Below, in pieces: positions 1 to 64,000 of a DNA stretch of 64,000 nt. Origin of the DNA: Balneolaceae bacterium. GTDB taxonomy: Bacteria > Bacteroidota > Rhodothermia > Balneolales > Balneolaceae. Location of the stretch: contig JAFIFB010000110.1 in the NCBI GenBank assembly GCA_020832285.1, forward strand, positions 1 through 64,000, in the 5' to 3' direction. Made by a program: the position numbers and the translations under genes. Numbering within the stretch: position 1 is the stretch's first letter; each line of letters begins with the position of its first letter. The notes under the pieces are model-generated. The model searched no databases. It was given only the letters and a program-made list of their open reading frames with translations, and was not told where the DNA came from.

Positions 1-384
1 TAGCAGTTAATAAGTCCGATCTGTGTTCGATCTGGAAGATTTAAGGTAAGCAGATGAGTCGTGTTGGGGTTCTTTACACGTGTATTTGGGTATTTCAGTT
101 ATCAGTATGTTAAATCGCAAAAGGGCGCGAAGACGCAAAGGGGGTAAGAGTTGAGATATCTATACTATAGAAACCGAATGGAGTTGTTAAACCGAAGAAC
201 AGATAAATTGAAAAATGCCATACCTATAAAGTGACTTCCTAATCAGCCTCTTTGTTCAAGCTAAATTTTTTACTTTTTTGTTTCTCGGTTTCTCGGTTTC
301 TCGGTTTCCTGGCTCTCTTTCACAGTGAGACCGGTATATTTGAATTCTAAATTTGAAAATGAATTAAATTCTCTATTCTAATCA
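1..384. other. Non-coding start of window with short tandem repeat
   Basis: I see no gene here. Positions 281-304 hold three exact copies of the 8-bp unit TTTCTCGG followed by a degenerate fourth copy (305-312). Around 117-145 is a GCGCGAAGACGCAAAGG-like string that resembles a common intergenic repeat of Bacteroidota. Positions 331-361 form one arm of an imperfect direct repeat whose other arm lies at 1395-1425, so the LolA-like gene sits between the two. Confidence 0.5.
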
Positions 385-1167
385 TTATAAGCCTCTCATC
401 AAACCGCGCTCGGTGAATTGCCACTCTTCGATGGGTTCATTGATCTGTCGTTCACTCCAGGTGATTTCGGTTTTGCGGTCTTCACGGAGGTCGTACATGG
501 TCATTTTACGGGGGCTCCAGAGCCGGTCGGTAATCTGCTCAAAATCTTCCGCTTCGAGCCGTTTGATCATACTGTCTGAGTCATTGAAATAGCGGATAGT
601 CTTGAGGGCAAAAGTCTCTTTGTTGACCTCAAATTCGAGGTATGTGTACTGATCCGAATCAGGTTTTGATGCACGGATGGTGTAGCTGGACTCATCGGTT
701 TCGAGCCATTCAAATTCGTAGTCATCGGGGTTCTGGTCACCCAAATCTTCATAGGTGAAATCACTGCCCATGAAACGGTCGCCCCGTTCAGCTGAACTGA
801 TTGTCTGGATGCGGCCGACAGATGGCAGGTAGAGCCGCTGGGACTGGCTGCCTTCTTCATTGAGGGAAAGAAATGCTGTTCCGCGTACATTTCCCGGATC
901 GGAAAAGATGATGAGGTTTTTGGAATCATCGCCTGAATGCTGAATCCATGACTGAAGCGTGCGGCTGCGTGTGCGTCCGCGTGTATCGGTGATAACCATT
1001 GTCATAACAGCCGTTTCCGTCTCGATGGAGTTTCGCCGGTCATCCACTTCTTCAAAAATGGCTCTGGCTTCTCCTTCATCGCTGATGCGCTCCTGTGCGT
1101 TCAGGGAGAATGTGAATAAAAGCAGATAAGCAGATATAAAAAACAGATTTTTCTTCTTCATAGGCAT
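385..1167 (-). CDS. LolA-like outer membrane lipoprotein-sorting protein
   Basis: A 260-residue exported protein. Residues 1-24 are a Sec signal peptide (basic MPMKKK, hydrophobic core, cut after LNAQ). The mature part resembles the LolA-like family annotated as outer membrane lipoprotein-sorting protein: a half-open beta-barrel that binds acyl chains in the periplasm. Supporting stretches are the charged N-terminal helix, the strand-rich middle ending in TYEDLGDQNPDDYEFEWLET, and the C-terminal run with WSPRKMTMYDLR. Relatives often sit beside an MMPL/RND-type exporter, but no such gene is adjacent here, so the partner is unknown. The alternative start MKKKN (residue 3) is equally possible. 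Family assignment is by pattern recognition only. Confidence 0.75.
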   Translation of the reverse strand: MPMKKKNLFFISAYLLLFTFSLNAQERISDEGEARAIFEEVDDRRNSIETETAVMTMVITDTRGRTRSRTLQSWIQHSGDDSKNLIIFSDPGNVRGTAFLSLNEEGSQSQRLYLPSVGRIQTISSAERGDRFMGSDFTYEDLGDQNPDDYEFEWLETDESSYTIRASKPDSDQYTYLEFEVNKETFALKTIRYFNDSDSMIKRLEAEDFEQITDRLWSPRKMTMYDLREDRKTEITWSERQINEPIEEWQFTERGLMRGL

Positions 1168-1472
1168 TCATTTTATAGTTCTGATGAAAACGAAGCAGAG
1201 GGGTGAAACGTTCACTTGGTTCCATTTGCAGATCAGTTTTTAAGAATGGAATCTGCCGGAAACTTGATGGGTAAAATGATGAGGTTGTTTATTTCATAGT
1301 GTTAAACAGTGAGACCACTGCGCAGTGACCATGGGCTACGGACATGTCGCACCTCTGGTGCTGTCATGGGGCCTAAAGGACAGTATAAGTAATGCCGGTA
1401 TATTTGGTTTCTAAATCAAAAAATGAGGTGACTCTTGGTTACCTCCAGACATCAATCTTCCGTCATTGATGT
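1168..1472. other. Intergenic region with 12-bp palindrome and direct-repeat arm
   Basis: No gene is seen. It contains a perfect palindrome CACTGCGCAGTG at 1316-1327. Positions 1395-1425 repeat positions 331-361 with few mismatches, sharing CCGGTATATTTG, TTCTAAAT and AAAATGA. The string CAGTGAGACC also occurs near both arms (about 323 and 1307). TATATTTG in both arms fits the Bacteroidota -7 promoter pattern TAnnTTTG on the plus strand, although nothing obvious is driven by it. Confidence 0.45.
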
Positions 1473-2135
1473 TCAGCTTCTTCCAAATAATCTTCGAAAT
1501 GGGTCGAAAATACGGTCTAATCGTTTCAAAAAAGAGATTGTACGTGTAAACCGCGGATGTCGAGTGGGTGAGGCCATGATAAGACGAGAGAGTACGGCAG
1601 CCTGGTCGTCAAGGGCTTTTCGAAGAATATTTTGTTCGATTTGATTGGCCGCCCTTGTTAATGCAATTGCGAACGACCACGCATGCTCCCTTGCTTTGGG
1701 AATACTGAAGTTGGTGATGTCGTCACTGATGAAACCGGTTTTGCGATCCAGTCTCTTCAGGATGGGGGCATATTTCTGCGAAACCTCTTTTTTGAGTGCA
1801 TCGGTGGACTCTTCTAAAACATTGTTGATAATGCAATGGTCAGCGTATTTATCCGCTCGGTCCGGATCGATTTTTACATCATACAGAGCAATAGCCAGGT
1901 CGTGATTGATGTGAGCATTGATGCCCAGCAGCAGATGCTGAGTGATCAGTGCTTCTTTTTTCCGGGCAGAGTCGAAGGAAAAGTGCCAGGATTTAGGAAC
2001 AGGGTTTCCGTTTGATGTTTCATCATTCAGAACCGCTTCGCGATAGAGGTTGCCGAAGCGGACCAGGTAGGCCTGTGTCCAGCTTTTGTCATGAAACGTG
2101 TCTTCTGAAAAGCGGCTGCCATCGGGTTTATCTTT
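1473..2135 (-). pseudogene. DUF5995-family protein, 5'-truncated or without a normal start
   Basis: Reading the minus strand gives a 220-codon open frame ending in TGA at 1473-1475. It clearly encodes the DUF5995 family: the hallmark ITQHLLLGINAHINHDLAIA is present, followed by the usual helical run through KYAPILKRLDRK and IPKAREHAWSFA. The frame is closed upstream by TGA (2136-2138), and there is no in-frame ATG, GTG or TTG in the first half. The family normally has some 40 more N-terminal residues. The open frame begins within the last codons of lgt, overlapping its stop by a few bases, as if a deletion joined the lgt 3' end to a DUF5995 gene lacking its head. A frameshift or non-standard start are alternatives. 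The biochemical role of the family is not known to me. Confidence 0.7.
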
Positions 2136-3153
2136 TCATTTTAGCGCCTTCGCGCGACCAGTTTACTTTTTTCCAGAGCAGCCATACGCCGATCAGTACA
2201 AATGGCACGCTGAGGAGCTGTCCCATATCCAGGGTAGCTCCAATCAAAAAGTCGGCCTGTGTTTCTTTGGTGAACTCAATGAGAAATCGTCCGGTAAAAA
2301 GCATTACCAAAAAGATGCCGAACTGTGATCCTTCGGGAGGTTTACTGTTGTATTTGTAGTAGATCCAGCCGAGTACTGCAAGTACAAGAATACATAGTAC
2401 AGCTTCGTAAAGCATGGATGGGTGGCGGGGCATCATGTCTACATTGGCAAAAACAATGGCCCAGGATACATCGGTGGGCATTCCCAATATTTCGGAGTTA
2501 AAAAAGTTTCCAAACCGTATAAACATCCCGCCGATGGCCACACCGGGGACCACGCGATCGGCCACCCACATAAAGGTGGTGTTGGGTGTTCGTTTGGCGT
2601 ACAGATACATCGCGATGATAATTCCGATAGCGGCACCGTGGCTTGCCAGTCCGCCGGTCCAGACCTGGGGAATGAGATGAATATTCCGGAGATAAAATTC
2701 CGCTTCGTAGAAAAATACATGCCCCAGCCGTGCTCCGATAATCGTGGCAACGAGTACATAAATCAGCAAACGGTCGAGCTCTTCCTGCGACCGGCCGGCG
2801 TCTTTAAACTCTTTGAACCCGATCAGGTAACCGAAAATAAATGCAGAAGCAAACATAAGTCCGTACCAGCGGGGTTCTATCGGACCGATTGAAGAAATTG
2901 AAGGAGAATCAATAAAAAGAAACGGAAGCTGCCCGATTATAATGGAGCCGAGAATGACTCCCCAAAATTGCCAGGCGGGAGGCTCAGCGGCATTTTTGGA
3001 TTTTGGGTCAGGTTTAATTTTTTGATATCCGAAGTAGATGAGTACCGCTGCAAGCAGCAATCCCCAAATGGAAACCTGAAATGGCAGGTTCAATTCCGGT
3101 ATTGAAAACATTACAGGGTCTGTTTCCCAGACAAAATAATTACTTGAATCCAT
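2128..3153 (-). CDS. lgt: Prolipoprotein diacylglyceryl transferase
   Basis: An integral inner-membrane enzyme that moves diacylglycerol from phosphatidylglycerol to the lipobox cysteine of prolipoproteins, the first step of lipoprotein maturation. The 341-residue sequence shows about seven hydrophobic segments. Conserved family blocks are GARLGHVFFYE (140-150), SHGAAIG (171-177) and the Lgt signature RFGNFFNSEILG (213-224). It is somewhat longer than enterobacterial Lgt because of an extra N-terminal membrane segment and a charged loop (residues 44-60). Several lipoproteins in this window would be its substrates. Its 3' end overlaps the start of the truncated DUF5995 frame. Confidence 0.95.
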   Translation of the reverse strand: MDSSNYFVWETDPVMFSIPELNLPFQVSIWGLLLAAVLIYFGYQKIKPDPKSKNAAEPPAWQFWGVILGSIIIGQLPFLFIDSPSISSIGPIEPRWYGLMFASAFIFGYLIGFKEFKDAGRSQEELDRLLIYVLVATIIGARLGHVFFYEAEFYLRNIHLIPQVWTGGLASHGAAIGIIIAMYLYAKRTPNTTFMWVADRVVPGVAIGGMFIRFGNFFNSEILGMPTDVSWAIVFANVDMMPRHPSMLYEAVLCILVLAVLGWIYYKYNSKPPEGSQFGIFLVMLFTGRFLIEFTKETQADFLIGATLDMGQLLSVPFVLIGVWLLWKKVNWSREGAKMKR

Positions 3154-3341
3154 GAAATGATTTGAGAAGGTTCTGATGAGCAGGGAAAATACGAAAGGAG
3201 AGAAGCAAAAACAGAGAAATGAACTGCCGAAATCTGATAGTTATTTTTTTAAGAAACTGGATGGTTTATAATCCCGGTTTACTCTTCATTAAACATACAT
3301 ATTTCAGCCTGATTTGTAGGTTTCAGGGCCGGTCAGAATGT

Positions 3342-5171
3342 TTATTTGTCAGACTCACCTTTACCAGAGCTGCTTTTGCCAGAGTTTGAGCCTCCATTAT
3401 TATTTTTAACTATGTAAGTATGCTCTGGCATACCGTAAGTTAATTTTGTTTTCTTAATGGGTTTAGGGGCTACAGGTTCGTCATCTGGTGGTGGAGGTGT
3501 GGCTGAAGCAGCTTTTGCTGCGCCTCCCTGGGGAGATGTTGGAGCAGGAGTGAACAAATATTTTGCGAGGAAGTAGAGTCCACCGGCAGTGAGAGCGATA
3601 ATGGCCAGGATAAACCACCAGGCGCCTCCTGTTTCGGTTTCAGCTTCAGCTTCATCATACTCCGGGTCCGGTAATGGTTCTTCGGGTACATCATCAGGAA
3701 CGAGTTCTTCATCATCGGGTTCATCCGCTGCTACAGGAGGTTCTTCTTCCCGGATCGGAACTTCAGGTTCAGGTACTTCTTCTTCATCCGGGTCTGCAGG
3801 TTCCTCGGTGACAGTAAGATCTTCGGGGTCTGTTTCCGGTTCAATATCTTTAATTCCCTGGAGTTCAGGCTGCATTCTGGCTGCATCATCCGGTTCCGGA
3901 ACGTCTCTTTCATCAATGTGCTCTTCAACTTCTTCACGAGGCTCTTCCTCACGGATAATTACTTCGCCAACATCTTGTTCGGCTTGCTCAATAGTCTCCT
4001 GCATTTGCTGCTGGAGGTCTTCAATTCGTGCCTGGAGCTCTTCAACAAGCCCGGTATAATACTCTTCCTGGGTTTGTTTGGTTTCCTCTGCTTCGGCAAG
4101 TTGTTGTTCAACGGCTCTGAGCTCTGCCGTTAAAGTTTCCATTTGAGTTTCATTATACTCCGAGCGCTCTCTTTCCTGGGCAATCGTGTGCTCAAGTGAA
4201 TCGATACGACTCTGAAACTCATTGATGGTATCTGCATAGTAATCAGCAAACGCTTCCTGGGCTTCCTGTTCTGTCATCAGATTGGCCTGAAGAGAGTCGA
4301 TGAGGCCTCTGAGCGCTTCAATCTCCTCGCGGTAAATTGCTTCCTGCCGGGCAATAAGCTCTTCTTCAAGTTCGCGGAATAAATCACGGTCTCCAAGCGC
4401 TGGATAAGCCGGGGTACGTGCAGCCGAAGGCCAGTCTGCATCGCGGCTGCCAGAGCCAAATTTAAACTGAATACCAACTGTAATGGCACTCCATGAACTT
4501 GATGTTTGAGCCGACCCGCCCAGATTGAGCAGTTCTCCTAAAAAATTTCCATCAACAATATCACGGCTGGATGATGTGTATTCGTACTGAGCGAATGAAT
4601 CGATACGCTGGCCAAGATTGAAGCGGAGACCACCACCAAATGTTGTGAAAAACGTGGTGGAAGGATGGTCACTTGCACTGACTGCAGATTGGGTAACTTC
4701 CGGGTTGCTTGAATTGACGGTGACGCTGTTGAACATCAGGCCAGTTCCGAAACTTCCGTAAATATTGAAACTCCGGGGATTTACTCCTAATACACGCAAA
4801 AGGCTGAGCTGCGTGGTTATTGAGGTAGTCAGGTAATTATTGTCTAAAGAGAGGTCGTCATTGAAAGCATCGCTCAAAATTGTAAAACGCCCGTAAACTA
4901 CATTCGACTGCAAAGCAATTTCGGGAGAGGCAACATATCGGATATTAAACCCAAGATTATTGTTATACTGTTCCTGAAATTCAAAATTGGCATTCACACC
5001 GGACTGAAAGGCAGAGCCAACACTCATATGGCCTTTCGTAAGTGTACCCATCACACCGATACTTAACCGATTGGGACGCTCATCGAAATCCTGATCCTGA
5101 GCCAAAACAACCCCGGACAGTAGAAGAAAAGAAATAAATAATAGAGAGAATTTTTTCCCCAAAAACATCAT
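3342..5171 (-). CDS. Outer-membrane beta-barrel-like protein with coiled coil, acidic linker and C-terminal TM helix
   Basis: A 609-residue protein with unusual architecture. Residues 1-25 are a signal peptide (cut after VVLAQ). Residues about 30-245 look like an OmpA/OprF-type eight-stranded barrel, with alternating hydrophobic strands, GVMGTLTKGHMSVG and a terminal WSAITVGIQFKFGSG strand. Residues about 265-400 form a long charged coiled coil (EEELIARQEAIYREEIEALR and similar). Residues about 400-515 are an acidic Pro/Glu/Asp linker. A strong hydrophobic helix (WWFILAIIALTAGGLYFLA) follows at about 518-540, then a Pro/Ala stretch and a Gly/Ser/Lys-rich tail. A barrel and an alpha-helical TM segment in one chain is topologically odd: it could bridge outer and inner membranes, or the N-terminal domain may not be an integral barrel. 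No family name is recognised for the whole chain. Confidence 0.7.
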   Translation of the reverse strand: MMFLGKKFSLLFISFLLLSGVVLAQDQDFDERPNRLSIGVMGTLTKGHMSVGSAFQSGVNANFEFQEQYNNNLGFNIRYVASPEIALQSNVVYGRFTILSDAFNDDLSLDNNYLTTSITTQLSLLRVLGVNPRSFNIYGSFGTGLMFNSVTVNSSNPEVTQSAVSASDHPSTTFFTTFGGGLRFNLGQRIDSFAQYEYTSSSRDIVDGNFLGELLNLGGSAQTSSSWSAITVGIQFKFGSGSRDADWPSAARTPAYPALGDRDLFRELEEELIARQEAIYREEIEALRGLIDSLQANLMTEQEAQEAFADYYADTINEFQSRIDSLEHTIAQERERSEYNETQMETLTAELRAVEQQLAEAEETKQTQEEYYTGLVEELQARIEDLQQQMQETIEQAEQDVGEVIIREEEPREEVEEHIDERDVPEPDDAARMQPELQGIKDIEPETDPEDLTVTEEPADPDEEEVPEPEVPIREEEPPVAADEPDDEELVPDDVPEEPLPDPEYDEAEAETETGGAWWFILAIIALTAGGLYFLAKYLFTPAPTSPQGGAAKAASATPPPPDDEPVAPKPIKKTKLTYGMPEHTYIVKNNNGGSNSGKSSSGKGESDK

Positions 5172-6341
5172 TAAAGAGCAATTAAGAGTAAAAAGAAGAA
5201 AGCAATCAAAGATTTAAACTGAATGAAGAATCCGTTTGTACGAAATTCTGCGGATATTTTGACCGGTCTGTAATCTATTCAATTTAAAATATATTATTTC
5301 TTTTTTTGGCTTTCTTTGTACAAGTTGTATCTGATACGTATCTAACCGGTATTATAAAAATTTGCTTGAAAGTGGTTTGAACGTTTTACAACCGGGCTGA
5401 ACAAAACATTAGAAATTCTTCAAAAAAGCTATAGTGCTTAGAAAATACAATCAAAATGGGTTGTATTAAAAAACTTTTAAAGAATTTGTCAGCCCGAAAA
5501 ATATCAATTCAGTTAAGACTGAATGATATAAAATATTACATGTTGTGAATGAACTATAAAAAGCTAATCAATAAAAAAATGACCCGGATTTCTCGTTTAT
5601 GTAATATCTAAAATCAAAATCAGATTTGCTAATAAGAATTTGAAGTGCTCAGAATTGTTTAAAAATGCTCGTAAGTTTCAAAAGTTTCAGGTATGTGATT
5701 AGAATTTTTTTGAAAAATGGCAGCAAATGGCTGGTTCATCCCATTTAAATTTATGCGGTTAATTCAAGAATTCCGGGTTGTCATTGAAAGTTTTCCAGTA
5801 TGGGAAAGAATATAGATGAAAACAAAACCTGCGGCATGATTTCTGAAAAGTATCAGTTTGAAATCAGAGGTGTTGCATGTGGTGTCATCAGTAGCCCCTA
5901 ATCTTGCCCAAAAAGCCTGCTCTTCGAAGTTTTCCTGACCCTCGAAGTATCAACGTAGTGGGTAACGTAGTAGAGCGAGCAGCATTATTTCAGAAGTGAC
6001 AGGCTCTATAATCCCCTCATCGAGAGGGGAAAGGCGTAAACGAAACGGCGAAGCCGGGTGAGTTTAGCGAGGGGTGTGTTCGATGGCTTTGATCGTGAAC
6101 CGTAGACGTTTCAGGTTCCTTGCCCACGCAAACACACCCTCCGAAGGGTCGGAGTGCCGCAAAAGCCGTCACCTGTGCTTTTCGAAAGGCTCGCTTCGCG
6201 ATCTTACTCAAATCTGTCCCCTCTCAAGAAGGGATTTACGGGTGTGTTTGTAAACGCAAAAATCGTTGTTTAAAGCCCAAATATACACTTTTTGTAAAAC
6301 TGACAACCGTAGCCATTCTGATTAGTGCCGGATTAATATCA
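5172..6341. other. Long AT-rich intergenic region
   Basis: About 1.17 kb without a convincing gene. The first 0.6 kb is strongly AT-rich with stops in all frames. A 34-codon frame from ATG at 5800 lacks a ribosome-binding site and recognisable content. The right part, about 6010-6260, is a more GC-rich dispersed-repeat-like block described separately. The upstream stretch next to the barrel protein start (5172-5350) probably holds its promoter, but I cannot place it. Confidence 0.5.
6013..6256. repeat. Dispersed repeat-like block with imperfect terminal inverted repeats
   Basis: The left end reads CCCTCATCGAGAGGGGAAAG. The reverse complement of the right end (about 6216-6235) reads CCCTTCTTGAGAGGGGACAG, about 14 of 20 matching. 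Each end is followed by a GTAAACG/TTTACGGGTGTGTTTG-type string, and GTGTGTT appears on both sides of the centre. Base composition differs sharply from the AT-rich flanks. This fits a non-coding mobile repeat (MITE-like) or a decayed element. No protein frame is credible. Confidence 0.45.
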
Positions 6342-9300
6342 TCAGTTAAATAACCTTCTGAGCAGATCTCTGGCACCATCTTCAACATAATCGCGGACAA
6401 TCCGGTCGACGGTTTCGGTATCGGGCCGGATTTGAGGGTTGGCTGTTGTTCCTGTTATGCGGACCGGCACGGCCATCCGCCCATCATCTAATTGAAGTGC
6501 ATCTGCAGCCCGGCTCGATATAACCGTTGCAATACCCCGTTTGAACTGTTCCGGAAGCAGCATGGTAGCCCTGTAGTTGATCTGGTCAGATACCATGTTC
6601 AGTGTACCCTCAAGTTCAAATCCAAGGTTGCCGCTGGTGAGCCGGAAATTGCGCAGGGTCATCACCGTGTCCTGAATACTGAAACTGGCGTTCCATTCAT
6701 CCAAAACGAGTGACTCGAACTCACTGGCATTCAGGAACCGGGAAACTCCCACCTGGATGGGGTGGTTTCTCATGCGGGCGGTGGTCATTCCAAATGTACC
6801 GCTGGCATTGGCCGTAGAAATGTTGGGTTCAAGATCAGGGTTTAGTTGCGAGGTGTAATTGATTTCGGAACTGAAGGAACCGCTTATGTATTGGTGCAGT
6901 GTACTGCCCTGTCCCAAAAAGTTGGTGTCCCGGAAAAAAGCCTGCGCCTGAAGGCCATCAAGATTTCCATTAAAGGTGATGCTGCTGTTGAGCGGGTCGG
7001 GGACATTCCAGACCATCTGTCCGGTGGCGGTGCCATCAAAGAGCCGCGCCCGGGCGTCGTTTATTTGAATAAGTTCGGGTGTAAGGCGGCCCTGGCCTTC
7101 AATGTCGGTGATCGACAAACCGAAGATAGTGAGCCGTTCGATATTTGCCGTAACCGAAGCTGTCAGGTTGGGCAGTTCTATCGGGATGGGCTCGTCGGAT
7201 TCTTCATCCCAGTCAATCATTTCATCCATGTTGAGGTGGCGGCTGCGGTAACTTCCGGTTATGGAAGGTAAATTGGCTGCCGTATTGGTTTCATTGAGGA
7301 AGTTCATGTAATTTCGCAGTGTCCCTTCAAGCTGAATGTCAGACGAGCCGTAATTCATGGTGAATCGGTCAAGATTCATCGTTTGAGGAGTAATGCTCAT
7401 GCGCCCGTTCAACTCTGTGACAGGAAGCGGAATGGAATCTCCGATGGCAGTTACATTGCTCACCTCCATTGATCCGTTCAGGGCAAGCCGCTGAATATCG
7501 TTCACAGGGCCTCTGACATTGAGATTCATGACTGCATCCCCAGTTAGTTCCTGTATCCAGGGTTCAAGGGAGATGTAGTTGGTGATACTTCCAAATACTG
7601 CGTTACCATCGAATGTAAGGTCAACTTCTGGATTATCGCTCAGGTAGTTGATGACCGTTCCTTGCAGGGCCAGGGCATTTTCTCCGCTGTTAAACCGTCC
7701 CTGGCTGATTGCAAGCCGCCGTCCGCTCGCTTCGGCCCGGAACATGATATCTTCAAGAGGAGTATTCATGCTTTGATGGAAAAAGTAACCATCGGTCAGT
7801 TGGATCGTGCTCTGCTGCAGCAGGGTTTCGATCTGATCGGGATCGGGCCGGCCCCGTAGTGCGATTTCAGCAATTAGCTGTCCCCGCATCGATAGGGTGT
7901 CCTCATCTATTGGATAGAAATCTTTGATGGTGGCCAGATCAAAGTTGATGTTGGAGCGCACATCTACGGTTCGCTGATTTTCATCCAGCGGACGTAAAAT
8001 ATCTCCGGCTAACTGAAAGCGGTTATTAGCAGCGGTAAATCCCGATTCATCGATGCGAATGAGATCCTGGTTGGCATCAATCCGCGCGTTGATCTGTTCG
8101 ATGGGTCGGGGTACATCGGCATATTTCAGAAGGCCGTTTGTGAGGTGAAACCTTCCGCTGAAGGTGGCTTCTTCAGGTTGATCGAGGCGTCCTGTTGCAG
8201 TAGCTGTGGTTTTGAGCATTCCGGCGAGATCCTCTATACCGAGTTCATCAATCGGGTAGAAACTGCTGACAGTGGCCAGGTTGATATCTCCGTCAAGGTC
8301 CAGCGAAAAGATACCGTCATCATCCAGCGGGCGTTCGATGGTTCCCGAACCGGTAACGCTGTTTACACCTGCTCTCGCCCGAAAATCGTTGATGGTAGCC
8401 AGTTCGTTGTTGAAGAGAATCTGAAAATGGATATCTTCGATCGCTTCGGGAAGATCAGGGTTTTGTAAAAAACCGTCAGTTACTTCAATTACCAGATCAA
8501 AACGGGGCAGGGTTCCTTCAGCGAAAGTGCCGTCAACAGAGCCTTCAAACACAAGGCTGCCCCGTGTTACGAGTCCGGTGAGATATTCTTCGAAATTGGG
8601 TGGAGCAAGCCGGAGCAGTTCCCCGAAATTTTCGGATGTGGAGGCAAACTGAAGCGATACGGCAGGTTCCTCACTGCTCCAGTTGGAAAAGGAGCCCGTC
8701 AGATTCAAAGCCAGTCCGCGGATAGAAAAAGTTCCTTCAGTGAAATTCAATATTTCATTTTCAAGGTCGAGGGTGGAGATCTGATTCAGGCTGAGTGACA
8801 GATTACTGATGTACTGTGTTCCGTCCATCATCACATTGAGTGAACCGAGATCTGCATTTACCCGGCTTTCGATCAGATCGGCAAAAAAGAGAGAGATGTC
8901 GGCATCCAGATCTTCCATTGATATGGTGGTGTTGGTGGTTTCATCGCGGTAGAAGGCGGAACCATCTGTAAGTTTGAAACCGGGAATAGAGATTGTATAT
9001 GAACTCTCTTCAGCCGGTTCCTCTTCAGTTTCGAGTAGAAAGTCGATGTTGGTGGTAGAATCGGCAAATACCGTGTAATAGACAACAGGCCGGGTGATCG
9101 AAAGTCGTGAAATGGAGATCTCATCTCTGAACAGAGGATAGAGTTCGAGTGAGAGAAGAAGCTCGTCGATGGAAGCAACAGGCTCACCCTGGGGATCGGG
9201 CACGAGAACACCGTCTAAATCAAGTCCGAAACGTGGAAAAGTTTTAAAAAAGGTGAGGGACATCCGATCGACTTGCACTTCACTTCCTACCGCTTGCTGA

Positions 9301-9416
9301 ACATGCGGGAGAATCATGTTTTTCAGTCTCTCATCGGTCAGATAGAGGTTTAAGCCAATTAAAGCCACAATAAACAGTACAAATAGAGCGGCAACAATTT
9401 TTAAAAATAATTTCAT
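6342..9416 (-). CDS. AsmA-family inner-membrane-anchored protein
   Basis: A 1,024-residue protein with a single N-terminal membrane anchor (MKLFLKIVAALFVLFIVALIGLNLYLTD, residues 1-28) and a very long beta-rich periplasmic part. The start matches AsmA-family proteins: anchor, then DERLKNMILPHVQQAVGSEV, then VDRMSLTFFKTFPRFGLDLD. The C-terminal third keeps the AsmA-C-like pattern (SGSFSSEINYTSQL, FGMTTARMRNHPIQVGVSRFL, LEGTLNMVSDQINYRATMLL). AsmA/TamB-like proteins form elongated grooves that carry lipids between inner and outer membrane; that role is inferred from family. It is flanked by non-coding DNA on both sides, so it is probably transcribed alone. Confidence 0.85.
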   Translation of the reverse strand: MKLFLKIVAALFVLFIVALIGLNLYLTDERLKNMILPHVQQAVGSEVQVDRMSLTFFKTFPRFGLDLDGVLVPDPQGEPVASIDELLLSLELYPLFRDEISISRLSITRPVVYYTVFADSTTNIDFLLETEEEPAEESSYTISIPGFKLTDGSAFYRDETTNTTISMEDLDADISLFFADLIESRVNADLGSLNVMMDGTQYISNLSLSLNQISTLDLENEILNFTEGTFSIRGLALNLTGSFSNWSSEEPAVSLQFASTSENFGELLRLAPPNFEEYLTGLVTRGSLVFEGSVDGTFAEGTLPRFDLVIEVTDGFLQNPDLPEAIEDIHFQILFNNELATINDFRARAGVNSVTGSGTIERPLDDDGIFSLDLDGDINLATVSSFYPIDELGIEDLAGMLKTTATATGRLDQPEEATFSGRFHLTNGLLKYADVPRPIEQINARIDANQDLIRIDESGFTAANNRFQLAGDILRPLDENQRTVDVRSNINFDLATIKDFYPIDEDTLSMRGQLIAEIALRGRPDPDQIETLLQQSTIQLTDGYFFHQSMNTPLEDIMFRAEASGRRLAISQGRFNSGENALALQGTVINYLSDNPEVDLTFDGNAVFGSITNYISLEPWIQELTGDAVMNLNVRGPVNDIQRLALNGSMEVSNVTAIGDSIPLPVTELNGRMSITPQTMNLDRFTMNYGSSDIQLEGTLRNYMNFLNETNTAANLPSITGSYRSRHLNMDEMIDWDEESDEPIPIELPNLTASVTANIERLTIFGLSITDIEGQGRLTPELIQINDARARLFDGTATGQMVWNVPDPLNSSITFNGNLDGLQAQAFFRDTNFLGQGSTLHQYISGSFSSEINYTSQLNPDLEPNISTANASGTFGMTTARMRNHPIQVGVSRFLNASEFESLVLDEWNASFSIQDTVMTLRNFRLTSGNLGFELEGTLNMVSDQINYRATMLLPEQFKRGIATVISSRAADALQLDDGRMAVPVRITGTTANPQIRPDTETVDRIVRDYVEDGARDLLRRLFN

Positions 9417-9854
9417 AGGGCATCAATAAATTAATCTCTTGTATAAACGCTTATCACATCAAATTGTTTCTGACTCACAGGTCTGGAAAAGAAAGATAAT
9501 CAGAGGCCGAATTATAGTCATTACATCGAAATCATCAATCTTTACAGATATGCTTTCCCATTGATTTTTAACCCGCATTTCTCACAGAAAAAATTATGAA
9601 TAAGTCTATCAATTTGATTATTAATGCCTTAGCCTGTAATTTCGTCGATTGTCTCGAAAACACCCTGTCAGATGCTGCGCTCCGAGCGTAAGCGATTCCC
9701 ACGAAGTGAAATTGCCAGTGGGCTGTGTTGTCTCGGAAATGGCTTGCTCAACGTCCGACAGCGATCGGACTGTTTCCGCCACCATTTTCTCCCGACTGCC
9801 GTCGGGATTGCCCACAACCAAATTTCTTGGTGTGAAATGCGGGTTAATAATGTA
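9417..9854. other. Intergenic region with small hairpins
   Basis: No gene is supported. Short overlapping frames at 9620-9990 exist on both strands but have no family content. Two compact inverted repeats are visible: GTCCGA/TCGGAC (9753-9758 with 9765-9770) and TCCCGAC/GTCGGGA with a 4-nt loop (9790-9807). The block from about 9640 to 9830 is GC-richer than the flanking AT-rich DNA and looks like a decayed dispersed repeat. Confidence 0.4.
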
Positions 9855-10631
9855 CTACCTGCTTTGCCCAAAAAGCCAATCCAGTACAAACCGGTCGTTA
9901 TATGCGGGAATCCAGGAGGCGTGATTCACATCCGGATATTCGGTGTAGCCCGGTTTTCCGCCTGCATTCCAAATGGCCTGGATCATCTCTCTTGAAAGTT
10001 CTGGTGAAACTATGTTGTCGAGTGCTCCGTGAAAGTTCCAGATGGGGATTTCAGTGAGACGGTACGCTTTTGCGGGATCCCCTCCGCCGCAAATGGGCAT
10101 TGCTGCGGCAAACATGTCCGGGTAACGTGCGATGAGATCCCATGTTCCGAACCCTCCCATTGAAAGCCCGGTGATGTAGAGGCGGTTTGAATCTACCGGA
10201 TATTCTTCGGTCATTTTCAGTACCAGTTCGTGAGCCAGCTTAAGGGGCAGCGAGGGTTCATCCATAAGGCCTGCTCCCTCTTCCCGCCAGTTCAGGTTGG
10301 CCCAGAACGTATCTACAGGGGCCTGAGGTGCAATTACGATGGCGGGATGGTCATTTCTGAAATCTTCGTTGGCAAAGGCATCTGCTCCCCAGGTAAGCTG
10401 AGCGGTATTATCGTTTCCGCGCTCACCGGCTCCGTGCAGGAACAGCACCAGCGGATAAATTTCGCCTTCAATAAATTCTTCCGGGAACATAACCCGGTAT
10501 CGCAGGGTGTCGCCTTCATCCGAGATATATACACGGGGTTCGTAAATTTCTTCGAGGTCGGTTTGGGCATGGGAAAGCAGGGGGATGAACATCACAGAAA
10601 ATATGAGCAGGGAGGCGGAGAGCTGTTTCAT
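9855..10631 (-). CDS. Secreted alpha/beta-hydrolase esterase (CE1/PHB-depolymerase-like)
   Basis: The preferred start is the ATG at 10631, giving a clean signal peptide (MKQLSASLLIFSVMFIPLLSHAQ); an upstream in-frame ATG adds 13 residues of no obvious use. The fold shows FLHGAGERG (oxyanion region), the nucleophile elbow GLSMGGFGTW, the acid in GALDNIVSPE and the catalytic histidine in DVNHASW. This is the feruloyl-esterase/PHB-depolymerase-like group sometimes annotated as prolyl oligopeptidase family or dienelactone hydrolase. Substrate is unknown; a secreted ester hydrolase acting on plant or algal polymers is possible. Confidence 0.85.
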   Translation of the reverse strand: MKQLSASLLIFSVMFIPLLSHAQTDLEEIYEPRVYISDEGDTLRYRVMFPEEFIEGEIYPLVLFLHGAGERGNDNTAQLTWGADAFANEDFRNDHPAIVIAPQAPVDTFWANLNWREEGAGLMDEPSLPLKLAHELVLKMTEEYPVDSNRLYITGLSMGGFGTWDLIARYPDMFAAAMPICGGGDPAKAYRLTEIPIWNFHGALDNIVSPELSREMIQAIWNAGGKPGYTEYPDVNHASWIPAYNDRFVLDWLFGQSR

Positions 10632-10679
10632 GGTGGTGAGTTTGTAATGGATTTGCTGGAATATAATCATTTGGTTGGG

Positions 10680-10786
10680 GGAAAAGTCAAAAGTGAAAAG
10701 GAAAAGAGATTAAATATGTCAACCCAGTTCAGGTATCTGAATTTTCTCTTTTCATTTTTTCCCTTTTCCCTTTTCACTCATAAAAA
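10680..10786. repeat. Inverted GTGAAAA/TTTTCAC-type repeat
   Basis: Between the esterase and the PhoH gene, a GTGAAAAGGAAAAGAGA string (about 10693-10710) is matched about 35 bases later by its approximate reverse complement TCTCTTTTC...CCCTTTTCAC (about 10744-10777). The same GTGAAAA word forms the tandem array at 13177-13211. The stem lies just past the 3' end of the minus-strand PhoH gene and may act as its terminator. Confidence 0.45.
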
Positions 10787-12121
10787 TCACAAAAACTTAC
10801 TCGCCAGATTCGCCAGCTCCGAGCGTTCCCCTTTTTCGAGGTTGATGTGGGCATACACATCGTTGTTGTGCATGCGGTCTACCAGGTAGGAGAGGCCGTT
10901 GCTTTGGGCATCGAGATAGGGGGTGTCGATCTGGAATATATCCCCCGTAAAAATAATCTTGGTGTTTTCACCCGCCCGGGTTATGATCGTTTTGATTTCA
11001 TGCGGGGTGAGATTTTGCGCTTCATCAATAATAAAAATCACGTTGTTGAGGCTGCGTCCGCGGATGTAGGCGAGCGGCACAATCGACAGCTTTTCGGTCT
11101 GAACCAGCTCATCCACCTTTTTGTACTGCTTGCTCGATTCGCTGTATTGATTTTTAATGATGTTCAGGTTATCCCAAAGCGGCTGCATGTAGGGGTCGAT
11201 TTTTGATTTGACGTCGCCGGGAAGGTAACCTAAATCACGGTTGCTGAGCGGAACGATGGGACGGGCAAGATAGATCTGCCGATACTGGCGCCTCTGTTCC
11301 AGTGCACAGGCGAGGGCAATCAGTGTTTTTCCGGTTCCGGCCGCACCAGTTACTGTGGCCAGCAAAATCTTGGGATTCATCAATGCGTGCATGGCAAATG
11401 TCTGTTCGGCATTTCGCGGTGTGATTCCGTACGCATTCTTTGAACTGACCAGTTCTACATTTTTATTCCCGGGATTGTAATAGCCCAGTGCCGAACCGGA
11501 ATGATTTTTCAGAATGTAATAGTGGTTGCTGACCGGGTTGGATGACTCAATGTCACTATGTTTGACTTTTCCGTTTTTGTAGAGCTCATTAATAGGGCTG
11601 TTGTCATCAAAATACAGATCTGTTTTTCCTTTGTAGAGATGATCGATGTCTTTGATGCGGATCGTTTCGTAATCTTCGGCATCAAGATTAAGTGCACGGG
11701 CTTTCAGCCGCAGGTTGATATCTTTGGTGACGAGCGTAATTTTTTTACTTGGTTCATCTTCCTTTAGTTTCATGGCTGCGTTGAGGATGCGGTGGTCGTT
11801 CTTTACTGATCCAAACACCTGGTTAGCGTCCTTCGCACTTCCTTCATCACTCACCACCTTGATTTTACCGCGAGTGCGGCCGTTCAGAGGAATCCATTGC
11901 TGGATCATATTGGCATCAGTAATTTTATCAAGGAAGCGGATAAACTCACGTGCGTGAAAGCTGGTAACGGAGTTGCCTTTTTTAAACGAGTCAATCTCTT
12001 CGATGACAGTAATGGGAATGGCGATATTATGTTTTTCAAAATTCTTTACAGCATCAGAATCATATAGAAGAACGGAAGTGTCAAGAACGAAAATCTTTTT
12101 CACCTTTTTTTGTCCGGGCAT
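10787..12121 (-). CDS. PIN domain-PhoH family ATPase
   Basis: A 444-residue cytoplasmic protein fusing an N-terminal PIN nuclease domain to a PhoH NTPase, the layout of PhoH2/YlaK-type proteins. The PIN part starts FVLDTSVLLYD (Asp14) and contains EEIDSFKKG and VTKDINLRLKA with acidic residues in the expected places. The ATPase has Walker A GAAGTGKT (259-266) and Walker B VIFIIDEAQN (361-370), then FTGDIFQID. PhoH2 proteins are reported as RNA helicase/RNases. A 10-bp inverted repeat lies just upstream. The gene is not closely coupled to its neighbours. Confidence 0.92.
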   Translation of the reverse strand: MPGQKKVKKIFVLDTSVLLYDSDAVKNFEKHNIAIPITVIEEIDSFKKGNSVTSFHAREFIRFLDKITDANMIQQWIPLNGRTRGKIKVVSDEGSAKDANQVFGSVKNDHRILNAAMKLKEDEPSKKITLVTKDINLRLKARALNLDAEDYETIRIKDIDHLYKGKTDLYFDDNSPINELYKNGKVKHSDIESSNPVSNHYYILKNHSGSALGYYNPGNKNVELVSSKNAYGITPRNAEQTFAMHALMNPKILLATVTGAAGTGKTLIALACALEQRRQYRQIYLARPIVPLSNRDLGYLPGDVKSKIDPYMQPLWDNLNIIKNQYSESSKQYKKVDELVQTEKLSIVPLAYIRGRSLNNVIFIIDEAQNLTPHEIKTIITRAGENTKIIFTGDIFQIDTPYLDAQSNGLSYLVDRMHNNDVYAHINLEKGERSELANLASKFL

Positions 12122-12164
12122 AGGCCAAACTTCATTAAATTAAGGGGAAGGGTAAATGGCTGTA

Positions 12165-12195
12165 GATACTTTAGTTTAACAATAGCTAAAGTATC
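12165..12195 (-). promoter_or_regulatory. 10-bp perfect inverted repeat upstream of phoH-like gene
   Basis: GATACTTTAG (12165-12174) and CTAAAGTATC (12186-12195) are exact reverse complements separated by 11 bases, centred about 59 bases before the PhoH start. It could be an operator for a dimeric regulator or a hairpin in the 5' leader. No factor is known to me for this sequence. Confidence 0.45.
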
Positions 12196-12396
12196 AGAGA
12201 TAGTCAATATTGAGAGAGTCAGGAGTTACTTCATTTTTTAAATCATATTCCTCACGAGTTTCTTTATTCTTTTCGTTCGGGGTTCATCTGTTTGGCTCCA
12301 GACCGGGGCAGATACCGTGTTATTGAATATTACAGGGTTTATGACCGAACGCTGTCAGGTCCTTTCGGACGCTTACAGATTCTTCAGTTAAGTGGC

Positions 12397-13167
12397 CTAT
12401 AAATCAGTGAGTTCGTATAGTCCAATCCCCAGTGCGACAGCTACATTTAGGCTTTCCACCGAATCTGTGTGGCCTTTAATGCGGACGGGCGTCCGGTTTG
12501 ACCTGAATAGTTTCGGGCTGATGCCGTTTGCTTCATTTCCGGCAACGAGGATCGTTTTTCCCGGGGGGCTGACGGATTCTATTTCAACAGCAGATTCGGA
12601 GCCATCGAGCAGATAGATTTGCCAGTCCGGTGATTCAAACTGACTGAATAGGCTTTCCAGATCACCTTTCAAAAACGGAATGGCTCCTGTGGCACCGGCC
12701 GTGCTTCGCACCACTTTGGGATGGAACGGATCCACACATCCGCTGCCAAAGAGAATGGCAGTTACTCCAAACCAGGCAGCCGTACGAATGATCGTGCCCA
12801 AATTACCGGGATCCTGAACAGCGTCGAGTGCAATGATCGGCCCGTTTGTAGATATAACTGAATCCATCGGTACTTCATCGGGTATCCGGCAGACGGCAAT
12901 CACACCCTGCGGCGTTTCTGTATCCGAAACATCTGTAAAATCGCTATCAGAAAGCTGAAATACGGGAAGGCTATTCGTCAATGAAAGCTCATCAATCACA
13001 CCAGAATTATCGGCCAGGATTTCTACGACATCCAGAAACCCATTGTCCAGAATCTGCTCCACACAGCGAAGTCCTTCTGCCAAAAAGAGGCCTTCCTTTT
13101 TTCGGTATTTGCCCATGAGCAGCTTGCGCCACTTTTTGATCTGGTTGTTTGAAGCGCTTGTTGGCAT
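12397..13167 (-). CDS. TrmH/SpoU-family RNA 2'-O-methyltransferase
   Basis: A 256-residue SPOUT enzyme that 2'-O-methylates tRNA or rRNA using SAM. An N-terminal substrate-binding region (KKWRKLLMGKYRKKEGLFLA, VVEILAD) precedes the knot domain with its three signatures: motif 1 ALDAVQDPGNLGTIIRTA, motif 2 ILVAGNEANGIS, and motif 3 IKGHTDSVESLNVAVALGI. This matches RlmB/TsnR-like members; the exact target nucleotide cannot be told from sequence. The leader carries a 7-bp tandem array that starts 10 bases from the start codon. OxyR lies directly upstream on the same strand. Confidence 0.92.
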   Translation of the reverse strand: MPTSASNNQIKKWRKLLMGKYRKKEGLFLAEGLRCVEQILDNGFLDVVEILADNSGVIDELSLTNSLPVFQLSDSDFTDVSDTETPQGVIAVCRIPDEVPMDSVISTNGPIIALDAVQDPGNLGTIIRTAAWFGVTAILFGSGCVDPFHPKVVRSTAGATGAIPFLKGDLESLFSQFESPDWQIYLLDGSESAVEIESVSPPGKTILVAGNEANGISPKLFRSNRTPVRIKGHTDSVESLNVAVALGIGLYELTDL

Positions 13168-13176
13168 TTATCTTTT

Positions 13177-13211
13177 AAGTGAAAAGTGAAAAGTGAAAAG
13201 TGAAAAGTGAA
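13177..13211. repeat. Five tandem copies of a 7-bp unit (AAGTGAA)
   Basis: Five perfect back-to-back AAGTGAA units lie between the oxyR 3' end and the start codon of the TrmH-family gene, beginning 10 bases before that ATG on the minus strand. Heptamer arrays change spacing rather than frame in a leader. The same word occurs in the inverted repeat at 10680-10786. Confidence 0.9.
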
Positions 13212-13237
13212 AATGTCCACACACAATAAGTCAGAAA

Positions 13238-14170
13238 CTACTCAATCAATACTTTTTTCTCCGTGGATTTGAGTTCTGCCGGAACGGCATCGCAGATCGA
13301 TTTTTTGAATGCGGTGATGATCGTCTTTTTCAAGTGTTTTCGTCCGAAAACAAGCCGGACTTTGCGTGATGGTACCGGGTCTTCGAACTCTTTAATCACA
13401 GCATTGGCACAGTTACTGTCAAACTCCTGTACTGCAGTCCATGGAAGCAGGGTCATTCCGAAATTTTGTTCCACTAATTTTTTCAGGGTTTCCAGATTTC
13501 CGCTTTTGAATTCGATAGCAGACTGATTTTTTCTTTCCGCCTCCTTGCACAGTTTCACGGCTTGATCGCGGAAACAGTGGCCCTCATTCAGCAGCCAGAT
13601 GTTGGTTCGGTCCAGGTCATCCACCGTCAGTTTATCCTTCTCGATTAGCGGATGATTGTGGGAAAGGTAGGCGACGAAAGGCTCAACGAAAAGGTCTTCA
13701 GTATAAATATAGCTCTGTTCTGTCGGTGTGGCAATGATCCCCGCATCAAGTTGATCGTTTCCAAGTTTTTCAAGCAGCTCTTTGGTCAGCAGCTCTTCGA
13801 AAACAAGTTCTACAAGTGGATTCTTTTGTACAAAAGATCGCAAAAACAGGGGCACGAGATATGGGGCAATCGTCGGGATAACCCCAACCCGGAAGGTTCC
13901 TTTCAGCTCGTTTTCTTTAAAGTTGGCAATATCGGATAATTGCTTCGACTCTTTAAGGATGGTTTTAGCCTGGGCAATGATCTTTTCTCCGATAGCCGTT
14001 GGAACCACAGGTGATTTGGATCGGTCGAAAATTGTGACTCCCAGCTCATCCTCCAGTTTGTGAATCTGCATACTGAGTGTAGGCTGAGTGACGAAGCTTT
14101 TTTCTGCCGCCGTGGCAAAATGTCGGTACTTGTCTACCGCGATGATGTAAGAGAGTTGTGTCAGGGTCAT
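13238..14170 (-). CDS. oxyR: LysR-family hydrogen-peroxide sensor OxyR
   Basis: A 310-residue LysR-type regulator. The N-terminal winged helix (TLTQLSYIIAVDKYRHFATAA...TQPTLSMQIHKLEDELG) is followed by an effector domain with the redox pair of OxyR: LLNEGHCFRDQAVKLC places cysteines at 199 and 208, the same numbers as in E. coli OxyR. Oxidation of these cysteines by peroxide would switch on antioxidant genes. No catalase or Ahp gene is adjacent; the AhpD-like gene at 36.1 kb and thioredoxin at 54.4 kb are possible regulon members but this is a guess. It is divergent from the acylphosphatase gene. Confidence 0.92.
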   Translation of the reverse strand: MTLTQLSYIIAVDKYRHFATAAEKSFVTQPTLSMQIHKLEDELGVTIFDRSKSPVVPTAIGEKIIAQAKTILKESKQLSDIANFKENELKGTFRVGVIPTIAPYLVPLFLRSFVQKNPLVELVFEELLTKELLEKLGNDQLDAGIIATPTEQSYIYTEDLFVEPFVAYLSHNHPLIEKDKLTVDDLDRTNIWLLNEGHCFRDQAVKLCKEAERKNQSAIEFKSGNLETLKKLVEQNFGMTLLPWTAVQEFDSNCANAVIKEFEDPVPSRKVRLVFGRKHLKKTIITAFKKSICDAVPAELKSTEKKVLIE

Positions 14171-14261
14171 AAACCATCCGTTTTTTTGATAATCTCTGAA
14201 AACTATTGAATATTAAGAACCACAGAAAATACGGAAAAATGATAAAAATAAGTTTTAACAG

Positions 14262-14549
14262 ATGGATGATCATTCTGAACTGAAATATCTGAAAATCAAA
14301 GGGCGGGTGCAGGGAGTCGGTTTCCGGTATTTTACCCGGCAGAATGCGTACGATCTGAACATCAAAGGCTGGGTAAAAAATATGCCCGATGGCACGGTGG
14401 AAACGTTGATTTCCGGCAATCGTGAAAACATCAGGGAGATGATAAAAAGACTGATGAAAGGTCCGCGCAGAGCACGGGTAACCGATATTGAAGAAATGAG
14501 CAGCAACAACATTGATGAAACCTTTCACGATTTTAGTGTCTGGCGATGA
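14262..14549 (+). CDS. acyP: Acylphosphatase
   Basis: A 95-residue cytosolic enzyme hydrolysing acyl phosphates such as carbamoyl or acetyl phosphate. The signature GRVQGVGFRYF gives the catalytic Arg22, and GWVKNMPDGTVE supplies Asn40. Length is normal for the family. The stop overlaps the next start in ATGA, so translation is probably coupled to ThpR. Confidence 0.95.
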   Translation: MDDHSELKYLKIKGRVQGVGFRYFTRQNAYDLNIKGWVKNMPDGTVETLISGNRENIREMIKRLMKGPRRARVTDIEEMSSNNIDETFHDFSVWR

Positions 14550-15079
14550 GGTTGTTTATTTCAATCGATTTTCCCAAAGAGATCTGCCAAAAGCTCAGTA
14601 CACGGGTTCCAGAACTGGATGACTGGAGAAAAACAGCGGCTGATAAAATCCATCTGACTCTGTTTTTTATCGGTGATTGTACGGTGAGTGAGAATGCTCA
14701 CCTATCGATGCAGTTGAGTGAAATCAGCTTTACCTCCTTTCAATTGAAAACCGGTCCGCTCGGAGTGTTCCCGAATCAGAATAATCCAAAGTTATTATGG
14801 TGCGGTCTTCAAGAAAGTGAACCGCTTCTGATGCTTCAGGAAAAGATTGCTGAACGTGCTGGTCGTTTCAGGAATAAGAAGGAAAGCAAACCGTTTAAAC
14901 CGCACATTACGCTGGCACGCCGTAAATCGGGGCATGGAAAGGATGCAGCAATCCTAAGGCATCTGGATGAGACCTTCGATCCGCTGACCGTTCGTGTTGA
15001 TTCTTTTCATCTCAAACAAAGTATTTTAAAACCGGAAGGGGCTGAGTATGTGAATCTGAAAACGTTCCGGGCTCAATAA
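14546..15079 (+). CDS. thpR: RNA 2',3'-cyclic phosphodiesterase
   Basis: A 177-residue member of the LigT/2H phosphoesterase family. Both HxT motifs are present: HLTLFFIG (His36) and HITLARRK (His120). The enzyme opens 2',3'-cyclic phosphates to 2'-phosphates on RNA ends. It overlaps acyP by 4 nt, and the next gene follows after 17 nt, which suggests a three-gene operon. Confidence 0.92.
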   Translation: MRLFISIDFPKEICQKLSTRVPELDDWRKTAADKIHLTLFFIGDCTVSENAHLSMQLSEISFTSFQLKTGPLGVFPNQNNPKLLWCGLQESEPLLMLQEKIAERAGRFRNKKESKPFKPHITLARRKSGHGKDAAILRHLDETFDPLTVRVDSFHLKQSILKPEGAEYVNLKTFRAQ

Positions 15080-15096
15080 TAAACATTCATATTTCC

Positions 15097-15954
15097 ATGA
15101 AAACAGTTAAAACTATGGGTACTTTTCTGATAACAATCGCGGGAATCTACCTGCTGATACTCGGTTTGATGTATACTTTTCAAAACCAGCTGCTTTTTAT
15201 TCCTTCCTCAGATTTTATGCAGACACCCGCAGGTGCCGGTTTAACGGCCGAAGATGTCTGGGCCGAAACCGAAGACGGCGTTCGCATTCACGGATGGTAC
15301 TTTCCGAATGAGGAGGCGGAATATGTTGTGGTGCTTTCTCATGGAAATGCGGGAAATATTGGCGGTCGAATCGATATCGCTTCAACACTGCTGAGCAGCG
15401 GAGCATCGGTTCTGATGTATGATTACCGGGGTTTCGGCCAGAGTGAAGGGAGTCCGTCTGAAAAAGGTTTGTACAAAGATATTGAAGCGATTGTGGAGTA
15501 CCTTAAATCGGATTATGGATACACCGAACCGCAAATCGTGATGTACGGGCGATCCCTCGGAGGTGCGGTTGCAGCATACGCCGCAACAAGGTATGATTTA
15601 GGTGGACTTGTGCTCGATTCGGCATTTAAGAATTTGAGAGCGATGGTCCGGGAAGTGTACCCGTTTGTCCCGTCTCGTCTGGCAAAATACGATTTCCCAA
15701 CCGATGAGTACATTCGCAGACTTGATGGAGTGCCAGTAATGATCATGCACAGCCCGAACGATGAAATTGTGAGGTACCACCACGGACAGATTTTATACGA
15801 ACTTGCCGGAGATCCCAAAAGTTTTGTAGAACTGAGGGGCGGTCACAACGATAATTTTTTCCAGTCGCAGAGCCTGATCGAGCGAAGCTGGCGGGAATTT
15901 CTGGAGAGGAAGAGTGCGGCCAGCGATGTCGAAACACACGATGAAGATGGTTAA
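15097..15954 (+). CDS. Membrane-anchored alpha/beta hydrolase (ABHD13/BEM46-like)
   Basis: A 285-residue hydrolase. An N-terminal membrane anchor (GTFLITIAGIYLLILGLMYTF, about 8-28) precedes a serine hydrolase domain: SHGNAGNIGGR (oxyanion), YDYRGFGQSEG, nucleophile GRSLGG (Ser153), acid in HSPNDEIV, and catalytic His in RGGHNDNF. This pattern fits the YfhR/BEM46 group of unknown substrate. It is the last gene of the acyP-thpR run, and a strong hairpin follows it. Confidence 0.88.
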   Translation: MKTVKTMGTFLITIAGIYLLILGLMYTFQNQLLFIPSSDFMQTPAGAGLTAEDVWAETEDGVRIHGWYFPNEEAEYVVVLSHGNAGNIGGRIDIASTLLSSGASVLMYDYRGFGQSEGSPSEKGLYKDIEAIVEYLKSDYGYTEPQIVMYGRSLGGAVAAYAATRYDLGGLVLDSAFKNLRAMVREVYPFVPSRLAKYDFPTDEYIRRLDGVPVMIMHSPNDEIVRYHHGQILYELAGDPKSFVELRGGHNDNFFQSQSLIERSWREFLERKSAASDVETHDEDG

Positions 15955-15979
15955 CGCTTTTAAATAGTTCATGTCCAGG

Positions 15980-16010
15980 AACCTCCAAGGGTTTAGAACC
16001 CTTGGAGGTT
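15980..16010. terminator. 14-bp perfect hairpin (CCTCCAAGGG type)
   Basis: AACCTCCAAGGGTT (15980-15993) and AACCCTTGGAGGTT (15997-16010) pair perfectly around a 3-nt loop. There is no strong T-run after it, but its position 25 nt after the hydrolase stop suits transcript-end formation. I recognise this sequence type as a dispersed hairpin often seen between genes in Bacteroidota. Confidence 0.75.
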
Positions 16011-16140
16011 TGCCCCTGTACTGGTTTCAAACCTTTGCCTGGCCACTCCAAATTTTCCTGATTTCAGGTTCTTTTTTCCTTCGCTACTTCTGTATATTTC
16101 CTCATCTGAAATCCCCAATTTCCAAATCAAGACACGCTCC

Positions 16141-19100
16141 ATGTATCTCATTTTCGACACCGAAACCACCGGCCTTCCCCAGAATTATTCAGCCCCGCTG
16201 ACCGATTTTGACAACTGGCCCCGGTGTGTTCAGCTTGCCTGGCAGGTGCATGACGAAACCGGGAAAAGGATCTCCAGCGGCGATTATATCGTGAAGCCCG
16301 ACGGATTTACTATCCCCTTCAATTCCGAAAAAGTACACGGAATCTCAACTGAGCGTGCTCATAAAGAGGGTATTCCGCTCGAAGAAGTGATGGACTATTT
16401 CAGCCGCGATCTGGAAAAGTGCATCTTTGTTGCCGGCCACAACCTGGAATTCGATCTCAACATTATGGGATCTGAATATCTGCGTGTTGGGCGTGAGAAT
16501 CCTCTCTCAGAAAAAAAGGCGATTGATACGAAAGATGAGTCGACCGAATACTGCGCCATTCCGGGCGGACGCGGGCGTTATAAATGGCCCACACTCGCCG
16601 AACTGCACGATAAACTTTTCCAGGTGGGATTCGAGGAAGCGCATAATGCCGCTGCCGATGTAGATGCCACGGCACGTGCATTCCTGGAGCTCGTTCGTAT
16701 CGGGGTGATTCAGCCCCAGCATCATGCCGAACCCGGTGAAGTGCCCGCAAATCTCTCCGGGCTTATTGATACTTCACACTATATGCCGAAAGTGGAAGAT
16801 CTGCGCCGAAGAGGTGTAACTGGTGAAGAAGATGAAAGTTCTGCCACTATCGACCTCCCGAAAGAGAGTGCAGGTAGAAAAGTGGATTCACCGTTTGTAC
16901 ACCTTCACAATCACTCCAAATTTTCGGTACTTCAGGCGGCATCGGGCGTGAAAGACCTTGTGAAAAAGGCGAAAGACGATGGCATGCCTGCCGTGGCCCT
17001 CACCGATCAGGGAAATATGTACGGCGCCTTCCATTTTGTGAAAGCAGCGAATGAGGCCGGCATTAAACCGATTATCGGGCTGGAGGCATACTTTGTTGAG
17101 GACCGCCATCAGAAACGGTTTACCCGCGATCACAAAGATAAGCGGTATCAACAGGTATTTTTGGCCAAAAATCGAAAAGGTTATGAAAATCTTGCTGAGA
17201 TGTGTTCGCTTGGCTTTATCGAGGGATACTACTACAAATTCCCGCGAATTGATCGTGAACTTGTTAAAAAATATCGCGAAGGGCTTATTGCAACTACCGG
17301 CGGACTTTTGGGAGAAGTACCCGACCTGATTCTGAACCGGGGCGAAGAAATTGCAGAAGAAGCCCTGAAATGGTGGCACGACCTCTTCGGGGATGACCTG
17401 TACATCGAACTTATGCGTCACGGGCTTGAAGAGGAAGAACGTGTGAACAGTGTACTGCTGAAGTTTGCGGATAAGCACGGTGTCAAAGTAATAGCCACCA
17501 ACAACACCTTTTACATGGAGAAGGAGGACGCCAAAGCGCATGATGCTCTTCTCTGTATCGACAACAATGAGCTGATTTCTACACCTATCGGAAGAGGGCG
17601 CGACAAGCGGTTCGGATTCCCGAATGACGAGTTTTACTTCAAAACGCAGGATGAGATGAAGTCGCTCTTTGCTGACCTGCCCGAAGCGATCTCGAACACG
17701 GCCGGAATTGTGGAGAAAATCGAAACGATCAAACTGAAACGGGATGTAATTCTGCCCCATTTCGAACTGCCCAAAGGTTTTAAAACCGAGGATGATTACC
17801 TCCGCCATCTTACGCTTGAAGGTGCCCGTGAGAAGTATGAGCGTGTAAGTGACGAAGTGATCGACCGGATCAACCATGAGCTGGGTATCATCAAAGAGAT
17901 GGGATTTGCCGGTTATTTTTTGATTGTTCAGGATTTCATAATCGAAGCGAAAAGGATGGGTGTGTATGTGGGACCGGGGCGTGGTTCTGCAGCCGGGTCG
18001 GTGGTAGCCTACTGCACGGAAATCACCAATATCGATCCGCTCAAATACGATCTGCTTTTTGAACGGTTTCTGAATCCAGAGCGGGTATCCATGCCCGATA
18101 TTGACATCGACTTTGATGATGACGGACGCCAGCGGGTGATCGATTATGTGGTTCAAAAATATGGAAAGGATCAGGTGGCTCATATCATAACCTTCGGCAC
18201 GATGGCAGCCCGTTCGTCGGTGCGGGATGTAGCTCGTGTGCTGAACCTGCCGCTGCCTGATGCCGACCGGATCGCCAAACTGGTCCCCGAAACGATTGGA
18301 ATTTCACTGGAAGATGCATTCAAAGAAGTAAAAGAGTTACGGGAACTCAAAGAGCAGGATGATAAGCTCGAAGGGCAAACCCTTCAAATGGCGGAAACAC
18401 TGGAAGGCTCGGTCCGGAATACCGGCATTCACGCTGCCGGAGTGATCATAGCTCCGGATAAACTCACCAAATATATCCCTGTTTGTTCTGCCAAAGATGC
18501 CGATCTCTACGTTACCCAGTTCGACGGTAAAGTGATTGAAGATGCCGGAATGCTGAAGATGGATTTTCTCGGACTGAAGACTCTATCCATCCTGAAAACG
18601 GCTATTCATTATGTGAAGGAAAATCACGGTAAAGAGTACAATTTGGATGATATTCCGCTGGATGATGAACCCACGTTCGAGATGTATCAGAAAGGTGCTA
18701 CGGTGGGAATTTTCCAGTTCGAATCGGACGGGATGCGCAAGTACCTGAAGCAGCTAAAACCGACCAGTATCAACGATCTGATCGCCATGAACGCACTTTA
18801 CCGGCCCGGTCCGATGCAGTTTATCCCGGATTATATCCGCAGAAAACATGGCGAGGAGCAGGTGGAGTACGATCACGATGACTTGCTGGATATCCTGGAA
18901 CCGACCTATGGTATTATGATCTACCAGGAGCAGATCATGATGGTGGCGCAGCGAATGGGCGGCTACTCACTCGGTGAAGCAGATGTACTCCGTCGGATCA
19001 TGGGTAAAAAACAGCCTGAGCTGCTCCCGCCCGAAGAGGAGAAGTTCATCAAACAGGCGGTGGAAAAGGGATACGACAAAAAAACCGCCAAAGAAGTTTT

Positions 19101-20352
19101 CGATAAAATGGCGTTGTTTGCCGGGTACGGATTTAATAAATCACACTCGGCAGCATACTCGGTGGTAGCATACCAAACCATGTATTTCAAGGCGAATTAT
19201 ACAGCGGAATATATGGCCGCTGTGCTGAGCCACAACATGGGCGACATCAAGAAGGTGAGCTTTTTTATTGAGGAGTGCCAGCGCATCGGCATTCCGGTGG
19301 ATCCGCCAAACATCAACTCGGCCGAAGGTAAATTTATTGCGAAATCCGGTCGCGTACAGTACGGTATGTCGGCTATTAAAGGCGTTGGATCTGCAGCGAT
19401 TGAACAGATTGTGAAGGAGAGGAACGAAAAAGGAGAATTCCGGAGTATCTTCGATTTCTCTTCTCGCATTGATACACGAGTGTGCAACAAAAAAACGATT
19501 GAAAGTCTTGCACAGGCCGGTGCGTTTGATACGCTTCATCAAAACCGGGCTCAGCTTCTGGCCAGTATTGAAGATGTTTTGAGCTATGCACAGCGTAAAC
19601 AGGAAGAGGAGCGGTTAAACCAGGCAAGCCTGTTCGGCGGCAGTGGCGGCAGCGGAATGCTAAGCGAACCGAAGCTGCGGGAATGCCCTCCGTGGACAAA
19701 CATAGAACGCCTGAACAAAGAGCGGGAACTGATCGGTTTTTACCTGAGCGGGCACCCGCTGGACCGGCATAAAGAAGATGTGAGCCTGTTTGCAAGCCAC
19801 GATCTGTCGGAGGATACACTCGGCACACTGAACGATCGCGAGTCGGTAAAAGTGATCGGTATTATCACGGCAGTAAAACGGGTAACTGACCGTAAAGGCC
19901 GGCCGATGGCATTTGCCCAGATTGAAGATTTAAAGGGAAGTACCGAAATGCTCATCTTCAGCGAAGTGTACGACCGCCATCAGGGGCTGATTGTTCCCGA
20001 TACCGTTGTTCTGGCGGAAGGCAGTATATCGAAAAAAGATAATACGCCGAAAATCATAGCCAACAGTCTTGAAAGAGTGGAAAACCTGCGTGAAAAATTC
20101 CAGGGACAGCTCGAACTGAAAGTAAAATTGCGCACAAGCGAACTTTCAAAAGATGATCTCCTGCAGATGGCAACATTGTTCAGTACTCACAAAGGTGAGA
20201 CGCCCATCCGGTTTGAGATTCGTTCGGATCATGCCAAAAAACCGATAAATATGAACGTGAGAAAGTTTGTAGTGGAACCGAGTAACGAGCTGCTTTTAGG
20301 ACTTCGGGACCTGGTGGGCAGGAAGGCGGTACATCTGTCGAGGGGGAAGTAA
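16141..20352 (+). CDS. dnaE: DNA polymerase III alpha subunit with N-terminal DEDDh exonuclease
   Basis: A 1,403-residue replicative polymerase. Residues 1-185 are a proofreading exonuclease of the DnaQ/DEDDh type: Exo I FDTETTG (Asp6, Glu8), Exo II GHNLEFDLN (Asp105), Exo III HNAAADVDATA (His168, Asp173). A linker (190-250) leads to the PHP domain starting HLHNHSKFSVL (254-264). The palm carries GPGRGSAAGS (611-620) and the catalytic PDIDIDFDDDGR (about 652-663). The C-terminal part has helix-hairpin-helix and an OB domain (VKVIGIITAVKRVTDRKGR). E. coli DnaE is about 1,160 residues and uses separate DnaQ; here editing is in cis. The PHP metal ligands look partly changed (HNH for HxH), so its own nuclease activity is doubtful. 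Confidence 0.96.
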   Translation: MYLIFDTETTGLPQNYSAPLTDFDNWPRCVQLAWQVHDETGKRISSGDYIVKPDGFTIPFNSEKVHGISTERAHKEGIPLEEVMDYFSRDLEKCIFVAGHNLEFDLNIMGSEYLRVGRENPLSEKKAIDTKDESTEYCAIPGGRGRYKWPTLAELHDKLFQVGFEEAHNAAADVDATARAFLELVRIGVIQPQHHAEPGEVPANLSGLIDTSHYMPKVEDLRRRGVTGEEDESSATIDLPKESAGRKVDSPFVHLHNHSKFSVLQAASGVKDLVKKAKDDGMPAVALTDQGNMYGAFHFVKAANEAGIKPIIGLEAYFVEDRHQKRFTRDHKDKRYQQVFLAKNRKGYENLAEMCSLGFIEGYYYKFPRIDRELVKKYREGLIATTGGLLGEVPDLILNRGEEIAEEALKWWHDLFGDDLYIELMRHGLEEEERVNSVLLKFADKHGVKVIATNNTFYMEKEDAKAHDALLCIDNNELISTPIGRGRDKRFGFPNDEFYFKTQDEMKSLFADLPEAISNTAGIVEKIETIKLKRDVILPHFELPKGFKTEDDYLRHLTLEGAREKYERVSDEVIDRINHELGIIKEMGFAGYFLIVQDFIIEAKRMGVYVGPGRGSAAGSVVAYCTEITNIDPLKYDLLFERFLNPERVSMPDIDIDFDDDGRQRVIDYVVQKYGKDQVAHIITFGTMAARSSVRDVARVLNLPLPDADRIAKLVPETIGISLEDAFKEVKELRELKEQDDKLEGQTLQMAETLEGSVRNTGIHAAGVIIAPDKLTKYIPVCSAKDADLYVTQFDGKVIEDAGMLKMDFLGLKTLSILKTAIHYVKENHGKEYNLDDIPLDDEPTFEMYQKGATVGIFQFESDGMRKYLKQLKPTSINDLIAMNALYRPGPMQFIPDYIRRKHGEEQVEYDHDDLLDILEPTYGIMIYQEQIMMVAQRMGGYSLGEADVLRRIMGKKQPELLPPEEEKFIKQAVEKGYDKKTAKEVFDKMALFAGYGFNKSHSAAYSVVAYQTMYFKANYTAEYMAAVLSHNMGDIKKVSFFIEECQRIGIPVDPPNINSAEGKFIAKSGRVQYGMSAIKGVGSAAIEQIVKERNEKGEFRSIFDFSSRIDTRVCNKKTIESLAQAGAFDTLHQNRAQLLASIEDVLSYAQRKQEEERLNQASLFGGSGGSGMLSEPKLRECPPWTNIERLNKERELIGFYLSGHPLDRHKEDVSLFASHDLSEDTLGTLNDRESVKVIGIITAVKRVTDRKGRPMAFAQIEDLKGSTEMLIFSEVYDRHQGLIVPDTVVLAEGSISKKDNTPKIIANSLERVENLREKFQGQLELKVKLRTSELSKDDLLQMATLFSTHKGETPIRFEIRSDHAKKPINMNVRKFVVEPSNELLLGLRDLVGRKAVHLSRGK

Positions 20353-20410
20353 TCGACAGGTGTAGTGGGGACGGGGAGATTGGATGAGGGAGTGACTGAG
20401 TGACGGGGTG

Positions 20411-20665
20411 AATTCCAAGCGGCGCAGTGGTGAGCGTTGGCCTTGCTGTGATTGATGTGCGCCGTGCCTTCTCCCCAAAGGCCTTTGTCGTTTCGAGCGG
20501 AATGCGGTGCTTTTCCGCATGGAGTCGAGCACATCTTTTCCCCACGGAGCGAAGCGAAGTGAAATCTCCTTGTCATTGGAAGGAGTGTTGTAAGGCGTTG
20601 TTTACGTTAGTTCCCATCGCGGGGAGATCTCTCCACGCGTTCGCTCAGCTCACTTGGTCGAGATG
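20411..20665. repeat. Dispersed repeat, copy 1
   Basis: The longer copy. It contains an inverted arrangement: a GTTTCGAGCGGA arm at about 20489 and the opposite arm GGTCGAGATGACAAGG at about 20656. It shares three blocks with copy 2 at 20785-20945. No coding potential is visible. Confidence 0.6.
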
Positions 20666-20784
20666 ACAAGGTTCACCATTCATTAAGGTAAGCGGCGTTT
20701 CAGTACCCCAATCATGCACCATCCTGATTGACACCGGTGATATGTTTTTCACCACAATTTACTTTCTGGCAGGTTGAGGCGTTT

Positions 20785-20945
20785 TCATCGAGCGGCGCAG
20801 CGGTGAGTGTTGGCATGCCTGAGAAAGATGTGCGCCGCTTCCTACAATAAAATCTCCCTGCTATTTTAAGGAGTTTGGTAAGACGTTGTTTAAGGTGGTC
20901 CCCATCGCGGGGAAATGTCTCGAATTCATTATGACTGAAATGCGT
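20785..20945. repeat. Dispersed repeat, copy 2 (shorter)
   Basis: It starts GAGCGGCGCAGCGGTGAG and ends around CCCATCGCGGGGAAATGTC. Relative to copy 1 it lacks the middle segment with the GTTTCGAGCGG arm, so it is an internally deleted relative. Confidence 0.6.
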
Positions 20946-21040
20946 CGGGATTAGGTTACCGGTAACAATTTTGGTTTCTGTCACCTCCTCAATGGTGTTG
21001 CCAGCTATTCGGCAAGATCAGGAGCTAATGTTGACAGAAT

Positions 21041-22315
21041 TCAATTGATCGAAGAGTATATAATTCGCTCAAACCGCTCATAAAAATCAGCCTGTGTGGG
21101 TGAAGGATATACCTGGGTGTACAACACAACGGTCATCTCATTAACAGGATCTATCCAGTAAGTGGTCTGAAAAATGCCGCCCCAGCTCAGGCTGCCGGGA
21201 GGTCGTTTTCCTTCATCCGCTCCTTCGGGAGTGGTGATGTGCAGGCCGTAACCAAACTTGTTGTCACCAAGCCTCAAGTCATCAATTTGATGTGTTGACA
21301 TCAATTCCCAGGTTTCTTCTTCAAGAATCCGGCTGCCATTAAGTTCACCGCCGTTCAGCAGTGCTTGCAAAAACCGGGAATAATCGTAAACAGTTGAGGT
21401 TAAACCGGCACCTCCTGAATAGTAGCTCATGGCTCCCTGAACAGGGAAATTCGGGGTGATGATCTGATCATCGTTCGATGGAGCCGGTAAAAGTTCATCT
21501 TCCACCGTCGTGTAAAGGGTGACAAGGTCATCTTCGCGGCCAGGGAGGTAAAAGCCGGTGTTTTCCATGCCGAGCGGCCTGAAAATATGCTCTTCAAAAT
21601 ATTCTGCCAGTGTTTGTCCGGATACCACTTCAATCACACGTCCCAAAACATCGGTATTTAGGCCGTAAGTGTACTCTTCGCCGGGATCGTGAGCCAGGGG
21701 CAGTTCTCCAAGTGCAGCCATCGCTTCTTCGATTGTGAGGTCAGACTCGGTTCCGAGATCTGGAATACCTGCATTTTCGTATAAAATGCCGAAAGTTTCG
21801 TTATTGAATCCATAAGCGATGCCAGATGTGTGCGTAAGCAGATCATGAATGGTGATGCTTCGTGCGGCTGGTCGAGTTTCAAATTCTCCGGTCTCCTCGT
21901 CAAATTCAGTCAATACCTGTGGATCGGCGAACTCGGGGATGTAATTCATGAGCGGGTCATCCAAATCAAGGTCACCACGTTCATACAATTGAAGGATAGC
22001 TGTACTTGTGATCGCTTTGGTCATCGAAGCGATGCGAAAAAGGTGACCGGGTTCCAATGGTCGCTCTTCTTCGATATCCTGCCAGCCCCAGGCATCTTTC
22101 AGTGCAATTTCTCCGTGCCGTTTGATCAGAGCTGATGCTCCGGCGATTCGCCCTTCCTCAATTTCTGTCTCGAAAAGATGATCCAGTTCCGCAAGTTTTT
22201 CAATATCAAACCCGAGATCTTCAGGTGTGGATACGCGTTCAGCCTGCTCGGTTTCGGAGGGTGTGCAGGAGATAAAAAGGAAAAAGATGAGAAGCAGAAT
22301 TGAACTCTTTTTCAT
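21041..22315 (-). CDS. Serine beta-lactamase-fold lipoprotein (class C/esterase family)
   Basis: The preferred start is ATG at 22315, giving a lipoprotein signal MKKSSILLLIFFLFISC with the lipobox Cys at residue 17; an upstream ATG adds 11 residues before it. The catalytic SxxK motif is in RIASMTKAITS and the Tyr motif in YTYGLNTD. These features define the AmpC-like group that also covers esterases, D-aminopeptidases and PBP4*-type enzymes. Length suits a single-domain enzyme of this group. It is probably a periplasmic or outer-membrane-attached hydrolase; a true beta-lactamase role is not implied. Confidence 0.88.
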   Translation of the reverse strand: MKKSSILLLIFFLFISCTPSETEQAERVSTPEDLGFDIEKLAELDHLFETEIEEGRIAGASALIKRHGEIALKDAWGWQDIEEERPLEPGHLFRIASMTKAITSTAILQLYERGDLDLDDPLMNYIPEFADPQVLTEFDEETGEFETRPAARSITIHDLLTHTSGIAYGFNNETFGILYENAGIPDLGTESDLTIEEAMAALGELPLAHDPGEEYTYGLNTDVLGRVIEVVSGQTLAEYFEEHIFRPLGMENTGFYLPGREDDLVTLYTTVEDELLPAPSNDDQIITPNFPVQGAMSYYSGGAGLTSTVYDYSRFLQALLNGGELNGSRILEEETWELMSTHQIDDLRLGDNKFGYGLHITTPEGADEGKRPPGSLSWGGIFQTTYWIDPVNEMTVVLYTQVYPSPTQADFYERFERIIYSSIN

Positions 22316-22405
22316 AGGTAATAGAGATAAGGTAATGGATAGATTCAAAATAAAGATAAGTACCGGAACGACGGCTTCAAACCGTCATGCCGGAGTCATT
22401 ACATG

Positions 22406-23641
22406 TCATGCAGAAATCTTCTCACCCAGATTTTGATTCTGGTGCACAATCGGTTTAATTGCCTTAAATGCTTCCAGGGTTTTTTCGATGTGTTCATCGG
22501 TATGAGAAGCCATAGGAATGAGGCGGATTAACACCATGCCTTTGGGAACAACCGGATAAGATACGCCACTTACAAAAACTCCGTGTTTTTCCCTCATTTC
22601 ACGCATGATAGTTGTGCATAGTTTTGTACTTCCTTCGGTTAGTACCGGTGTAACAGGACTTTCGGATGGCAATACGTTATAACCGATTTTACTGAGTCCT
22701 TCCCGCAATTTGAGAGCGTTTTCCCATAACTTTTTTCTCCACTGGGGATTTTCCCGGATTAGCTTAATCCGTTCTCTTGCCGTGGCAACAATTGGAAGGG
22801 GCAGGCTTTTTGCAAAAATCTGACTGCGCGCATTGGCCTTTAGAAATTCTTTTACTCTTGGTTCAGTCGCAACAAATGCACCAATCAGAGCAACGGCTTT
22901 GGCGAAGGTGCCGAAGTAGATGTCAACACCATCCTGGCAGCCGAGAAGAGTGCCGGCACCGGAGCCATCTTCACCCAGCGTACCGAATCCGTGTGCGTCA
23001 TCTACCAGGAGCCGGAAGTTATATTTCTCTTTAAGAGCTACAATTTCTTTCAGCTTGCCCAGGTCTCCGGTCATTCCGAAAACGCCTTCGGTTACAACCA
23101 ATATAGAAGAGTTTGGTTTACTTCGGGCTGTGGCTCTAATTAGCTGCTTTTCCAGCCCTTCCATGTCATTGTGTTTATAGACGAATGATTCGCTCATGGC
23201 AAGCTGTTTGCCGTCTACAATACAGGCGTGGCTCAGTTCGTCATAGATCAGAAAATCGTTACGGTCAACCAGGCAGTGAATCACACTCATAATACCCTGG
23301 TAGCCGTAATTGAGAAGCAGGGCTTCGGGTTTGTGGACAAAATCAGCCAGTTCGCGTTCGAGAGCTTCGTGTTCATCGGAGTTTCCGGTCATAAGGCGTG
23401 CACCCATCGGCGCACTGAGGGAGTATTTTCGGGTCGCTTCTACATCAAACTGTTTGATATGTTCGTTCGCACCAATACCCAGGTAATCGTTGATACTCCA
23501 GACTATCACATCTTTACCGTTGAATTTCATGTCCGGTCCCAGGGGGCCTTCGAGTTTTGGGAATGTGTAGTAGCCATAGCCGTCTGAGGTAAACGAGCCG
23601 AGTGGAGAGTTCCTGTTTTCCAGTTTGTCAAAAAGATCCAT
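22406..23641 (-). CDS. Alpha-oxoamine synthase, serine-palmitoyltransferase-like
   Basis: A PLP-dependent enzyme of about 411 residues, started at ATG 23641 (MDLFDKLENR). Typical elements are the substrate-loop GYGYYTFPKLEG, MGARLMTGNSDEHEALE, DELSHACIVDG, the PLP phosphate/ring region LLVDDAHGFGTLG, and the Schiff-base lysine in GTFAKAVALIGAF. The stretch YKHNDMEGLEKQL closely resembles the equivalent region of Bacteroides serine palmitoyltransferase. The most likely reaction is condensation of serine with an acyl-CoA or acyl-ACP in sphingolipid synthesis. Glycine C-acetyltransferase or KAPA synthase are alternatives. No other sphingolipid gene is adjacent, though the lipid kinase at 26.3 kb is close. 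Confidence 0.85.
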   Translation of the reverse strand: MDLFDKLENRNSPLGSFTSDGYGYYTFPKLEGPLGPDMKFNGKDVIVWSINDYLGIGANEHIKQFDVEATRKYSLSAPMGARLMTGNSDEHEALERELADFVHKPEALLLNYGYQGIMSVIHCLVDRNDFLIYDELSHACIVDGKQLAMSESFVYKHNDMEGLEKQLIRATARSKPNSSILVVTEGVFGMTGDLGKLKEIVALKEKYNFRLLVDDAHGFGTLGEDGSGAGTLLGCQDGVDIYFGTFAKAVALIGAFVATEPRVKEFLKANARSQIFAKSLPLPIVATARERIKLIRENPQWRKKLWENALKLREGLSKIGYNVLPSESPVTPVLTEGSTKLCTTIMREMREKHGVFVSGVSYPVVPKGMVLIRLIPMASHTDEHIEKTLEAFKAIKPIVHQNQNLGEKISA

Positions 23642-23803
23642 AAAGAGAGAGTTTAGCAAAAAGTTGTTTTGAGCATTCCCGCCAGTAGTCCGCCTGCGAA
23701 AATGGAGTGGAATAGTTGATATTTTTTAAAAGTAAGGAAATTGCCAAGTATGTCAAAAAGCATCATTCAGGATTATCCCGGATATCTGACCAATATATCC
23801 GGG

Positions 23804-24721
23804 TTATGGAACCGGGTGGCCCTGTGATGCTTTGAGCAGCCTGAACCAATCCTGTCTTTCGAGCTGAATGTTCACGGCATTTGCAGCGCTTATCAAACGT
23901 TTCTTTTTTCCCGTTCCGATAACGGGCTGGGGTGACGAAGGAAGCCGAAGCAGCCAGGCAAGAGCAATTTGGTCGGAGGTGGCTTTGTATTTTTTTGCCA
24001 GTTCAGCGCATGTATTCTGAACCCGTTTGGAGCGTTCGTCATCTCCGGTAAAGAGGCGTCCGCCCGAAAAAGGGGACCAGACCATCGGAGAAGCTTCATA
24101 CTGCTGCGCCTGATCGAAAGTGCCATCGTAGATCGGATCGAGGTGCATCAGGGAGCATTCCACCTGGTTGGTGACAAGGGGATGATCGAGTTTGCTTTGG
24201 AAAAGTTCATACTGCGGCGGAGTGAAATTGGAAACGCCCACATGGTTGATTTTTCCTTCACTGATCAGTTCGCTGAAGACTCCAGCCATTTCCGAAGTGT
24301 CCATAAGCGGATCGGGCCGGTGAATCAAAACCAGGTCAATGAAATCGACAGATAGATTTTTGAGCGATTGCTCAACAGAACTGCGAATGTGGCTGGCTGA
24401 AGTGTTATAGTGCTGAATGGTATGTCCCGGGCGGTTTTCTGTGGTGAGACAGATTCCGCATTTGGTTACCAGTTCCATGCGATCGCGAAGTGAAGGCTTC
24501 TCCTTCAGGGCTTTTCCGAAAATCGCCTCGTTTTGATAGCTGCCGTAAATATCGGCATGATCGAATGTGGTGATACCATGTTCAAGAGCCAGTTCAATAA
24601 ATCCGATCAGGTCGGAAGTGCTGAAATCCCATTCATCAAGCCGCCAGAATCCGGCTGCAATTGTTGAAAATTCAGGTCCTTCGGGATGAAGTTTTAGTCT
24701 GTTTTTTGAGCTGTTTTTCAT
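23804..24721 (-). CDS. Aldo/keto reductase (YdhF-like)
   Basis: A 305-residue NADPH-dependent oxidoreductase with a TIM barrel. The catalytic tetrad is visible: Asp54 and Tyr59 in TTFDHADIYG, Lys87 in LVTKCGI, and His in DLVLIHRPDP. The cofactor-binding end carries VIGTGKKKRL. It is closest in pattern to the E. coli YdhF group; substrate unknown. It overlaps the upstream LVIVD lipoprotein gene in ATGA and is presumably co-translated with it. Confidence 0.9.
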   Translation of the reverse strand: MKNSSKNRLKLHPEGPEFSTIAAGFWRLDEWDFSTSDLIGFIELALEHGITTFDHADIYGSYQNEAIFGKALKEKPSLRDRMELVTKCGICLTTENRPGHTIQHYNTSASHIRSSVEQSLKNLSVDFIDLVLIHRPDPLMDTSEMAGVFSELISEGKINHVGVSNFTPPQYELFQSKLDHPLVTNQVECSLMHLDPIYDGTFDQAQQYEASPMVWSPFSGGRLFTGDDERSKRVQNTCAELAKKYKATSDQIALAWLLRLPSSPQPVIGTGKKKRLISAANAVNIQLERQDWFRLLKASQGHPVP

Positions 24722-26010
24722 TGGTCAAATCGTAAAATAAAGAGTCCGTTGTACATATCACTTACCAGTACTTTATCACCCGACAGCCAGGGATATACCG
24801 ACCACAATCCTCTGAAACTGAGAGAGTTATCATCGGGAGTTGTATCGAAATAACCCACGGTGGTTACGTTTTCCGGCAGCGGATTACTGACATCCAGAAC
24901 TCTGAGACCGGCGGTATAATTGGCCTGGTACATAAAGTCATTTTTGATGTAGAGGTTATGGTCAATTGCAGGAGTATCGTGTTCATAAAAACCGATCATC
25001 TCCGGGTGATCAAGCTGTTCCACATTCCAGATGTAAGTTCGGGTATTGTGGCCAAATTCCCGTTCATCCCCTTCATCATTCATAAAAAAGAAGCGGTGAT
25101 CTTCAGTCAGCCAGCCCTGATGAATATAGGCACTGCCCTCGTAGGTTTCTATGGAAATTGTGGAAGGAGATACTTTTTCGGTAACATCGGTGATAACAAA
25201 ATGGGTTTCGGCCGAACTGAAGCATATTTCCCGGCTGTGGTAGGCTTGATCAGGGCCATTATAAATTACACATTGTGTGTCGTGAATATAGCCATTTCTG
25301 GTGCTTCCGGCTTTTTCTTCGTAGTAGCATCCGGCAAATTCAGGCTGCAGGGGAGAGGAGATATCAATCATATGAAGTCCGCCTCTTGATGCACAATTTC
25401 CTCCGGATATGGCACCCACCACGTATGCAAATCCGGTTTCGGTGTTGATTTCGATATTATGGGCATTGCCAAATTCCGTATATCGAACAAAATCTGTGAA
25501 TTCAACCGGTGGGTTATTTATATGCCGGATTTGAGTCAGATCAAAAACCTGCAGCCCGTATTTTTGCTGTTCACTCACAATAAAGAGAGTATTCTGAAAA
25601 ACTTTGAGGTCCCGCCACATAGATGAGCCCCCTTTTCCATCTTCATGATTCGGGAAAAAAATGTCCGATTGTTTAGCCTGAAAATCAGCCGGTTCTTTTA
25701 CTTTGCCGATAAACAAGGGGTTCGACGGATTGGTGACTTCAACAATTGCCACACCATCGGAAAGCCCCACAAGTGCATACTCTTTCTGGGTTTCGGTGTC
25801 GGTCCATCCCCAGATATCATTTAATTGTGAAGCTTGCATTTCTTGGGGAGTGAGTTGTGCATACAGATCAACATTGTTGCATGGATAGATTCCTGCCATT
25901 CCATTTTGGCAAGGAGTGTAAGCGGGGATTTGTTCTGAATCAGTTCCACAAGAGATGAAAAACAGTGTAAGTGGAACAACAATAAACAGATAGCGAAACA
26001 TTTTAGGCAA
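24718..26010 (-). CDS. LVIVD-repeat (choice-of-anchor B) lipoprotein
   Basis: A 430-residue protein. The N-terminus MPKMFRYLFIVVPLTLFFISC ends in a lipobox cysteine. The body repeats a propeller-like unit with LVIVD-type strands: GLSDGVAIVEVTNPSNPLFIG, LQVFDLTQIRHINNPP, GLHMIDISSPLQPEFAGC and GLRVLDVSNPLPENVTTVG. That matches the choice-of-anchor B family. It is probably a surface or periplasmic binding protein; ligand unknown. It overlaps the aldo/keto reductase by 4 nt. Confidence 0.88.
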   Translation of the reverse strand: MPKMFRYLFIVVPLTLFFISCGTDSEQIPAYTPCQNGMAGIYPCNNVDLYAQLTPQEMQASQLNDIWGWTDTETQKEYALVGLSDGVAIVEVTNPSNPLFIGKVKEPADFQAKQSDIFFPNHEDGKGGSSMWRDLKVFQNTLFIVSEQQKYGLQVFDLTQIRHINNPPVEFTDFVRYTEFGNAHNIEINTETGFAYVVGAISGGNCASRGGLHMIDISSPLQPEFAGCYYEEKAGSTRNGYIHDTQCVIYNGPDQAYHSREICFSSAETHFVITDVTEKVSPSTISIETYEGSAYIHQGWLTEDHRFFFMNDEGDEREFGHNTRTYIWNVEQLDHPEMIGFYEHDTPAIDHNLYIKNDFMYQANYTAGLRVLDVSNPLPENVTTVGYFDTTPDDNSLSFRGLWSVYPWLSGDKVLVSDMYNGLFILRFDQ

Positions 26011-26135
26011 TATATCCGTTATATATAATATGGGATCAGATTTTTGTTTGTAAAATAAGTTGAATTATTCAAATCATCTCCCATTTTAATAAGAAGAAAC
26101 AGATTAATTAAATTGTAAGATACAGATAGATTGTT

Positions 26136-26330
26136 ATGGCTGACGAAAAAAAATACGAAGAGATGATCGAAAACCCGACCAAGCACCAGTTAAAAGCAAT
26201 TCGCCATGCACGTGAACGGGCCTGCATTGATGCAATGAAATCATCCAGCTCTAAAAATCCGCACAATAAAGGTTCCGATCTGGCAGGACTGTGGAGGTAT
26301 GTTTATGAAGAGTACTATCAGTTTCAGTAA
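26136..26330 (+). CDS. Small conserved-looking hypothetical protein
   Basis: A 64-residue, highly charged, probably helical soluble protein (MADEKKYEEMIENPTKHQLK ...). There is no signal or membrane segment. I do not recognise the family. It has its own 125-nt upstream spacer and ends 7 nt inside the convergent lipid kinase gene. The regular composition and clean start favour a real gene. Confidence 0.6.
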   Translation: MADEKKYEEMIENPTKHQLKAIRHARERACIDAMKSSSSKNPHNKGSDLAGLWRYVYEEYYQFQ

Positions 26331-27229
26331 TTGTGTGGCGTTACCACCGGCAGTACTTTTTCCCTGATGGTGAGAGTCAGGTGGTGAATGGCTGTTCCGA
26401 GTTGCTCACCGTCCGTGTGGACAGCTACAGGTTTATCCGAGGTTATTTCCAGTCGCTTGCACTGTCGTGTGCGTACACCAGACATATACGGTGACGGACC
26501 CCATCTGAAACGGGGAAGGTAGGCCAGTACTTTTGACAGCGGAATTTCATCTATCGTTAAAAGATCAATCAAACCATCCTGCATATCTGCTTCCGGCGCA
26601 ATAAAAAAGCTTCCTCCTTCCCATTTTCCATTACAGGCAGTAACCATGATGTAACTCTCTTCCGTTATCTCACCATCGAGATTCAGCTTCATTTTTGAGC
26701 CGCGAAATTCAAACGCTGCTTTGAGTGCCCCCATTACATAAACAGCGTGTCCTCTCAATTTTTTATAGTTTTTTGCATGAAAGTTGGCAAGGCCGTCCAG
26801 CCCGATACCGGTAGTATTTGCACACCAGCCTTCGGCATCTCCTTCAATGCGGATCAGATCAACCAGTATCGTGTGTTCATTGTAGAGAATATCCATGCAT
26901 TCGGGCAGGGTGTTGTTCAGTCCCAGTGTTTTAACAAAATCGTTGCCGGAACCGATGGGCAACACACCGAGTTTTGCATCAGAACCAACCAGTCCGCTCA
27001 CCACATGGTTAATCGTTCCGTCTCCGCCGCATGCCACAACGAGATCAAACAGTTTAGCTTTCCGGCGGGCCAGCTCTTTTACACTCTGGTCTGCACGGGT
27101 GATATTTATTTCAAACTCATCCCATCGCTGTTTGGCTTCACGGTTCAGCCAGTCGATATGACGGGTAGCCCGGTTGCGGTCTGCCGTAGGATTGAAGATA
27201 AAACAGGTTCGTGTGCTCCTTTTTTGCAT
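26324..27229 (-). CDS. Diacylglycerol/lipid kinase (YegS/BmrU family)
   Basis: A 301-residue member of the DAGK-catalytic family. It has FIFNPTADRNRA near the start, the nucleotide loop GGDGTINHVV (68-77), and PIGSGNDFVKTLGL (91-104). The C-terminal beta-sandwich contains YIMVTACNGKWEGGSFFIAP. It phosphorylates diacylglycerol or a related lipid at the membrane; specificity is not readable from sequence. Its 3' end overlaps the small plus-strand gene by 7 nt. Confidence 0.92.
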   Translation of the reverse strand: MQKRSTRTCFIFNPTADRNRATRHIDWLNREAKQRWDEFEINITRADQSVKELARRKAKLFDLVVACGGDGTINHVVSGLVGSDAKLGVLPIGSGNDFVKTLGLNNTLPECMDILYNEHTILVDLIRIEGDAEGWCANTTGIGLDGLANFHAKNYKKLRGHAVYVMGALKAAFEFRGSKMKLNLDGEITEESYIMVTACNGKWEGGSFFIAPEADMQDGLIDLLTIDEIPLSKVLAYLPRFRWGPSPYMSGVRTRQCKRLEITSDKPVAVHTDGEQLGTAIHHLTLTIREKVLPVVTPHNY

Positions 27230-27287
27230 GGAAGGATACTACTGCAAATCGGGTAAATAAAAAAATTCTTTTATAGAGTGTAGAATT

Positions 27288-27315
27288 AGCTTTTTTAATT
27301 TAAAAAATAAGCTTT
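27288..27315 (-). terminator. Likely terminator of the asparagine-synthase-like gene
   Basis: Just past the stop codon an imperfect A/T-rich hairpin has AGCTT ends: AGCTTTTTTAA pairs with TTAAAAAATAAGCT with one bulge. On the minus strand it directly follows the asparagine-synthase-like gene. Confidence 0.4.
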
Positions 27316-29077
27316 AGCGCTTCAGTTTCAGATCTTTGTATTGACGTTGAACTTTTGATTCTTCATTAAATAACTCGTGAGTTCTCACAATGATGAAAAT
27401 TCGAAATGCCAATATATTGGGGTTTAAATCTGGTTTACTTTTATATTTTTGGTAGATTTTATGAATAAATTTTGGCGTGATGTAGAGAAGTAAACTGCTG
27501 ACCTTGATTTTTTTTGATTTTACCTTTTTGGCAGGTACCGCCTTTTTTCTTTGTTTTACTTTTGAAAGAACTTGGTCTATGAATACTGAACCGAGAAGAT
27601 GCCTCGAATATGAATCATTTAATTTATTGGTGATCACATGCAGAAAATCAGGAGTGCTTATGACATCCTGCTTAGACAGAGAAGGAGCGGATGTGTAGGG
27701 GACATCTGGACTCAATGATTCTACAATATCTTTGAATATTGATTTGTCCTTTCTGAAAGAATCGGGCATTGAGTTCACCTGTTTAACTACCCTTTTAGAT
27801 AAAAGCGGATTTATCATTTCTACGTATGATAGTTTAATGCTGGATAGAGCTGAATGGATGGTTGGAACCCTGAACCTCTGATAGATTTTTTCTCTCCAGT
27901 CGGTGACAGATTCATTTTTATTTTTTCGAAGTGATACAGGTAAAACCTGATCAGGTAGATTGAAATCATTCGCTAATTTATTCAGATTAGAGAAGTCTGA
28001 ACAAAGTAGCAAACCAACCATTTTTCTTGCTTGCAGAGGGGTTTTGATTTTTTGGGGATGAAAAACGACATCACCCCGAATAATTCCAAAGAACTTTTCC
28101 TTTTCAACAAAATTTTTCCACATGTCCATACCATCCATATAAGCTGTTATATGGTCTGTGGTGCCATCACTCTGCTTAATAAATCGATCGATTACTTTTT
28201 TTATTGAAATCGATGTTTTTTCAATTTTATGAAACTTGTGTTGGATGTTTAATTTTTCGGTCAGTTGTCGGGCAATATTAGCATCACTACCGATTGTATC
28301 AAGAGACCCCTCCGAGCCGTGTGTAAGAGCAATGAATTGATTATTCGGGCCTAATTGTTTTAATTTGCATAATATAGCTCGACTGTCATAACCTCCTGAA
28401 AGTGTGATTGGCCAACGACTAAAGTCCAGATTTAGCAGAGAACGAAGAGTATTCTGAATGGCATTTAATAAATCTTTTTTATGCTTTTCATAAGATAGCT
28501 GCTTTGATTCGATTTTAAATGAATTTTCATTAATGATGAGAGACCAATTCTCTTTATCGAGCTGAACAGAAGAATCGGGTGTAAGTTTTTTTATTCGTTT
28601 ATCCCATGAAAAATCAGGTCCGATAGTTCCGGTGGAGAGCATCCAGGAAACAATCCGGTCATCAAACTCAAAACTGCCCAAATACATTACAATGGCACGC
28701 TGCGATGTGGAAGCAATAAATTGTTCTTCATCATGGTAGTACCAAATGGTGCGGGTAGCGAGTATATCACTTACTGCCTCAAATGAAGATTCACTATTCC
28801 GGAACATAGCATACGATCCATCAGGGAAGTCAGAGCCGATTTCATCCCAGCTTTCTCGCTCTTCATACATAAAACCTAAAAGCACACTTTGGTTTTTAAT
28901 CTGAATGGAAGGCACAAAATTCATAATGCCAAAGGAAGATACTCCGTCAGAAAACACCTTATGATTTGCTGTTTCTAAATTATCCGGCTGAATCGCATTA
29001 CAAATTTCAGATATATTTTTTTCTTCGACATGTGACTGCTCCGAATGCCTTTTACACACATAGATGCATTTTGCCAT
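27314..29077 (-). CDS. Asparagine-synthase-related protein lacking the glutaminase cysteine
   Basis: A 587-residue protein with an N-terminal Ntn-like domain (about 1-190; for example FPDGSYAMFRNSESSFEAVS and LATRTIWYYHDEEQFIASTS) and a C-terminal PP-loop ATPase domain. The ATP loop SGGYDSR is at 227-233, with HGSEGSLD and SDANIARQL following. The chain starts MAKC..., so Cys2, the glutaminase nucleophile of AsnB, is absent. This places it with non-canonical asparagine-synthase relatives that amidate or cyclise other substrates or use ammonia. The gene is visibly more AT-rich than its neighbours and stands alone, which may indicate transfer. Confidence 0.85.
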   Translation of the reverse strand: MAKCIYVCKRHSEQSHVEEKNISEICNAIQPDNLETANHKVFSDGVSSFGIMNFVPSIQIKNQSVLLGFMYEERESWDEIGSDFPDGSYAMFRNSESSFEAVSDILATRTIWYYHDEEQFIASTSQRAIVMYLGSFEFDDRIVSWMLSTGTIGPDFSWDKRIKKLTPDSSVQLDKENWSLIINENSFKIESKQLSYEKHKKDLLNAIQNTLRSLLNLDFSRWPITLSGGYDSRAILCKLKQLGPNNQFIALTHGSEGSLDTIGSDANIARQLTEKLNIQHKFHKIEKTSISIKKVIDRFIKQSDGTTDHITAYMDGMDMWKNFVEKEKFFGIIRGDVVFHPQKIKTPLQARKMVGLLLCSDFSNLNKLANDFNLPDQVLPVSLRKNKNESVTDWREKIYQRFRVPTIHSALSSIKLSYVEMINPLLSKRVVKQVNSMPDSFRKDKSIFKDIVESLSPDVPYTSAPSLSKQDVISTPDFLHVITNKLNDSYSRHLLGSVFIDQVLSKVKQRKKAVPAKKVKSKKIKVSSLLLYITPKFIHKIYQKYKSKPDLNPNILAFRIFIIVRTHELFNEESKVQRQYKDLKLKR

Positions 29078-29324
29078 AACGTACTCTGAATTTGTATAGT
29101 TTTGCCCTAAAGTTGTCTTGTAGCGACACTAATTAGTTATATAATCACCAATCTTTCAGAATTACAATTTTTTTAATCGAACAGTTCATCTGTAAAAAAT
29201 TTTTTATAAGCTATTGGTTTTATAAATTGCCAGCCCAAAATAGGACCCATTTAAACTGGGCTGATTTATTTTCTTCAATCGGTTTTACAGTCTTTATTCA
29301 GGAATTAACCTTTATCAGATTTTT

Positions 29325-32294
29325 ATGGAAAACAGCTACACTCTAAATCAGAACATTAAAAGCCGTATTGAAGGAAAGTTTTTTTTGTGCCTGATTTTTT
29401 TTCTTGCTCCGCTTGCCTTATTCGCCCAAACCACACCTGTGGATGGCATGAAGGACAACACCCCGGCCGTTCACGCCTTCACAAATGCAACTATTGTCTC
29501 CCAGCCGGGTAATGTTCTCACCGGCGCTGTACTTGTTATCAGAAATGGAGTGATTGAGTCGGTTGGTACAAACGTGCAGCCCCCGCCCGATGCCCGTATT
29601 TGGGATATGGATGGAAAAACGATATATCCCGGTTTTATTGACGCATATTCCGATGCGGGCATGAAAGATCCGCGTGTGGAACTGGACCGGGGCAATCTCT
29701 CCTGGAACCCGCAGCTTCGTGCCCAGCTTCAGGCAGAAAATGAATTTGACCCTGAAGATGACGGCAGTGAGCAGCTCCTTTCACAGGGATTCACAACAGC
29801 ACTTTCTGTTCCGCCTTTGGGTATTTTTAAAGGTGAAGCTGCCGTAATGAGCCTCGGAAATGGTTCTGTCTCTGATCGAGTGGTAAGAACGGGTGCAGCC
29901 CAGGCGATCTCTCTGACCCGAAGCACCGAGTTTGGATTCGGTTATCCCACCTCTGCTATCGGGGCGATCGCATTTATCCGGCAGACACTCTACGACGCCG
30001 ACTGGTACGATCGGGCCCACCAGGCATACAACAACAATCCTTCAGGTTTACAGCGACCGGAATCGAACGCGGCACTGGCCGCTCTTCGGGATGCGGTGCA
30101 GAGTGAGCAGCCCATGTTATTTGCAGCCAACAGCGATGAAGAGATCCAGCGTGCACTTCGTTTTACTGAAGAGTTTTCTATTACACCGTGGATTCGCGGA
30201 AACGGTCACGAGTATAAATTGCTGGACCTGCTTGCCGAGCAAAATGTTCCGTTGATTTTGCCAGTCAACTTCCCTGAAGCCCCTGACATCAACACACCGG
30301 AGGATGCTCTGAACGTGAATCTTTCTGCCTTGCGCCACTGGTATCTTGCACCCGAAAATCCGGCACGGCTGGAGGAGACTGGTATAACTTTTTCGTTCAC
30401 AACTGACGGACTGGAAAGCCCATCGCAATTTCTCGAAAACCTTCGGGAAGCTGTTCATGCAGGTCTCACTCCCGAAACAGCACTTGCCGCCCTCACTTCC
30501 AATCCGGCTGCTCTGCTGGGCATTGAATCCACCCATGGTACTCTTGAGGCTGGAAAAACAGCAAACTTTGTGATTACTAACGGTGATATTTTTGAGAATG
30601 GGTCGCGCATCCTTGATGTATGGACAGACGGGCACCGCCATCTGATCAATAAAGAAGGTGAAACGGACCCCCGGGGTGAATGGCAGATTACATCGGCAGA
30701 TGGCAACACAGAAGGTTTGCTGAACATACGTGAATCCCGTCCCGGGCAGTTTGGCGGCAGTGTTACCATCAACCAAAATGAAATTGAACTGGCATCGGTA
30801 TCGGTTCACGATGCATCCCGCCGGTTGAGGATCGATTTCCCCGGCGATGATCTGGATCTGAACGGCACCGTCCGGCTGACAGCCTCCGTTGCAGGCGAAT
30901 ATCTTTTCGGTTGGGCAGAAGTGCCGGGCCTTGAGCGTATTGAGTGGAGCGGTCAGCGAACTACTCCCGGTGAAAGGGAAGAACGTGATCCGGAGGAACG
31001 GACTGCCCGGGATCTGGAGCTGGCAGATATTCGCCCGGCGATGGAATATGGTCGTGAATCCGCACCGGAGCAGCCGCAGCATATACTGGTTCGGAATGCC
31101 ACTCTCTGGACGATGGGGCCTGACGGTATCATCGAAAATGGGGATCTTTTGATTTCTAACGGACAGGTGGCCGAAGCAGGCCAAAATCTGAATGCACCGG
31201 GGAATGCGATTGAAATTGACGCCACGGGCAAACACGTAACACCAGGACTTGTGGATGCTCACCTTCATTCCGGTGTGGACGGAGTGAACGAGATCGGGAA
31301 TGCGATCGTGCCGGAAGTGAGAATGGGAGATGTGCTCAACATCAACAACATCTGGATGTACCGGCAGATTGCAGGCGGACTGACCACCGCTCACGTAATG
31401 CACGGTTCAGCCAACCCTATCGGGGGACAAAATGTACATATCAAAATGAAATGGGGTGCACTTTCTGAAGATCTGAAAATTGACGGCGCTCCGCGTACAG
31501 TGAAGTTTGCACTGGGTGAAAATCCCAAGCGTGTGGGCAGCGACCGATATCCTGAAACCCGGATGGGCGTGGAGCAGATTATTGCCGATCGATTCCGGAT
31601 GGCCCGCGATTATGAAGCGCGATGGAACGAGTGGGAAGAAAACGGAGAAGGAGTGCCGCCTCGCCGTGACCTGCGTCTCGATGCCATTGTAGATATTCTG
31701 AACGAAGATATTCGGGTGCAATCGCACAGTTACCGGCAGGATGAAATTCTGATGCTGATGCGCCTGGCCGAAGAGTTCGATTTTACGATTAAGGCGTTTC
31801 ATCACGGTGTGGAAGCATACAAAGTGGCTCCCGAACTGAAGGAGCACGGAGCAGGAGCGGTTGTTTGGACCGACTGGACTTCCTTCAAAATTGAAGCGTA
31901 CGATGCCACGAATTACAATGCACGTCTGCTTCATGAAGCCGGGGTACTGACATCGCTGCACTCTGACAACAGTCAGCTCGCTTCGCGGATGAACTGGGAG
32001 TCAGCCAAGATGGTGCGGGCGGGGATGGATCCCGAAGATGCACTCGCACTGATCACCATCAACACAGCAAAACTGCTTGGGATTGATGACAAGGTTGGTT
32101 CGCTGGAACCCGGGAAAGATGCCGATTTTGTAATCTGGAATGGCGATCCGCTGTCAACGTTCACCAAAGCTGAGCAGACCTGGATCGATGGCAGAAAATA
32201 TTTCGATCTCGAAGAGGATGCCGAAATCCGCCGCGCCATCGAACTGGAACGCGCCATGCTGATTGAACGAGTTCTGGAGGTTCAAAATGACTGA
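29325..32294 (+). CDS. Secreted tandem amidohydrolase (one degenerate, one intact domain)
   Basis: A 989-residue exported protein (signal about residues 16-36, ending LALFAQ). It contains two imidazolonepropionase-like amidohydrolase domains. The first (about 45-440) has KTIYPGFIDAYSDAG where the metal-binding HxH should be, so it is probably catalytically dead. A linker of about 150 residues follows. The second (about 590-985) has HVTPGLVDAHLHSG with His646 and His648, FHHGVEAYKVAPEL, and LHSDNSQLASR as later metal/acid motifs. It overlaps the next gene, a third amidohydrolase, by a few bases. Periplasmic peptide or cyclic amide hydrolysis is the family-level expectation. Confidence 0.88.
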   Translation: MENSYTLNQNIKSRIEGKFFLCLIFFLAPLALFAQTTPVDGMKDNTPAVHAFTNATIVSQPGNVLTGAVLVIRNGVIESVGTNVQPPPDARIWDMDGKTIYPGFIDAYSDAGMKDPRVELDRGNLSWNPQLRAQLQAENEFDPEDDGSEQLLSQGFTTALSVPPLGIFKGEAAVMSLGNGSVSDRVVRTGAAQAISLTRSTEFGFGYPTSAIGAIAFIRQTLYDADWYDRAHQAYNNNPSGLQRPESNAALAALRDAVQSEQPMLFAANSDEEIQRALRFTEEFSITPWIRGNGHEYKLLDLLAEQNVPLILPVNFPEAPDINTPEDALNVNLSALRHWYLAPENPARLEETGITFSFTTDGLESPSQFLENLREAVHAGLTPETALAALTSNPAALLGIESTHGTLEAGKTANFVITNGDIFENGSRILDVWTDGHRHLINKEGETDPRGEWQITSADGNTEGLLNIRESRPGQFGGSVTINQNEIELASVSVHDASRRLRIDFPGDDLDLNGTVRLTASVAGEYLFGWAEVPGLERIEWSGQRTTPGEREERDPEERTARDLELADIRPAMEYGRESAPEQPQHILVRNATLWTMGPDGIIENGDLLISNGQVAEAGQNLNAPGNAIEIDATGKHVTPGLVDAHLHSGVDGVNEIGNAIVPEVRMGDVLNINNIWMYRQIAGGLTTAHVMHGSANPIGGQNVHIKMKWGALSEDLKIDGAPRTVKFALGENPKRVGSDRYPETRMGVEQIIADRFRMARDYEARWNEWEENGEGVPPRRDLRLDAIVDILNEDIRVQSHSYRQDEILMLMRLAEEFDFTIKAFHHGVEAYKVAPELKEHGAGAVVWTDWTSFKIEAYDATNYNARLLHEAGVLTSLHSDNSQLASRMNWESAKMVRAGMDPEDALALITINTAKLLGIDDKVGSLEPGKDADFVIWNGDPLSTFTKAEQTWIDGRKYFDLEEDAEIRRAIELERAMLIERVLEVQND

Positions 32295-33642
32295 TAAAAT
32301 CTATCAAACCGCACCAGGAATGAATGTATCTATGAATTTCAAAACTGCAGCTTTTATGAAAAGTTTAATCCTGTCAATATCAGCCTGTATAATCTGCCTC
32401 ATGTTTTCAACTCAACTGGATGCACAGGTACCCGCTGCACCACAAACAGAACCGGTTGCGCTGACCGGCGGAACGATCCATACTATCTCAAACGGAGTGA
32501 TTGAAAACGGGACTATTTTGTTTAAAGATGGTGTGATTACGGCCATTGGAACCGAAGTGGAACTGCCACCGGGAACCCGGACAGAAGATGTTTCTGGCAA
32601 ACATATTTATCCCGGACTGATTGATGCCTGGAGTCAGATGGGGATTTACGAAATTGGTGCGGTGGATATGACGCTCGACATCAATGAACAGGGGCCGGTC
32701 AATCCAAATGTGATGGTGGAGCGTGCGTTTGATCCGGAAAGCCGCCATATCGGTATTGCCAGATCAGCCGGAATCCTTACGTCTGTCACCACACCCGGGG
32801 GAGGATTGATTTCAGGGCAGTCGGCCGCGATGAAAATGGACGGCTGGAGCTGGGATGAAATGACATTGAAGTCTGGTGTTGGGCTGATTGTGAACTGGCC
32901 GGGTACCGGAGATGCCGATGATTACGAAGAGAACCTGGACGAACTTCGTGATGCATTCGCAAATGCGCGTGCATACCGAACAGCCCGGCGCGCGATGGAG
33001 CAGGGAGAAGCATCCCGCCACGATCTCGACACCCGCTGGGAATCGATGATTCCGGTATTTGACGGCGATCGGCCGGTCGTGGTAAATGCAAATGAGGTGC
33101 GGCAGATCCAGGATGCCATCACATGGGCAGAAGAAGAGGATGTCCGATTGATTATTTTGGGTGGCCGTGATGCGCATCTGGTTGCCGGACATCTGAAAAC
33201 GAAGGAAATTCCTGTCATTGTCACAGAGGTGCTGGCTTCGCCGAACCGTGCATGGGAGGGGTATGACTCACGATACAGTCTGCCAGCAAAACTTTATGAG
33301 GCGGGGGTTCAATTTGCAATAGCCGGCGGATACACTGCGGCCAATGCCAATCGTCTGCCCCTGGAAGCGGGTGCGGCTTCGGCTTATGGCTTGACCGCCG
33401 ATGAGGCCGTAAAAGCTTTGACACTCTATCCCGCGCAAATTCTTGGACTGAATGACAGGATCGGTGCACTCGAAGAAGGGCTTGACGCAACACTGCTCAT
33501 CAGCGACGGAACACCTGTGGAATATGCCACTCAGATCGAGCAGGTATATGTGCAGGGCCGAAAAAGCGATATGAAGGATATGCACCGGCAGCTCTACGAA
33601 AAATACCGGGAGAAAGTAGAGCAGGTGAAGTCCGGGAATTGA
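32287..33642 (+). CDS. Secreted amidohydrolase-like protein with lost metal-binding HxH
   Basis: About 451 residues from the ATG overlapping the previous stop. ATGs at 32332 and 32356 would place the signal peptide (MKSLILSISACIICLMFSTQLDAQ) at the very N-terminus and are plausible true starts. The domain is amidohydrolase-like: GGTIHTISNGVIENGTILFK, KHIYPGLIDAWSQMG and C-terminal YPAQILGLNDRIGALEEGLDA. The HxH after PGLIDA is replaced by WSQ. It is translationally coupled to the larger amidohydrolase, so the two may form a hetero-oligomer where only one domain keeps full metal ligands. Confidence 0.85.
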   Translation: MTDKIYQTAPGMNVSMNFKTAAFMKSLILSISACIICLMFSTQLDAQVPAAPQTEPVALTGGTIHTISNGVIENGTILFKDGVITAIGTEVELPPGTRTEDVSGKHIYPGLIDAWSQMGIYEIGAVDMTLDINEQGPVNPNVMVERAFDPESRHIGIARSAGILTSVTTPGGGLISGQSAAMKMDGWSWDEMTLKSGVGLIVNWPGTGDADDYEENLDELRDAFANARAYRTARRAMEQGEASRHDLDTRWESMIPVFDGDRPVVVNANEVRQIQDAITWAEEEDVRLIILGGRDAHLVAGHLKTKEIPVIVTEVLASPNRAWEGYDSRYSLPAKLYEAGVQFAIAGGYTAANANRLPLEAGAASAYGLTADEAVKALTLYPAQILGLNDRIGALEEGLDATLLISDGTPVEYATQIEQVYVQGRKSDMKDMHRQLYEKYREKVEQVKSGN

Positions 33643-33671
33643 TTCTTTCAAGACACCTAAATAACAGCACT

Positions 33672-34301
33672 ATGAAATCCTGTATCTCTAAAAATTCTTG
33701 GATTATTTTTTTTACGATACTGTTCACAATCTCCGGCTGTTCGGAGGAAGAAACAGGTGGAATTCAGGGTGAGTTGCAGGTAACCGAGAGTGATATTCAG
33801 GCTGATGATGGGTATGTATTGCTTCAGATTAATGATCTGCCGGGAGATATTACTGTAGATGAGGAGAACCAGTTTGGTGCGGCTACCCATTTTACCGGTG
33901 CGGCACTATCACCGGCCGGAGCCTGGCTTGCAATTACAACAGCCGGAACTTCACATGGAGCCGGTTGGCTTTATAATTTTGAAACGGAAAAAATTGTCCC
34001 GGCAGCATTTCAGTACGGTGGAACCTTGGAAACCGGCCCATGGGACAGCAGCGGACGTTACATGATTTTCATTGAAAAAAATCCGGCTTCAGGACAAACA
34101 CTATCCATTTCCGATATCCATTTGGCTGGAAACAGTGTATCAGAAACATCCATATCGATTCGGCTATTACAACATGAAGAGAGTGGTTCTGGTGAAGCTG
34201 TCTATAAGCCCCTCGAATGGGATGGTGAGGAATTTATATTTGAAGTGGAAGGTGAGAGGTATCGATATCATCCTGATATCGAAGAAATTACTGAAGATTG
34301 A
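33672..34301 (+). CDS. Hypothetical lipoprotein with propeller-like strands
   Basis: About 209 residues. Starting at ATG 33672 gives MKSCISKNSWIIFFTILFTISGC, a lipoprotein signal with the acylated Cys at residue 23. An earlier in-frame ATG adds 11 residues ahead of this. The mature part contains repeats typical of WD40-like or TolB-like strands (LSPAGAWLAITTAGTSHG, WDSSGRYMIFIEKNPASG). I do not recognise a named family. It begins 29 nt after the amidohydrolase gene and is probably in the same operon. Confidence 0.7.
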   Translation: MKSCISKNSWIIFFTILFTISGCSEEETGGIQGELQVTESDIQADDGYVLLQINDLPGDITVDEENQFGAATHFTGAALSPAGAWLAITTAGTSHGAGWLYNFETEKIVPAAFQYGGTLETGPWDSSGRYMIFIEKNPASGQTLSISDIHLAGNSVSETSISIRLLQHEESGSGEAVYKPLEWDGEEFIFEVEGERYRYHPDIEEITED

Positions 34302-34396
34302 GGAATTTAAAGAGATCATTCTTACCGTAATATTATATTGCTGATTTAATGTAAGTTGTCAGCATTCTGTTTGAAAATTAAAGTCGGGCATTATTA

Positions 34397-35689
34397 ATGA
34401 AATTCAATGTACGTTTAAAAACCATCCTTTTATCAATATTTGGGCTGTTCATTTTATTTCTGATTGGTACGGTGCTTTTTTTTAATGCACAGCCTGTGGA
34501 TAAACGAGTCACAACTCCCGTTGAGAGTGACTACTCTGTGCGAGATGATGGTTTCAAGCTGGAAAGTGGGATTGTATCGGGAAGAAATTGGGTAGATGGT
34601 AACAATATCGAGGTGCTTACCCGTGGTAAAGATATTTTCGAAGCGATGCATGAAGATATATCTGCATCTCAAAAAAGTATCACCAAAGAGACGTTTAATT
34701 TTTTTGGGGATGATGTGGGAATGCCGATGGCCGAAGCCTTGGCCGGAGCAGCAGAGCGCGGTTTGAATGTTCATTTTCTAATGGATTATATCGGATCAGT
34801 TCCGGCAGGACAAGAGAAATTTGACCGCATGGAAAATTCCGGGGTGGAGGTTGTGAGGTGGCGAAAGCCTGCCTGGTATCAGCTTTCAAGATTCAATCAC
34901 AGAACACACCGGAAATTGTTGGTTGTCGATGGGAAAGTGGCCTATACTGGCGGTGCAAATACAGCTGACAACTGGCTGCCCGATATCGATGATGGCGGAT
35001 ATAAAGATTATCATTTCAGAATTACAGGTCCTGTCGTCAGCGAAATTCAAGGGGCTTTTATAGAAAACTGGATCTTGTCGGAGGGTACTCTTTTGTTGGG
35101 GGAAGGATATTTCAGCAGGCAGGATACGACCGGAACACTGAGTATGCAGGTATCTTCCGGACATCCAAGAGAAGGAGAAGTGAAGCTTCGCAAGATGCTG
35201 TTGCATGCATTGGCTTCTGCCCGTGAAACGGTAAGGATTGGTTCGGCTTATTTTTTCCCGGATGAGGGATTTTTGGAGGCACTCGCCAGAACTTCCGGGC
35301 GTGGTGTTCAAGTACAGATACTGGTACCCGGTGAAAAGATTGATCAAAACTATGTCCGGCTTGCATCCCAAAGCCAGTGGGGGACACTTTTAGAGGCCGG
35401 TATCGAAATCTATGAATATCAGCCAGCCATGTATCATGCTAAATTGATGATAATTGACGATTATTTTGTTACGGTGGGCTCAACCAATTTCGATAATCGA
35501 TCCTTTCGCCTGAATGACGAGACCAATGTAAACATACTTGGAAGTGAATTTGGTGAAAAAATGACGGAGTTTTTTGAAGAAGATCTCAGAGATTCAAAAC
35601 TGATAACGTATGAAGATTGGGCCGATCGGTCATTTCTGGATATAGCTGCAGGATGGGTTATTGCCCGGGTAATCGGTTCTTATTTATGA
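34397..35689 (+). CDS. Phospholipase D-like/cardiolipin-synthase family protein
   Basis: A 430-residue protein with an N-terminal membrane anchor (about 8-30) and two HKD motifs. HKD1 is HRKLLVVDG (His171, Lys173, Asp178). HKD2 is YHAKLMIIDDYFV (His347, Lys349, Asp354), followed by GSTNFDNRS. This is the layout of ClsB/YbhO-like cardiolipin synthases, joining two phospholipids, though phosphodiesterase activity is possible. Its stop codon marks the start of the ccdA remnant. Confidence 0.9.
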   Translation: MKFNVRLKTILLSIFGLFILFLIGTVLFFNAQPVDKRVTTPVESDYSVRDDGFKLESGIVSGRNWVDGNNIEVLTRGKDIFEAMHEDISASQKSITKETFNFFGDDVGMPMAEALAGAAERGLNVHFLMDYIGSVPAGQEKFDRMENSGVEVVRWRKPAWYQLSRFNHRTHRKLLVVDGKVAYTGGANTADNWLPDIDDGGYKDYHFRITGPVVSEIQGAFIENWILSEGTLLLGEGYFSRQDTTGTLSMQVSSGHPREGEVKLRKMLLHALASARETVRIGSAYFFPDEGFLEALARTSGRGVQVQILVPGEKIDQNYVRLASQSQWGTLLEAGIEIYEYQPAMYHAKLMIIDDYFVTVGSTNFDNRSFRLNDETNVNILGSEFGEKMTEFFEEDLRDSKLITYEDWADRSFLDIAAGWVIARVIGSYL

Positions 35690-36092
35690 GCCGGAATTCT
35701 CATTATTCTCGGTTTTCTGATGATTTTAGGTAAAAACATCTCTTTTTCGATCAATCTTAACCGGACAACATCTGAATCTGAAGCTGCCGAAGCGTTTATT
35801 TTTGGAATTGCTTATGCTATTGGTGCACTGGGATGCCTGTTTCCACTCTTTCTGATTGTGGCAACTCAGGCAATGGCCGCACCTACAGCAACGGAAGGGG
35901 CTACTTATATTCTGGCCTATTTCCTGGGAATCAGCGGAATGATGACAGGCACAATTTTACTTATCAACTTATGCGAAAGATTTTTTGATGAAATATCTGC
36001 GAAAAATTCTCCCGCACATTGAAACGGTAACGGGGTGGCTTTTGATAGCAACAGGAATCTATGTGATTTATTATCAGAAATTTCTTCTTTAA
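35690..36092 (+). pseudogene. CcdA/DsbD-like membrane protein remnant, 5'-truncated and frameshifted
   Basis: Reading directly after the PLD stop gives AGILIILGFLMILG, a membrane helix. After a loop comes FGIAYAIGALGCLFPLFLIV, the Cys-containing helix typical of CcdA/DsbD, then a third helix GISGMMTGTILLINL. That frame ends at 36022 in an unlikely tail, while another frame continues KDFLMKYLRKILPHIETVTG and then GWLLIATGIYVIYY, exactly the last CcdA-type helix, stopping at 36092. The shift lies near 35970-35985 and would be cured by removing one base. The first CcdA helices are missing. The product would have moved reducing equivalents across the membrane for cytochrome c or disulfide chemistry. 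Confidence 0.75.
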
Positions 36093-36103
36093 CATTAGAT
36101 TAC

Positions 36104-36661
36104 TCAGTATTTATACCCTTTTATCTCCTCTTCGGTAAATTCCACTCCGAGACCCAAAACCAGTCGGTTCACATAGTTAAAATAGGCAATTACCTGTACG
36201 GCATCATGAATGGCACGGTCGCTCAACCCTGCCTCTTTGAGAGATTCGATATCAGCGTTGTAATTCTTATTTTGATTCAAAGTAAGCTTTTCGGCAAGAG
36301 TGCAGAGAAACCGGTCGGTTTCCGAAAGGTCCATTTTTTCGCGGCCTGAAATGAGCAGTTTTGTTTTCTGTTCATCCTTCCAGTAAGCCAGTAGTGCCTG
36401 TTCGTGGTGGCTGATGCAGTAATGGCACTTGTTTGCAGCCGATACTACGACCCCAAGCATCTCCCTCTGATACCGTTTTAGTGGTGATTTACCGAACATT
36501 ACAGTCATGTAAAGTTCCATGTGATCAGCCAGTGCAGCGGGATTCAGGCTCTGTATTTTGTGAACTTCTGCAATTTTACCACGAGATTTTTTCAGTCCGT
36601 CGTAAATATTTTTAAGACGGCCTTTGGCAAGTTCTGGAGAGATGGTTTTGATGAATGGCAT
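36104..36661 (-). CDS. AhpD-like carboxymuconolactone decarboxylase family protein
   Basis: About 185 residues started at ATG 36661 (MPFIKTISPE). The active-site motif ANKCHYCISHHEQAL provides the CxxC (residues 79 and 82) and the following histidines of AhpD-type peroxidases. Its pattern fits the uncharacterised peroxidase-related subfamily. It would reduce peroxides using a thiol partner such as thioredoxin. It is convergent with the ccdA remnant, 12 nt away. Confidence 0.88.
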   Translation of the reverse strand: MPFIKTISPELAKGRLKNIYDGLKKSRGKIAEVHKIQSLNPAALADHMELYMTVMFGKSPLKRYQREMLGVVVSAANKCHYCISHHEQALLAYWKDEQKTKLLISGREKMDLSETDRFLCTLAEKLTLNQNKNYNADIESLKEAGLSDRAIHDAVQVIAYFNYVNRLVLGLGVEFTEEEIKGYKY

Positions 36662-37066
36662 AAGTGTATTTATAAACAAGATTTTTTTGAAGAACCTTTA
36701 ATTAAATGTTCACAACTGTGAAAGTTAGGTCCGAAATTTCACAGTCATCTAAATGCGAATCTTTTGTAGTTCAAACCTAAAATCAACACTGACTCCAATA
36801 AGCATAACCAGAGATCATTTTTTAGAGATTAGGAGTGCCTGATTTGTTGACCTTACAATCGATGACCGGCAGCTCTATTCCGAATGGGGATGAAGTGATC
36901 ACCTTATGGTGGCAGGTAGCTATGAACTATCGAATTTACAACAATAAGGTATAGATGCTAAACTACAAGCGGACTATTTTCAGGAATTATGGGAAGAATC
37001 CCTGAAAAATCCTAAGTTACTGCCCTCAAAAGAAGATTGCCAGGCACACAGTTTGAGCTACTAACC
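36662..37066. other. Intergenic with possible decayed coding tail
   Basis: No intact gene. Positions 36954-37064 form an open 36-codon frame without a start (…KLQADYFQELWEESLKNP…, stop TAA at 37062) that reads like the C-terminus of a lost protein, and a fragment LTIDDRQLYSEWG is readable in another frame near 36855. This may be a degraded gene. The signal for the downstream glycosidase-like gene must lie in the same stretch. Confidence 0.35.
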
Positions 37067-38530
37067 ATGAAGATACAATTGTTAATATTTCTATTCTTAT
37101 TCATTATTTCAGGATCTGTTGAAATTGATAGTGATAATCAAAATTACAACAGATACCTTTTACTTGATGATAGAATCATACATTCTGTGGAAAATGTAAG
37201 CCTTCAACTTGGTTCAGTGACAAAAGATCTAAATAATCCACTATTCGGTGAAGATTTCTGGGAAGACCCGCCAAGACCTTGGGAAGCTCGATTTGATAAC
37301 ATGTATCCTAATGTGATTTATGATAAAGAAGATGGCCTTTATAAAATATGGTATAAATCATTTGTGAGAGATTTTTCATCTGAAAATGTACCCATAGAAG
37401 AGCGCCCATTTAATGAATATATTATCACTCCCGGTGGAAGACAGAGAGGCATACTTTATGCATATTCAGAAGATGGTATTCATTGGATTAAACCTGAATT
37501 AGGTTTGGTTGATTTTAATGGTAGCCGGGAAAATAATATTGTAATTCTAAACTTTGAAGGTAGTGTATTTAAAGATAATCGTGAAAACAACAGTGAACGA
37601 CGATTCAAGATGTTTGGTCGGGTAGATAATCAAAGTCAAATGTCAGTTGTTTTTTCAGAGAATGGAATTGATTGGCAAGAGCCAATGCCCTGGCCAAAAT
37701 ATAATACGCAAGGAGATGCTCATAATAATGCAATTTGGGCACCTGATATTCAGAAATATGTAGGAATTACACGTGGCAGGGATGGGGTAAGAACCGTAGA
37801 AAGAACTGTAAGTGAAGATTTCATAAATTGGAGTGAACCAGTTGAAGTGTTGCGGGGTGATAGTGAAGATGCACAGATTTATTCATTGCCCATTTTTTAT
37901 TATGCAAACCTTTATATAGGACTTCCATCTGTAATTAGCGGTGAAAGGCCATTTGATCCGGTTGATACAGAACTTGCATGGAGTCCCGATACAGAAAACT
38001 GGTTTCGTATTTCTCCGGGAGAAGCTATCATACCTCGTGGAGAAAATATTGATGATTATCCTGACAGTGACTATGATGCCGGCTGTATATTTGCCTCTGT
38101 TCCTGTTATCACTGATAGTGAAATCTTAATTTATTACGGTGGCAGTAATTTTTATCACAATAATTGGAGAGAGACTTCTTTAAATTTAGCCAGAATGAGA
38201 TTGGATGGATTTGCCGGCTATGAAAGTAACGATTTAGAAATGGGTACGGTTCAGACAAATTATTTTACTGTTACAGGAAATGATTTAAAAATCAATGCCG
38301 ATGTAAAAGAAGGTGGTTCAGTGCGGGTTGCTGTTTTAAATGAATCCGGACAGACCATTGCCGGTTATACACTGGATGATAGTCAAGAGATAACCAGTAA
38401 TGTCACTGATGAACAAGTTAACTGGAATGGCAGCAATCTGTTGAATTTGATAGGCAAAAAAGTAGCTTTCAAATTTGAACTTGATAATGCAAAATTATTC
38501 TCACTTGTTGGCCATTTGGAGTTTGATTAA
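37067..38530 (+). CDS. Secreted glycosidase-like five-bladed propeller protein
   Basis: About 487 residues from ATG 37067, with a signal peptide (MKIQLLIFLFLFIISGSVE). The body has the GH32/GH43-like pattern: AYSEDGIHWIKPELGLVDFN, VVFSENGIDWQEPMPWPKYN, TVSEDFINWSEPVEVL, LAWSPDTENWFRISPGEAII. Each blade carries the S.DG..W repeat. A C-terminal beta-domain (about 400-487) may bind carbohydrate. Catalytic acids cannot be assigned with confidence, and I do not know the subfamily. The gene is AT-rich compared with most neighbours and follows a decayed stretch, so acquisition is possible. Confidence 0.7.
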   Translation: MKIQLLIFLFLFIISGSVEIDSDNQNYNRYLLLDDRIIHSVENVSLQLGSVTKDLNNPLFGEDFWEDPPRPWEARFDNMYPNVIYDKEDGLYKIWYKSFVRDFSSENVPIEERPFNEYIITPGGRQRGILYAYSEDGIHWIKPELGLVDFNGSRENNIVILNFEGSVFKDNRENNSERRFKMFGRVDNQSQMSVVFSENGIDWQEPMPWPKYNTQGDAHNNAIWAPDIQKYVGITRGRDGVRTVERTVSEDFINWSEPVEVLRGDSEDAQIYSLPIFYYANLYIGLPSVISGERPFDPVDTELAWSPDTENWFRISPGEAIIPRGENIDDYPDSDYDAGCIFASVPVITDSEILIYYGGSNFYHNNWRETSLNLARMRLDGFAGYESNDLEMGTVQTNYFTVTGNDLKINADVKEGGSVRVAVLNESGQTIAGYTLDDSQEITSNVTDEQVNWNGSNLLNLIGKKVAFKFELDNAKLFSLVGHLEFD

Positions 38531-38650
38531 ATTATTTAAGGCGATGAACTTTTTAATGATCAAGAAGGGTATTGTTTGGGACACCATAATCAATTTACCC
38601 ACAACAATTCCCATAGAAACAAAAATGTATAGTTGTGGAATACAATTATT

Positions 38651-39586
38651 TTATACACCTGTTTTCCCGTCAATAAGATAAAACCGGCTTTCAAATGGAA
38701 TGTTTTCGGTTGAGCCGGTCAGGTTAAGATCAATTCTGCCTACACGAACTCCACTGTGCCCCATTTGCGTGATGATGGTTTGTTTACCGGCTGGATTTTC
38801 AACAAGTACCGGTTCGTCAAGAAAGGTGTGGGTGTGGCCGCCGATAATCAGGTCGATGCCTTCTACAGACTGTGCAAGAGTAATGTCATCCGTCTGCCCA
38901 TTTTCGTATCGGTAGCCAAGATGGCTCAGGCAGATCACATAATCACAGTCATGAAAATTCCGCAGGCTGTCAACACCCCGTTTTGAAACCGCAATGGGAT
39001 CTTGAGAGCGCACATTACCAAACAGTTCACGTTCTACCACGCCATGCAGTTGAATACCCAATCCGAATATTCCTACACGGAATCCCTCCATTTCTTTGAT
39101 TATCTGCCGCCGAACGAAGGGGTTCATAGGTGTATTTCGTGTAATGTAGTTTGATGCCAGCATTGGGAATCCCGCTTTTTTGGCGGCTTCGGCAAATCCG
39201 TCGAGGCCGCGGTCAAATTCGTGGTTGCCAATGGCCATTGCATCGTACTTCATCTCGCTCATCAGTTTCATATCTACTTTCCCGCCATATACATCAAACC
39301 AGGGGGTTCCCTGGAATACATCTCCGGCATCCAGCAGAAGCAGATGTTTTTCTTGTGCACGCACTTTTTTTACCAGTGATGCCCGGCGTGCAATGCCTCC
39401 CAGTCCGGCAAACTGCCTGGAGTTTTCGGGAAATGGATCGAGGCGTGCGTGTGTGTCGTTCGTATAAAGGATAGTGAGTTTAGGGCCGCTGAATTCGTGC
39501 AGAAGCCGTTCTCCGGCATGAAGGGGTAAAAGTGTGCCTGCAGTGAGTGCAGCAGCCTGTTTTATAAAAGATTTTCTGTTGATCAT
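38651..39586 (-). CDS. Metallophosphatase half of a 5'-nucleotidase
   Basis: A 311-residue exported protein with MINRKSFIKQAAALTAGTLLPL at its start, a Tat-like or lipid-free signal. The calcineurin-type motifs are complete: LYTNDTHARLDPF, LLLDAGDVFQGTPWF, AIGNHEFDRGLDGF, ICLSHLGY and GGHTHTF. This is the metal-dependent N-terminal domain of UshA-type 5'-nucleotidases. The substrate-binding C-terminal domain is on the preceding overlapping gene (ATGA), so the enzyme is split in two. Confidence 0.92.
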   Translation of the reverse strand: MINRKSFIKQAAALTAGTLLPLHAGERLLHEFSGPKLTILYTNDTHARLDPFPENSRQFAGLGGIARRASLVKKVRAQEKHLLLLDAGDVFQGTPWFDVYGGKVDMKLMSEMKYDAMAIGNHEFDRGLDGFAEAAKKAGFPMLASNYITRNTPMNPFVRRQIIKEMEGFRVGIFGLGIQLHGVVERELFGNVRSQDPIAVSKRGVDSLRNFHDCDYVICLSHLGYRYENGQTDDITLAQSVEGIDLIIGGHTHTFLDEPVLVENPAGKQTIITQMGHSGVRVGRIDLNLTGSTENIPFESRFYLIDGKTGV

Positions 39587-40305
39587 CGGCGAATTCTTCC
39601 GTCGGTTAAATCGAACAATTCAGATTTTATTCTGAAATAATCAGCAAAAACTGTACGTACCGAAATATTCACATCTTTCTTATCAGAAGCTTCCCAAAGT
39701 GCCGGGAATACGTCTCCGCCATTAGCTGTCCAGCTGCTCGTTGCCACGCGGTACTTTCTTTCGGGGTCAAGAACCTGAGAGTTGACTAATATACCCCGCG
39801 CTTTGTCTTCTTCATCAATCTGAAAGCGGACACCACTCACGGGTGCCCCGCCGATTGCAGCAACCTGGTTTATCAGTTCGGATAGCTGTTCTCCGGTTAG
39901 AGTGAGAACTACCAAATGATTATCGTAGGGCATAAATTCGTAGATCAGGCCCAGGGTCAGATCGCCCGGTTCAAAATAAAGGTTAAAAGAGCTTTCCCCG
40001 ATGATCCCTACATGTACAAATTGCCGTAATTCATGTGCAGCCCTGTCCCGAAGGGCATCTGCTACCATATTCCCGAGTGCACCTTCTGGTTTCTCGAAGC
40101 GAATGGTATCGTTCACTGTGGCAATCTTTCGGTTCATTCGGCGTTCCATGGCCGGCCGGTAAGAATTGAGCATGGCAGCCATGGTTGAATCAGCAGCGGG
40201 ATAGGCAAAAACAGGCTCTTTTTCGGGTACCGTTCGTTCGAAAAATGCACAGCCCCCAAGCATCAGAATAAAAAGAAAACCCGGAAGTAAACGCCTGATG
40301 GTCAT
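39583..40305 (-). CDS. 5'-nucleotidase C-terminal-domain lipoprotein
   Basis: A 240-residue lipoprotein (MTIRRLLPGFLFILMLGGC, Cys19). The mature part matches the 5'-nucleotidase C-terminal domain: GALGNMVADALRDRA, ESSFNLYFEPGDLTLGLIYE, LVVLTLTGEQLSELIN and SWTANGGDVFPAL. This domain normally recognises the nucleoside. Here it is a separate, membrane-tethered protein translated just before the soluble catalytic half, suggesting a complex at the envelope for nucleotide salvage. Confidence 0.9.
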   Translation of the reverse strand: MTIRRLLPGFLFILMLGGCAFFERTVPEKEPVFAYPAADSTMAAMLNSYRPAMERRMNRKIATVNDTIRFEKPEGALGNMVADALRDRAAHELRQFVHVGIIGESSFNLYFEPGDLTLGLIYEFMPYDNHLVVLTLTGEQLSELINQVAAIGGAPVSGVRFQIDEEDKARGILVNSQVLDPERKYRVATSSWTANGGDVFPALWEASDKKDVNISVRTVFADYFRIKSELFDLTDGRIRR

Positions 40306-40314
40306 GAATATTTT

Positions 40315-41070
40315 TTATCGTTGCTGCCTGAAGAAGTTCATCATCAGGTCGGCAAGGCCGAGGAGCTTAAGGTTTGATGAAAGTTCGGTTTTTGACCGGT
40401 CGAAATGACTGCTGTTAACAGAAGTGGCTTGTGCTCTGAATACCACTTCGTTATCCTTTTGTGCCTCTACAAGAAGCGGAAAACTATGGCTGTTCATCAC
40501 CATTTCTATAGGTATTTCATGATCAAACTGCGTAGTACCGGTACTGTACCAGGCATCAAGGAGCAGCCCCCAGTTCACTTTTATTCTGTCAGTGAGCCAA
40601 ACCGAGATCTGTTCACCGTCGTTGTCTCCTATCAGTATGAACTCATGAGCCTCTTTACCCTGTATTGTACGGGTATTTCCGGTTTCATATACCTTGTTTT
40701 CCCAGTCGAATACAGGCCGCTGCGATACGTCGGGCTTGCCCTGGACACGATTCATGATAGTAACAAGGTTTTCCAGTTCGTGCTTGGCCACTTTCAGGCC
40801 TTCGTTGTCGGTAGTAATCACCACAAAATCATCCTGATCATTTCTGACAAGGATCCCGCGAGCCTGCAAACCGGCCATCACATTCATGGCTATATTGGAA
40901 TCCACAAATATTCGATCTTTGGTGAATGTAAGGTTCAGGTGGCCTTCTTCACCCATTCCGCTGTTCGGATTATAGATCTGGTAGTTGATCTCTCCTTCGT
41001 ATTGTGCGGATGCAGTGGACGCCATCAGCAGCAAAAGAAGCGCAATCAGGGAAGAGAGGGTCGTTTTCAT
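40315..41070 (-). CDS. DUF4412-domain exported protein
   Basis: A 251-residue protein with a signal peptide (MKTTLSSLIALLLLLMASTASAQ). The mature N-terminus YEGEINYQIYNPNSG leads into the DUF4412 pattern (TFTKDRIFVDSNI, VVITTDNEGLKVAKHE, HEFILIGDNDGEQISVWLTD). The family is of unknown function and is common in Bacteroidota. It ends 9 nt before the 5'-nucleotidase C-terminal-domain gene, so the three genes likely form one operon. Confidence 0.85.
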   Translation of the reverse strand: MKTTLSSLIALLLLLMASTASAQYEGEINYQIYNPNSGMGEEGHLNLTFTKDRIFVDSNIAMNVMAGLQARGILVRNDQDDFVVITTDNEGLKVAKHELENLVTIMNRVQGKPDVSQRPVFDWENKVYETGNTRTIQGKEAHEFILIGDNDGEQISVWLTDRIKVNWGLLLDAWYSTGTTQFDHEIPIEMVMNSHSFPLLVEAQKDNEVVFRAQATSVNSSHFDRSKTELSSNLKLLGLADLMMNFFRQQR

Positions 41071-41155
41071 GAGGTATCAGAGAAATAGTTGATAATTGAT
41101 GTGGATATAACGATTGGGAAAAGTATCTATTTTTATACCGGCACAAAAACCTATT

Positions 41156-42292
41156 TCAGGCTTCCAGTTCAAGTTCCCGGCCCATGTTTACATTAACTTT
41201 GTGTATCCAGCCTCCGGCTACTACATCATCACCTTCATAGCATACCACGGCCTGACCAGGTGTAATCGCTTCTCGCCCGGCAGGAAAGTGTACTATAATT
41301 TCGTCATCCGAGAGCTGTTTGATGCTTCCAATCGCACCTTCGTCGTTGTACCGGATCTTCCCGGTAATTTCCATTTCACCTTCGGGAATGGAGTCATACT
41401 TCACCATATTTATCTCTTTAGCCCGGCAGGTGGTGCTGATGAGATCCTCTTTTTCACCTACGGTGATCACATTATTTTCTGCATCAATGTGGGTTACATA
41501 CACCGGCTTGCCCATCGGCAGGTGAAGCCCGCGCCGCTGACCGATGGTGTAGAACGGAAATCCTTTGTGTTTACCAAGAACGTTGCCATCCTTATCAACA
41601 AAAACACCTCCGCTTACTTTCTCTTCGAGATCGTTTACGCGCTCTTTCAGAAAGCGGTGATAGTTGTTATCTGGAATAAAGCAGATTTCATAGGAATCGG
41701 GTTTATTGGCCACATTCAGCAGGCCGTAATCTTCGGCAAATTGCCTGATTTCAGTTTTCCGATATTTTCCGAGCGGGAAGATGGTTCGCTCCAGATGTTT
41801 TTGCTCCACACCCCAGAGTGCGTAGGATTGGTCTTTTTTATGATCTTTTCCTTTGGAAATGACATAGCGCCCGTTCTCTTTGCGAACATTGGCATAATGA
41901 CCTGTGGCGATGAAGTCGCAGCCGAGGTTGTCTGCCCGGCGTAAAAGTGCTGCCCACTTGATGTGAGTGTTACAGAGAACACAGGGATTGGGCGTGCGTC
42001 CGCTGGTGTAATCTTCCACAAACCGGTCGATGACCCAGTTTCCGAATTCATCGCGGATATCCACTATAAAATGCTTGAAACCGTGTCGGACAGCGATATG
42101 ACGGGCATCATTCATCGATTCTACCGTACAGCATCCCGTTTCTTTCCCGTCATTACCACCACTCCGGTGATAATCCCAGGTTTTCATCGTAATTCCAATC
42201 ACTTCGTATCCCTGTTCATGAAGCATTACGGCCGAAACCGAAGAGTCAACGCCGCCGCTCATGGCAACAAGAACACGCCCTTTTTTACTCAT
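41156..42292 (-). CDS. mnmA: tRNA-specific 2-thiouridylase
   Basis: A 378-residue cytosolic enzyme that puts sulfur on U34 of tRNA-Lys, -Glu and -Gln. The PP-loop SGGVDSS (12-18) adenylates the uridine. Catalytic cysteines are Cys104 in PNPCVLCN and Cys204 in SYEICFIPD. The C-terminal domain with GQRRGLHLP and TPGQAVVCYEGDDVVAGG is complete. Length is standard. Confidence 0.97.
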   Translation of the reverse strand: MSKKGRVLVAMSGGVDSSVSAVMLHEQGYEVIGITMKTWDYHRSGGNDGKETGCCTVESMNDARHIAVRHGFKHFIVDIRDEFGNWVIDRFVEDYTSGRTPNPCVLCNTHIKWAALLRRADNLGCDFIATGHYANVRKENGRYVISKGKDHKKDQSYALWGVEQKHLERTIFPLGKYRKTEIRQFAEDYGLLNVANKPDSYEICFIPDNNYHRFLKERVNDLEEKVSGGVFVDKDGNVLGKHKGFPFYTIGQRRGLHLPMGKPVYVTHIDAENNVITVGEKEDLISTTCRAKEINMVKYDSIPEGEMEITGKIRYNDEGAIGSIKQLSDDEIIVHFPAGREAITPGQAVVCYEGDDVVAGGWIHKVNVNMGRELELEA

Positions 42293-42386
42293 TATTATTA
42301 AATTTGTTTAATCCTCAAAAAATAACACTTTTTTAAGGCATTTGCATCTTACGTGATTGCGTTAACGAAGCAGGACAGCCTTTCGT

Positions 42387-42809
42387 TTATCCGGAAAGAT
42401 TATAGTGTCGGATGATGGCAGTGTAATACTCTTCAAAATCTCTCAGGTTGTTTTTTAGAATCGATTTCAGAATGTCGGGATTGATCGATTCATATTCATG
42501 TACGGCAATATTACGGAACCCTACCATTTTGCGTAACCGTAAGGTAAGATCTTTGGGCAGAATATCGTTTTTAAGAAGGATATCAAAGTTCTCCCGAAGC
42601 TCTTGAGGTAAACCAAGTCCTTCATCTGCAACAATGTGAGATGCCAAATCTATGGAGCTCTGAACTGCGCGCTGAAGGTTCAGAATCATGATTTCCTGAA
42701 CATCAAGGTCATTCAGAGATTCAGGGTCAAGCTGTGTTATGTCGCTGATTCTTTTAAGGCAACGCTGAATGGAAGAGATTTTTGCAAATGCTACGTCCCT
42801 GTCAACCAT
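42387..42809 (-). CDS. HepT-like RNase toxin (DUF86)
   Basis: A 140-residue helical HEPN protein. The toxin motif R-x4-H-x-Y is complete: Arg99, His104, Tyr106 in RNIAVHEY. In HepT/MntA (type VII) systems this RNase is silenced by AMPylation of the motif tyrosine. The gene overlaps its antitoxin by 8 nt and is translated second. Confidence 0.92.
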   Translation of the reverse strand: MVDRDVAFAKISSIQRCLKRISDITQLDPESLNDLDVQEIMILNLQRAVQSSIDLASHIVADEGLGLPQELRENFDILLKNDILPKDLTLRLRKMVGFRNIAVHEYESINPDILKSILKNNLRDFEEYYTAIIRHYNLSG

Positions 42810-43203
42810 AAATTTTACCCTTCAGGATATTTTTTTCAATTACAGAGCGCACTCTCTTCAGGTCGTCATATTCGTTGATCGTGCGAACAAAAAAGTCGGA
42901 ATATAATCTATTGTCACGCTGTAAGATTTTTTCACCTTTTTTGAGCACCTGCATACAAATAATGGGGTTGGCCCGGTTCAGTACAACAAGATCAATCTCT
43001 TTTTTGAGTAGGGCTGTCAGTTCATCCTGAATATCCGGAAGCCGTTCTACAGAAGGTACTTTATCCGGGTAGAACAAAAAGGCAAGGTCCACATCGCTTC
43101 CGGGCAGTGATCGTCCCGAAGCTTCCGAGCCAAACAGAAACGCAACCGCTACATCAGGCTGCCGGGTGAGATAGTTCAATAAGATCTCTTTTTTGGTACT
43201 CAT
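42802..43203 (-). CDS. MntA-like nucleotidyltransferase antitoxin
   Basis: A 133-residue minimal nucleotidyltransferase. The GS-x10-DxD motif is complete (Gly25, Ser26, Asp37, Asp39 in GSEASGRSLPGSDVDL), and a further acidic residue lies in KEIDLVVLNRA. By family it transfers AMP to the paired HepT toxin. The 5' end has a separate upstream spacer of about 180 nt, so the pair is its own transcription unit. Confidence 0.92.
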   Translation of the reverse strand: MSTKKEILLNYLTRQPDVAVAFLFGSEASGRSLPGSDVDLAFLFYPDKVPSVERLPDIQDELTALLKKEIDLVVLNRANPIICMQVLKKGEKILQRDNRLYSDFFVRTINEYDDLKRVRSVIEKNILKGKIYG

Positions 43204-43381
43204 TGTAGAAAAATATCAAAAGAAGTCGAATTATCTCAATTTCTGTAGTTATTCAGTCGGAATAGAATCTCTTTTCAATAAGCCTGAATAATTCAAAAAA
43301 ATAGTTGGTTGGATGTACCACATTCTCCATCAGCAAGTTACATCTTAAAAGAGTAATTGTTGTTCTATCAACCTTCCGAAA

Positions 43382-43879
43382 TTACATATACAAATACGGC
43401 TTCCAGTGTTCCTGAATACCATTCAGAAGATTTTGGAAAAAGGTAATGTGTACAGGTCGGTAGGGTTTGATATTGAGCGGCATTCCGGCTTCTTCGGGTG
43501 TGCGGTTTCCTTTTTTAACATTGCAGGTGTTGCAGGCTGTAACCAGGTTCTCCCAGCTGTCGGCCCCGCCGCGGCTTTTGGGCAGAACATGATCGAGAGT
43601 GAGGTCTGATCGGGTTCCGCAGTACTGACAAGTACTCCGGTCTCGTTTCATTATGTTTCTGCGGGAAAGCACAATTTTAGCATACGGCAGGCGAATGTAC
43701 CTCCGCAGACGGATGACAGAAGGGTAGGAATACTCTTCGTTTACGGTCCGTATAACTTTATCCGGATCATCATGGAGCAATTCAGCTTTGTCCAGAAATA
43801 CGAGCTTAACGGATCGCTGAACAGAACAGACGGTAATGGGCTGATAATCTTGATTCAGAACTAATACTTCGGAATTCAT
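43382..43879 (-). CDS. HNH endonuclease
   Basis: A 165-residue protein. A short N-terminal domain (NSEVLVLNQDYQPITVCSVQ) precedes a zinc-supported HNH nuclease: CQYC (84-87), LDHVLPKSRGG with the catalytic His97, WENLVTACNTCN with Asn111 and CxxC (116/119). This HNH type is widespread in Bacteroidota as a free-standing gene. Its role (repair, restriction or RNA/DNA processing) is not established. Nothing nearby suggests a restriction system. Confidence 0.9.
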   Translation of the reverse strand: MNSEVLVLNQDYQPITVCSVQRSVKLVFLDKAELLHDDPDKVIRTVNEEYSYPSVIRLRRYIRLPYAKIVLSRRNIMKRDRSTCQYCGTRSDLTLDHVLPKSRGGADSWENLVTACNTCNVKKGNRTPEEAGMPLNIKPYRPVHITFFQNLLNGIQEHWKPYLYM

Positions 43880-44261
43880 GACTTTTTTAATTTAATCTGC
43901 CTATCTGAAGTAATGATATATTTTTTAATACGAAATATAAGCCTATCCATTATGGCGTATTTTAAATAAAAATTCAACCCGAATATGAAACGAGAAGTTT
44001 CTCAATTTTCAGAAACATTTCCTAAACGAGCAACTTTATATATTTAACCCTACGTCGCAAAGGTTTTCAAGAGCAGGTATGGTGTCTATAAAGACAAAAT
44101 AAAATAGCGGGTGAAAAGGTAATTTTTATGAATAGAGTATAAACCTCAGTTCGATTCATAATCAGTTTTGTTTATTCAGTATAAAGTCTTCCACCGGCTG
44201 GCAGAGAGATATAGAGGGGTGTCCATCCATTTTTTATATTTTGATGAACATTCCCCTTAAT

Positions 44262-44284
44262 CCTCCTTTTCCTAAGGAGGGCTT
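44262..44284. terminator. CCTCCTT/AAGGAGG hairpin with following T-run
   Basis: CCTCCTT (44262-44268) pairs exactly with AAGGAGG (44274-44280) around a 5-nt loop, followed by GCTTTT. It could end a plus-strand transcript, although no plus-strand gene lies upstream; more likely it is a repeat-element hairpin. Confidence 0.5.
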
Positions 44285-44376
44285 TTAAAGTCATCATTTA
44301 AGAATCGAACTAAGGTTATTACTTCAGAGCAAGGGGCCTTAAAATTATTTGGAGCTTACCTTTCGATTTAATATTC

Positions 44377-44386
44377 TACAAGTGTA
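44377..44386. promoter_or_regulatory. BlaI/MecI-type operator box 1
   Basis: TACAAGTGTA fits the TACAnnTGTA consensus of BlaI/MecI/CopY repressors exactly. Its centre is 20 bp (about two helical turns) from box 2, so two dimers could sit on one DNA face. It is 26 bp before the blaI-like start, indicating autorepression. Confidence 0.85.
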
Positions 44387-44396
44387 GAAATAAGTA

Positions 44397-44406
44397 TACA
44401 TCTGTA
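44397..44406. promoter_or_regulatory. BlaI/MecI-type operator box 2
   Basis: TACATCTGTA is a second perfect match to TACAnnTGTA and ends 5 bp before the blaI-like ATG. Binding here would block the start region of the operon. Confidence 0.85.
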
Positions 44407-44411
44407 GAACT

Positions 44412-44783
44412 ATGAAACTTTCAAAATCCGAAGAGCAATTGATGCAGTATATCTGGAAGCTGGGGAATGCTTTCATGAATGAATTATTGGATCAATATCC
44501 TGAGCCCAAACCTGCATCCTCCACAGTGGCAACCTTACTGAAGAGGATGCAGGATAAAGGTTGCGTTGGCTATAAAAAAATGGGCAGGTCGCGGCAGTAT
44601 TATCCCCTGGTCAAAAAATCGCACTATTTTTCAAAGCACATCAACAGCATCATCGAGAAGTATTTTGATGACTCCCCTGCTTCCTTTGCATCCTTTTTTA
44701 CCAGGGAAACCAACCTTACAGACGAACAGCTTTTAGAGCTGCAAAAGATTGTTGAAAAGGAACTTAAAAACCGAAAGCAATGA
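44412..44783 (+). CDS. BlaI/MecI/CopY-family repressor
   Basis: A 123-residue winged-helix repressor. The DNA-binding part has KLSKSEEQLMQYIWKLGNAF, then the recognition region SSTVATLLKRMQDKGCVGYKK and wing GRSRQYYPLV. The C-terminal helices dimerise. Two perfect operators lie just upstream, and the next gene overlaps in ATGA. BlaI repressors are normally inactivated by proteolysis triggered by an M56 sensor, but the M56 protein here lacks the peptidase core, so release must work differently or not at all. Confidence 0.93.
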   Translation: MKLSKSEEQLMQYIWKLGNAFMNELLDQYPEPKPASSTVATLLKRMQDKGCVGYKKMGRSRQYYPLVKKSHYFSKHINSIIEKYFDDSPASFASFFTRETNLTDEQLLELQKIVEKELKNRKQ

Positions 44784-45742
44784 TTTTCTACCTAATCACA
44801 TCCACCCTGTGTATGGGTCTGCTGTTGCTGTTCTATCGCCTTGTGCTGGAAAAAGAGAAGATGCTCCACATTAACCGGGGTTTTCTTTTGTTTAGCCTCC
44901 TTTTCTCCCTCATTATACCCATTGTGCCGGTGGGTATTGCAGACCAGGTTCCCGGCTGGATTCAGCAGCAATTTGACGTTCAGAATTCAATAACACAGCC
45001 CCATTCCACGGGTGTTGAGTATTTGCCTCCCGGAGCCGAATATGTTACCCCAACAGAGGCTGAGGGGTTGAACAGATCTTCATCTTTTTCCTGGCCCATG
45101 CTGCTTCTGGCTGTTTATGTGATGATTTCAACCTTGCTGGCAGCCAGGCTTTTACGGGTCATTCACATGATTCAACCTAAATCCCGTACACGATCTATAT
45201 TGAAAACTGTCTGCCTGATCCCGCTCTTCACTGCTTTTGCAATTCTGTTTGGATGTGAGGCTACCACACCCGATATGCAAACCAATGATAATGAAATACA
45301 TATCGCTTTTACAGATTCTGAGTTGATTGTGGTTAATGATGAATCGATGGCTGTGTCAGAGTTTGAAGCAATGCTAAACTCACTCCCCGAAGGCCCCGAT
45401 TACCAGTTTGTGATTGAACAACACCCCGATATGCTCACTGGTCCGGTTATGAATGTAAATCGTATCATTCACAACTTTCAACTGGAGGATGGATATCAAC
45501 CAAACTACATTGCAGTCATTGAAATAGATGATGCTGGTAATATCCGTCTGGATGGTGAGGAAGTGCTGAAGGATGATTTGGAAAGGGCGCTAATTGAGAT
45601 CACCGCTGATCACCAACCCATCATTAACTTTCGGGTTCACCGTGGTTCAGACTTTCAACTCATAAGGGATGTACAAGACCTGCTTCGCAAAAGCGGAGCG
45701 TTACGGATTAACTATTTTTCTATCAGATCTCAGTCTCATTAG
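44780..45742 (+). CDS. M56/BlaR1-like membrane protein without peptidase core, with ExbD/TolR-like C-terminus
   Basis: A 320-residue protein. Residues 1-130 match the N-terminal membrane part of Bacteroidota M56 (BlaR1) proteins: helix 1-20, FYRLVLEKEKMLHINRGFLL, helices at about 33-51 and 105-127. The next segment (TRSILKTVCLIPLFTAFAIL, about 137-156) is the helix that normally follows the zinc peptidase domain. No HExxH exists anywhere. Thus about 150 residues including the catalytic core are absent, joined in frame near residue 131. Residues about 246-318 (VIEIDDAGNIRLDGEEV, DLERALIEIT, VQDLLRKSGALRINY) follow the ExbD/TolR periplasmic-domain pattern, and about 175-235 may be a diverged second copy. 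Coupled to the BlaI gene. Confidence 0.8.
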   Translation: MIFYLITSTLCMGLLLLFYRLVLEKEKMLHINRGFLLFSLLFSLIIPIVPVGIADQVPGWIQQQFDVQNSITQPHSTGVEYLPPGAEYVTPTEAEGLNRSSSFSWPMLLLAVYVMISTLLAARLLRVIHMIQPKSRTRSILKTVCLIPLFTAFAILFGCEATTPDMQTNDNEIHIAFTDSELIVVNDESMAVSEFEAMLNSLPEGPDYQFVIEQHPDMLTGPVMNVNRIIHNFQLEDGYQPNYIAVIEIDDAGNIRLDGEEVLKDDLERALIEITADHQPIINFRVHRGSDFQLIRDVQDLLRKSGALRINYFSIRSQSH

Positions 45743-45749
45743 ACAGATC

Positions 45750-45813
45750 TTCGACTGCCGACTTTATTGAACATCACACTATCAAATTGACTCAAAACCA
45801 GTCGGCTGTCGAA
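45750..45813. repeat. 64-bp inverted-repeat element, copy 1
   Basis: It is bounded by TTCGACTGCCGACT (45750-45763) and AGTCGGCTGTCGAA (45800-45813), reverse complements with one mismatch. It lies between the M56 stop codon and the tail module. An equal-length copy is at 47327-47390. It carries the TGA that closes the tail-module frame upstream (45788-45790). Confidence 0.75.
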
Positions 45814-46081
45814 TTTCCCGCCACCAAGAAACGATTCGTCAGACGACTTGAATGTCAGCAGGCCTTACATCAATTTGGGCAAAAGTCGTCAGACGAACGA
45901 ACTCAACAAACGTGTTCAGGCATATTTAGAACTTAAAAATGGAGATTTTACCCAGGCAGAACTTCAAGAGGAGTATAATAATGTGATGGAGCTTCACGAC
46001 GAAGTTACCAAAGCCCAAATCGAACTCTACAGAGACAGCCTGTTGACACCGCCTGCACCCCCTGTTCCGCCGGCACCTTAA
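45791..46081 (+). pseudogene. Tail module, copy 1 (orphan C-terminal segment)
   Basis: An open frame without ATG (first possible start TTG at 45848) encoding DDLNVSRPYINLGKSRQTNE, then a helical run NKRVQAYLELKNGDF, EEYNNVMELHDEVTKAQIEL and a proline-rich end TPPAPPVPPAP. It is in the same reading frame as the M56 gene, separated by the two stops TAG (45740) and TGA (45788). The simplest reading is that it was the cytoplasmic or periplasmic tail of the M56 protein, cut off by the inserted inverted-repeat element and point decay. It may alternatively be a small TTG-started gene. Function unknown. Confidence 0.55.
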
Positions 46082-46127
46082 ATCCTGGCAAGCAACTAAC
46101 CACACTTATTAATCAAACAATAATAAT

Positions 46128-47270
46128 ATGGGGATTAAATTAAGCAAGCGGCTTCAAATGATATTCATTGTTACCTTATTGATTGGTTGTCAGCAGAAGC
46201 AAAAGGCTGCCTCAGACCAGAACGGAACCATTCTTAGTGAGTACATTACTTTCGTTTCAAATGATGATTTTTTGATTGGTGTACCATCCATAATCAGATT
46301 TGTTGGTTCCGAGTCATTTTTGATTTATGACTCTTCAACCCGGTTAGTGTACAATCTCGATCTAAGAAACAAGAGCAAACAAGCAATAGGCAGAGAGGGA
46401 CGCGGGCCGGGAGAGTATATGCGGGTCCAGAATTTTTTCTTCGAAAATGACAGGATTTATATCACGGACAATAGCCAGCAACTTATCCACAAATACAATG
46501 CAGGAGTAAACAGTGAGTTTATTTCATCATTCGACTACAGGCCCAGTCAGGCTCCAAGTGCGCCACCACCTCCTCCGCTGCCCCCACTTGACCTGCCCTA
46601 CATGGATACGGGGCCAATTGGCAGTTTTAATAATCAGCCACACATTACTTCTGATGGAAAGGTCTTAATTTATGAAATCCAGCCAGGTCAGGCCCTGTAT
46701 CGGCTTTATGATTGGGATGGAAACGAGATTATATCACTTGGAGAAGAGCCTGTAGGCAGCAATCTTGAAATAGATTACACTCAATTCAGAACAGAAATAG
46801 AAAAGAGGAGGGTACCCTCTTTTTTTGAATCAAATACATTCGTTGTAAATGATCGATCAAAACCTGACGAGTATTTCCTGATTCACAGTGCCATTCCCCG
46901 AATTGTAAAGTATAACTCTTCTGGAAATAGACTATGGGAATTTGATATAACAGAAATTCCGGAAATTGATCAGATATCTGATGATTATTTCGAGGCCATG
47001 GAAGAGATCCTCAATATTGCAGATACTGTGCTTCGTTTAAAGAAATATACATCTGGTGTTAGTGTAAAGAATGGGGATCTGTTTTTGTCAACATATACCT
47101 ATCCGGGAGTACCACTCTGGATTCATCATTTTGATAACAGTGGAATAATGCAAAATCGTTTTAAAATTGAATCTGAGGTTGAGTTATATCCGGTATTTGA
47201 AGTAGACTTCAGAAACAGGAATTTTCTTATTCCAACAGAAGAAGGTGAAGTAAGAGCATATTCATTCTAA
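46128..47270 (+). CDS. 6-bladed beta-propeller lipoprotein
   Basis: A 380-residue lipoprotein (MGIKLSKRLQMIFIVTLLIGC, Cys21). The repeats match the 6-bladed beta-propeller family of Bacteroidota: LVYNLDLRNKSKQAIGREGR, GPGEYMRVQNFFFENDRIYI, SDGKVLIYEIQPGQALYRLY, PRIVKYNSSGNRLWEFDITE. The GREGRGPGEY loop is a hallmark. A poly-proline insert (SAPPPPPLPPLDLP, about 143-158) is unusual. It is sandwiched between the two tail-module copies, so it arrived with, or was trapped by, the duplication. Probably a surface-exposed binding protein. Confidence 0.85.
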   Translation: MGIKLSKRLQMIFIVTLLIGCQQKQKAASDQNGTILSEYITFVSNDDFLIGVPSIIRFVGSESFLIYDSSTRLVYNLDLRNKSKQAIGREGRGPGEYMRVQNFFFENDRIYITDNSQQLIHKYNAGVNSEFISSFDYRPSQAPSAPPPPPLPPLDLPYMDTGPIGSFNNQPHITSDGKVLIYEIQPGQALYRLYDWDGNEIISLGEEPVGSNLEIDYTQFRTEIEKRRVPSFFESNTFVVNDRSKPDEYFLIHSAIPRIVKYNSSGNRLWEFDITEIPEIDQISDDYFEAMEEILNIADTVLRLKKYTSGVSVKNGDLFLSTYTYPGVPLWIHHFDNSGIMQNRFKIESEVELYPVFEVDFRNRNFLIPTEEGEVRAYSF

Positions 47271-47326
47271 AACCTGAGTTTGATTAAAAATGCCCTCAAG
47301 TAAAGATTCGTCAGACGAACGAATTC

Positions 47327-47390
47327 TTCGACTGCCGACTTTATTAAACATCACACTATCAAATTGACTCCGAACCAGTCGGCTGTCGAA
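47327..47390. repeat. 64-bp inverted-repeat element, copy 2
   Basis: The same arms as copy 1 (TTCGACTGCCGACT at 47327-47340, AGTCGGCTGTCGAA at 47377-47390), the same length, and nearly identical interior. It precedes the second tail module exactly as copy 1 precedes the first, showing that element and module were duplicated together. Confidence 0.75.
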
Positions 47391-47745
47391 TTTCCTGCCA
47401 TCAAATAAAGATTCGTCAGACGACTTGAATGTCAGCAGGCCTTACATCAATTTGGGCATAAGTCGTCAGACGAACGAACTCAACAAACGTGTTCAGGCAT
47501 ACTTTGATCTGAAAGATGGAGAGTTCACCCAGGCAGAACTTCAAGAGGAGTATGAAAAAGTGATGGAGTTTCATAATGAAGTTACCAAAGTCCAAATCGA
47601 ACTCTACAGAGACAGCCTGATGACACCGCCTGCACCCGAATCCCAATTTGAATCAAATAGTGAATCCACTTCATATAAATCTGACTCAGAAAACAATTCA
47701 CATACACTAACCAATGAACAACAAGCTGAAATTCGTATAGTTTAA
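47368..47745 (+). pseudogene. Tail module, copy 2
   Basis: The frame opens after the TGA at 47365 and has its first usable start as TTG at 47425. It repeats copy 1 (LNVSRPYINLGISRQTNELN, VQAYFDLKDGEFTQAELQEE, VTKVQIELYRDSLMTPPAPE) with scattered substitutions, then continues into a Ser/Asn-rich end (SNSESTSYKSDSENNSHT) to 47745. Several changes are conservative, so the module may still be translated. No upstream gene supplies a head for it here. Confidence 0.5.
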
Positions 47746-48065
47746 TTTTAACTATTCTTATAGAGTTTATTTTATTAAAATTTTGGAGTCACTGCTCAAA
47801 TGAGAATCTAATCGTTCTTAGTTATTTTTTGAAACCGGGCTGAGGGAATTTTCGTAAATAAGATTAAAAGAAAATCATCGAACAGAAACGAATGAAGGTA
47901 ATTCCGGATTTATCATTCATACAGTAACACCAAGAGCACTTCTGTATTGATGAATACAGGATTAGCCGTTGCACTGATACTCATACAATGTTTATGGTGT
48001 TAGTGAAGAATTTAAGACAACTTTGCGGCAGGTTTTTTATGTTTATGCCTTTAACGAGGTGACAG
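47746..48065. other. Intergenic leader of the HATPase gene with possible stem-loop
   Basis: No gene. About 60-150 nt before the HATPase start, TAACACCA (about 47926) and TGGTGTTA (about 47995) can pair, enclosing a tight CTGTATT/AATACAG hairpin (47942-47959). This could be a structured 5' leader. The support is limited to these matches. Confidence 0.35.
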
Positions 48066-48527
48066 ATGCTTGAAAATGGCTCGTATTTGCGCATAAATAT
48101 TATCCAAACAGACGATATGGCGGACAAGGTTTTTCGGCTCTTACTGAATTCGACTTACGAGGAGTCGGAAAAAGTGCCTGATTTCACATCAGATATTCAA
48201 AAAAAAAGCAATCTTACAGATGAGACAACCGGCAATCTGATGCTACTGCTCAGTGAGGCCGTTACCAATGCCATAGTGCACGGCAATAAACTGGATGCTT
48301 CAAAGCAGGTTATTGCAGAAGTACAAATTGAGCCAGAAAAAGTGATTTCTACAGTGAAAGATCACGGTGAAGGTTTTGATCCGGCTGCTACAAAAGATCC
48401 TCTTGCTGAAGAAAACCTTTTAAAGGAAGGAGGACGTGGTGTTTTTCTGATCCACGAGATCGCCGATTCTGTAGAGTACCTTGAGAATGGCACAAAAATC
48501 AGGTTTGTTATTAAACGAAAGGCCTGA
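48066..48527 (+). CDS. RsbW-like HATPase (anti-sigma regulatory kinase family)
   Basis: A 153-residue GHKL ATPase domain. The N box is SEAVTNAIVHGN (Glu64, Asn68), G1 is DHGEGFDP (99-106), and G2 is GGRGVFLI (122-129). Its size and lack of other domains fit RsbW/SpoIIAB-type anti-sigma kinases or the HATPase_c_2 proteins that partner with STAS and PP2C proteins. No anti-anti-sigma or phosphatase gene is adjacent, so its partner is elsewhere. It is convergent with tolC, 9 nt apart. Confidence 0.88.
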   Translation: MLENGSYLRINIIQTDDMADKVFRLLLNSTYEESEKVPDFTSDIQKKSNLTDETTGNLMLLLSEAVTNAIVHGNKLDASKQVIAEVQIEPEKVISTVKDHGEGFDPAATKDPLAEENLLKEGGRGVFLIHEIADSVEYLENGTKIRFVIKRKA

Positions 48528-48536
48528 TTACTTCGG

Positions 48537-49862
48537 TCAGTTCAATAAATTGCCCAGCTCACCGCTTAATTGAAGCAGCTCTGTTTCGGCTACTTTGGCT
48601 TCATAAAGGGCATTAATCAGCCGGTTTTCGGCTTCCAGGAGAGTTCGTTGTGCTTCACGGAATTCAAGAGAACTGATGGTTCCGATTCTGAAGCGTTCCA
48701 GAGCAATTTCCAGGGTCTGCTCGGCATTTTGAAAATTATCCTGTTCCAGATCAACCAGCTCGAGTGTGTTTTCGTAAGATCTGAAAAGAGCAGAAAATTG
48801 GGATTCCAATTGAAGTTTTCTCATTTCGTAAGAGATCTCAGCATTTTTTTCATTGATGCGGGCATTCTCCATACGCCGGTTTTGGTTGAATCCATCGAAA
48901 ATATTTACTCTTGCCGTGATGCCAATGGAAAAACCGGTTGTTTCATTAAATCGAATGAATCCGCCATCATTCTGGCTGCGGTTAAAACTATACCCCGAGT
49001 TTAATGATATTTCAGGAAAGCGTTCACCCCGAAGTTCACGAATTTCCAGTCGTGACAAGTCTTTTTCCATCCGGGCTATGGTCAGTTCGGTATTTTCCAC
49101 CAGCAGTTTTTGGTAGAGATCTTCTCTAATCAGGTTTCTGTTTATATTAATTTCTTCGGTTACTTCAAACTCTTCTTCAGGAGAGCGGGATAAAAGTTCA
49201 TTCAAGATGATTTTGGCCTCTGTTAGCAGGTATTGTTCTCGCAGGAGGGCTGCACGATCGGCATTCAGGTCAGACTTTGCCTGGAGAAGCTGGTATTGAG
49301 AACCGGAGCCCAAATCCACTTTCGTTTCTTCAATTTCGATGCGCTCCTGGGAAACATCAAGATTATCTTGCAGGATTATCAACTGTTCATGAATCCGGAT
49401 GACATTGAAATAGGCCAGCGATATTCTTGCCACGAGTGATTCCATATCGAGGCGAAGTTCACGGTCACTAACCTCACGGAGAGTTCCCAGACGATCATAG
49501 GATGTGAACATTCTGAAGCCATCGAACAGGGTCCAGCCCAAGCTTAAAGCAGCATTGGTAGTACTGCTGCGGGCGCCTGTGGTTGTTTGCCTTTCACCAC
49601 CGGCTTCAAATTCACTGTCTTCCACACGTTCAGTGTGAGAGGATGTCAAATCGAGTACCGGTAAAAACCCGGCATTACCGATGGAGTAATTATTATCGGC
49701 CTGTTCAAACAGATTTCGGGATATCTGCACACCGTAATTATTTTCCAGGCCGATGCTGATCGCATCTTCAAGTGTGAGCAGATCCTGCGCTTTTGAGGGC
49801 GTAAACAGGGATAAAGATATTATGAGAATAGCAGAGAGACTGGTAACAGATTTTTTTTTCAT
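48537..49862 (-). CDS. TolC-family outer membrane efflux protein
   Basis: A 441-residue protein with a signal peptide ending SKAQ (about residue 25). The two-fold repeated coiled-coil/beta layout of TolC is clear: LTLEDAISIGLENNYGVQ at the start of repeat 1 and a second block with ERFRIGTISSLEFREAQRTL near the end. It forms the outer membrane channel of the tripartite pump. The start overlaps the permease stop (TAATG). Confidence 0.93.
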   Translation of the reverse strand: MKKKSVTSLSAILIISLSLFTPSKAQDLLTLEDAISIGLENNYGVQISRNLFEQADNNYSIGNAGFLPVLDLTSSHTERVEDSEFEAGGERQTTTGARSSTTNAALSLGWTLFDGFRMFTSYDRLGTLREVSDRELRLDMESLVARISLAYFNVIRIHEQLIILQDNLDVSQERIEIEETKVDLGSGSQYQLLQAKSDLNADRAALLREQYLLTEAKIILNELLSRSPEEEFEVTEEININRNLIREDLYQKLLVENTELTIARMEKDLSRLEIRELRGERFPEISLNSGYSFNRSQNDGGFIRFNETTGFSIGITARVNIFDGFNQNRRMENARINEKNAEISYEMRKLQLESQFSALFRSYENTLELVDLEQDNFQNAEQTLEIALERFRIGTISSLEFREAQRTLLEAENRLINALYEAKVAETELLQLSGELGNLLN

Positions 49863-52800
49863 TATACGGAAGCCGCTTCAAGTTCTTTATCAGCTTTTAT
49901 AGCACGTTCAACCAGTTCTTTTTTGGCAACTTTGTCGGAAGCGAGGTAACTGTAAATCGCAGGGATTACATAGAGTGTAAAAATGCTTCCGATCAGCAGC
50001 CCGCCGATTACGGCGATACCCATAGAAGTACGGCTTTCTGCACCAGCCCCAAGGGCAAGTGCAATCGGTAAAATACCAAGGATGGTGGAAATCGAAGTCA
50101 TCAGGATGGGCCGAAAACGAACAGCAGCTGCATCCATGATGGAATCCATCACGCTCATTCCCTGTTCCTGGCGCTGATTGGCAAATTCTATAATCAAAAT
50201 TCCGTTTTTTGCAATCAGGCCAATTAACATAATGGCCCCAATCTGGCTGAATATGTTGAGTGTCTGATCGAAGTACCAAAGCGAAAGCAGGGTACCGAAA
50301 AGGGCAAGAGGTACTGTGAAAAGGATGATAAACGGATCGCGGAAACTTTCAAATTGCGCAGCCAGAACGAGGTAAATAAGTACGATGGCCAGGATGAAGA
50401 TAAACATCAGACTGGCGGCACTTTCTGCGAAATCGCGCGAAGGACCGGCAAGATCAGTGAAAATAGTGGGAGGTAAAAGCTGCTCAGCAATTTCATTCAT
50501 GGCGTCAATACCATCGCCGATGGTGTAACCGGGGGCAAGGCCTGCAGAAATGGTAGCCGAATTGAACCGGTTAAATCGATACAGCTGAGGCGGAGAACTG
50601 GATTCGGTAATGGTTACCAGATTATCGATCTGGATGAGGCTGCCGTTGTTATTGCGAACGGAAATTGTGCGAAGATCCACCGGCTCGTTTCTGAACTGAC
50701 GTTCCATCTGGCCGATCACATCATACTGCTTCCCGTCCATAATGAACATACCAAACCGGTTACCCGAGAGTGATAGCTGAAGGGTTTCTGCGATATCCCG
50801 AATCGAAACACCCAAAGCACGGGCACGGTCGCGGTCGATATTAACCTGCAGTTCGGGTTGATTGAATTTCAGGTCGATATCTGCTACACTAAACGCTGGA
50901 TGATTGTTGGCAGCATCAAGAAATTCGGGCACAATCTCTTCCAGTTCTTCGAGAGTTTGCGTCTGAAGAACAAATTGAACCGGAAGGCCGCCGCGCCTGC
51001 TTCCGATCGATTGTGGCTGGGTAACAAAAGTTTGTGCACCGGAAAGGCCCCTGAGGATACCGGTTAGCTCATCAGCTATTTCCTGCTGGGAACGTTCCCG
51101 CTCACGCTGGGGAACAAGTGTCAGGAATCCAAATGCTGAGTTTACGGAGCCCGCTGCTCCAAAACCCGGTGAGGTTACGGTGTTTATCGCATACAGTTCG
51201 GGTACATTTTCCCGGATTGTAGAAATCATCTGGTCTACGTAACTGTCCATATATTCGAATGTGGCACCTTCGGGAGCACTGGCTGCAATTCGCATTTGTC
51301 CACGGTCTTCGAGCGGAGCGAGTTCCTGCGGAAGATTTGCATATAGCAGGGCAATAAATCCAACAGCGGCAGCCATGATCACAAAGGCCATCCAGCGGAC
51401 TTTCATAAATGATTCAAGGCTGTTTTTGTAGACATCATTCAGCCAAATGAAAAAAGGTTCGGTCATGGTGTAGAACCGATTTTTCTCAGCGCCTTTGGAA
51501 AGTATTTTTGTGGCAAGCATCGGAGTAAGCGTCAATGCCACAAATGAGGAGATAATGACCGCCCCGGCAATCACGACCCCGAACTCCCGGAACAGCCGGC
51601 CGGTTTGCCCTCCCAGGAAAAGAATGGGCATAAATACGGAAACAAGTGCAAGGGATGTGGCAACAACAGCAAAGAAAATTTCTTTCGCCCCGAGTATTCC
51701 CGCTTCAACAGCGGGCAGACCGGATTCCATTTTGGCATATATATTTTCAAGCACCACAATGGCATCATCCACAACCAGGCCAATGGCAAGAACAATAGCC
51801 AGCATGGTGAGGACATTGATCGAAAACCCGGCTACGTACATAATGAAAAATGCCCCGATCAGTGCGATGGGAATCACAATAATGGGAATGAGAGTGGTTC
51901 GCCAGTCTCTCAAAAACAGGAATATTACAAGAATAACAAGTGTCAGCGCAATGAAAATCGTCTGCTGTACCTCGTTGACGGAATCCTGAATGTAATCGGT
52001 GGTATTAAAACCAACTGCGATCTCAATATCATCGGGAAGGTTTTGTTCAATCCGTTCTATCCGTGTAAAAAATTCTTCTGCAATATCTAACTGATTAGAA
52101 CCTGGCTGCGGAATTGCAACCACACCTACCATAGGAATGCCGTTTCTTTTCAGTACTGTTCGCATATTCTGCGCTTCCAGTTCGGCATATCCGATATCCT
52201 GAAAACGAACAATCCGGCCTCCCTCTTCGCGAATGATAAGATTATTAAACTCTTCGGGTGTGGTTAAACGGCCCATTGTGCGTACTGAAAGTTCGGTAAC
52301 CATACCTTCTATCCGGCCGGATGGCAGTTCCACGTTTTCCCTGTTCAATGCCTGCTGAACATCAAGCGGAGTGACCCGGTAAGCGGTCAGTTTCAGGGGG
52401 TCCATCCATAAGCGCATGGAATATTGTTTGGCCCCCCAGATGCGAATTTCACTGACTCCGGCAATGGTCTGAAGCTGTTCTTTAAACGTATTTTCAGCGA
52501 TGGCGGTAAGATCAAGAAGATCTCTGCGATCGCTGTTTACATTCAGGAAGATAATCGGGCTGGCATCGGCATCCGCCTTTCGGATGGTAGGCGGATCGGC
52601 ATCCGGCGGCAGGTTCCGCTGTGCTCTCGAAACCTGGTCGCGTACGTCATTGGCTCCAGTATCAAGATCAATATCAAGGTCAAATTCAACGGTAATGGTA
52701 CTTTGTCCTTCACGGCTCACAGAAGTAAGTGTACGAATGCCGGGAACACTGTTGATTGCCTCTTCAAGCGGCTCGGTGATTTGTGATTCAATGACATCGG

Positions 52801-52969
52801 CATTGGCACCCACATAAGGGGTAGTGACCGTAACAATTGGGGGATCAACAGATGGGTATTCACGAACCCCGAGATAAAAAAATGAGATCACACCAAAGAG
52901 CACAATTACGATAGACATGACCGATGCAAGAACCGGCCGGCGAATACTCAGGGAGGATAATCGACTCAT
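49862..52969 (-). CDS. RND efflux permease (HAE1/AcrB family)
   Basis: A 1,035-residue proton-driven inner-membrane exporter. It has the expected 12 helices in two halves: SIRRPVLASVMSIVIVLFGV at the start, the proton-relay DD in LAIGLVVDDAIVVLENIYAK, and FSQIGAIMLIGLIAKNGILI in the second half. Large periplasmic loops contain VREYPSVDPPIVTV and the docking domains. It exports hydrophobic or amphiphilic compounds with the adaptor and TolC encoded on either side. Substrates cannot be told. Confidence 0.96.
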   Translation of the reverse strand: MSRLSSLSIRRPVLASVMSIVIVLFGVISFFYLGVREYPSVDPPIVTVTTPYVGANADVIESQITEPLEEAINSVPGIRTLTSVSREGQSTITVEFDLDIDLDTGANDVRDQVSRAQRNLPPDADPPTIRKADADASPIIFLNVNSDRRDLLDLTAIAENTFKEQLQTIAGVSEIRIWGAKQYSMRLWMDPLKLTAYRVTPLDVQQALNRENVELPSGRIEGMVTELSVRTMGRLTTPEEFNNLIIREEGGRIVRFQDIGYAELEAQNMRTVLKRNGIPMVGVVAIPQPGSNQLDIAEEFFTRIERIEQNLPDDIEIAVGFNTTDYIQDSVNEVQQTIFIALTLVILVIFLFLRDWRTTLIPIIVIPIALIGAFFIMYVAGFSINVLTMLAIVLAIGLVVDDAIVVLENIYAKMESGLPAVEAGILGAKEIFFAVVATSLALVSVFMPILFLGGQTGRLFREFGVVIAGAVIISSFVALTLTPMLATKILSKGAEKNRFYTMTEPFFIWLNDVYKNSLESFMKVRWMAFVIMAAAVGFIALLYANLPQELAPLEDRGQMRIAASAPEGATFEYMDSYVDQMISTIRENVPELYAINTVTSPGFGAAGSVNSAFGFLTLVPQRERERSQQEIADELTGILRGLSGAQTFVTQPQSIGSRRGGLPVQFVLQTQTLEELEEIVPEFLDAANNHPAFSVADIDLKFNQPELQVNIDRDRARALGVSIRDIAETLQLSLSGNRFGMFIMDGKQYDVIGQMERQFRNEPVDLRTISVRNNNGSLIQIDNLVTITESSSPPQLYRFNRFNSATISAGLAPGYTIGDGIDAMNEIAEQLLPPTIFTDLAGPSRDFAESAASLMFIFILAIVLIYLVLAAQFESFRDPFIILFTVPLALFGTLLSLWYFDQTLNIFSQIGAIMLIGLIAKNGILIIEFANQRQEQGMSVMDSIMDAAAVRFRPILMTSISTILGILPIALALGAGAESRTSMGIAVIGGLLIGSIFTLYVIPAIYSYLASDKVAKKELVERAIKADKELEAASV

Positions 52970-54060
52970 ATTTCAGAAGATTTTTGCAGTTCGGTGATTT
53001 CTACATCCATACCGGGCCTTGCCTGAAGCAGACCGGTGGTCAGTACCCGGTCACCGGGTTCAAGGCCTCCGATCACCTGTACTTTGTTCGTGGTGCGGAT
53101 TCCGGTTTGAACGGTAATCTGCTCAATTTTACCGTCGCGCTCTATAAAAACACGCTGCGAATTCAGTTCGGGTATAATAGCGATTGCAGGAACCATCAGC
53201 GCATCATCAATCTGGTCCATAATCAGTGTGATATTAGCAAATGCTCCGGGAAAGATAATGTGATCGGGGTTGTCACTGATGGCGCGTACCTGAAGAGTTC
53301 GGGTATCTGTATCGATTCTCGGCTCAATGGCGTAAACCTCACCGGTGAATGTTGAATCTACCCCCTGTACGTTAAATGTGATTTTGTCTCCGACAGATAC
53401 CCTGGCAAGATATCGTTCAGGAACAGAGAAGTCGATTTTAACCGGATCTATCTCCTGAAGCGAAGCGATGCGGGAATTGGAGTCTATGTAGGCACCCGGG
53501 CTTACATACTTAAGGCCGATACGGCCGGAGAAAGGTGCCTTGATTTCGGTCTTGTCGATTTGAGCTTCTATGAGCCGGGATTCTGCACGCAGTACATTCA
53601 CTTCATTGAGAGTTGCGTCATAATCATCCTGGCTGATTCCTCCGCGTTCCAGCAGCCGGGCCTGGCGTTCTTCACGAGCTTCGGCAAGATTCAGACGGAA
53701 GAGGGCGCGCTGTTTCTGTGCCTGCAGTTCACTGTCGTTAATTTTTATAAGCAAGGCTCCTTGTTGAACCTCTCGTCCTTCCTCAAAATAAATATCTGTG
53801 ATGATTCCCGATGTTTCAGTGCTTAGTTCTACCGTTTCATTGGCTTCAACCGTGCCGCTTGCAAAAATACGGTCTTCAATGGTTTCATACTCCATTTCAA
53901 CTGCTTCAACTCGGAGGATATTACTGCTGTTTTGTGATTCAGCTGTTCCACCATCAGAAGAAGGCGAGCTGAAAAGCGGTTTGACTTTCGGATAAGCGAG
54001 CCCCCCGAAAATAATCAGAATGACGGTAATGGTAACTATTCGTTTCGTAACTTTGCTCAT
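52966..54060 (-). CDS. RND efflux periplasmic adaptor (membrane fusion protein)
   Basis: A 364-residue HlyD/AcrA-type adaptor. Residues about 9-27 are an N-terminal anchor. The lipoyl halves are GTVEANETVELSTETSGIIT and IKAPFSGRIGLKYVSPGAYI, with an alpha-helical hairpin (LQAQKQRALFRLNLAEAREE) between. The beta-barrel and membrane-proximal parts follow. It is first in the adaptor-permease-TolC operon and overlaps the permease gene by 4 nt. No regulator gene is next to it. Confidence 0.94.
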   Translation of the reverse strand: MSKVTKRIVTITVILIIFGGLAYPKVKPLFSSPSSDGGTAESQNSSNILRVEAVEMEYETIEDRIFASGTVEANETVELSTETSGIITDIYFEEGREVQQGALLIKINDSELQAQKQRALFRLNLAEAREERQARLLERGGISQDDYDATLNEVNVLRAESRLIEAQIDKTEIKAPFSGRIGLKYVSPGAYIDSNSRIASLQEIDPVKIDFSVPERYLARVSVGDKITFNVQGVDSTFTGEVYAIEPRIDTDTRTLQVRAISDNPDHIIFPGAFANITLIMDQIDDALMVPAIAIIPELNSQRVFIERDGKIEQITVQTGIRTTNKVQVIGGLEPGDRVLTTGLLQARPGMDVEITELQKSSEI

Positions 54061-54227
54061 CTATATTGAACGTTTGGAGATAACTTCTGGTGCCTGACGG
54101 TGGAATTTACGAGTTCGTTTTCTTTTAACTAACTGCGCATTGTAAAATTATGTTGTTTGGCTCTTTATTTCTATATGCTTGCACCTGCATTAGACGTGCT
54201 TTTGATGCGGAGGTTTGAAATAAATCC

Positions 54228-54258
54228 AAAAAAAAAGCGATGTTTCCATCGCCTTTTA
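54228..54258. terminator. Rho-independent terminator-like hairpin between trxA and efflux operon
   Basis: GCGATG (54237-54242) pairs with CATCGC (54247-54252) around a 4-nt loop, flanked by an A-run on the left and TTTT on the right, so it can work in both directions. It lies downstream of trxA on the minus strand and separates it from the efflux operon. Confidence 0.7.
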
Positions 54259-54351
54259 TGAATTACAAAGATTTGATTATGTGCCATTTAACTGTAGTGA
54301 ATAATTTATGAGCTTCACAGTATATTTTAGGCTAAACAAGTATTGCAACAG

Positions 54352-54678
54352 TTATGCCAGTTGGGCATCCAGTTTTTTCTTCAGATGTGTTTTAGGGACT
54401 GCGCCTACAACAGTGTCTACAACTTCACCGTTTTTAAATATCATCAATGCCGGAATACTGCGTATTCCGTATTTAACGGAAACTTCCGGATTGTGATCCA
54501 CATTTACTTTTCCGACTTTTGCTTTCCCTTCATATTCATCGGCAAGTTCATCAACAATCGGGCCAACCATACGGCACGGGCCGCACCATTCTGCCCAAAA
54601 GTCAACCAGTACGGGTGAATCAGAATTTTCCACTTCTTCAGAAAAATTGCTGTCAGTTAATTCAATTGGTTTACTCAT
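54352..54678 (-). CDS. trxA: Thioredoxin
   Basis: A 108-residue cytosolic thioredoxin. The active site is WCGPC (31-35) in [20 protein letters not shown], with the cis-proline in [15 protein letters not shown]. It donates electrons to reductases and peroxidases, possibly including the AhpD-like protein at 36 kb. It is probably monocistronic: 174 nt precede the next divergent gene frame and a terminator follows. Confidence 0.97.
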
Positions 54679-54917
54679 GGTATTAAGATTTATTTTTTTA
54701 TTTGATCTGTAACAAGATCCAAAATTTAAACTGAAGAAACATATATCAAATAGCTATCAATATCATCACATTTCTTTATGATTTTATTGGTAAGAAGTTG
54801 CTCCTGTGATTTTGTGGTGAACCTTCGGAACAGGTTTCTTGTTTTAATCTATACATTTACTGCCCATATATTTACTTGCGATATCGGGTTACCCGATTTC
54901 AGGTGAGTTCAGGTTCA

Positions 54918-55619
54918 ATGAAATCAGCTATGTTCAATGCTATAAAAAAGTTTGTTCTAAAAGATATCGTTCTTCATGTGAAGGACATCCGCAGTTTGCA
55001 GCTTTTGAGAAATGTTCACTCCGACTATGTACCCTGGACCGGGGCTTCAATCCATCCTACAGCTCTTCTCTACCTTCTGAATGACATAACCATCCACCGC
55101 CGGAAGCACATTGTTGAGTGTGGTGCCGGAATTTCAACCATCTATATTTGCAGCCTTTTAAGATCCCTTCAGCAGGAGGCCAAATTCCACTCAGTTGATC
55201 ATGATGAAAAATGGCTTTCTCTGATACGCAACTACCTCGAAGAGCGTGATCTGCTGGATTATGCAGAACTTGTTCACGCACCGCTTACCGTTCACAAGGA
55301 GTGTTTTAACGGAAAATGTACGTGGTACGATACAGTTGAACTTGAAAGTAAAATCAGCGGTCCGCCGATTGATCTTCTATTTATTGACGGTCCTCCTGCT
55401 AAAGATGATAATTCAGAGTATGCCCGCTATCCTGCGTTACCTTACTTTAAACCGAAATTAAGCGATGATTTTTCGGTGGTTTTGGATGATGCCTCTCGAA
55501 GGGGTGAACGCCTAATCACCCGCAAATGGCAGGAAGTATGCGGTATTACCTTCAAGCAGAGTATTTTGAAAGGAGATATTTCCGTAGCCAGTCACGGGAA
55601 TAAATATAACGTGCTGTAA
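54918..55619 (+). CDS. Class I SAM-dependent methyltransferase-like protein
   Basis: About 233 residues from ATG 54918; a TTG 42 nt earlier is a weaker option. The Rossmann SAM-binding motif I is HIVECGAGISTIYI, motif II acidic residue is in FHSVDHDEKW, and the post-II strand is PIDLLFIDGPPAKDD, which is also seen in macrocin-O/FkbM-type and catechol-type methyltransferases. The substrate is unknown. It is convergent with glyS, with 33 nt between. Confidence 0.78.
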   Translation: MKSAMFNAIKKFVLKDIVLHVKDIRSLQLLRNVHSDYVPWTGASIHPTALLYLLNDITIHRRKHIVECGAGISTIYICSLLRSLQQEAKFHSVDHDEKWLSLIRNYLEERDLLDYAELVHAPLTVHKECFNGKCTWYDTVELESKISGPPIDLLFIDGPPAKDDNSEYARYPALPYFKPKLSDDFSVVLDDASRRGERLITRKWQEVCGITFKQSILKGDISVASHGNKYNVL

Positions 55620-55652
55620 AAAATGCACCTATATCTTTGCTTATAAAAGATT

Positions 55653-57110
55653 TTATTCCACAGACCAGCTTTTGATCTCTTCGCGTATTACATCAGTGAC
55701 CTTATCTGCTGAAATGCGGTCCTGCTTCATATCATCGCGGTAGCGGATCGTAACAGTATTATCGTCAAGCCCGTCAAAATCGACAGTTACACAGAACGGG
55801 GTCCCTGCCTCATCCTGCCGGCGATATCGCTTGCCGATAGAACCGGATTCGTCGTAAAGAACCGTATACTCTTCTTTGAGGTCTGTTTCAATTTTACGGG
55901 CCAGTTCCTGCAGCGGCTCTTTCTTGATCAGCGGGAAGATCCCGACTTTGGTAGGAGCAAGTTTTGGGTGAAGTTTAAGAACGGTGCGGCTGTCACCATC
56001 TACTTCTTCTTCGCGGTATGCATCACAGAGAACCATCAATACGGTTCGGTCCAGCCCGACGGAGGTTTCCACTACGTACGGAATGTATCGTTTTTGTAGT
56101 TTCTGATCGAAATATTCCATCTTTTTGCCGGAATATTCCTGGTGCTGAGAGAGGTCAAAATCAGACCGGTTATGGATACCTTCCACTTCCTGCCAGCCGA
56201 TGGGATATTTGTATTGTATATCGGCTGCAGCCCGGGCATAGTGCGCAAGTTTATCTTCGGGATGTGGCGCAATCCGGAGATTTTCCGGCCGGATTCCCAT
56301 GCTTTTGTGCCAGTTCAGCCGGGCCTGAAGCCATTTGTCATATTCTTCTTCATCGGTACCAGGTTCCACGAAATATTGCATCTCCATCTGCTCAAATTCT
56401 CTCATCCGGAACACAAACTGGCGGGCCACAACCTCATTTCGGAACGCTTTCCCGATTTGTGCAATCCCAAACGGAACCTGAACACGAGCGGTATCGAGCA
56501 CGTTTTTATAGTTTACAAAAATTCCCTGGGCGGTTTCCGGGCGCAGGTAGATCACATCATCCTCATCTTTTGCAACCGCACCGTAATGTGTTTTGAACAT
56601 CAGGTTAAACTGGCGAACTTCGGTCCAGTCGAATGCACCGGAATCGGGTGAGCGGATCTCCTCAGTCATAATAATATCGTAGAGATCCTCGCACAGGCCT
56701 TTACGCGTGCCGGTGGTGTTAAGCTGCTGCTGAAGTTCATCAGCTTTTTCATCGTCTCCTTTATCACGCAGTTTCAGTATGTGCTGTTCAATCAGCATAT
56801 CAGCTCTGTACCGTTTTTTTGATTGCTTGTCATCAATCATCGGGTCGTTGAAGCCTTCTACATGTCCGCTGGCTTCCCAGACTTTCGGGTGCATAAAAAT
56901 AGCCGCATCCACACCCACAATATTGTCATGAACCTGTGTCATCGCTTTCCACCAGGCGCTTTGGATGTTTCGCTTTAGTTCTACTCCCAGCGGGCCATAG
57001 TCATAAACGGCACTGAGGCCGCCATACACTTCGGATGACTGAAAAATGAATCCTCTTGATTTCGAGAGAGAAACGATTTTATCGAGGCTGTCTAAATGGG
57101 TAACGGGCAT
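55653..57110 (-). CDS. glyS: Glycyl-tRNA synthetase (alpha2 type)
   Basis: A 485-residue class II synthetase that charges tRNA-Gly. It is of the eukaryote/archaea-like homodimer type rather than the alpha2beta2 bacterial type. It starts with SRGFIFQSSEVYGGLSAVYD and motif 1 GPLGVELKRN. Motif 2 is FRNEVVARQFVFRMREFEQM, and motif 3 is ETSVGLDRTVLMVL. The C-terminal anticodon-binding domain (KLAPTKVGIFPLIKKEPLQE) is complete. Confidence 0.96.
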   Translation of the reverse strand: MPVTHLDSLDKIVSLSKSRGFIFQSSEVYGGLSAVYDYGPLGVELKRNIQSAWWKAMTQVHDNIVGVDAAIFMHPKVWEASGHVEGFNDPMIDDKQSKKRYRADMLIEQHILKLRDKGDDEKADELQQQLNTTGTRKGLCEDLYDIIMTEEIRSPDSGAFDWTEVRQFNLMFKTHYGAVAKDEDDVIYLRPETAQGIFVNYKNVLDTARVQVPFGIAQIGKAFRNEVVARQFVFRMREFEQMEMQYFVEPGTDEEEYDKWLQARLNWHKSMGIRPENLRIAPHPEDKLAHYARAAADIQYKYPIGWQEVEGIHNRSDFDLSQHQEYSGKKMEYFDQKLQKRYIPYVVETSVGLDRTVLMVLCDAYREEEVDGDSRTVLKLHPKLAPTKVGIFPLIKKEPLQELARKIETDLKEEYTVLYDESGSIGKRYRRQDEAGTPFCVTVDFDGLDDNTVTIRYRDDMKQDRISADKVTDVIREEIKSWSVE

Positions 57111-57458
57111 GGCAGATTTTCTGATTTATTTTTTGGGTGTTTCTAATGACAAATATGAAATGTTGGTTGAAACCTGAAAGGTTTATGCTGACACAACACT
57201 AATTTCTTTTTGGATTAGTAGCACCCTGCTTAATTGCAACAGGCTGATACTAATCCGGGGAAAAAGCACGAAGAATTCATGCAAGCCACAAAGATAAAGA
57301 ATTTTCTTCTCTTTGATGAACCGATTGTCTGAATGATTCCTTATTTTTAAAGTCTTTTGAAAAACCGAAGTGATGTTCTCAAATCCGGATTTAACCGTAG
57401 AAGATTTTTTTAATCATTCAACAACAGATAAAAAACCATAACAGACAAAAAAACACAG
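57111..57458. other. Divergent glyS-asd intergenic region
   Basis: No gene. It must contain both promoters. A 9-bp perfect inverted repeat is described separately. The rest is AT-rich without other strong structure. Confidence 0.5.
57212..57256. promoter_or_regulatory. Stem-loop with 9-bp perfect outer stem
   Basis: GGATTAGTA (57212-57220) pairs with TACTAATCC (57248-57256), and inside it CCTG/CAGG adds a second short stem. It lies about 200 nt before asd and 100 nt before glyS on the other strand, and could be an operator or a leader structure for either. No known riboswitch pattern is evident. Confidence 0.45.
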
Positions 57459-58517
57459 ATGCCACAATTTAATGTTGGAATTCTTGGTGCAACCGGTGCG
57501 GTTGGCCAGAAATTCATTCGACTTCTTCAGGATCATCCCTGGTTCACCATTCAGGCGCTGGGAGCTTCCGGCCGTTCTGCTGGAAAAACCTATAAAGATG
57601 CCGCCAACTGGATAGAAAGTATTCCTCTGCCCCAGTCCGTAGCGGATATCAAGGTGAAAAACTGTAAGGCTTCTGAATTTGATGGTATCGACTTTGTGTT
57701 TTCCGGACTGGATTCTTCCGTAGCCACAGAAATTGAACGAGATTTTGCCGAAAACGGAATCCCTGTGATCAGCAATGCCAAAAATTACCGGACCGATCCA
57801 ACTGTACCGCTTCTGGTTCCTGAAGTGAACCCGGATCATATCGATCTGATCAGCACACAATCATTTACTGAGGATCAATCGGGCTGGATCGTTACCAATC
57901 CGAACTGTGTGGTAATTCCACTTGTGATGAGCCTGAAACCATTTAACGACCATTATGGAATTGAATCGGTGGTGCTTACATCACTCCAGGCTATTTCCGG
58001 CGCGGGATATCCCGGTGTGCCAAGCCTCGATATTCTGGGTAATGTCATTCCCCTGATCGGAGGCGAAGAGCCGAAAATAAGTGAAGAACCTCTCAAGCTT
58101 CTGGGTAAGCTCAACGAGGGATCAATTGAACACGCTGATTTCCCGATTCAGGCCACGGCCACACGCGTACCGGTTATCAACGGACACCTGCTTTCTGTTA
58201 CAGTAAAGCTGAAAAATGCACCGGCTGATGTAGAAGAGGCCAAACAAGCTCTCAAAAACTGGAAAAGTCCCATTGCCGGCCTTGATCTTCCATCGGCACC
58301 AGAATTTCCGCTGAATGTGTTTGACGATGAGCGATATCCGCAGCCGCGTCTTCATGCCGACAGTGAGAAAGGAATGCAGACGGCGATCGGTCGGGTCCGT
58401 TCCTGCAATGTGTTTGACCTGAGCTACATTGCAATGGCGCACAATACCATCCGCGGGGCAGCGGGCGGCGCCATTCTGAATGCGGAGCTGCTGGTGAGGA
58501 AAGGTTTTTTGAGTTGA
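57459..58517 (+). CDS. asd: Aspartate-semialdehyde dehydrogenase
   Basis: A 352-residue enzyme that reduces aspartyl phosphate to aspartate semialdehyde for lysine/diaminopimelate, threonine and methionine. NADP binding is by GILGATGAVGQKFI (7-20). The catalytic Cys150 is in TNPNCVVIPL, and the histidine is in NGHLLSVTV. The sequence resembles the archaeal/fungal-type branch (QAISGAGYPGVPSLDILGN) rather than the E. coli type. A good terminator follows, and no other pathway gene is next to it. Confidence 0.94.
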   Translation: MPQFNVGILGATGAVGQKFIRLLQDHPWFTIQALGASGRSAGKTYKDAANWIESIPLPQSVADIKVKNCKASEFDGIDFVFSGLDSSVATEIERDFAENGIPVISNAKNYRTDPTVPLLVPEVNPDHIDLISTQSFTEDQSGWIVTNPNCVVIPLVMSLKPFNDHYGIESVVLTSLQAISGAGYPGVPSLDILGNVIPLIGGEEPKISEEPLKLLGKLNEGSIEHADFPIQATATRVPVINGHLLSVTVKLKNAPADVEEAKQALKNWKSPIAGLDLPSAPEFPLNVFDDERYPQPRLHADSEKGMQTAIGRVRSCNVFDLSYIAMAHNTIRGAAGGAILNAELLVRKGFLS

Positions 58518-58544
58518 CAATTTGAAACAATTCAACAAAACTCA

Positions 58545-58582
58545 GGCCTTCGCGGAATAATAATCCCGGAGGCCTTTTTTTC
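58545..58582 (+). terminator. Rho-independent terminator of asd
   Basis: AGGCCT ends (58545-58550 and 58571-58576) pair outside a partly matched inner stem and an AT-rich loop, followed by a run of T residues. It begins 28 nt after the asd stop. Confidence 0.8.
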
Positions 58583-58741
58583 ATTCAGTATTAAGACGCG
58601 TATCAGGTTTATCGGCTTTTTTTTGGTATATGCCACTGAGCAGCACAAAGAGCGTCATACAGAAGAGCAGTGCAACGTCGTAACTCATTCAGGAATAACC
58701 CTGGAAAAGCAATTAACACGCTTCAATGATTAAAGGTCTGG

Positions 58742-59128
58742 CTACTCTTCCAGTTCCTCCAGGCGGTGTTCCGAGATTAGTACGCGGGTAGTACTGACCG
58801 CATGTTCGGCTTCTTTGCGATGCTTTCGTTTGATTTTCAGTTCACAGCGCCCCTGTTCGGCACCGGGAACACTGTTCAAGAGGCGCATTGAGCGAGCTTC
58901 AATTTCTATAACAGCTCCAATCCACTTTTTTCTGAACTGAACAGATTCAATCTCGCCGATCGGAAGAGAAATTTCCTGTACACCGGAAGTCGATCCTTCC
59001 GTGAACTGGCTGTTCTGTTCAAATTCAAGAACCAGCTCCTCTTTTTTAACATGAAACAGGCCGACAACTTCAGAATAGCCGTGATCGAGATATGAAATTT
59101 TAAACGGTACACGGTGATTTTTCACCAT
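58742..59128 (-). CDS. Hypothetical protein, 128 aa, beta-rich
   Basis: A soluble protein with no signal or membrane segment. It looks like a small beta-barrel or PH-like domain: KISYLDHGYSEVVGLFHV, EELVLEFEQN, EISLPIGEIESVQFRKKW and VIEIEARSMRLLNSVPGAEQ, ending in a charged helix. I do not recognise the family. Composition and codon regularity favour a real gene. It faces away from asd and towards its terminator. Confidence 0.65.
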   Translation of the reverse strand: MVKNHRVPFKISYLDHGYSEVVGLFHVKKEELVLEFEQNSQFTEGSTSGVQEISLPIGEIESVQFRKKWIGAVIEIEARSMRLLNSVPGAEQGRCELKIKRKHRKEAEHAVSTTRVLISEHRLEELEE

Positions 59129-59214
59129 AATGGGACTCTTTTCAAATTTTTTATCAAAAAAAGCATTTTTTTAAAAAAAAACTGTAAGTAAATCAGTTTT
59201 TTTGGTTCATACGT

Positions 59215-59256
59215 ATGAGAACACGAACACAAAGAGAAAAATTGAGAAGTGATTGA
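59215..59256 (+). other. Possible 13-residue Arg-rich leader peptide
   Basis: ATG at 59215 opens MRTRTQREKLRSD and a TGA at 59254-59256. Four of the 13 codons are arginine. Its last codons overlap the 5' arm of hairpin 1, the arrangement expected of a translational attenuator. No ribosome-binding site is obvious. This is a weak call. Confidence 0.25.
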
Positions 59257-59312
59257 GCACACTTCTCAAGTCCTTACGGGAGTTGCGGCGGATACCTGCA
59301 ACTCCCGATTTT
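59242..59312 (+). ncRNA. Two-hairpin RNA (sRNA or attenuated leader) ending in a terminator
   Basis: Hairpin 1: TTGAGAAGTG (59242-59251) pairs perfectly with CACTTCTCAA (59260-59269) around 8 nt. Hairpin 2: CGGGAGTTGC (59277-59286) pairs perfectly with GCAACTCCCG (59298-59307) around 11 nt and is followed at once by ATTTTTT. Both stems are 10 bp without mismatch, and the second is a strong intrinsic terminator on the plus strand. No plus-strand gene precedes it within 700 bases apart from asd, which has its own terminator. So this most likely ends a small RNA or a prematurely terminated leader of the giant surface-protein gene that begins 92-97 nt later. Confidence 0.65.
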
Positions 59313-59403
59313 TTACAACTGCCTGAGTATTCCTCTTTGAGTCACTTTTACCATTTATAGTATGTTACTGGAGACTAACCACTATAAAAAACTTTTTTTC
59401 AAG

Positions 59404-62400
59404 ATGAGTGTCGCTGCTATTCAAAAGCAATTTCTGTTATTTGTTACAATTCTCATGCTAACCGCTCCGCCCCTGTTCGCCCAGCAGGTGGTATTCCAGG
59501 AAAGTTTTGAGGAGTATGAAGATGATACCGACTTCATAGAAAATTCTTCGTGGTCGGGTGATTTGGAGGATTTTACTATCGTTGAAGACGATAATAATCA
59601 ATTGTTGAGGTTAAATGCTGAGTCAGCTGGATTATCTCAATTAATCACTGAATCAAGTACAGCATACGGTACATGGGAGTTTTATTACCGTCCCGATGTT
59701 GACCCCAGTAATAATAATCGCACACACTTTTTCTTGGCGGTTGATAGTAATGATTTCAATATCATAGGCGGTGGAGCAACAAGTCAAGCGAATGGATATG
59801 TTTTGAGAGCAGGTGATAATACAGGTAATCGTGTATTCAAATTAGGAAAAGTAGTAAATGGTAATTTTGAAACGGATAATATATTTCTTGAAACTGAAAC
59901 AGTAATCGAAGGAGGTGTCGGGTATTTTGTACGAATTACCCGTTCTGAAGATAGTGACTGGCAAATATTTTTGACAGATGATACTGAAAGTGGGAATGAA
60001 GAAAGTACCGAAATCGTAAGAGATAGTTTTGAATTTACCCCTGTATATTCTGGATTTGCAGTTACTTATAGTGGATTAAATACAGATAATTTCTTTTATG
60101 ACAACATCATCATCTCTGAAGAAACCGAAGAACTCACTGTAGAAAATGTCGAACTCATCCGCGCTGATCAAGTAAATGTTACCTTCAACAATCCCATTGA
60201 CGCAACTGCACTGGAAACGGATAATTTTTTCGTGAATCAGGGTGTGGGAAATCCACAGAGTGCCCTGCCGGATGGGGAAAACGCGGTACTACTCACCTTC
60301 AGTGAACCGTTTGAAGACGGAAACTATACACTCACTATCAACAATGTGCAGGATACTGCGGGCGAAGCCATCGAACCGGAGACCGAAGTGCAATTCACCG
60401 CCGAAAACCCGTTTGAAGTGGAATCCGTAAATATCATTAATTCGGCACGTATTGATGTGGAATTTACCTCGGTACCCGATGAGGCTGACCTTCAGTCCGA
60501 AAATTTTGTAATTAATGAACAGGGCGAAACAGCGTTTATCACTCCCGAAAGCATCGGTTACGATGAAACTGAAGACCCCAATACCATTTTTCTGAATTTC
60601 GAACCAGCTTTGCCCATCGGCGATTATCAGCTCACCATCAGCGATTTGAACAGCGATAATGGTTGGCCGCTTCGAGATGAAAATCTGTTCGATTTCACTG
60701 TGTCGAATCCATTTGTCATTACCGATTTTACTCCGGTCAACCGCACCACTTTCGACATTATTTTCTCTCAGGATATTCTGTCTGGAGGGGAGGAGGAAGA
60801 CAACTATCTTCTCGAAAATGTCGGTTTACCAGAAAGCGCCGTCGTTACCGAAGAAAATGAGGTCCGCCTTCAGTTCGCTGCACGGCTGGAAGAAGGTGCC
60901 CACAAGCTGATCATCAACAATCTCCAGAGCGTGGAAAACTGGCAGATTGAGACAGATACCGAACAGGAATTTACCTTCGAAAATCAGTTTGATGTGATTT
61001 CTGCTGAGCTGGGCGCCTCTGATGAAGTGGAGGTAATATTCACCGAAGCCCCCGAAGAGTCAGATCTTTCAGACACAAATTTTGAAGTGGCCGGGATTGG
61101 CAATCCTCAAAACGTGGTGTACGATGCTTCCGGTCAGCCCGGCCTGGTTATTCTTGAATTTGCCTCTGCATTTCCGGAGGGAAACTATACGCTTACCATC
61201 AGCGATGTGAACACCCCGTTCGGCTGGCCGCTTTCGGATGAAACCGAATTTAACTTCGAAGTGGAAAATCCGTTTTTTGTTACCGAATTTGAAGCGGAAA
61301 GCCGCACCGAATTCCTTATCACCTTTTCCCGGGATGTGGCTATGTTCGACATGTCGGATTTTGAAATCACCGGCTTCGGTTCACCAGATGATGCCGAACC
61401 TGAGGAGTCTGATGCCATCCGCCTGATTTACTCCGAGCCGGTGGATATAGGTGAGCAGGAGCTGATTGTCAAAAATCTGCAAAGTACAGAGGGCTGGTTG
61501 ATTGAAGAGGATACCACCATTCCCTTTTTTCTGTTTGATACCTACGCGGAGGGCGACCTGGTGATGAGCGAGTTTTATTACCGTACACCTGTTAGCTGGC
61601 GCACCGATGAAGTTGACCGCCCCCGTTATGTGGAAATCTACAACCGTTCTGATAAATTGCTGAACCTGCACGGGTTTACGATGACCGGAGTGGTATTCAG
61701 TGAAGATGACATGCCAATTTCGCCGGGCGAATACCTGGTTCTGACAGTGGGCAGTGAAATTTTTGAAGAACAGTTCGGCAACCGGAATTTTGTGGAGGTG
61801 GATGATTTTCCAACGATGAGCCTTACAACTTCCGGCACTCTTTTGTTTGAGACAAATCAGGGAGAAAAGATTGAGGAGTTGACCTACCAGGCAAGCACCT
61901 GGGGTGGCAACGAAGTGGCTCTGGAGCGCTTCTCGTTCGAAACACCTGCTCGTTTCCGTGATAACTGGGCCGAATCGGAAGATGTACTAACAGGTTCGCC
62001 CGGTCTGCCCAATACGGTTACCACGCCCGGTGATTCGCCCGAAGCCGTTGCGGCTGAATTCCCCGCACCGGGAACCTTTCACATCACATTTTCAAGAACA
62101 CTTTCCGAAGCTGCCGTTGACGAACTTACCAATTTCAGCCTCGATAATGATGGGGTGATCACCTCAGCGGAGTTTACAACAGACGAAAGAACACTCGAAT
62201 TTACCACCGAAGATAATCTCGAAGACCTGTCCGGATACACGTTCACCTATCAAAACGTGGAGGATATTTTTGGTAATGAAGTGGCAGGTGCACTGGAATT
62301 CGGATTCACATTCGAAAATCCCTTCCGCATTCTTTCGGCCGAACTTGAAGACGAAAACAGGTTGATTGTGCGGTTTACTCTGCCGATGCAGACGTCCACA

Positions 62401-64000
62401 ATAACTGCATCTGATTTTGAACTGGGAGACGGCACTCAGCCGGTATCAGCCGAAATATTAAATTCAGAAACGGCAAGATTGGTTTTTGATGAGGGGTTTG
62501 AGGTAGGCAGTTATCAGATCATAGTGAACGACATTGCCAGCACCGAACCCAATGTAAACAATCCATGGGAACTGGAGGTAAACAGCAGTGCCGACTTTTA
62601 CCGGTTTGATGAGTACCAGCCCGGAGATATTGTGCTGAACGAGTTTATGTACCGTCCCCCCGATGGCTACCCTCGATATGTTGAAGTCCACAACTCTTCC
62701 GGGCGATTTCTGAACCTGCGTGACTGGGAACTGCGCCGGGCCGAGGGGGCTTCGAACAATGGCGGCGTTATCAGCGAGTTCGATCTGCCGATTGAGCCCG
62801 GAAGCTTTTTGGTGATTACCAGCGATGAATCGGCATTGGAAGAAATTTTTAACGAGGGCCCCTGGCTTCAGATGAGCAACTACCCCGGCCTGACACAAAC
62901 CGTACCCGATCGTATTCGCCTGATCGATAATGATGGCGGGCTGGTAGAATTTATTGACTACGATCCCTCAACATGGGGCGGGAATGGTGTTTCGCTTGAG
63001 CGGCGCAGTACTGGCATTTCGGCGAACGATATCAACAACTGGGGTGAATCGGAGGCCGAACTGCTTGGAACGCCCGGTGAACCCAATTCTATCGGGCCGC
63101 TTGAGGAAGGCCCTCAGCTTACAGATGCTACCATCATCTCAGCCGATACGCTCTCCGTTACTTTTTCCGGTGCTTTGGACCAGGATGCGATTACAACAGG
63201 CAATTTCAGCCTCAGCGGAGGGCTTTCAGTGGATGAAATTGAGTTTGTAAACTCGGTTAATCTGCGGCTTCAGCTCAGCAATTCCATGAGTTCAGGTACA
63301 AACTATACGCTAACTGTTTCCGATATTCCCGATATTTTTGGCAACGTGCTGGCTGAAGCAAACACATCGTTCACTTATTACGAAATTGAGGAAGCTGAAC
63401 CGGGTGATGTGGTGATTAACGAATTTATGTATAACGAACCGGACGGCTATACCCGCTATATCGAACTCTATAATGCGAGTAACCGTACGTTCGATCTTGC
63501 CGGATGGCAGCAGGCCAACGACACGGGAACTCGCCGAACACTCACCAACACACCGACGGTGTTCCCGCCCGATTCCTATATGGTGATTCTTCCAAACGAA
63601 AACCTGCTCGACATTTTTCCTGGTATCTCCCATGTCAACGCAGGCGGCACTTTTTCTGCTCTGAAAAACGGGGGCGACAATATCGTCATTACCAATGCCG
63701 ATGGTGTGGTGATCGATTCGCTCCGTTACAGTCCGGACTGGGGCGGGGAGGGTGTAGCCCTGGAGCGTCGTCGTGTTGACCGGCCTTCCACCTCTGCTGA
63801 AAACTGGGCGGAATCACCCAATGAACTCCTCGGAACGCCCGGAGCTCCGAATGAGGTGTCGGCAGATTTTGTCCTCACTGTAACAAAAGTACGTGCCCTA
63901 TCGCAAACACTGGTACAGGTGGTATTCAATACGGCGATTCGTTCCGGAGATACTGCCACCGGCAATTTTTCGGTGAATGGCACCAGCCCGAATTCGGTGT
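59404..64000 (+). CDS. Giant secreted surface protein with Ig-like repeats and lamin-tail domains (partial, runs off window)
   Basis: An uninterrupted frame from ATG 59404 (or in-frame ATG 59362) to the window edge, over 1,530 codons with no stop. Signal peptide: QFLLFVTILMLTAPPLFAQ (about residues 9-27). About residues 28-235 are a lectin-like beta domain (QESFEEYEDDTDFIENSSWS). Then SbsA-like Ig-type repeats follow, each with a phrase like EGNYTLTISDVN and ending near ENPF. They are broken by three lamin-tail domains starting at about 61,560, 62,630 and 63,410, recognised by EFYYRTP/EFMYRPPDGY/EFMYNEPDGY, YVEIYN-type strands and a closing TWGGNEVALERFS-type strand with ENWAES/TPG.PN. Likely displayed on or released from the cell surface; its anchoring signal would be beyond the window. 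Adhesion or extracellular-matrix function is inferred. Confidence 0.88.
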   Translation, partial: MSVAAIQKQFLLFVTILMLTAPPLFAQQVVFQESFEEYEDDTDFIENSSWSGDLEDFTIVEDDNNQLLRLNAESAGLSQLITESSTAYGTWEFYYRPDVDPSNNNRTHFFLAVDSNDFNIIGGGATSQANGYVLRAGDNTGNRVFKLGKVVNGNFETDNIFLETETVIEGGVGYFVRITRSEDSDWQIFLTDDTESGNEESTEIVRDSFEFTPVYSGFAVTYSGLNTDNFFYDNIIISEETEELTVENVELIRADQVNVTFNNPIDATALETDNFFVNQGVGNPQSALPDGENAVLLTFSEPFEDGNYTLTINNVQDTAGEAIEPETEVQFTAENPFEVESVNIINSARIDVEFTSVPDEADLQSENFVINEQGETAFITPESIGYDETEDPNTIFLNFEPALPIGDYQLTISDLNSDNGWPLRDENLFDFTVSNPFVITDFTPVNRTTFDIIFSQDILSGGEEEDNYLLENVGLPESAVVTEENEVRLQFAARLEEGAHKLIINNLQSVENWQIETDTEQEFTFENQFDVISAELGASDEVEVIFTEAPEESDLSDTNFEVAGIGNPQNVVYDASGQPGLVILEFASAFPEGNYTLTISDVNTPFGWPLSDETEFNFEVENPFFVTEFEAESRTEFLITFSRDVAMFDMSDFEITGFGSPDDAEPEESDAIRLIYSEPVDIGEQELIVKNLQSTEGWLIEEDTTIPFFLFDTYAEGDLVMSEFYYRTPVSWRTDEVDRPRYVEIYNRSDKLLNLHGFTMTGVVFSEDDMPISPGEYLVLTVGSEIFEEQFGNRNFVEVDDFPTMSLTTSGTLLFETNQGEKIEELTYQASTWGGNEVALERFSFETPARFRDNWAESEDVLTGSPGLPNTVTTPGDSPEAVAAEFPAPGTFHITFSRTLSEAAVDELTNFSLDNDGVITSAEFTTDERTLEFTTEDNLEDLSGYTFTYQNVEDIFGNEVAGALEFGFTFENPFRILSAELEDENRLIVRFTLPMQTSTITASDFELGDGTQPVSAEILNSETARLVFDEGFEVGSYQIIVNDIASTEPNVNNPWELEVNSSADFYRFDEYQPGDIVLNEFMYRPPDGYPRYVEVHNSSGRFLNLRDWELRRAEGASNNGGVISEFDLPIEPGSFLVITSDESALEEIFNEGPWLQMSNYPGLTQTVPDRIRLIDNDGGLVEFIDYDPSTWGGNGVSLERRSTGISANDINNWGESEAELLGTPGEPNSIGPLEEGPQLTDATIISADTLSVTFSGALDQDAITTGNFSLSGGLSVDEIEFVNSVNLRLQLSNSMSSGTNYTLTVSDIPDIFGNVLAEANTSFTYYEIEEAEPGDVVINEFMYNEPDGYTRYIELYNASNRTFDLAGWQQANDTGTRRTLTNTPTVFPPDSYMVILPNENLLDIFPGISHVNAGGTFSALKNGGDNIVITNADGVVIDSLRYSPDWGGEGVALERRRVDRPSTSAENWAESPNELLGTPGAPNEVSADFVLTVTKVRALSQTLVQVVFNTAIRSGDTATGNFSVNGTSPNSV

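Follow-up and report, generated by a model that had tools for sequence, protein, structure and literature searches.

A predicted outer-to-inner-membrane tether in Balneolaceae whose putative cytoplasmic tail is co-inherited with a circularly permuted actin

We analysed a 64,000-nucleotide stretch of a Balneolaceae bacterium genome (assembly GCA_020832285.1, contig JAFIFB010000110.1, positions 1 to 64,000), called the window below. Its own genome is designated G000, and the genomes of its relatives carry handles of the same form. Between lgt and an AsmA/YhdP-like gene lies a gene for a 609-residue protein, which we call the tether, with the following features.

2128..3153, minus strand: lgt (prolipoprotein diacylglyceryl transferase), downstream neighbour (PF01790, 2.8e-71)
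3342..5171, minus strand: whole tether gene, 609 aa plus stop, ATG start (open reading frame list, orthologs)
5100..5171, minus strand: signal peptide, residues 1-24, without a lipobox Cys (by eye, no signal-peptide program)
4431..5099, minus strand: predicted eight-stranded OmpA-type barrel, residues 25-247 (AlphaFold2, Foldseek, paralogs)
3960..4388, minus strand: predicted long coiled-coil helix, residues 262-404 (AlphaFold2, periodicity)
3621..3959, minus strand: acidic, Pro-containing disordered linker, residues 405-517 (AlphaFold2, composition)
3555..3620, minus strand: C-terminal transmembrane (TM) helix, residues 518-539, predicted to lie N-out/C-in in the inner membrane (hydropathy, AlphaFold2, orthologs)
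3345..3554, minus strand: predicted cytoplasmic tail, residues 540-609, 70 residues (orthologs, selection)
3399..3449, minus strand: tail segment with the PEH[S/T] motif (TKLTYGMPEHTYIVKNN, residues 575-591; motif common to all five tailed tethers, the window's included)
6342..9416, minus strand: AsmA/YhdP-like gene, 1024 aa, upstream neighbour

The open reading frame runs exactly from 3342 to 5171. Domain sizes of about 215, 135, 115 and 23 residues had been given in the first-pass annotation, and they fit the AlphaFold2 layout; the signal peptide that it had noted was seen as well. Full-chain structure prediction, proposed at that stage as a check, returned eight strands (residues 35-238), a 143-residue helix (262-404), a disordered linker (405-517), a short helix (518-539) and a disordered tail. 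The underlying alignment held four sequences, the window protein and three relatives, and overall confidence was low (mean pLDDT 57, pTM 0.33); the long helix was modelled best (pLDDT mostly 75-93), and the TM helix scored 52-65. When the model was compared with the PDB using Foldseek, OmpA transmembrane domains ranked at the top (9fzc_A, E 2.5e-9, 13% identity, TM-score 0.67 over the target; 9a2m and 9fzd were also among the top matches), and lower matches included NspA, Ail, OprF, OmpW and OmpX. The Pfam OmpA_membrane profile scored 15.1 bits, under its cut-off of 21. A soluble beta-sandwich would have refuted the initial description of the N-terminus as a barrel-like, outer-membrane domain; it was ruled out because the Foldseek matches were OmpA barrels. 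The last barrel strand, TVGIQFKF, resembles an OMP beta-signal, and both the barrel sequence and this internal strand were kept among orthologs. We regard the predicted barrel fold as computationally demonstrated, at moderate model confidence. The heptad-like periodicity of the coil was equalled by one in 2000 shuffles, and the 113-residue linker is 43% D+E with six K+R.

The architecture had been recommended for a search in other Balneolota, and it recurs within a single Balneolaceae genus: searching with a tether alignment, we found the protein in eight of 28 genus genomes and in none of 64 other genomes of the family. Five copies are complete (G000, G020, G016, G005 and G012), those of G017 and G011 are C-terminal pieces at contig ends, and that of G018 is a bare barrel of 258 aa (L129 10001-10777), with lgt about 106 bp further on. 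A scan of genome contigs found only three loci. The named records, from two Balneolaceae MAGs and from Rhodohalobacter sulfatireducens WB101 (locus L128, where actin and tether adjoin), assign the group to Balneolaceae. The helix near the C-terminus that had looked convincing at first sight (residues 518-539; mean Kyte-Doolittle hydropathy 1.94 in the window protein) has a counterpart in all seven orthologs with a C-terminus in the data (G000, G017, G020, G011, G016, G005 and G012), where the best 19-residue means were 1.94-2.44 and the surrounding linker was barely alignable. Barrel paralogs with other ends had no TM helix (0/5; no hydropathy window above 1.28 past residue 240). Across the seven orthologs there were 33-53 acidic residues in the 120 positions before the helix, and the net charge of up to 15 residues after it was -1 to +4, so that by the positive-inside rule the helix should run N-out/C-in and leave the tail in the cytoplasm.

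Selection on this region was estimated between G000 and its nearest relative, G017. The dN/dS was 0.07 over 280 codons and 0.06 over the 92 codons of TM helix plus tail, indicating purifying selection, with no non-synonymous change in the 23 TM codons; for the tail it was 0.08 over 69 codons, which is strong purifying selection. A layout that recurs in orthologs at such low dN/dS reflects more than chance. We consider the predicted topology of the tether well supported; the conservation of the TM helix, the domain order and the selection on the tail were each established computationally.

Two paralogs with the same barrel occur in the window genome, at 46% and 33% identity, one (L002) ending in OmpA_C (PF00691, 4.1e-25, 88.4 bits) and the other (L003) in SPOR (PF05036, 4.7e-9, 36.9 bits). 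These are endings found in outer-membrane proteins, which supports reading the tether's own barrel as an outer-membrane one, as originally described. In relatives from G006, G022 and G419 the barrel is followed by an acidic linker and then by an end that looks SPOR-like from its sequence, with Pfam confirmation for the G419 protein only. The tether itself had no match to OmpA_C (PF00691) up to E 1 and no Pfam match to SPOR (PF05036), and an ordinary OmpA_C or SPOR protein was thereby ruled out. Taken together, paralogs and relatives with OmpA_C or SPOR ends point to a barrel family with exchangeable anchors; by its domain content, the tether is a member in which a TM helix takes the place of the peptidoglycan anchor.

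In G016 and G020, the space between the tether and the AsmA/YhdP-like gene is occupied by a gene for an actin-like protein of 337 aa, immediately upstream of the tether. The phosphate-1 motif, approximately GxDxGNxxT, fell within the C-terminal 35 residues of all 26 copies of this protein and near the N-terminus of none. The ALP_N profile matched with 34.5 bits in P0003 (cut-off 26.3), 37.0 in G006 and 36.0 in G033, MreB-like_C stayed below its cut-off, and neither the G000 nor the G020 copy matched ALP_N. Moving the motif piece to the front raised ALP_N from 37.0 to 45.7 bits in G006 and from 36.0 to 44.1 in G033 and extended the match to profile position 1; with a shuffled piece, G006 scored 36.1. 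Five copies were un-permuted and five shuffled controls prepared; the scan covered three of the former (G000, G006 and G033, but not the G016 and G020 copies) and two of the latter (G000 and G006), leaving G033 without a control. The score rose in two of the three; G000 lacked ALP_N in every version, and all that appeared was a weak match to Volactin (E 0.03). From motif position and profile matches alone, we consider circular permutation of this putative actin computationally demonstrated. A structural model built from two close sequences (pLDDT 36) was not used, and a PDB sequence search returned nothing relevant.

The actin family is patchy: of 394 genomes of the phylum, 22 carried it at E <= 1e-20. 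Outside the genus, a bactofilin gene was adjacent or within two genes at 17 of 20 loci; the three misses belong to one family (f7), and one of them had just 1.5 kb on either side in the data. This recurrent pairing suggests a two-part cytoskeleton. No bactofilin lay nearby at any of six loci within the genus, where the neighbours were the tether (G016, G020), an OmpA_C paralog (G000) or a barrel protein with an Omp85 domain (PF01103; L047 2823-3992 in G006 and L048 7651-8817 in G010, beside the actin in place of the tether). In the G017 fragment no outer-membrane barrel gene was within reach of the actin. Near the G000 actin there is also a PilN-like gene whose product ends in a SPOR domain, together with a gene judged by eye to be secretin-like (L046 2260-6705). 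A plasmid-borne or phage-borne actin was ruled out in so far as a plasmid collection and 50,697 phage records gave no match.

We compared the distribution of the actin with the form of the tether's tail. The actin occurred in seven of 25 genus genomes searched (G000, G006, G010, G011, G016, G017 and G020). Tethers in G000, G017, G020, G011 and G016 have long tails, counted here as 73-158 residues, in which the PEH[S/T] motif occurs once or twice; those of G005 and G012 end in 9-13 residues, and the truncated G018 form lacks everything from coil to tail. Thus all five long-tailed tethers were in actin-positive genomes and all three tail-less or truncated ones in actin-negative genomes (Fisher 1/56, calculated by hand and ignoring relatedness). 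The eight genomes belong to one genus and include several close kin, so the split amounts to about two or three independent transitions. G011 was counted from fragments at different contig ends, a C-terminal piece of the tether and 47 residues of actin; without it the split is 4/4 against 0/3. At 92% completeness and in 470 contigs, the G018 assembly could conceal an actin elsewhere, and none was present at its contiguous AsmA-barrel junction. The PEH motif was retained in an otherwise diverged tail. As a separate observation, similar helices that look amphipathic (FAFFSMAATEVSDFF... / GYIEMTISEISDYL...) close the tails of G020, G011 and G016 (L007, L130 and L009); the window protein has none.

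One transition separates G016, which has actin and tail, from its sister G005, which has neither. Their sisterhood was recovered in a species tree built from lgt+LolA (support 96) and with AsmA (85% identity, support 99). The tether barrels of G016 and G005 were 59% identical, against 82% between G005 and G012 (79% for AsmA in the latter pair). At the DNA level, G016 and G005 aligned at 76-77% on either side of the actin+tether block, right to its borders; within the block the alignment was nearly lost, apart from one 659-base stretch of the barrel at 65%. Because flanks that follow the species tree enclose a divergent block, actin and tailed tether appear to have been exchanged as a unit; on the simplest reading, the pair in G016 looks like a foreign block. 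A second joint change is seen in G018, which is without both the coil-to-tail region and the actin, its relatives G020 and G011 having both. The genes are not always together: the actin of G000 is encoded on a different contig (C27:45080-46084), where it adjoins the OmpA_C paralog and not the tether, and no actin remnant was detected in the window's 1.17 kb tether-AsmA gap (best tblastn E 1.2). In G006 and G010 an actin was present and no tether was found, indicating that the actin does not need the tether. Within these limits, we take the co-inheritance of tail and actin to be demonstrated computationally, by sequence comparison and no other means.

Our preferred interpretation, to which we give roughly even credence, is a single-chain tether from outer to inner membrane whose cytoplasmic tail docks a chromosomal, permuted actin. 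The signal peptide would direct export by Sec. The hydrophobic helix near the C-terminus would serve as a stop-transfer segment, staying embedded in the inner membrane and leaving the tail on the cytoplasmic side, and the N-terminal OmpA-type barrel would pass to BAM and fold in the outer membrane. A coil of about 21 nm (143 residues at 0.15 nm) and the flexible acidic linker could cross the periplasm between them. The tether would have been derived from a barrel family that otherwise holds peptidoglycan through OmpA_C or SPOR, and, in species that carry the circularly permuted actin, docking of this protein by the tail would couple an inner filament to the outer membrane, with a probable role in cell shape or envelope positioning. 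The insertion of one chain in both membranes at once, binding of the tail to actin, actin polymerisation and the cellular role are all inferred, and docking in particular rests on co-inheritance and gene order, without direct evidence of binding. A tether of both membranes had been raised in the first-pass annotation as an unusual possibility; both anchors are now predicted and conserved, and experimental evidence of attachment to both membranes is lacking. Only tentatively would we extend the interpretation to an integrin-like or LINC-like, trans-envelope linker, in which one polypeptide mechanically couples an actin filament to an outer-membrane barrel and the permuted actin forms the cytoskeletal side.

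One alternative is that the protein is a tether and nothing more, which by bridging the membranes would fix the width of the periplasm or stabilise the envelope, with an incidental tail that matches the actin's distribution through shared ancestry or chance. In G005 and G012 the whole chain from barrel to TM helix persists without actin or long tail, which implies that membrane bridging has a use of its own, and the two genes are not neighbours in the window genome. An incidental tail would sit poorly with the strong purifying selection upon it, the kept PEH motif, the apparent exchange of actin and tailed tether as one block in G016 and the absence of both tail and actin from G018, and we consider this account somewhat unlikely. 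Were the tail's partner a bactofilin cytoskeleton instead of actin, the bactofilin genes beside actin at most loci outside the genus, and in nine of ten genus genomes tested, would fit. However, bactofilin also occurs in G005, G012 and G018, so the tail pattern would go unexplained; a correlation of the tail with bactofilin was ruled out on this ground, and we judge such docking decidedly improbable.

Alternatively, the TM helix might keep the chain in the inner membrane, the barrel either never reaching the outer membrane or being released by proteolysis. We have no evidence for simultaneous insertion, and a stop-transfer helix behind a BAM substrate would, we infer, pose a problem of biogenesis; yet the barrel and its internal beta-signal-like strand are conserved in orthologs, and the roughly 256 residues of coil and linker between the anchors are of suitable length, so this outcome appears unlikely. 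That the protein serves membrane fusion or prophage lysis in the manner of a spanin is scarcely credible: it has a beta-barrel and not a lipid anchor, with no Cys in the signal region, its gene is chromosomal and lies between lgt and the AsmA-like gene in the window and in five other species read (L053, L054, L057, L058 and L059), no lysis genes were seen at those loci, and the associated actin was without a match among the phage records. Unimolecular spanins such as T1 gp11 do resemble the preferred single-chain tether in joining an N-terminal outer-membrane anchor to a C-terminal inner-membrane TM helix in one chain, but theirs is a lipid anchor used in phage lysis (PMC6139136), and we do not claim homology.

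Among other known systems, the OmpA/OprF family shares the eight-stranded N-terminal barrel and the anchoring of the outer membrane through a C-terminal extension in the periplasm, and has a true paralog in the same genome; the tether differs in lacking OmpA_C and SPOR, in being anchored by an inner-membrane TM helix and in its predicted cytoplasmic tail. Deinococcus SlpA and SlpA-like connectors of outer membrane and peptidoglycan likewise use an outer-membrane barrel and a long periplasmic coiled coil as an envelope connector, but in SlpA a 30-stranded barrel is C-terminal and the coil and SLH domains on peptidoglycan are N-terminal, so that order, barrel and target all differ (PMC9388160). 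In filamentous cyanobacteria, FcmB is a chromosomal ParM-like actin that a neighbouring partner, FcmC, recruits to the membrane, affecting cell shape; unlike the tether, FcmC carries a ParR-like annotation and not that of an outer-membrane barrel, and the stem 'permut' is absent from the text of that paper (PMC12645912). The NCBIfam FcmB profile gave our actin 15.6 bits against 300, far under the cut-off. ParM/Alp/MreB-type actins resemble ours through the ALP_N and sub-cut-off MreB-like_C matches, but ours carries the first strand, with its phosphate-1 motif, at the C-terminus. The nearest literature also includes BeeR (PMC11929497) and chromosomal ParMs (PMC12270681). The literature searched, which did not cover preprints or most subscription journals, yielded no description of an outer-membrane barrel that carries an inner-membrane helix of its own, or of bactofilin pairing with a permuted actin.

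Known outer-membrane tethers of OmpA type end at peptidoglycan. If one chain does occupy both membranes, it would raise the question of how BAM receives a barrel whose chain is already tied at its far end to the inner membrane, and it would offer a simple handle on periplasm width. Binding of the tail to actin, if true, would provide a direct physical link between an inner cytoskeletal filament and the cell surface. The permuted actin is of interest by itself: the change places the first hairpin, which binds the nucleotide, at the C-terminus.

Two further features of the locus were observed. Positions 5879-6315 of the window, within the tether-AsmA gap and so where G016 and G020 have the actin gene, are a member of a dispersed repeat with 56 further matches genome-wide (E <= 1e-3), the longest at most 94% identical. 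On the other side, a DUF5995 gene (1476-2190, minus strand) is apparently broken, its matching frame having no start and a stop upstream; the near relative G017 has a 287-aa open frame at the equivalent place, and intact copies adjoin lgt in others.

Follow-up and report, generated by a model that had tools for sequence, protein, structure and literature searches.

A probable relic of an autoregulated BlaI/M56 receptor gene with ExbD/TolR-like domains in a Balneolaceae bacterium

The window analysed here comprises positions 1 to 64,000 of contig JAFIFB010000110.1 from the 5.33-Mb genome of a Balneolaceae bacterium (assembly GCA_020832285.1). Two exact TACAnnTGTA operators, TACAAGTGTA (44377..44386, lying within TTCTACAAGTGTAGAA) and TACATCTGTA (44397..44406, 20 bp downstream of the first), neither assigned to a strand, precede an intact blaI gene (44412..44783, forward strand), which encodes a 123-residue repressor of the BlaI/MecI type (PF03965, E=4e-28, 98.5 bits). 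We took a PF03965 match and TACAnnTGTA operators at the gene's own promoter as the two marks of such a repressor, and this gene possesses both. Three TACAnnTGTA sites are seen in the window where 0.45 are expected, and an operator pair at 20-bp spacing is unique within the genome. The start of a 320-residue ORF (44780..45742, forward strand) overlaps the end of blaI by four bases, the blaI stop codon overlapping its ATG. An earlier note on this DNA had described a BlaI repressor gene preceded by two perfect operators 20 bp apart and coupled to an M56-type gene, and this description holds.

The 320-residue ORF contains neither the HExxH motif nor the downstream glutamate motif, both of which are present in all intact relatives, and a Pfam profile search returned no match to PF05569. 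Its kept residues, namely the N-terminal transmembrane helices and the last one (TM4), are 80-83% identical to those of an intact sister protein, which indicates common descent with M56. TM4 (residues 137-159; 45188..45256, forward strand), placed by alignment and structure model, ends in LFGC-E, a lipobox-like sequence with a conserved Cys. A match to the NCBIfam model "lipo-invert" (E=0.08) was too weak for use.

The topology predicted by AlphaFold2 consists of TM1-TM3, TM4 and two ExbD-like beta-alpha units, modelled at residues 172-236 and 244-315. Unit 1 (residues 172-236; 45293..45487, forward strand) is seen in the model and is matched by the family ExbD-unit profile, while unit 2 (residues 242-315; 45503..45724, forward strand) also matches PF02472 over residues 244-310 with E=4.8e-5 and 23.9 bits, just short of the cut-off of 25.4 bits. 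Alignment of the two units with hhalign gave a probability of 87% (E=4e-6). The mean pLDDT of the model is 66, with the ExbD-like parts mostly at 75-90. The fold predicted for residues 242-314 superimposes on the TonB-bound periplasmic domain of ExbD (8p9r; Z 11.3, 2.0 A over 73 residues) and on TolR (5by4; Z 11.2), unrelated entries scoring about 7. The absence of HExxH, the ExbD/TolR-like C-terminus and the suspicion that this pattern occurs twice, all raised in the earlier note, are borne out, the second and earlier unit lying at about residues 172-236.

The closest relative is an intact M56-ExbD protein of 677 residues from the same genus (MAG CSSed162cmB_94, SLGL01000009.1), hereafter the sister, which is 83% identical to the window protein in the shared residues, the DNA being about 86-88% identical. 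It possesses HEQTH and NHEFLADE motifs, an M56 domain scoring over the Pfam cut-off, and three ExbD-like units. In its structure model residues 8-261 match Staphylococcus aureus BlaR1 (8exq, Z 14.7) and residues 386-458 match ExbD (Z 11.5), while the third unit (566-672) is recognized from Pfam and secondary structure; the transmembrane regions are of low confidence in this model as in that of the window protein. PF05569 and PF02472 are both matched by 14 of 14 intact relatives, those tabulated singly scoring over both cut-offs. Since the ExbD units are common to the whole intact M56 family, the proposal that the window protein had gained its ExbD/TolR-like sequence is wrong, and a recent gain of the domain was rejected.

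What distinguishes the window gene from its full-length sister is, in the first place, the missing core. The 8-bp sequence ATGATTCA occurs at positions 560 and 989 of the sister gene, a difference of 429 bp, and once in the window gene (45167..45174, forward strand), where its left flank corresponds to that of the sister's first copy and its right flank to that of the second. The lost 429 bp equal 143 codons, in frame, and comprise the zinc motif, the glutamate motif and the linker. In a 15-protein alignment the protease core is missing only from the window protein, being present in 14 of the 14 other relatives, and no matching core was found elsewhere in the window genome. Because the close homologs keep the core, the recent deletion that the earlier note gave as its first alternative, a deleted relic, stands, with a junction visible against an 83%-identical relative. 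Polarised changes in the kept parts number 18 in the window and 19 in the sister; the absence of faster divergence is as expected for a recent event. Pairwise dN/dS values, from the one genome compared for the species of the window, are 0.21-0.26 for the kept M56 parts, 0.11 for the blaI part and 0.06 for a TolC-like control. Dating the deletion by dN/dS was abandoned, as pairwise values are unable to separate what came before from what came after the event, and the low ratio of the kept M56 parts mostly reflects their history before the deletion.

The gene has suffered further, the ORF being also without the C-terminal third of the receptor. Directly after the TAG of the ORF a dispersed palindromic repeat of 159 bp composed of inverted-repeat pairs (45743..45901, no strand), absent from the sister gene, is inserted in the former frame. 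It is followed by a remnant of the tail of the M56-ExbD gene (copy 1; 45902..46077, forward strand), which is 90% identical to nucleotides 1604-1779 of the sister, and by a gene for a six-bladed propeller lipoprotein (46128..47270, forward strand) with a paralog on contig C127, the proteins being 79% identical. Beyond this gene the 313-bp segment 45748-46060, that is the palindromic repeat plus a piece of the tail, recurs as a second copy (92% identity; 47325..47637, forward strand). Two more deletions set tail copy 2 (47479..47745, forward strand) apart from the sister, each between 9-bp repeats, one between copies of ACAyTAACC and the other between copies of TGAAATTCG. The sister locus lacks both the propeller gene and the inserted repeat. 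With a close intact homolog and more than one disabling lesion, the window gene has what we ask of a relic. The earlier note was therefore right about the internal deletion, and missed the truncation and the remnant tail that lies downstream in two copies.

Other copies of the palindromic repeat are found in the window at 47325-47478 and, as a tandem pair that seems to lie between genes of trp type, on another contig (G000 C107:5027-5327); a related copy is present in the sister genome (G017 C59:4308-4454), outside the M56-ExbD gene. This dispersed element of 150-160 bp is possibly REP/MITE-like. Propeller lipoprotein genes recur beside M56-ExbD genes (window 46128-47270; L057, 5512-6567; L058, 6247-6819), and in another family a propeller gene (L112) lies near a secreted-looking stand-alone ORF which matches the ExbD unit (compare L111, 1897-2244). 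This recurrence may reflect a functional link.

We conclude that the 320-residue ORF is very probably a relic, left by the recent decay of an autoregulated BlaI/M56-ExbD envelope receptor. An alternative is that the protein is functional as a protease-free membrane sensor, for instance a ligand-titrating decoy or a partner with a poisoning or modulating effect on another M56 protein. In the same gene of a second species of the genus (L056) about 136 codons of the core have been lost independently and in frame, beginning just after HEITH, and the C-terminus is also broken, which speaks for decay; that both known core deletions of the genus are in frame, for which the chance is 1 in 9, counts against decay, as do the good start and coherent predicted topology kept by the window ORF, with TM1-TM3, TM4 and two folded ExbD-like units, and the low dN/dS of the kept parts. 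Core-less ORFs consisting of TM4 plus a periplasmic domain are also encountered repeatedly in other Balneolaceae, downstream of M56 genes, but these are built differently, being devoid of TM1-TM3 and carrying MORN-type tails. The architecture of the 320-residue ORF is not shared by any relative, and the same gene bears several other lesions, so that we regard a functional product as improbable.

ExbD and TolR require a transmembrane aspartate and an ExbB or TolQ partner. The earlier note's suggestion that the window protein signals through TonB/ExbB-type energy coupling can appeal to the fold of residues 242-314, which is that of the TonB-binding ExbD domain (8p9r, Z 11.3). The proton-carrying aspartate of the ExbD/TolR helix, however, has no counterpart in TM4, which holds no acidic residue in the window protein or any M56-ExbD relative, and no ORF recognizable as exbB/tolQ or tonB lies within 41000-50000, where the surrounding genes resemble those for an anti-sigma-type kinase, a TolC-like protein and an RND transporter. 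With the ExbD units joined to an M56 protease in every intact relative besides, energy coupling was set aside as very unlikely. That the core is missing through an assembly or binning artefact is scarcely credible, since assembly k-mers greatly exceed 8 bp in length, errors would hardly produce three deletions and a repeat insertion within a single gene, none of the other contigs carries the core, and the assembly has a completeness of 99% and a contamination of 0.16%.

Returning to the relic and the receptor from which it would derive, the nearest known systems are BlaR1/MecR1 with BlaI/MecI. In S. aureus BlaR1 the ligand is sensed by the external domain and BlaI is cleaved directly by the cytosolic zinc domain, signalling running from sensor to protease (PMC9834060). 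The intact relatives have the same gene pair, with transmembrane helices, a cytosolic zinc protease and an external sensor, and the Balneolaceae system shares the TACAnnTGTA operator type and the overlap of repressor stop and receptor start. It differs in that its sensor is ExbD/TolR-like rather than a penicillin-binding, transpeptidase-type domain, and the window copy differs further in having no protease. The ExbD/TolR periplasmic domain (PF02472) is recognized in the fold of unit 2 and, over the Pfam cut-off, in the tabulated intact relatives; unlike ExbD and TolR themselves, the M56-ExbD proteins carry one to three such units in tandem, joined to an M56 protease, with no transmembrane proton-channel Asp and no ExbB nearby.

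By analogy with BlaR1 and from the relatives, the intact system would consist of an M56 membrane protease, whose zinc site lies in the cytosol, joined to one to three periplasmic ExbD/TolR-type domains. A change sensed by these domains would switch on the protease, which would cleave the adjacent BlaI and so derepress the blaI-M56 operon. The whole cytosolic protease domain would have been lost, in the lineage of the window, by slippage or recombination between the 8-bp direct repeats, and the C-terminal third would have been lost then or earlier, through insertion of the palindromic repeat, duplication around the propeller gene and microhomology deletions. The leftover protein, with four predicted transmembrane helices and two ExbD-like domains, would be unable to cut BlaI. 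With the protease gone, the operon should be stuck in autorepression, presumably at little cost, as no further target of BlaI is apparent.

This last point rests on the distribution of the operators. The counterpart of the first operator in relatives is the extended palindrome TCTACAnnTGTAGA, which lies equally far from blaI, and that of the second is, in most relatives, a one-mismatch version at the same spacing. A perfect TCTACAnnTGTAGA site is present in 19 of 28 genomes of the window's genus, exactly one in all but one of them, and 16 of the 19 sites examined are located 36-40 bp before blaI; the single site of the window genome is the operon's own, operator 1. Since a single perfect extended operator is found in nearly every genome bearing the system, in most cases directly upstream of blaI, the main target of BlaI appears to be its own operon. 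A wider regulon was considered and rejected: the window genome has the one perfect extended site, and sites with at most one mismatch number 8, against 10 for a reversed control pattern, and are thus no commoner. We saw no beta-lactamase or PBP gene under the control of this BlaI, the operon's own site being the only perfect extended one in the genome.

The ligand may be sought in what is recorded of the relatives of the sensor domain. The periplasmic domain of ExbD binds peptidoglycan glycan chains transiently, and also binds TonB (PMC10771500), an interaction which one report places at the D-box (PMC10907165); TolR is likewise reported as able to bind peptidoglycan (PMC4646322). From these properties we infer that intact M56-ExbD proteins would be receptors for the state of the envelope or of its peptidoglycan.

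TM4 of the M56-ExbD proteins resembles a type II signal peptide, with a basic start, a hydrophobic stretch, usually LxGC or LxSC, and then Glu or Asp. The terminal Cys is invariant in the 15-protein alignment and absent from one more distant fusion; several Bacteroidota M56 proteins without it have an AxAQ-like signal peptidase I site in the same place. In S. aureus, signal peptidase cleaves the BlaR1 sensor at the corresponding position, Gly331/Gln332 (PMC9834060), and from these sites together we surmise that such processing may be a general trait of M56 receptors. We put forward, tentatively and with doubt as to the whole, a joint reading in which the intact systems form a BlaR1-type receptor class whose sensor, a chain of ExbD/TolR domains, reads peptidoglycan or TonB/TolA-like partners rather than beta-lactams, and in which cleavage by signal peptidase II at the conserved LxGC, behind the last transmembrane helix, may turn the sensor into a lipoprotein, the processing being part of the switch. 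If true, this would parallel the shedding of the S. aureus BlaR1 sensor by signal peptidase. At three loci (L033, L035, L058) the M56-ExbD gene is followed by another M56 gene, whose tail is of MORN type, and then by one or two core-less ORFs of about 220 residues. These consist of MKQFTSHIDFSLTKKRFKMM, a transmembrane helix, FCT and a periplasmic domain, and represent the M56 end as a stand-alone lipoprotein-like gene in several genera.

A profile of the TM4-plus-ExbD junction, run against 296 genomes of the phylum, recovered fused frames of about 430-640 residues from five Balneolaceae genera, plus one of 663 residues from another family; the other matches were ordinary ExbD genes of about 150 residues or partial. 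Among the carriers with a name are Rhodohalobacter sulfatireducens (strain WB101) and R. halophilus (strain JZ3C29), both with the intact system, and a Gracilimonas MAG. In the window genome itself just two M56 proteins were identified with confidence, both on contig C28 and of another subfamily; at this locus (L028, 2635-6558) a BlaI-type repressor gene is followed by two tandem intact M56 proteins with C-termini that are TonB-like by sequence. The papers searched contained no description of M56 or BlaR1 with ExbD, nothing relevant on BlaI with M56 in Bacteroidetes and no statement of what M56 proteases sense outside beta-lactam responses.

What appears new against these papers is the intact BlaI/M56-ExbD receptors, of the BlaR1 kind, the window gene itself being a relic which exposes their architecture. 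M56 proteases are common in the family, 74 of its 92 genomes having at least one over the Pfam cut-off. An ExbD-type sensor, whose relatives bind peptidoglycan glycans and TonB, offers a concrete candidate for the ligand of such a receptor, and the recurrent loss of the core suggests that some lineages can do without the receptor.
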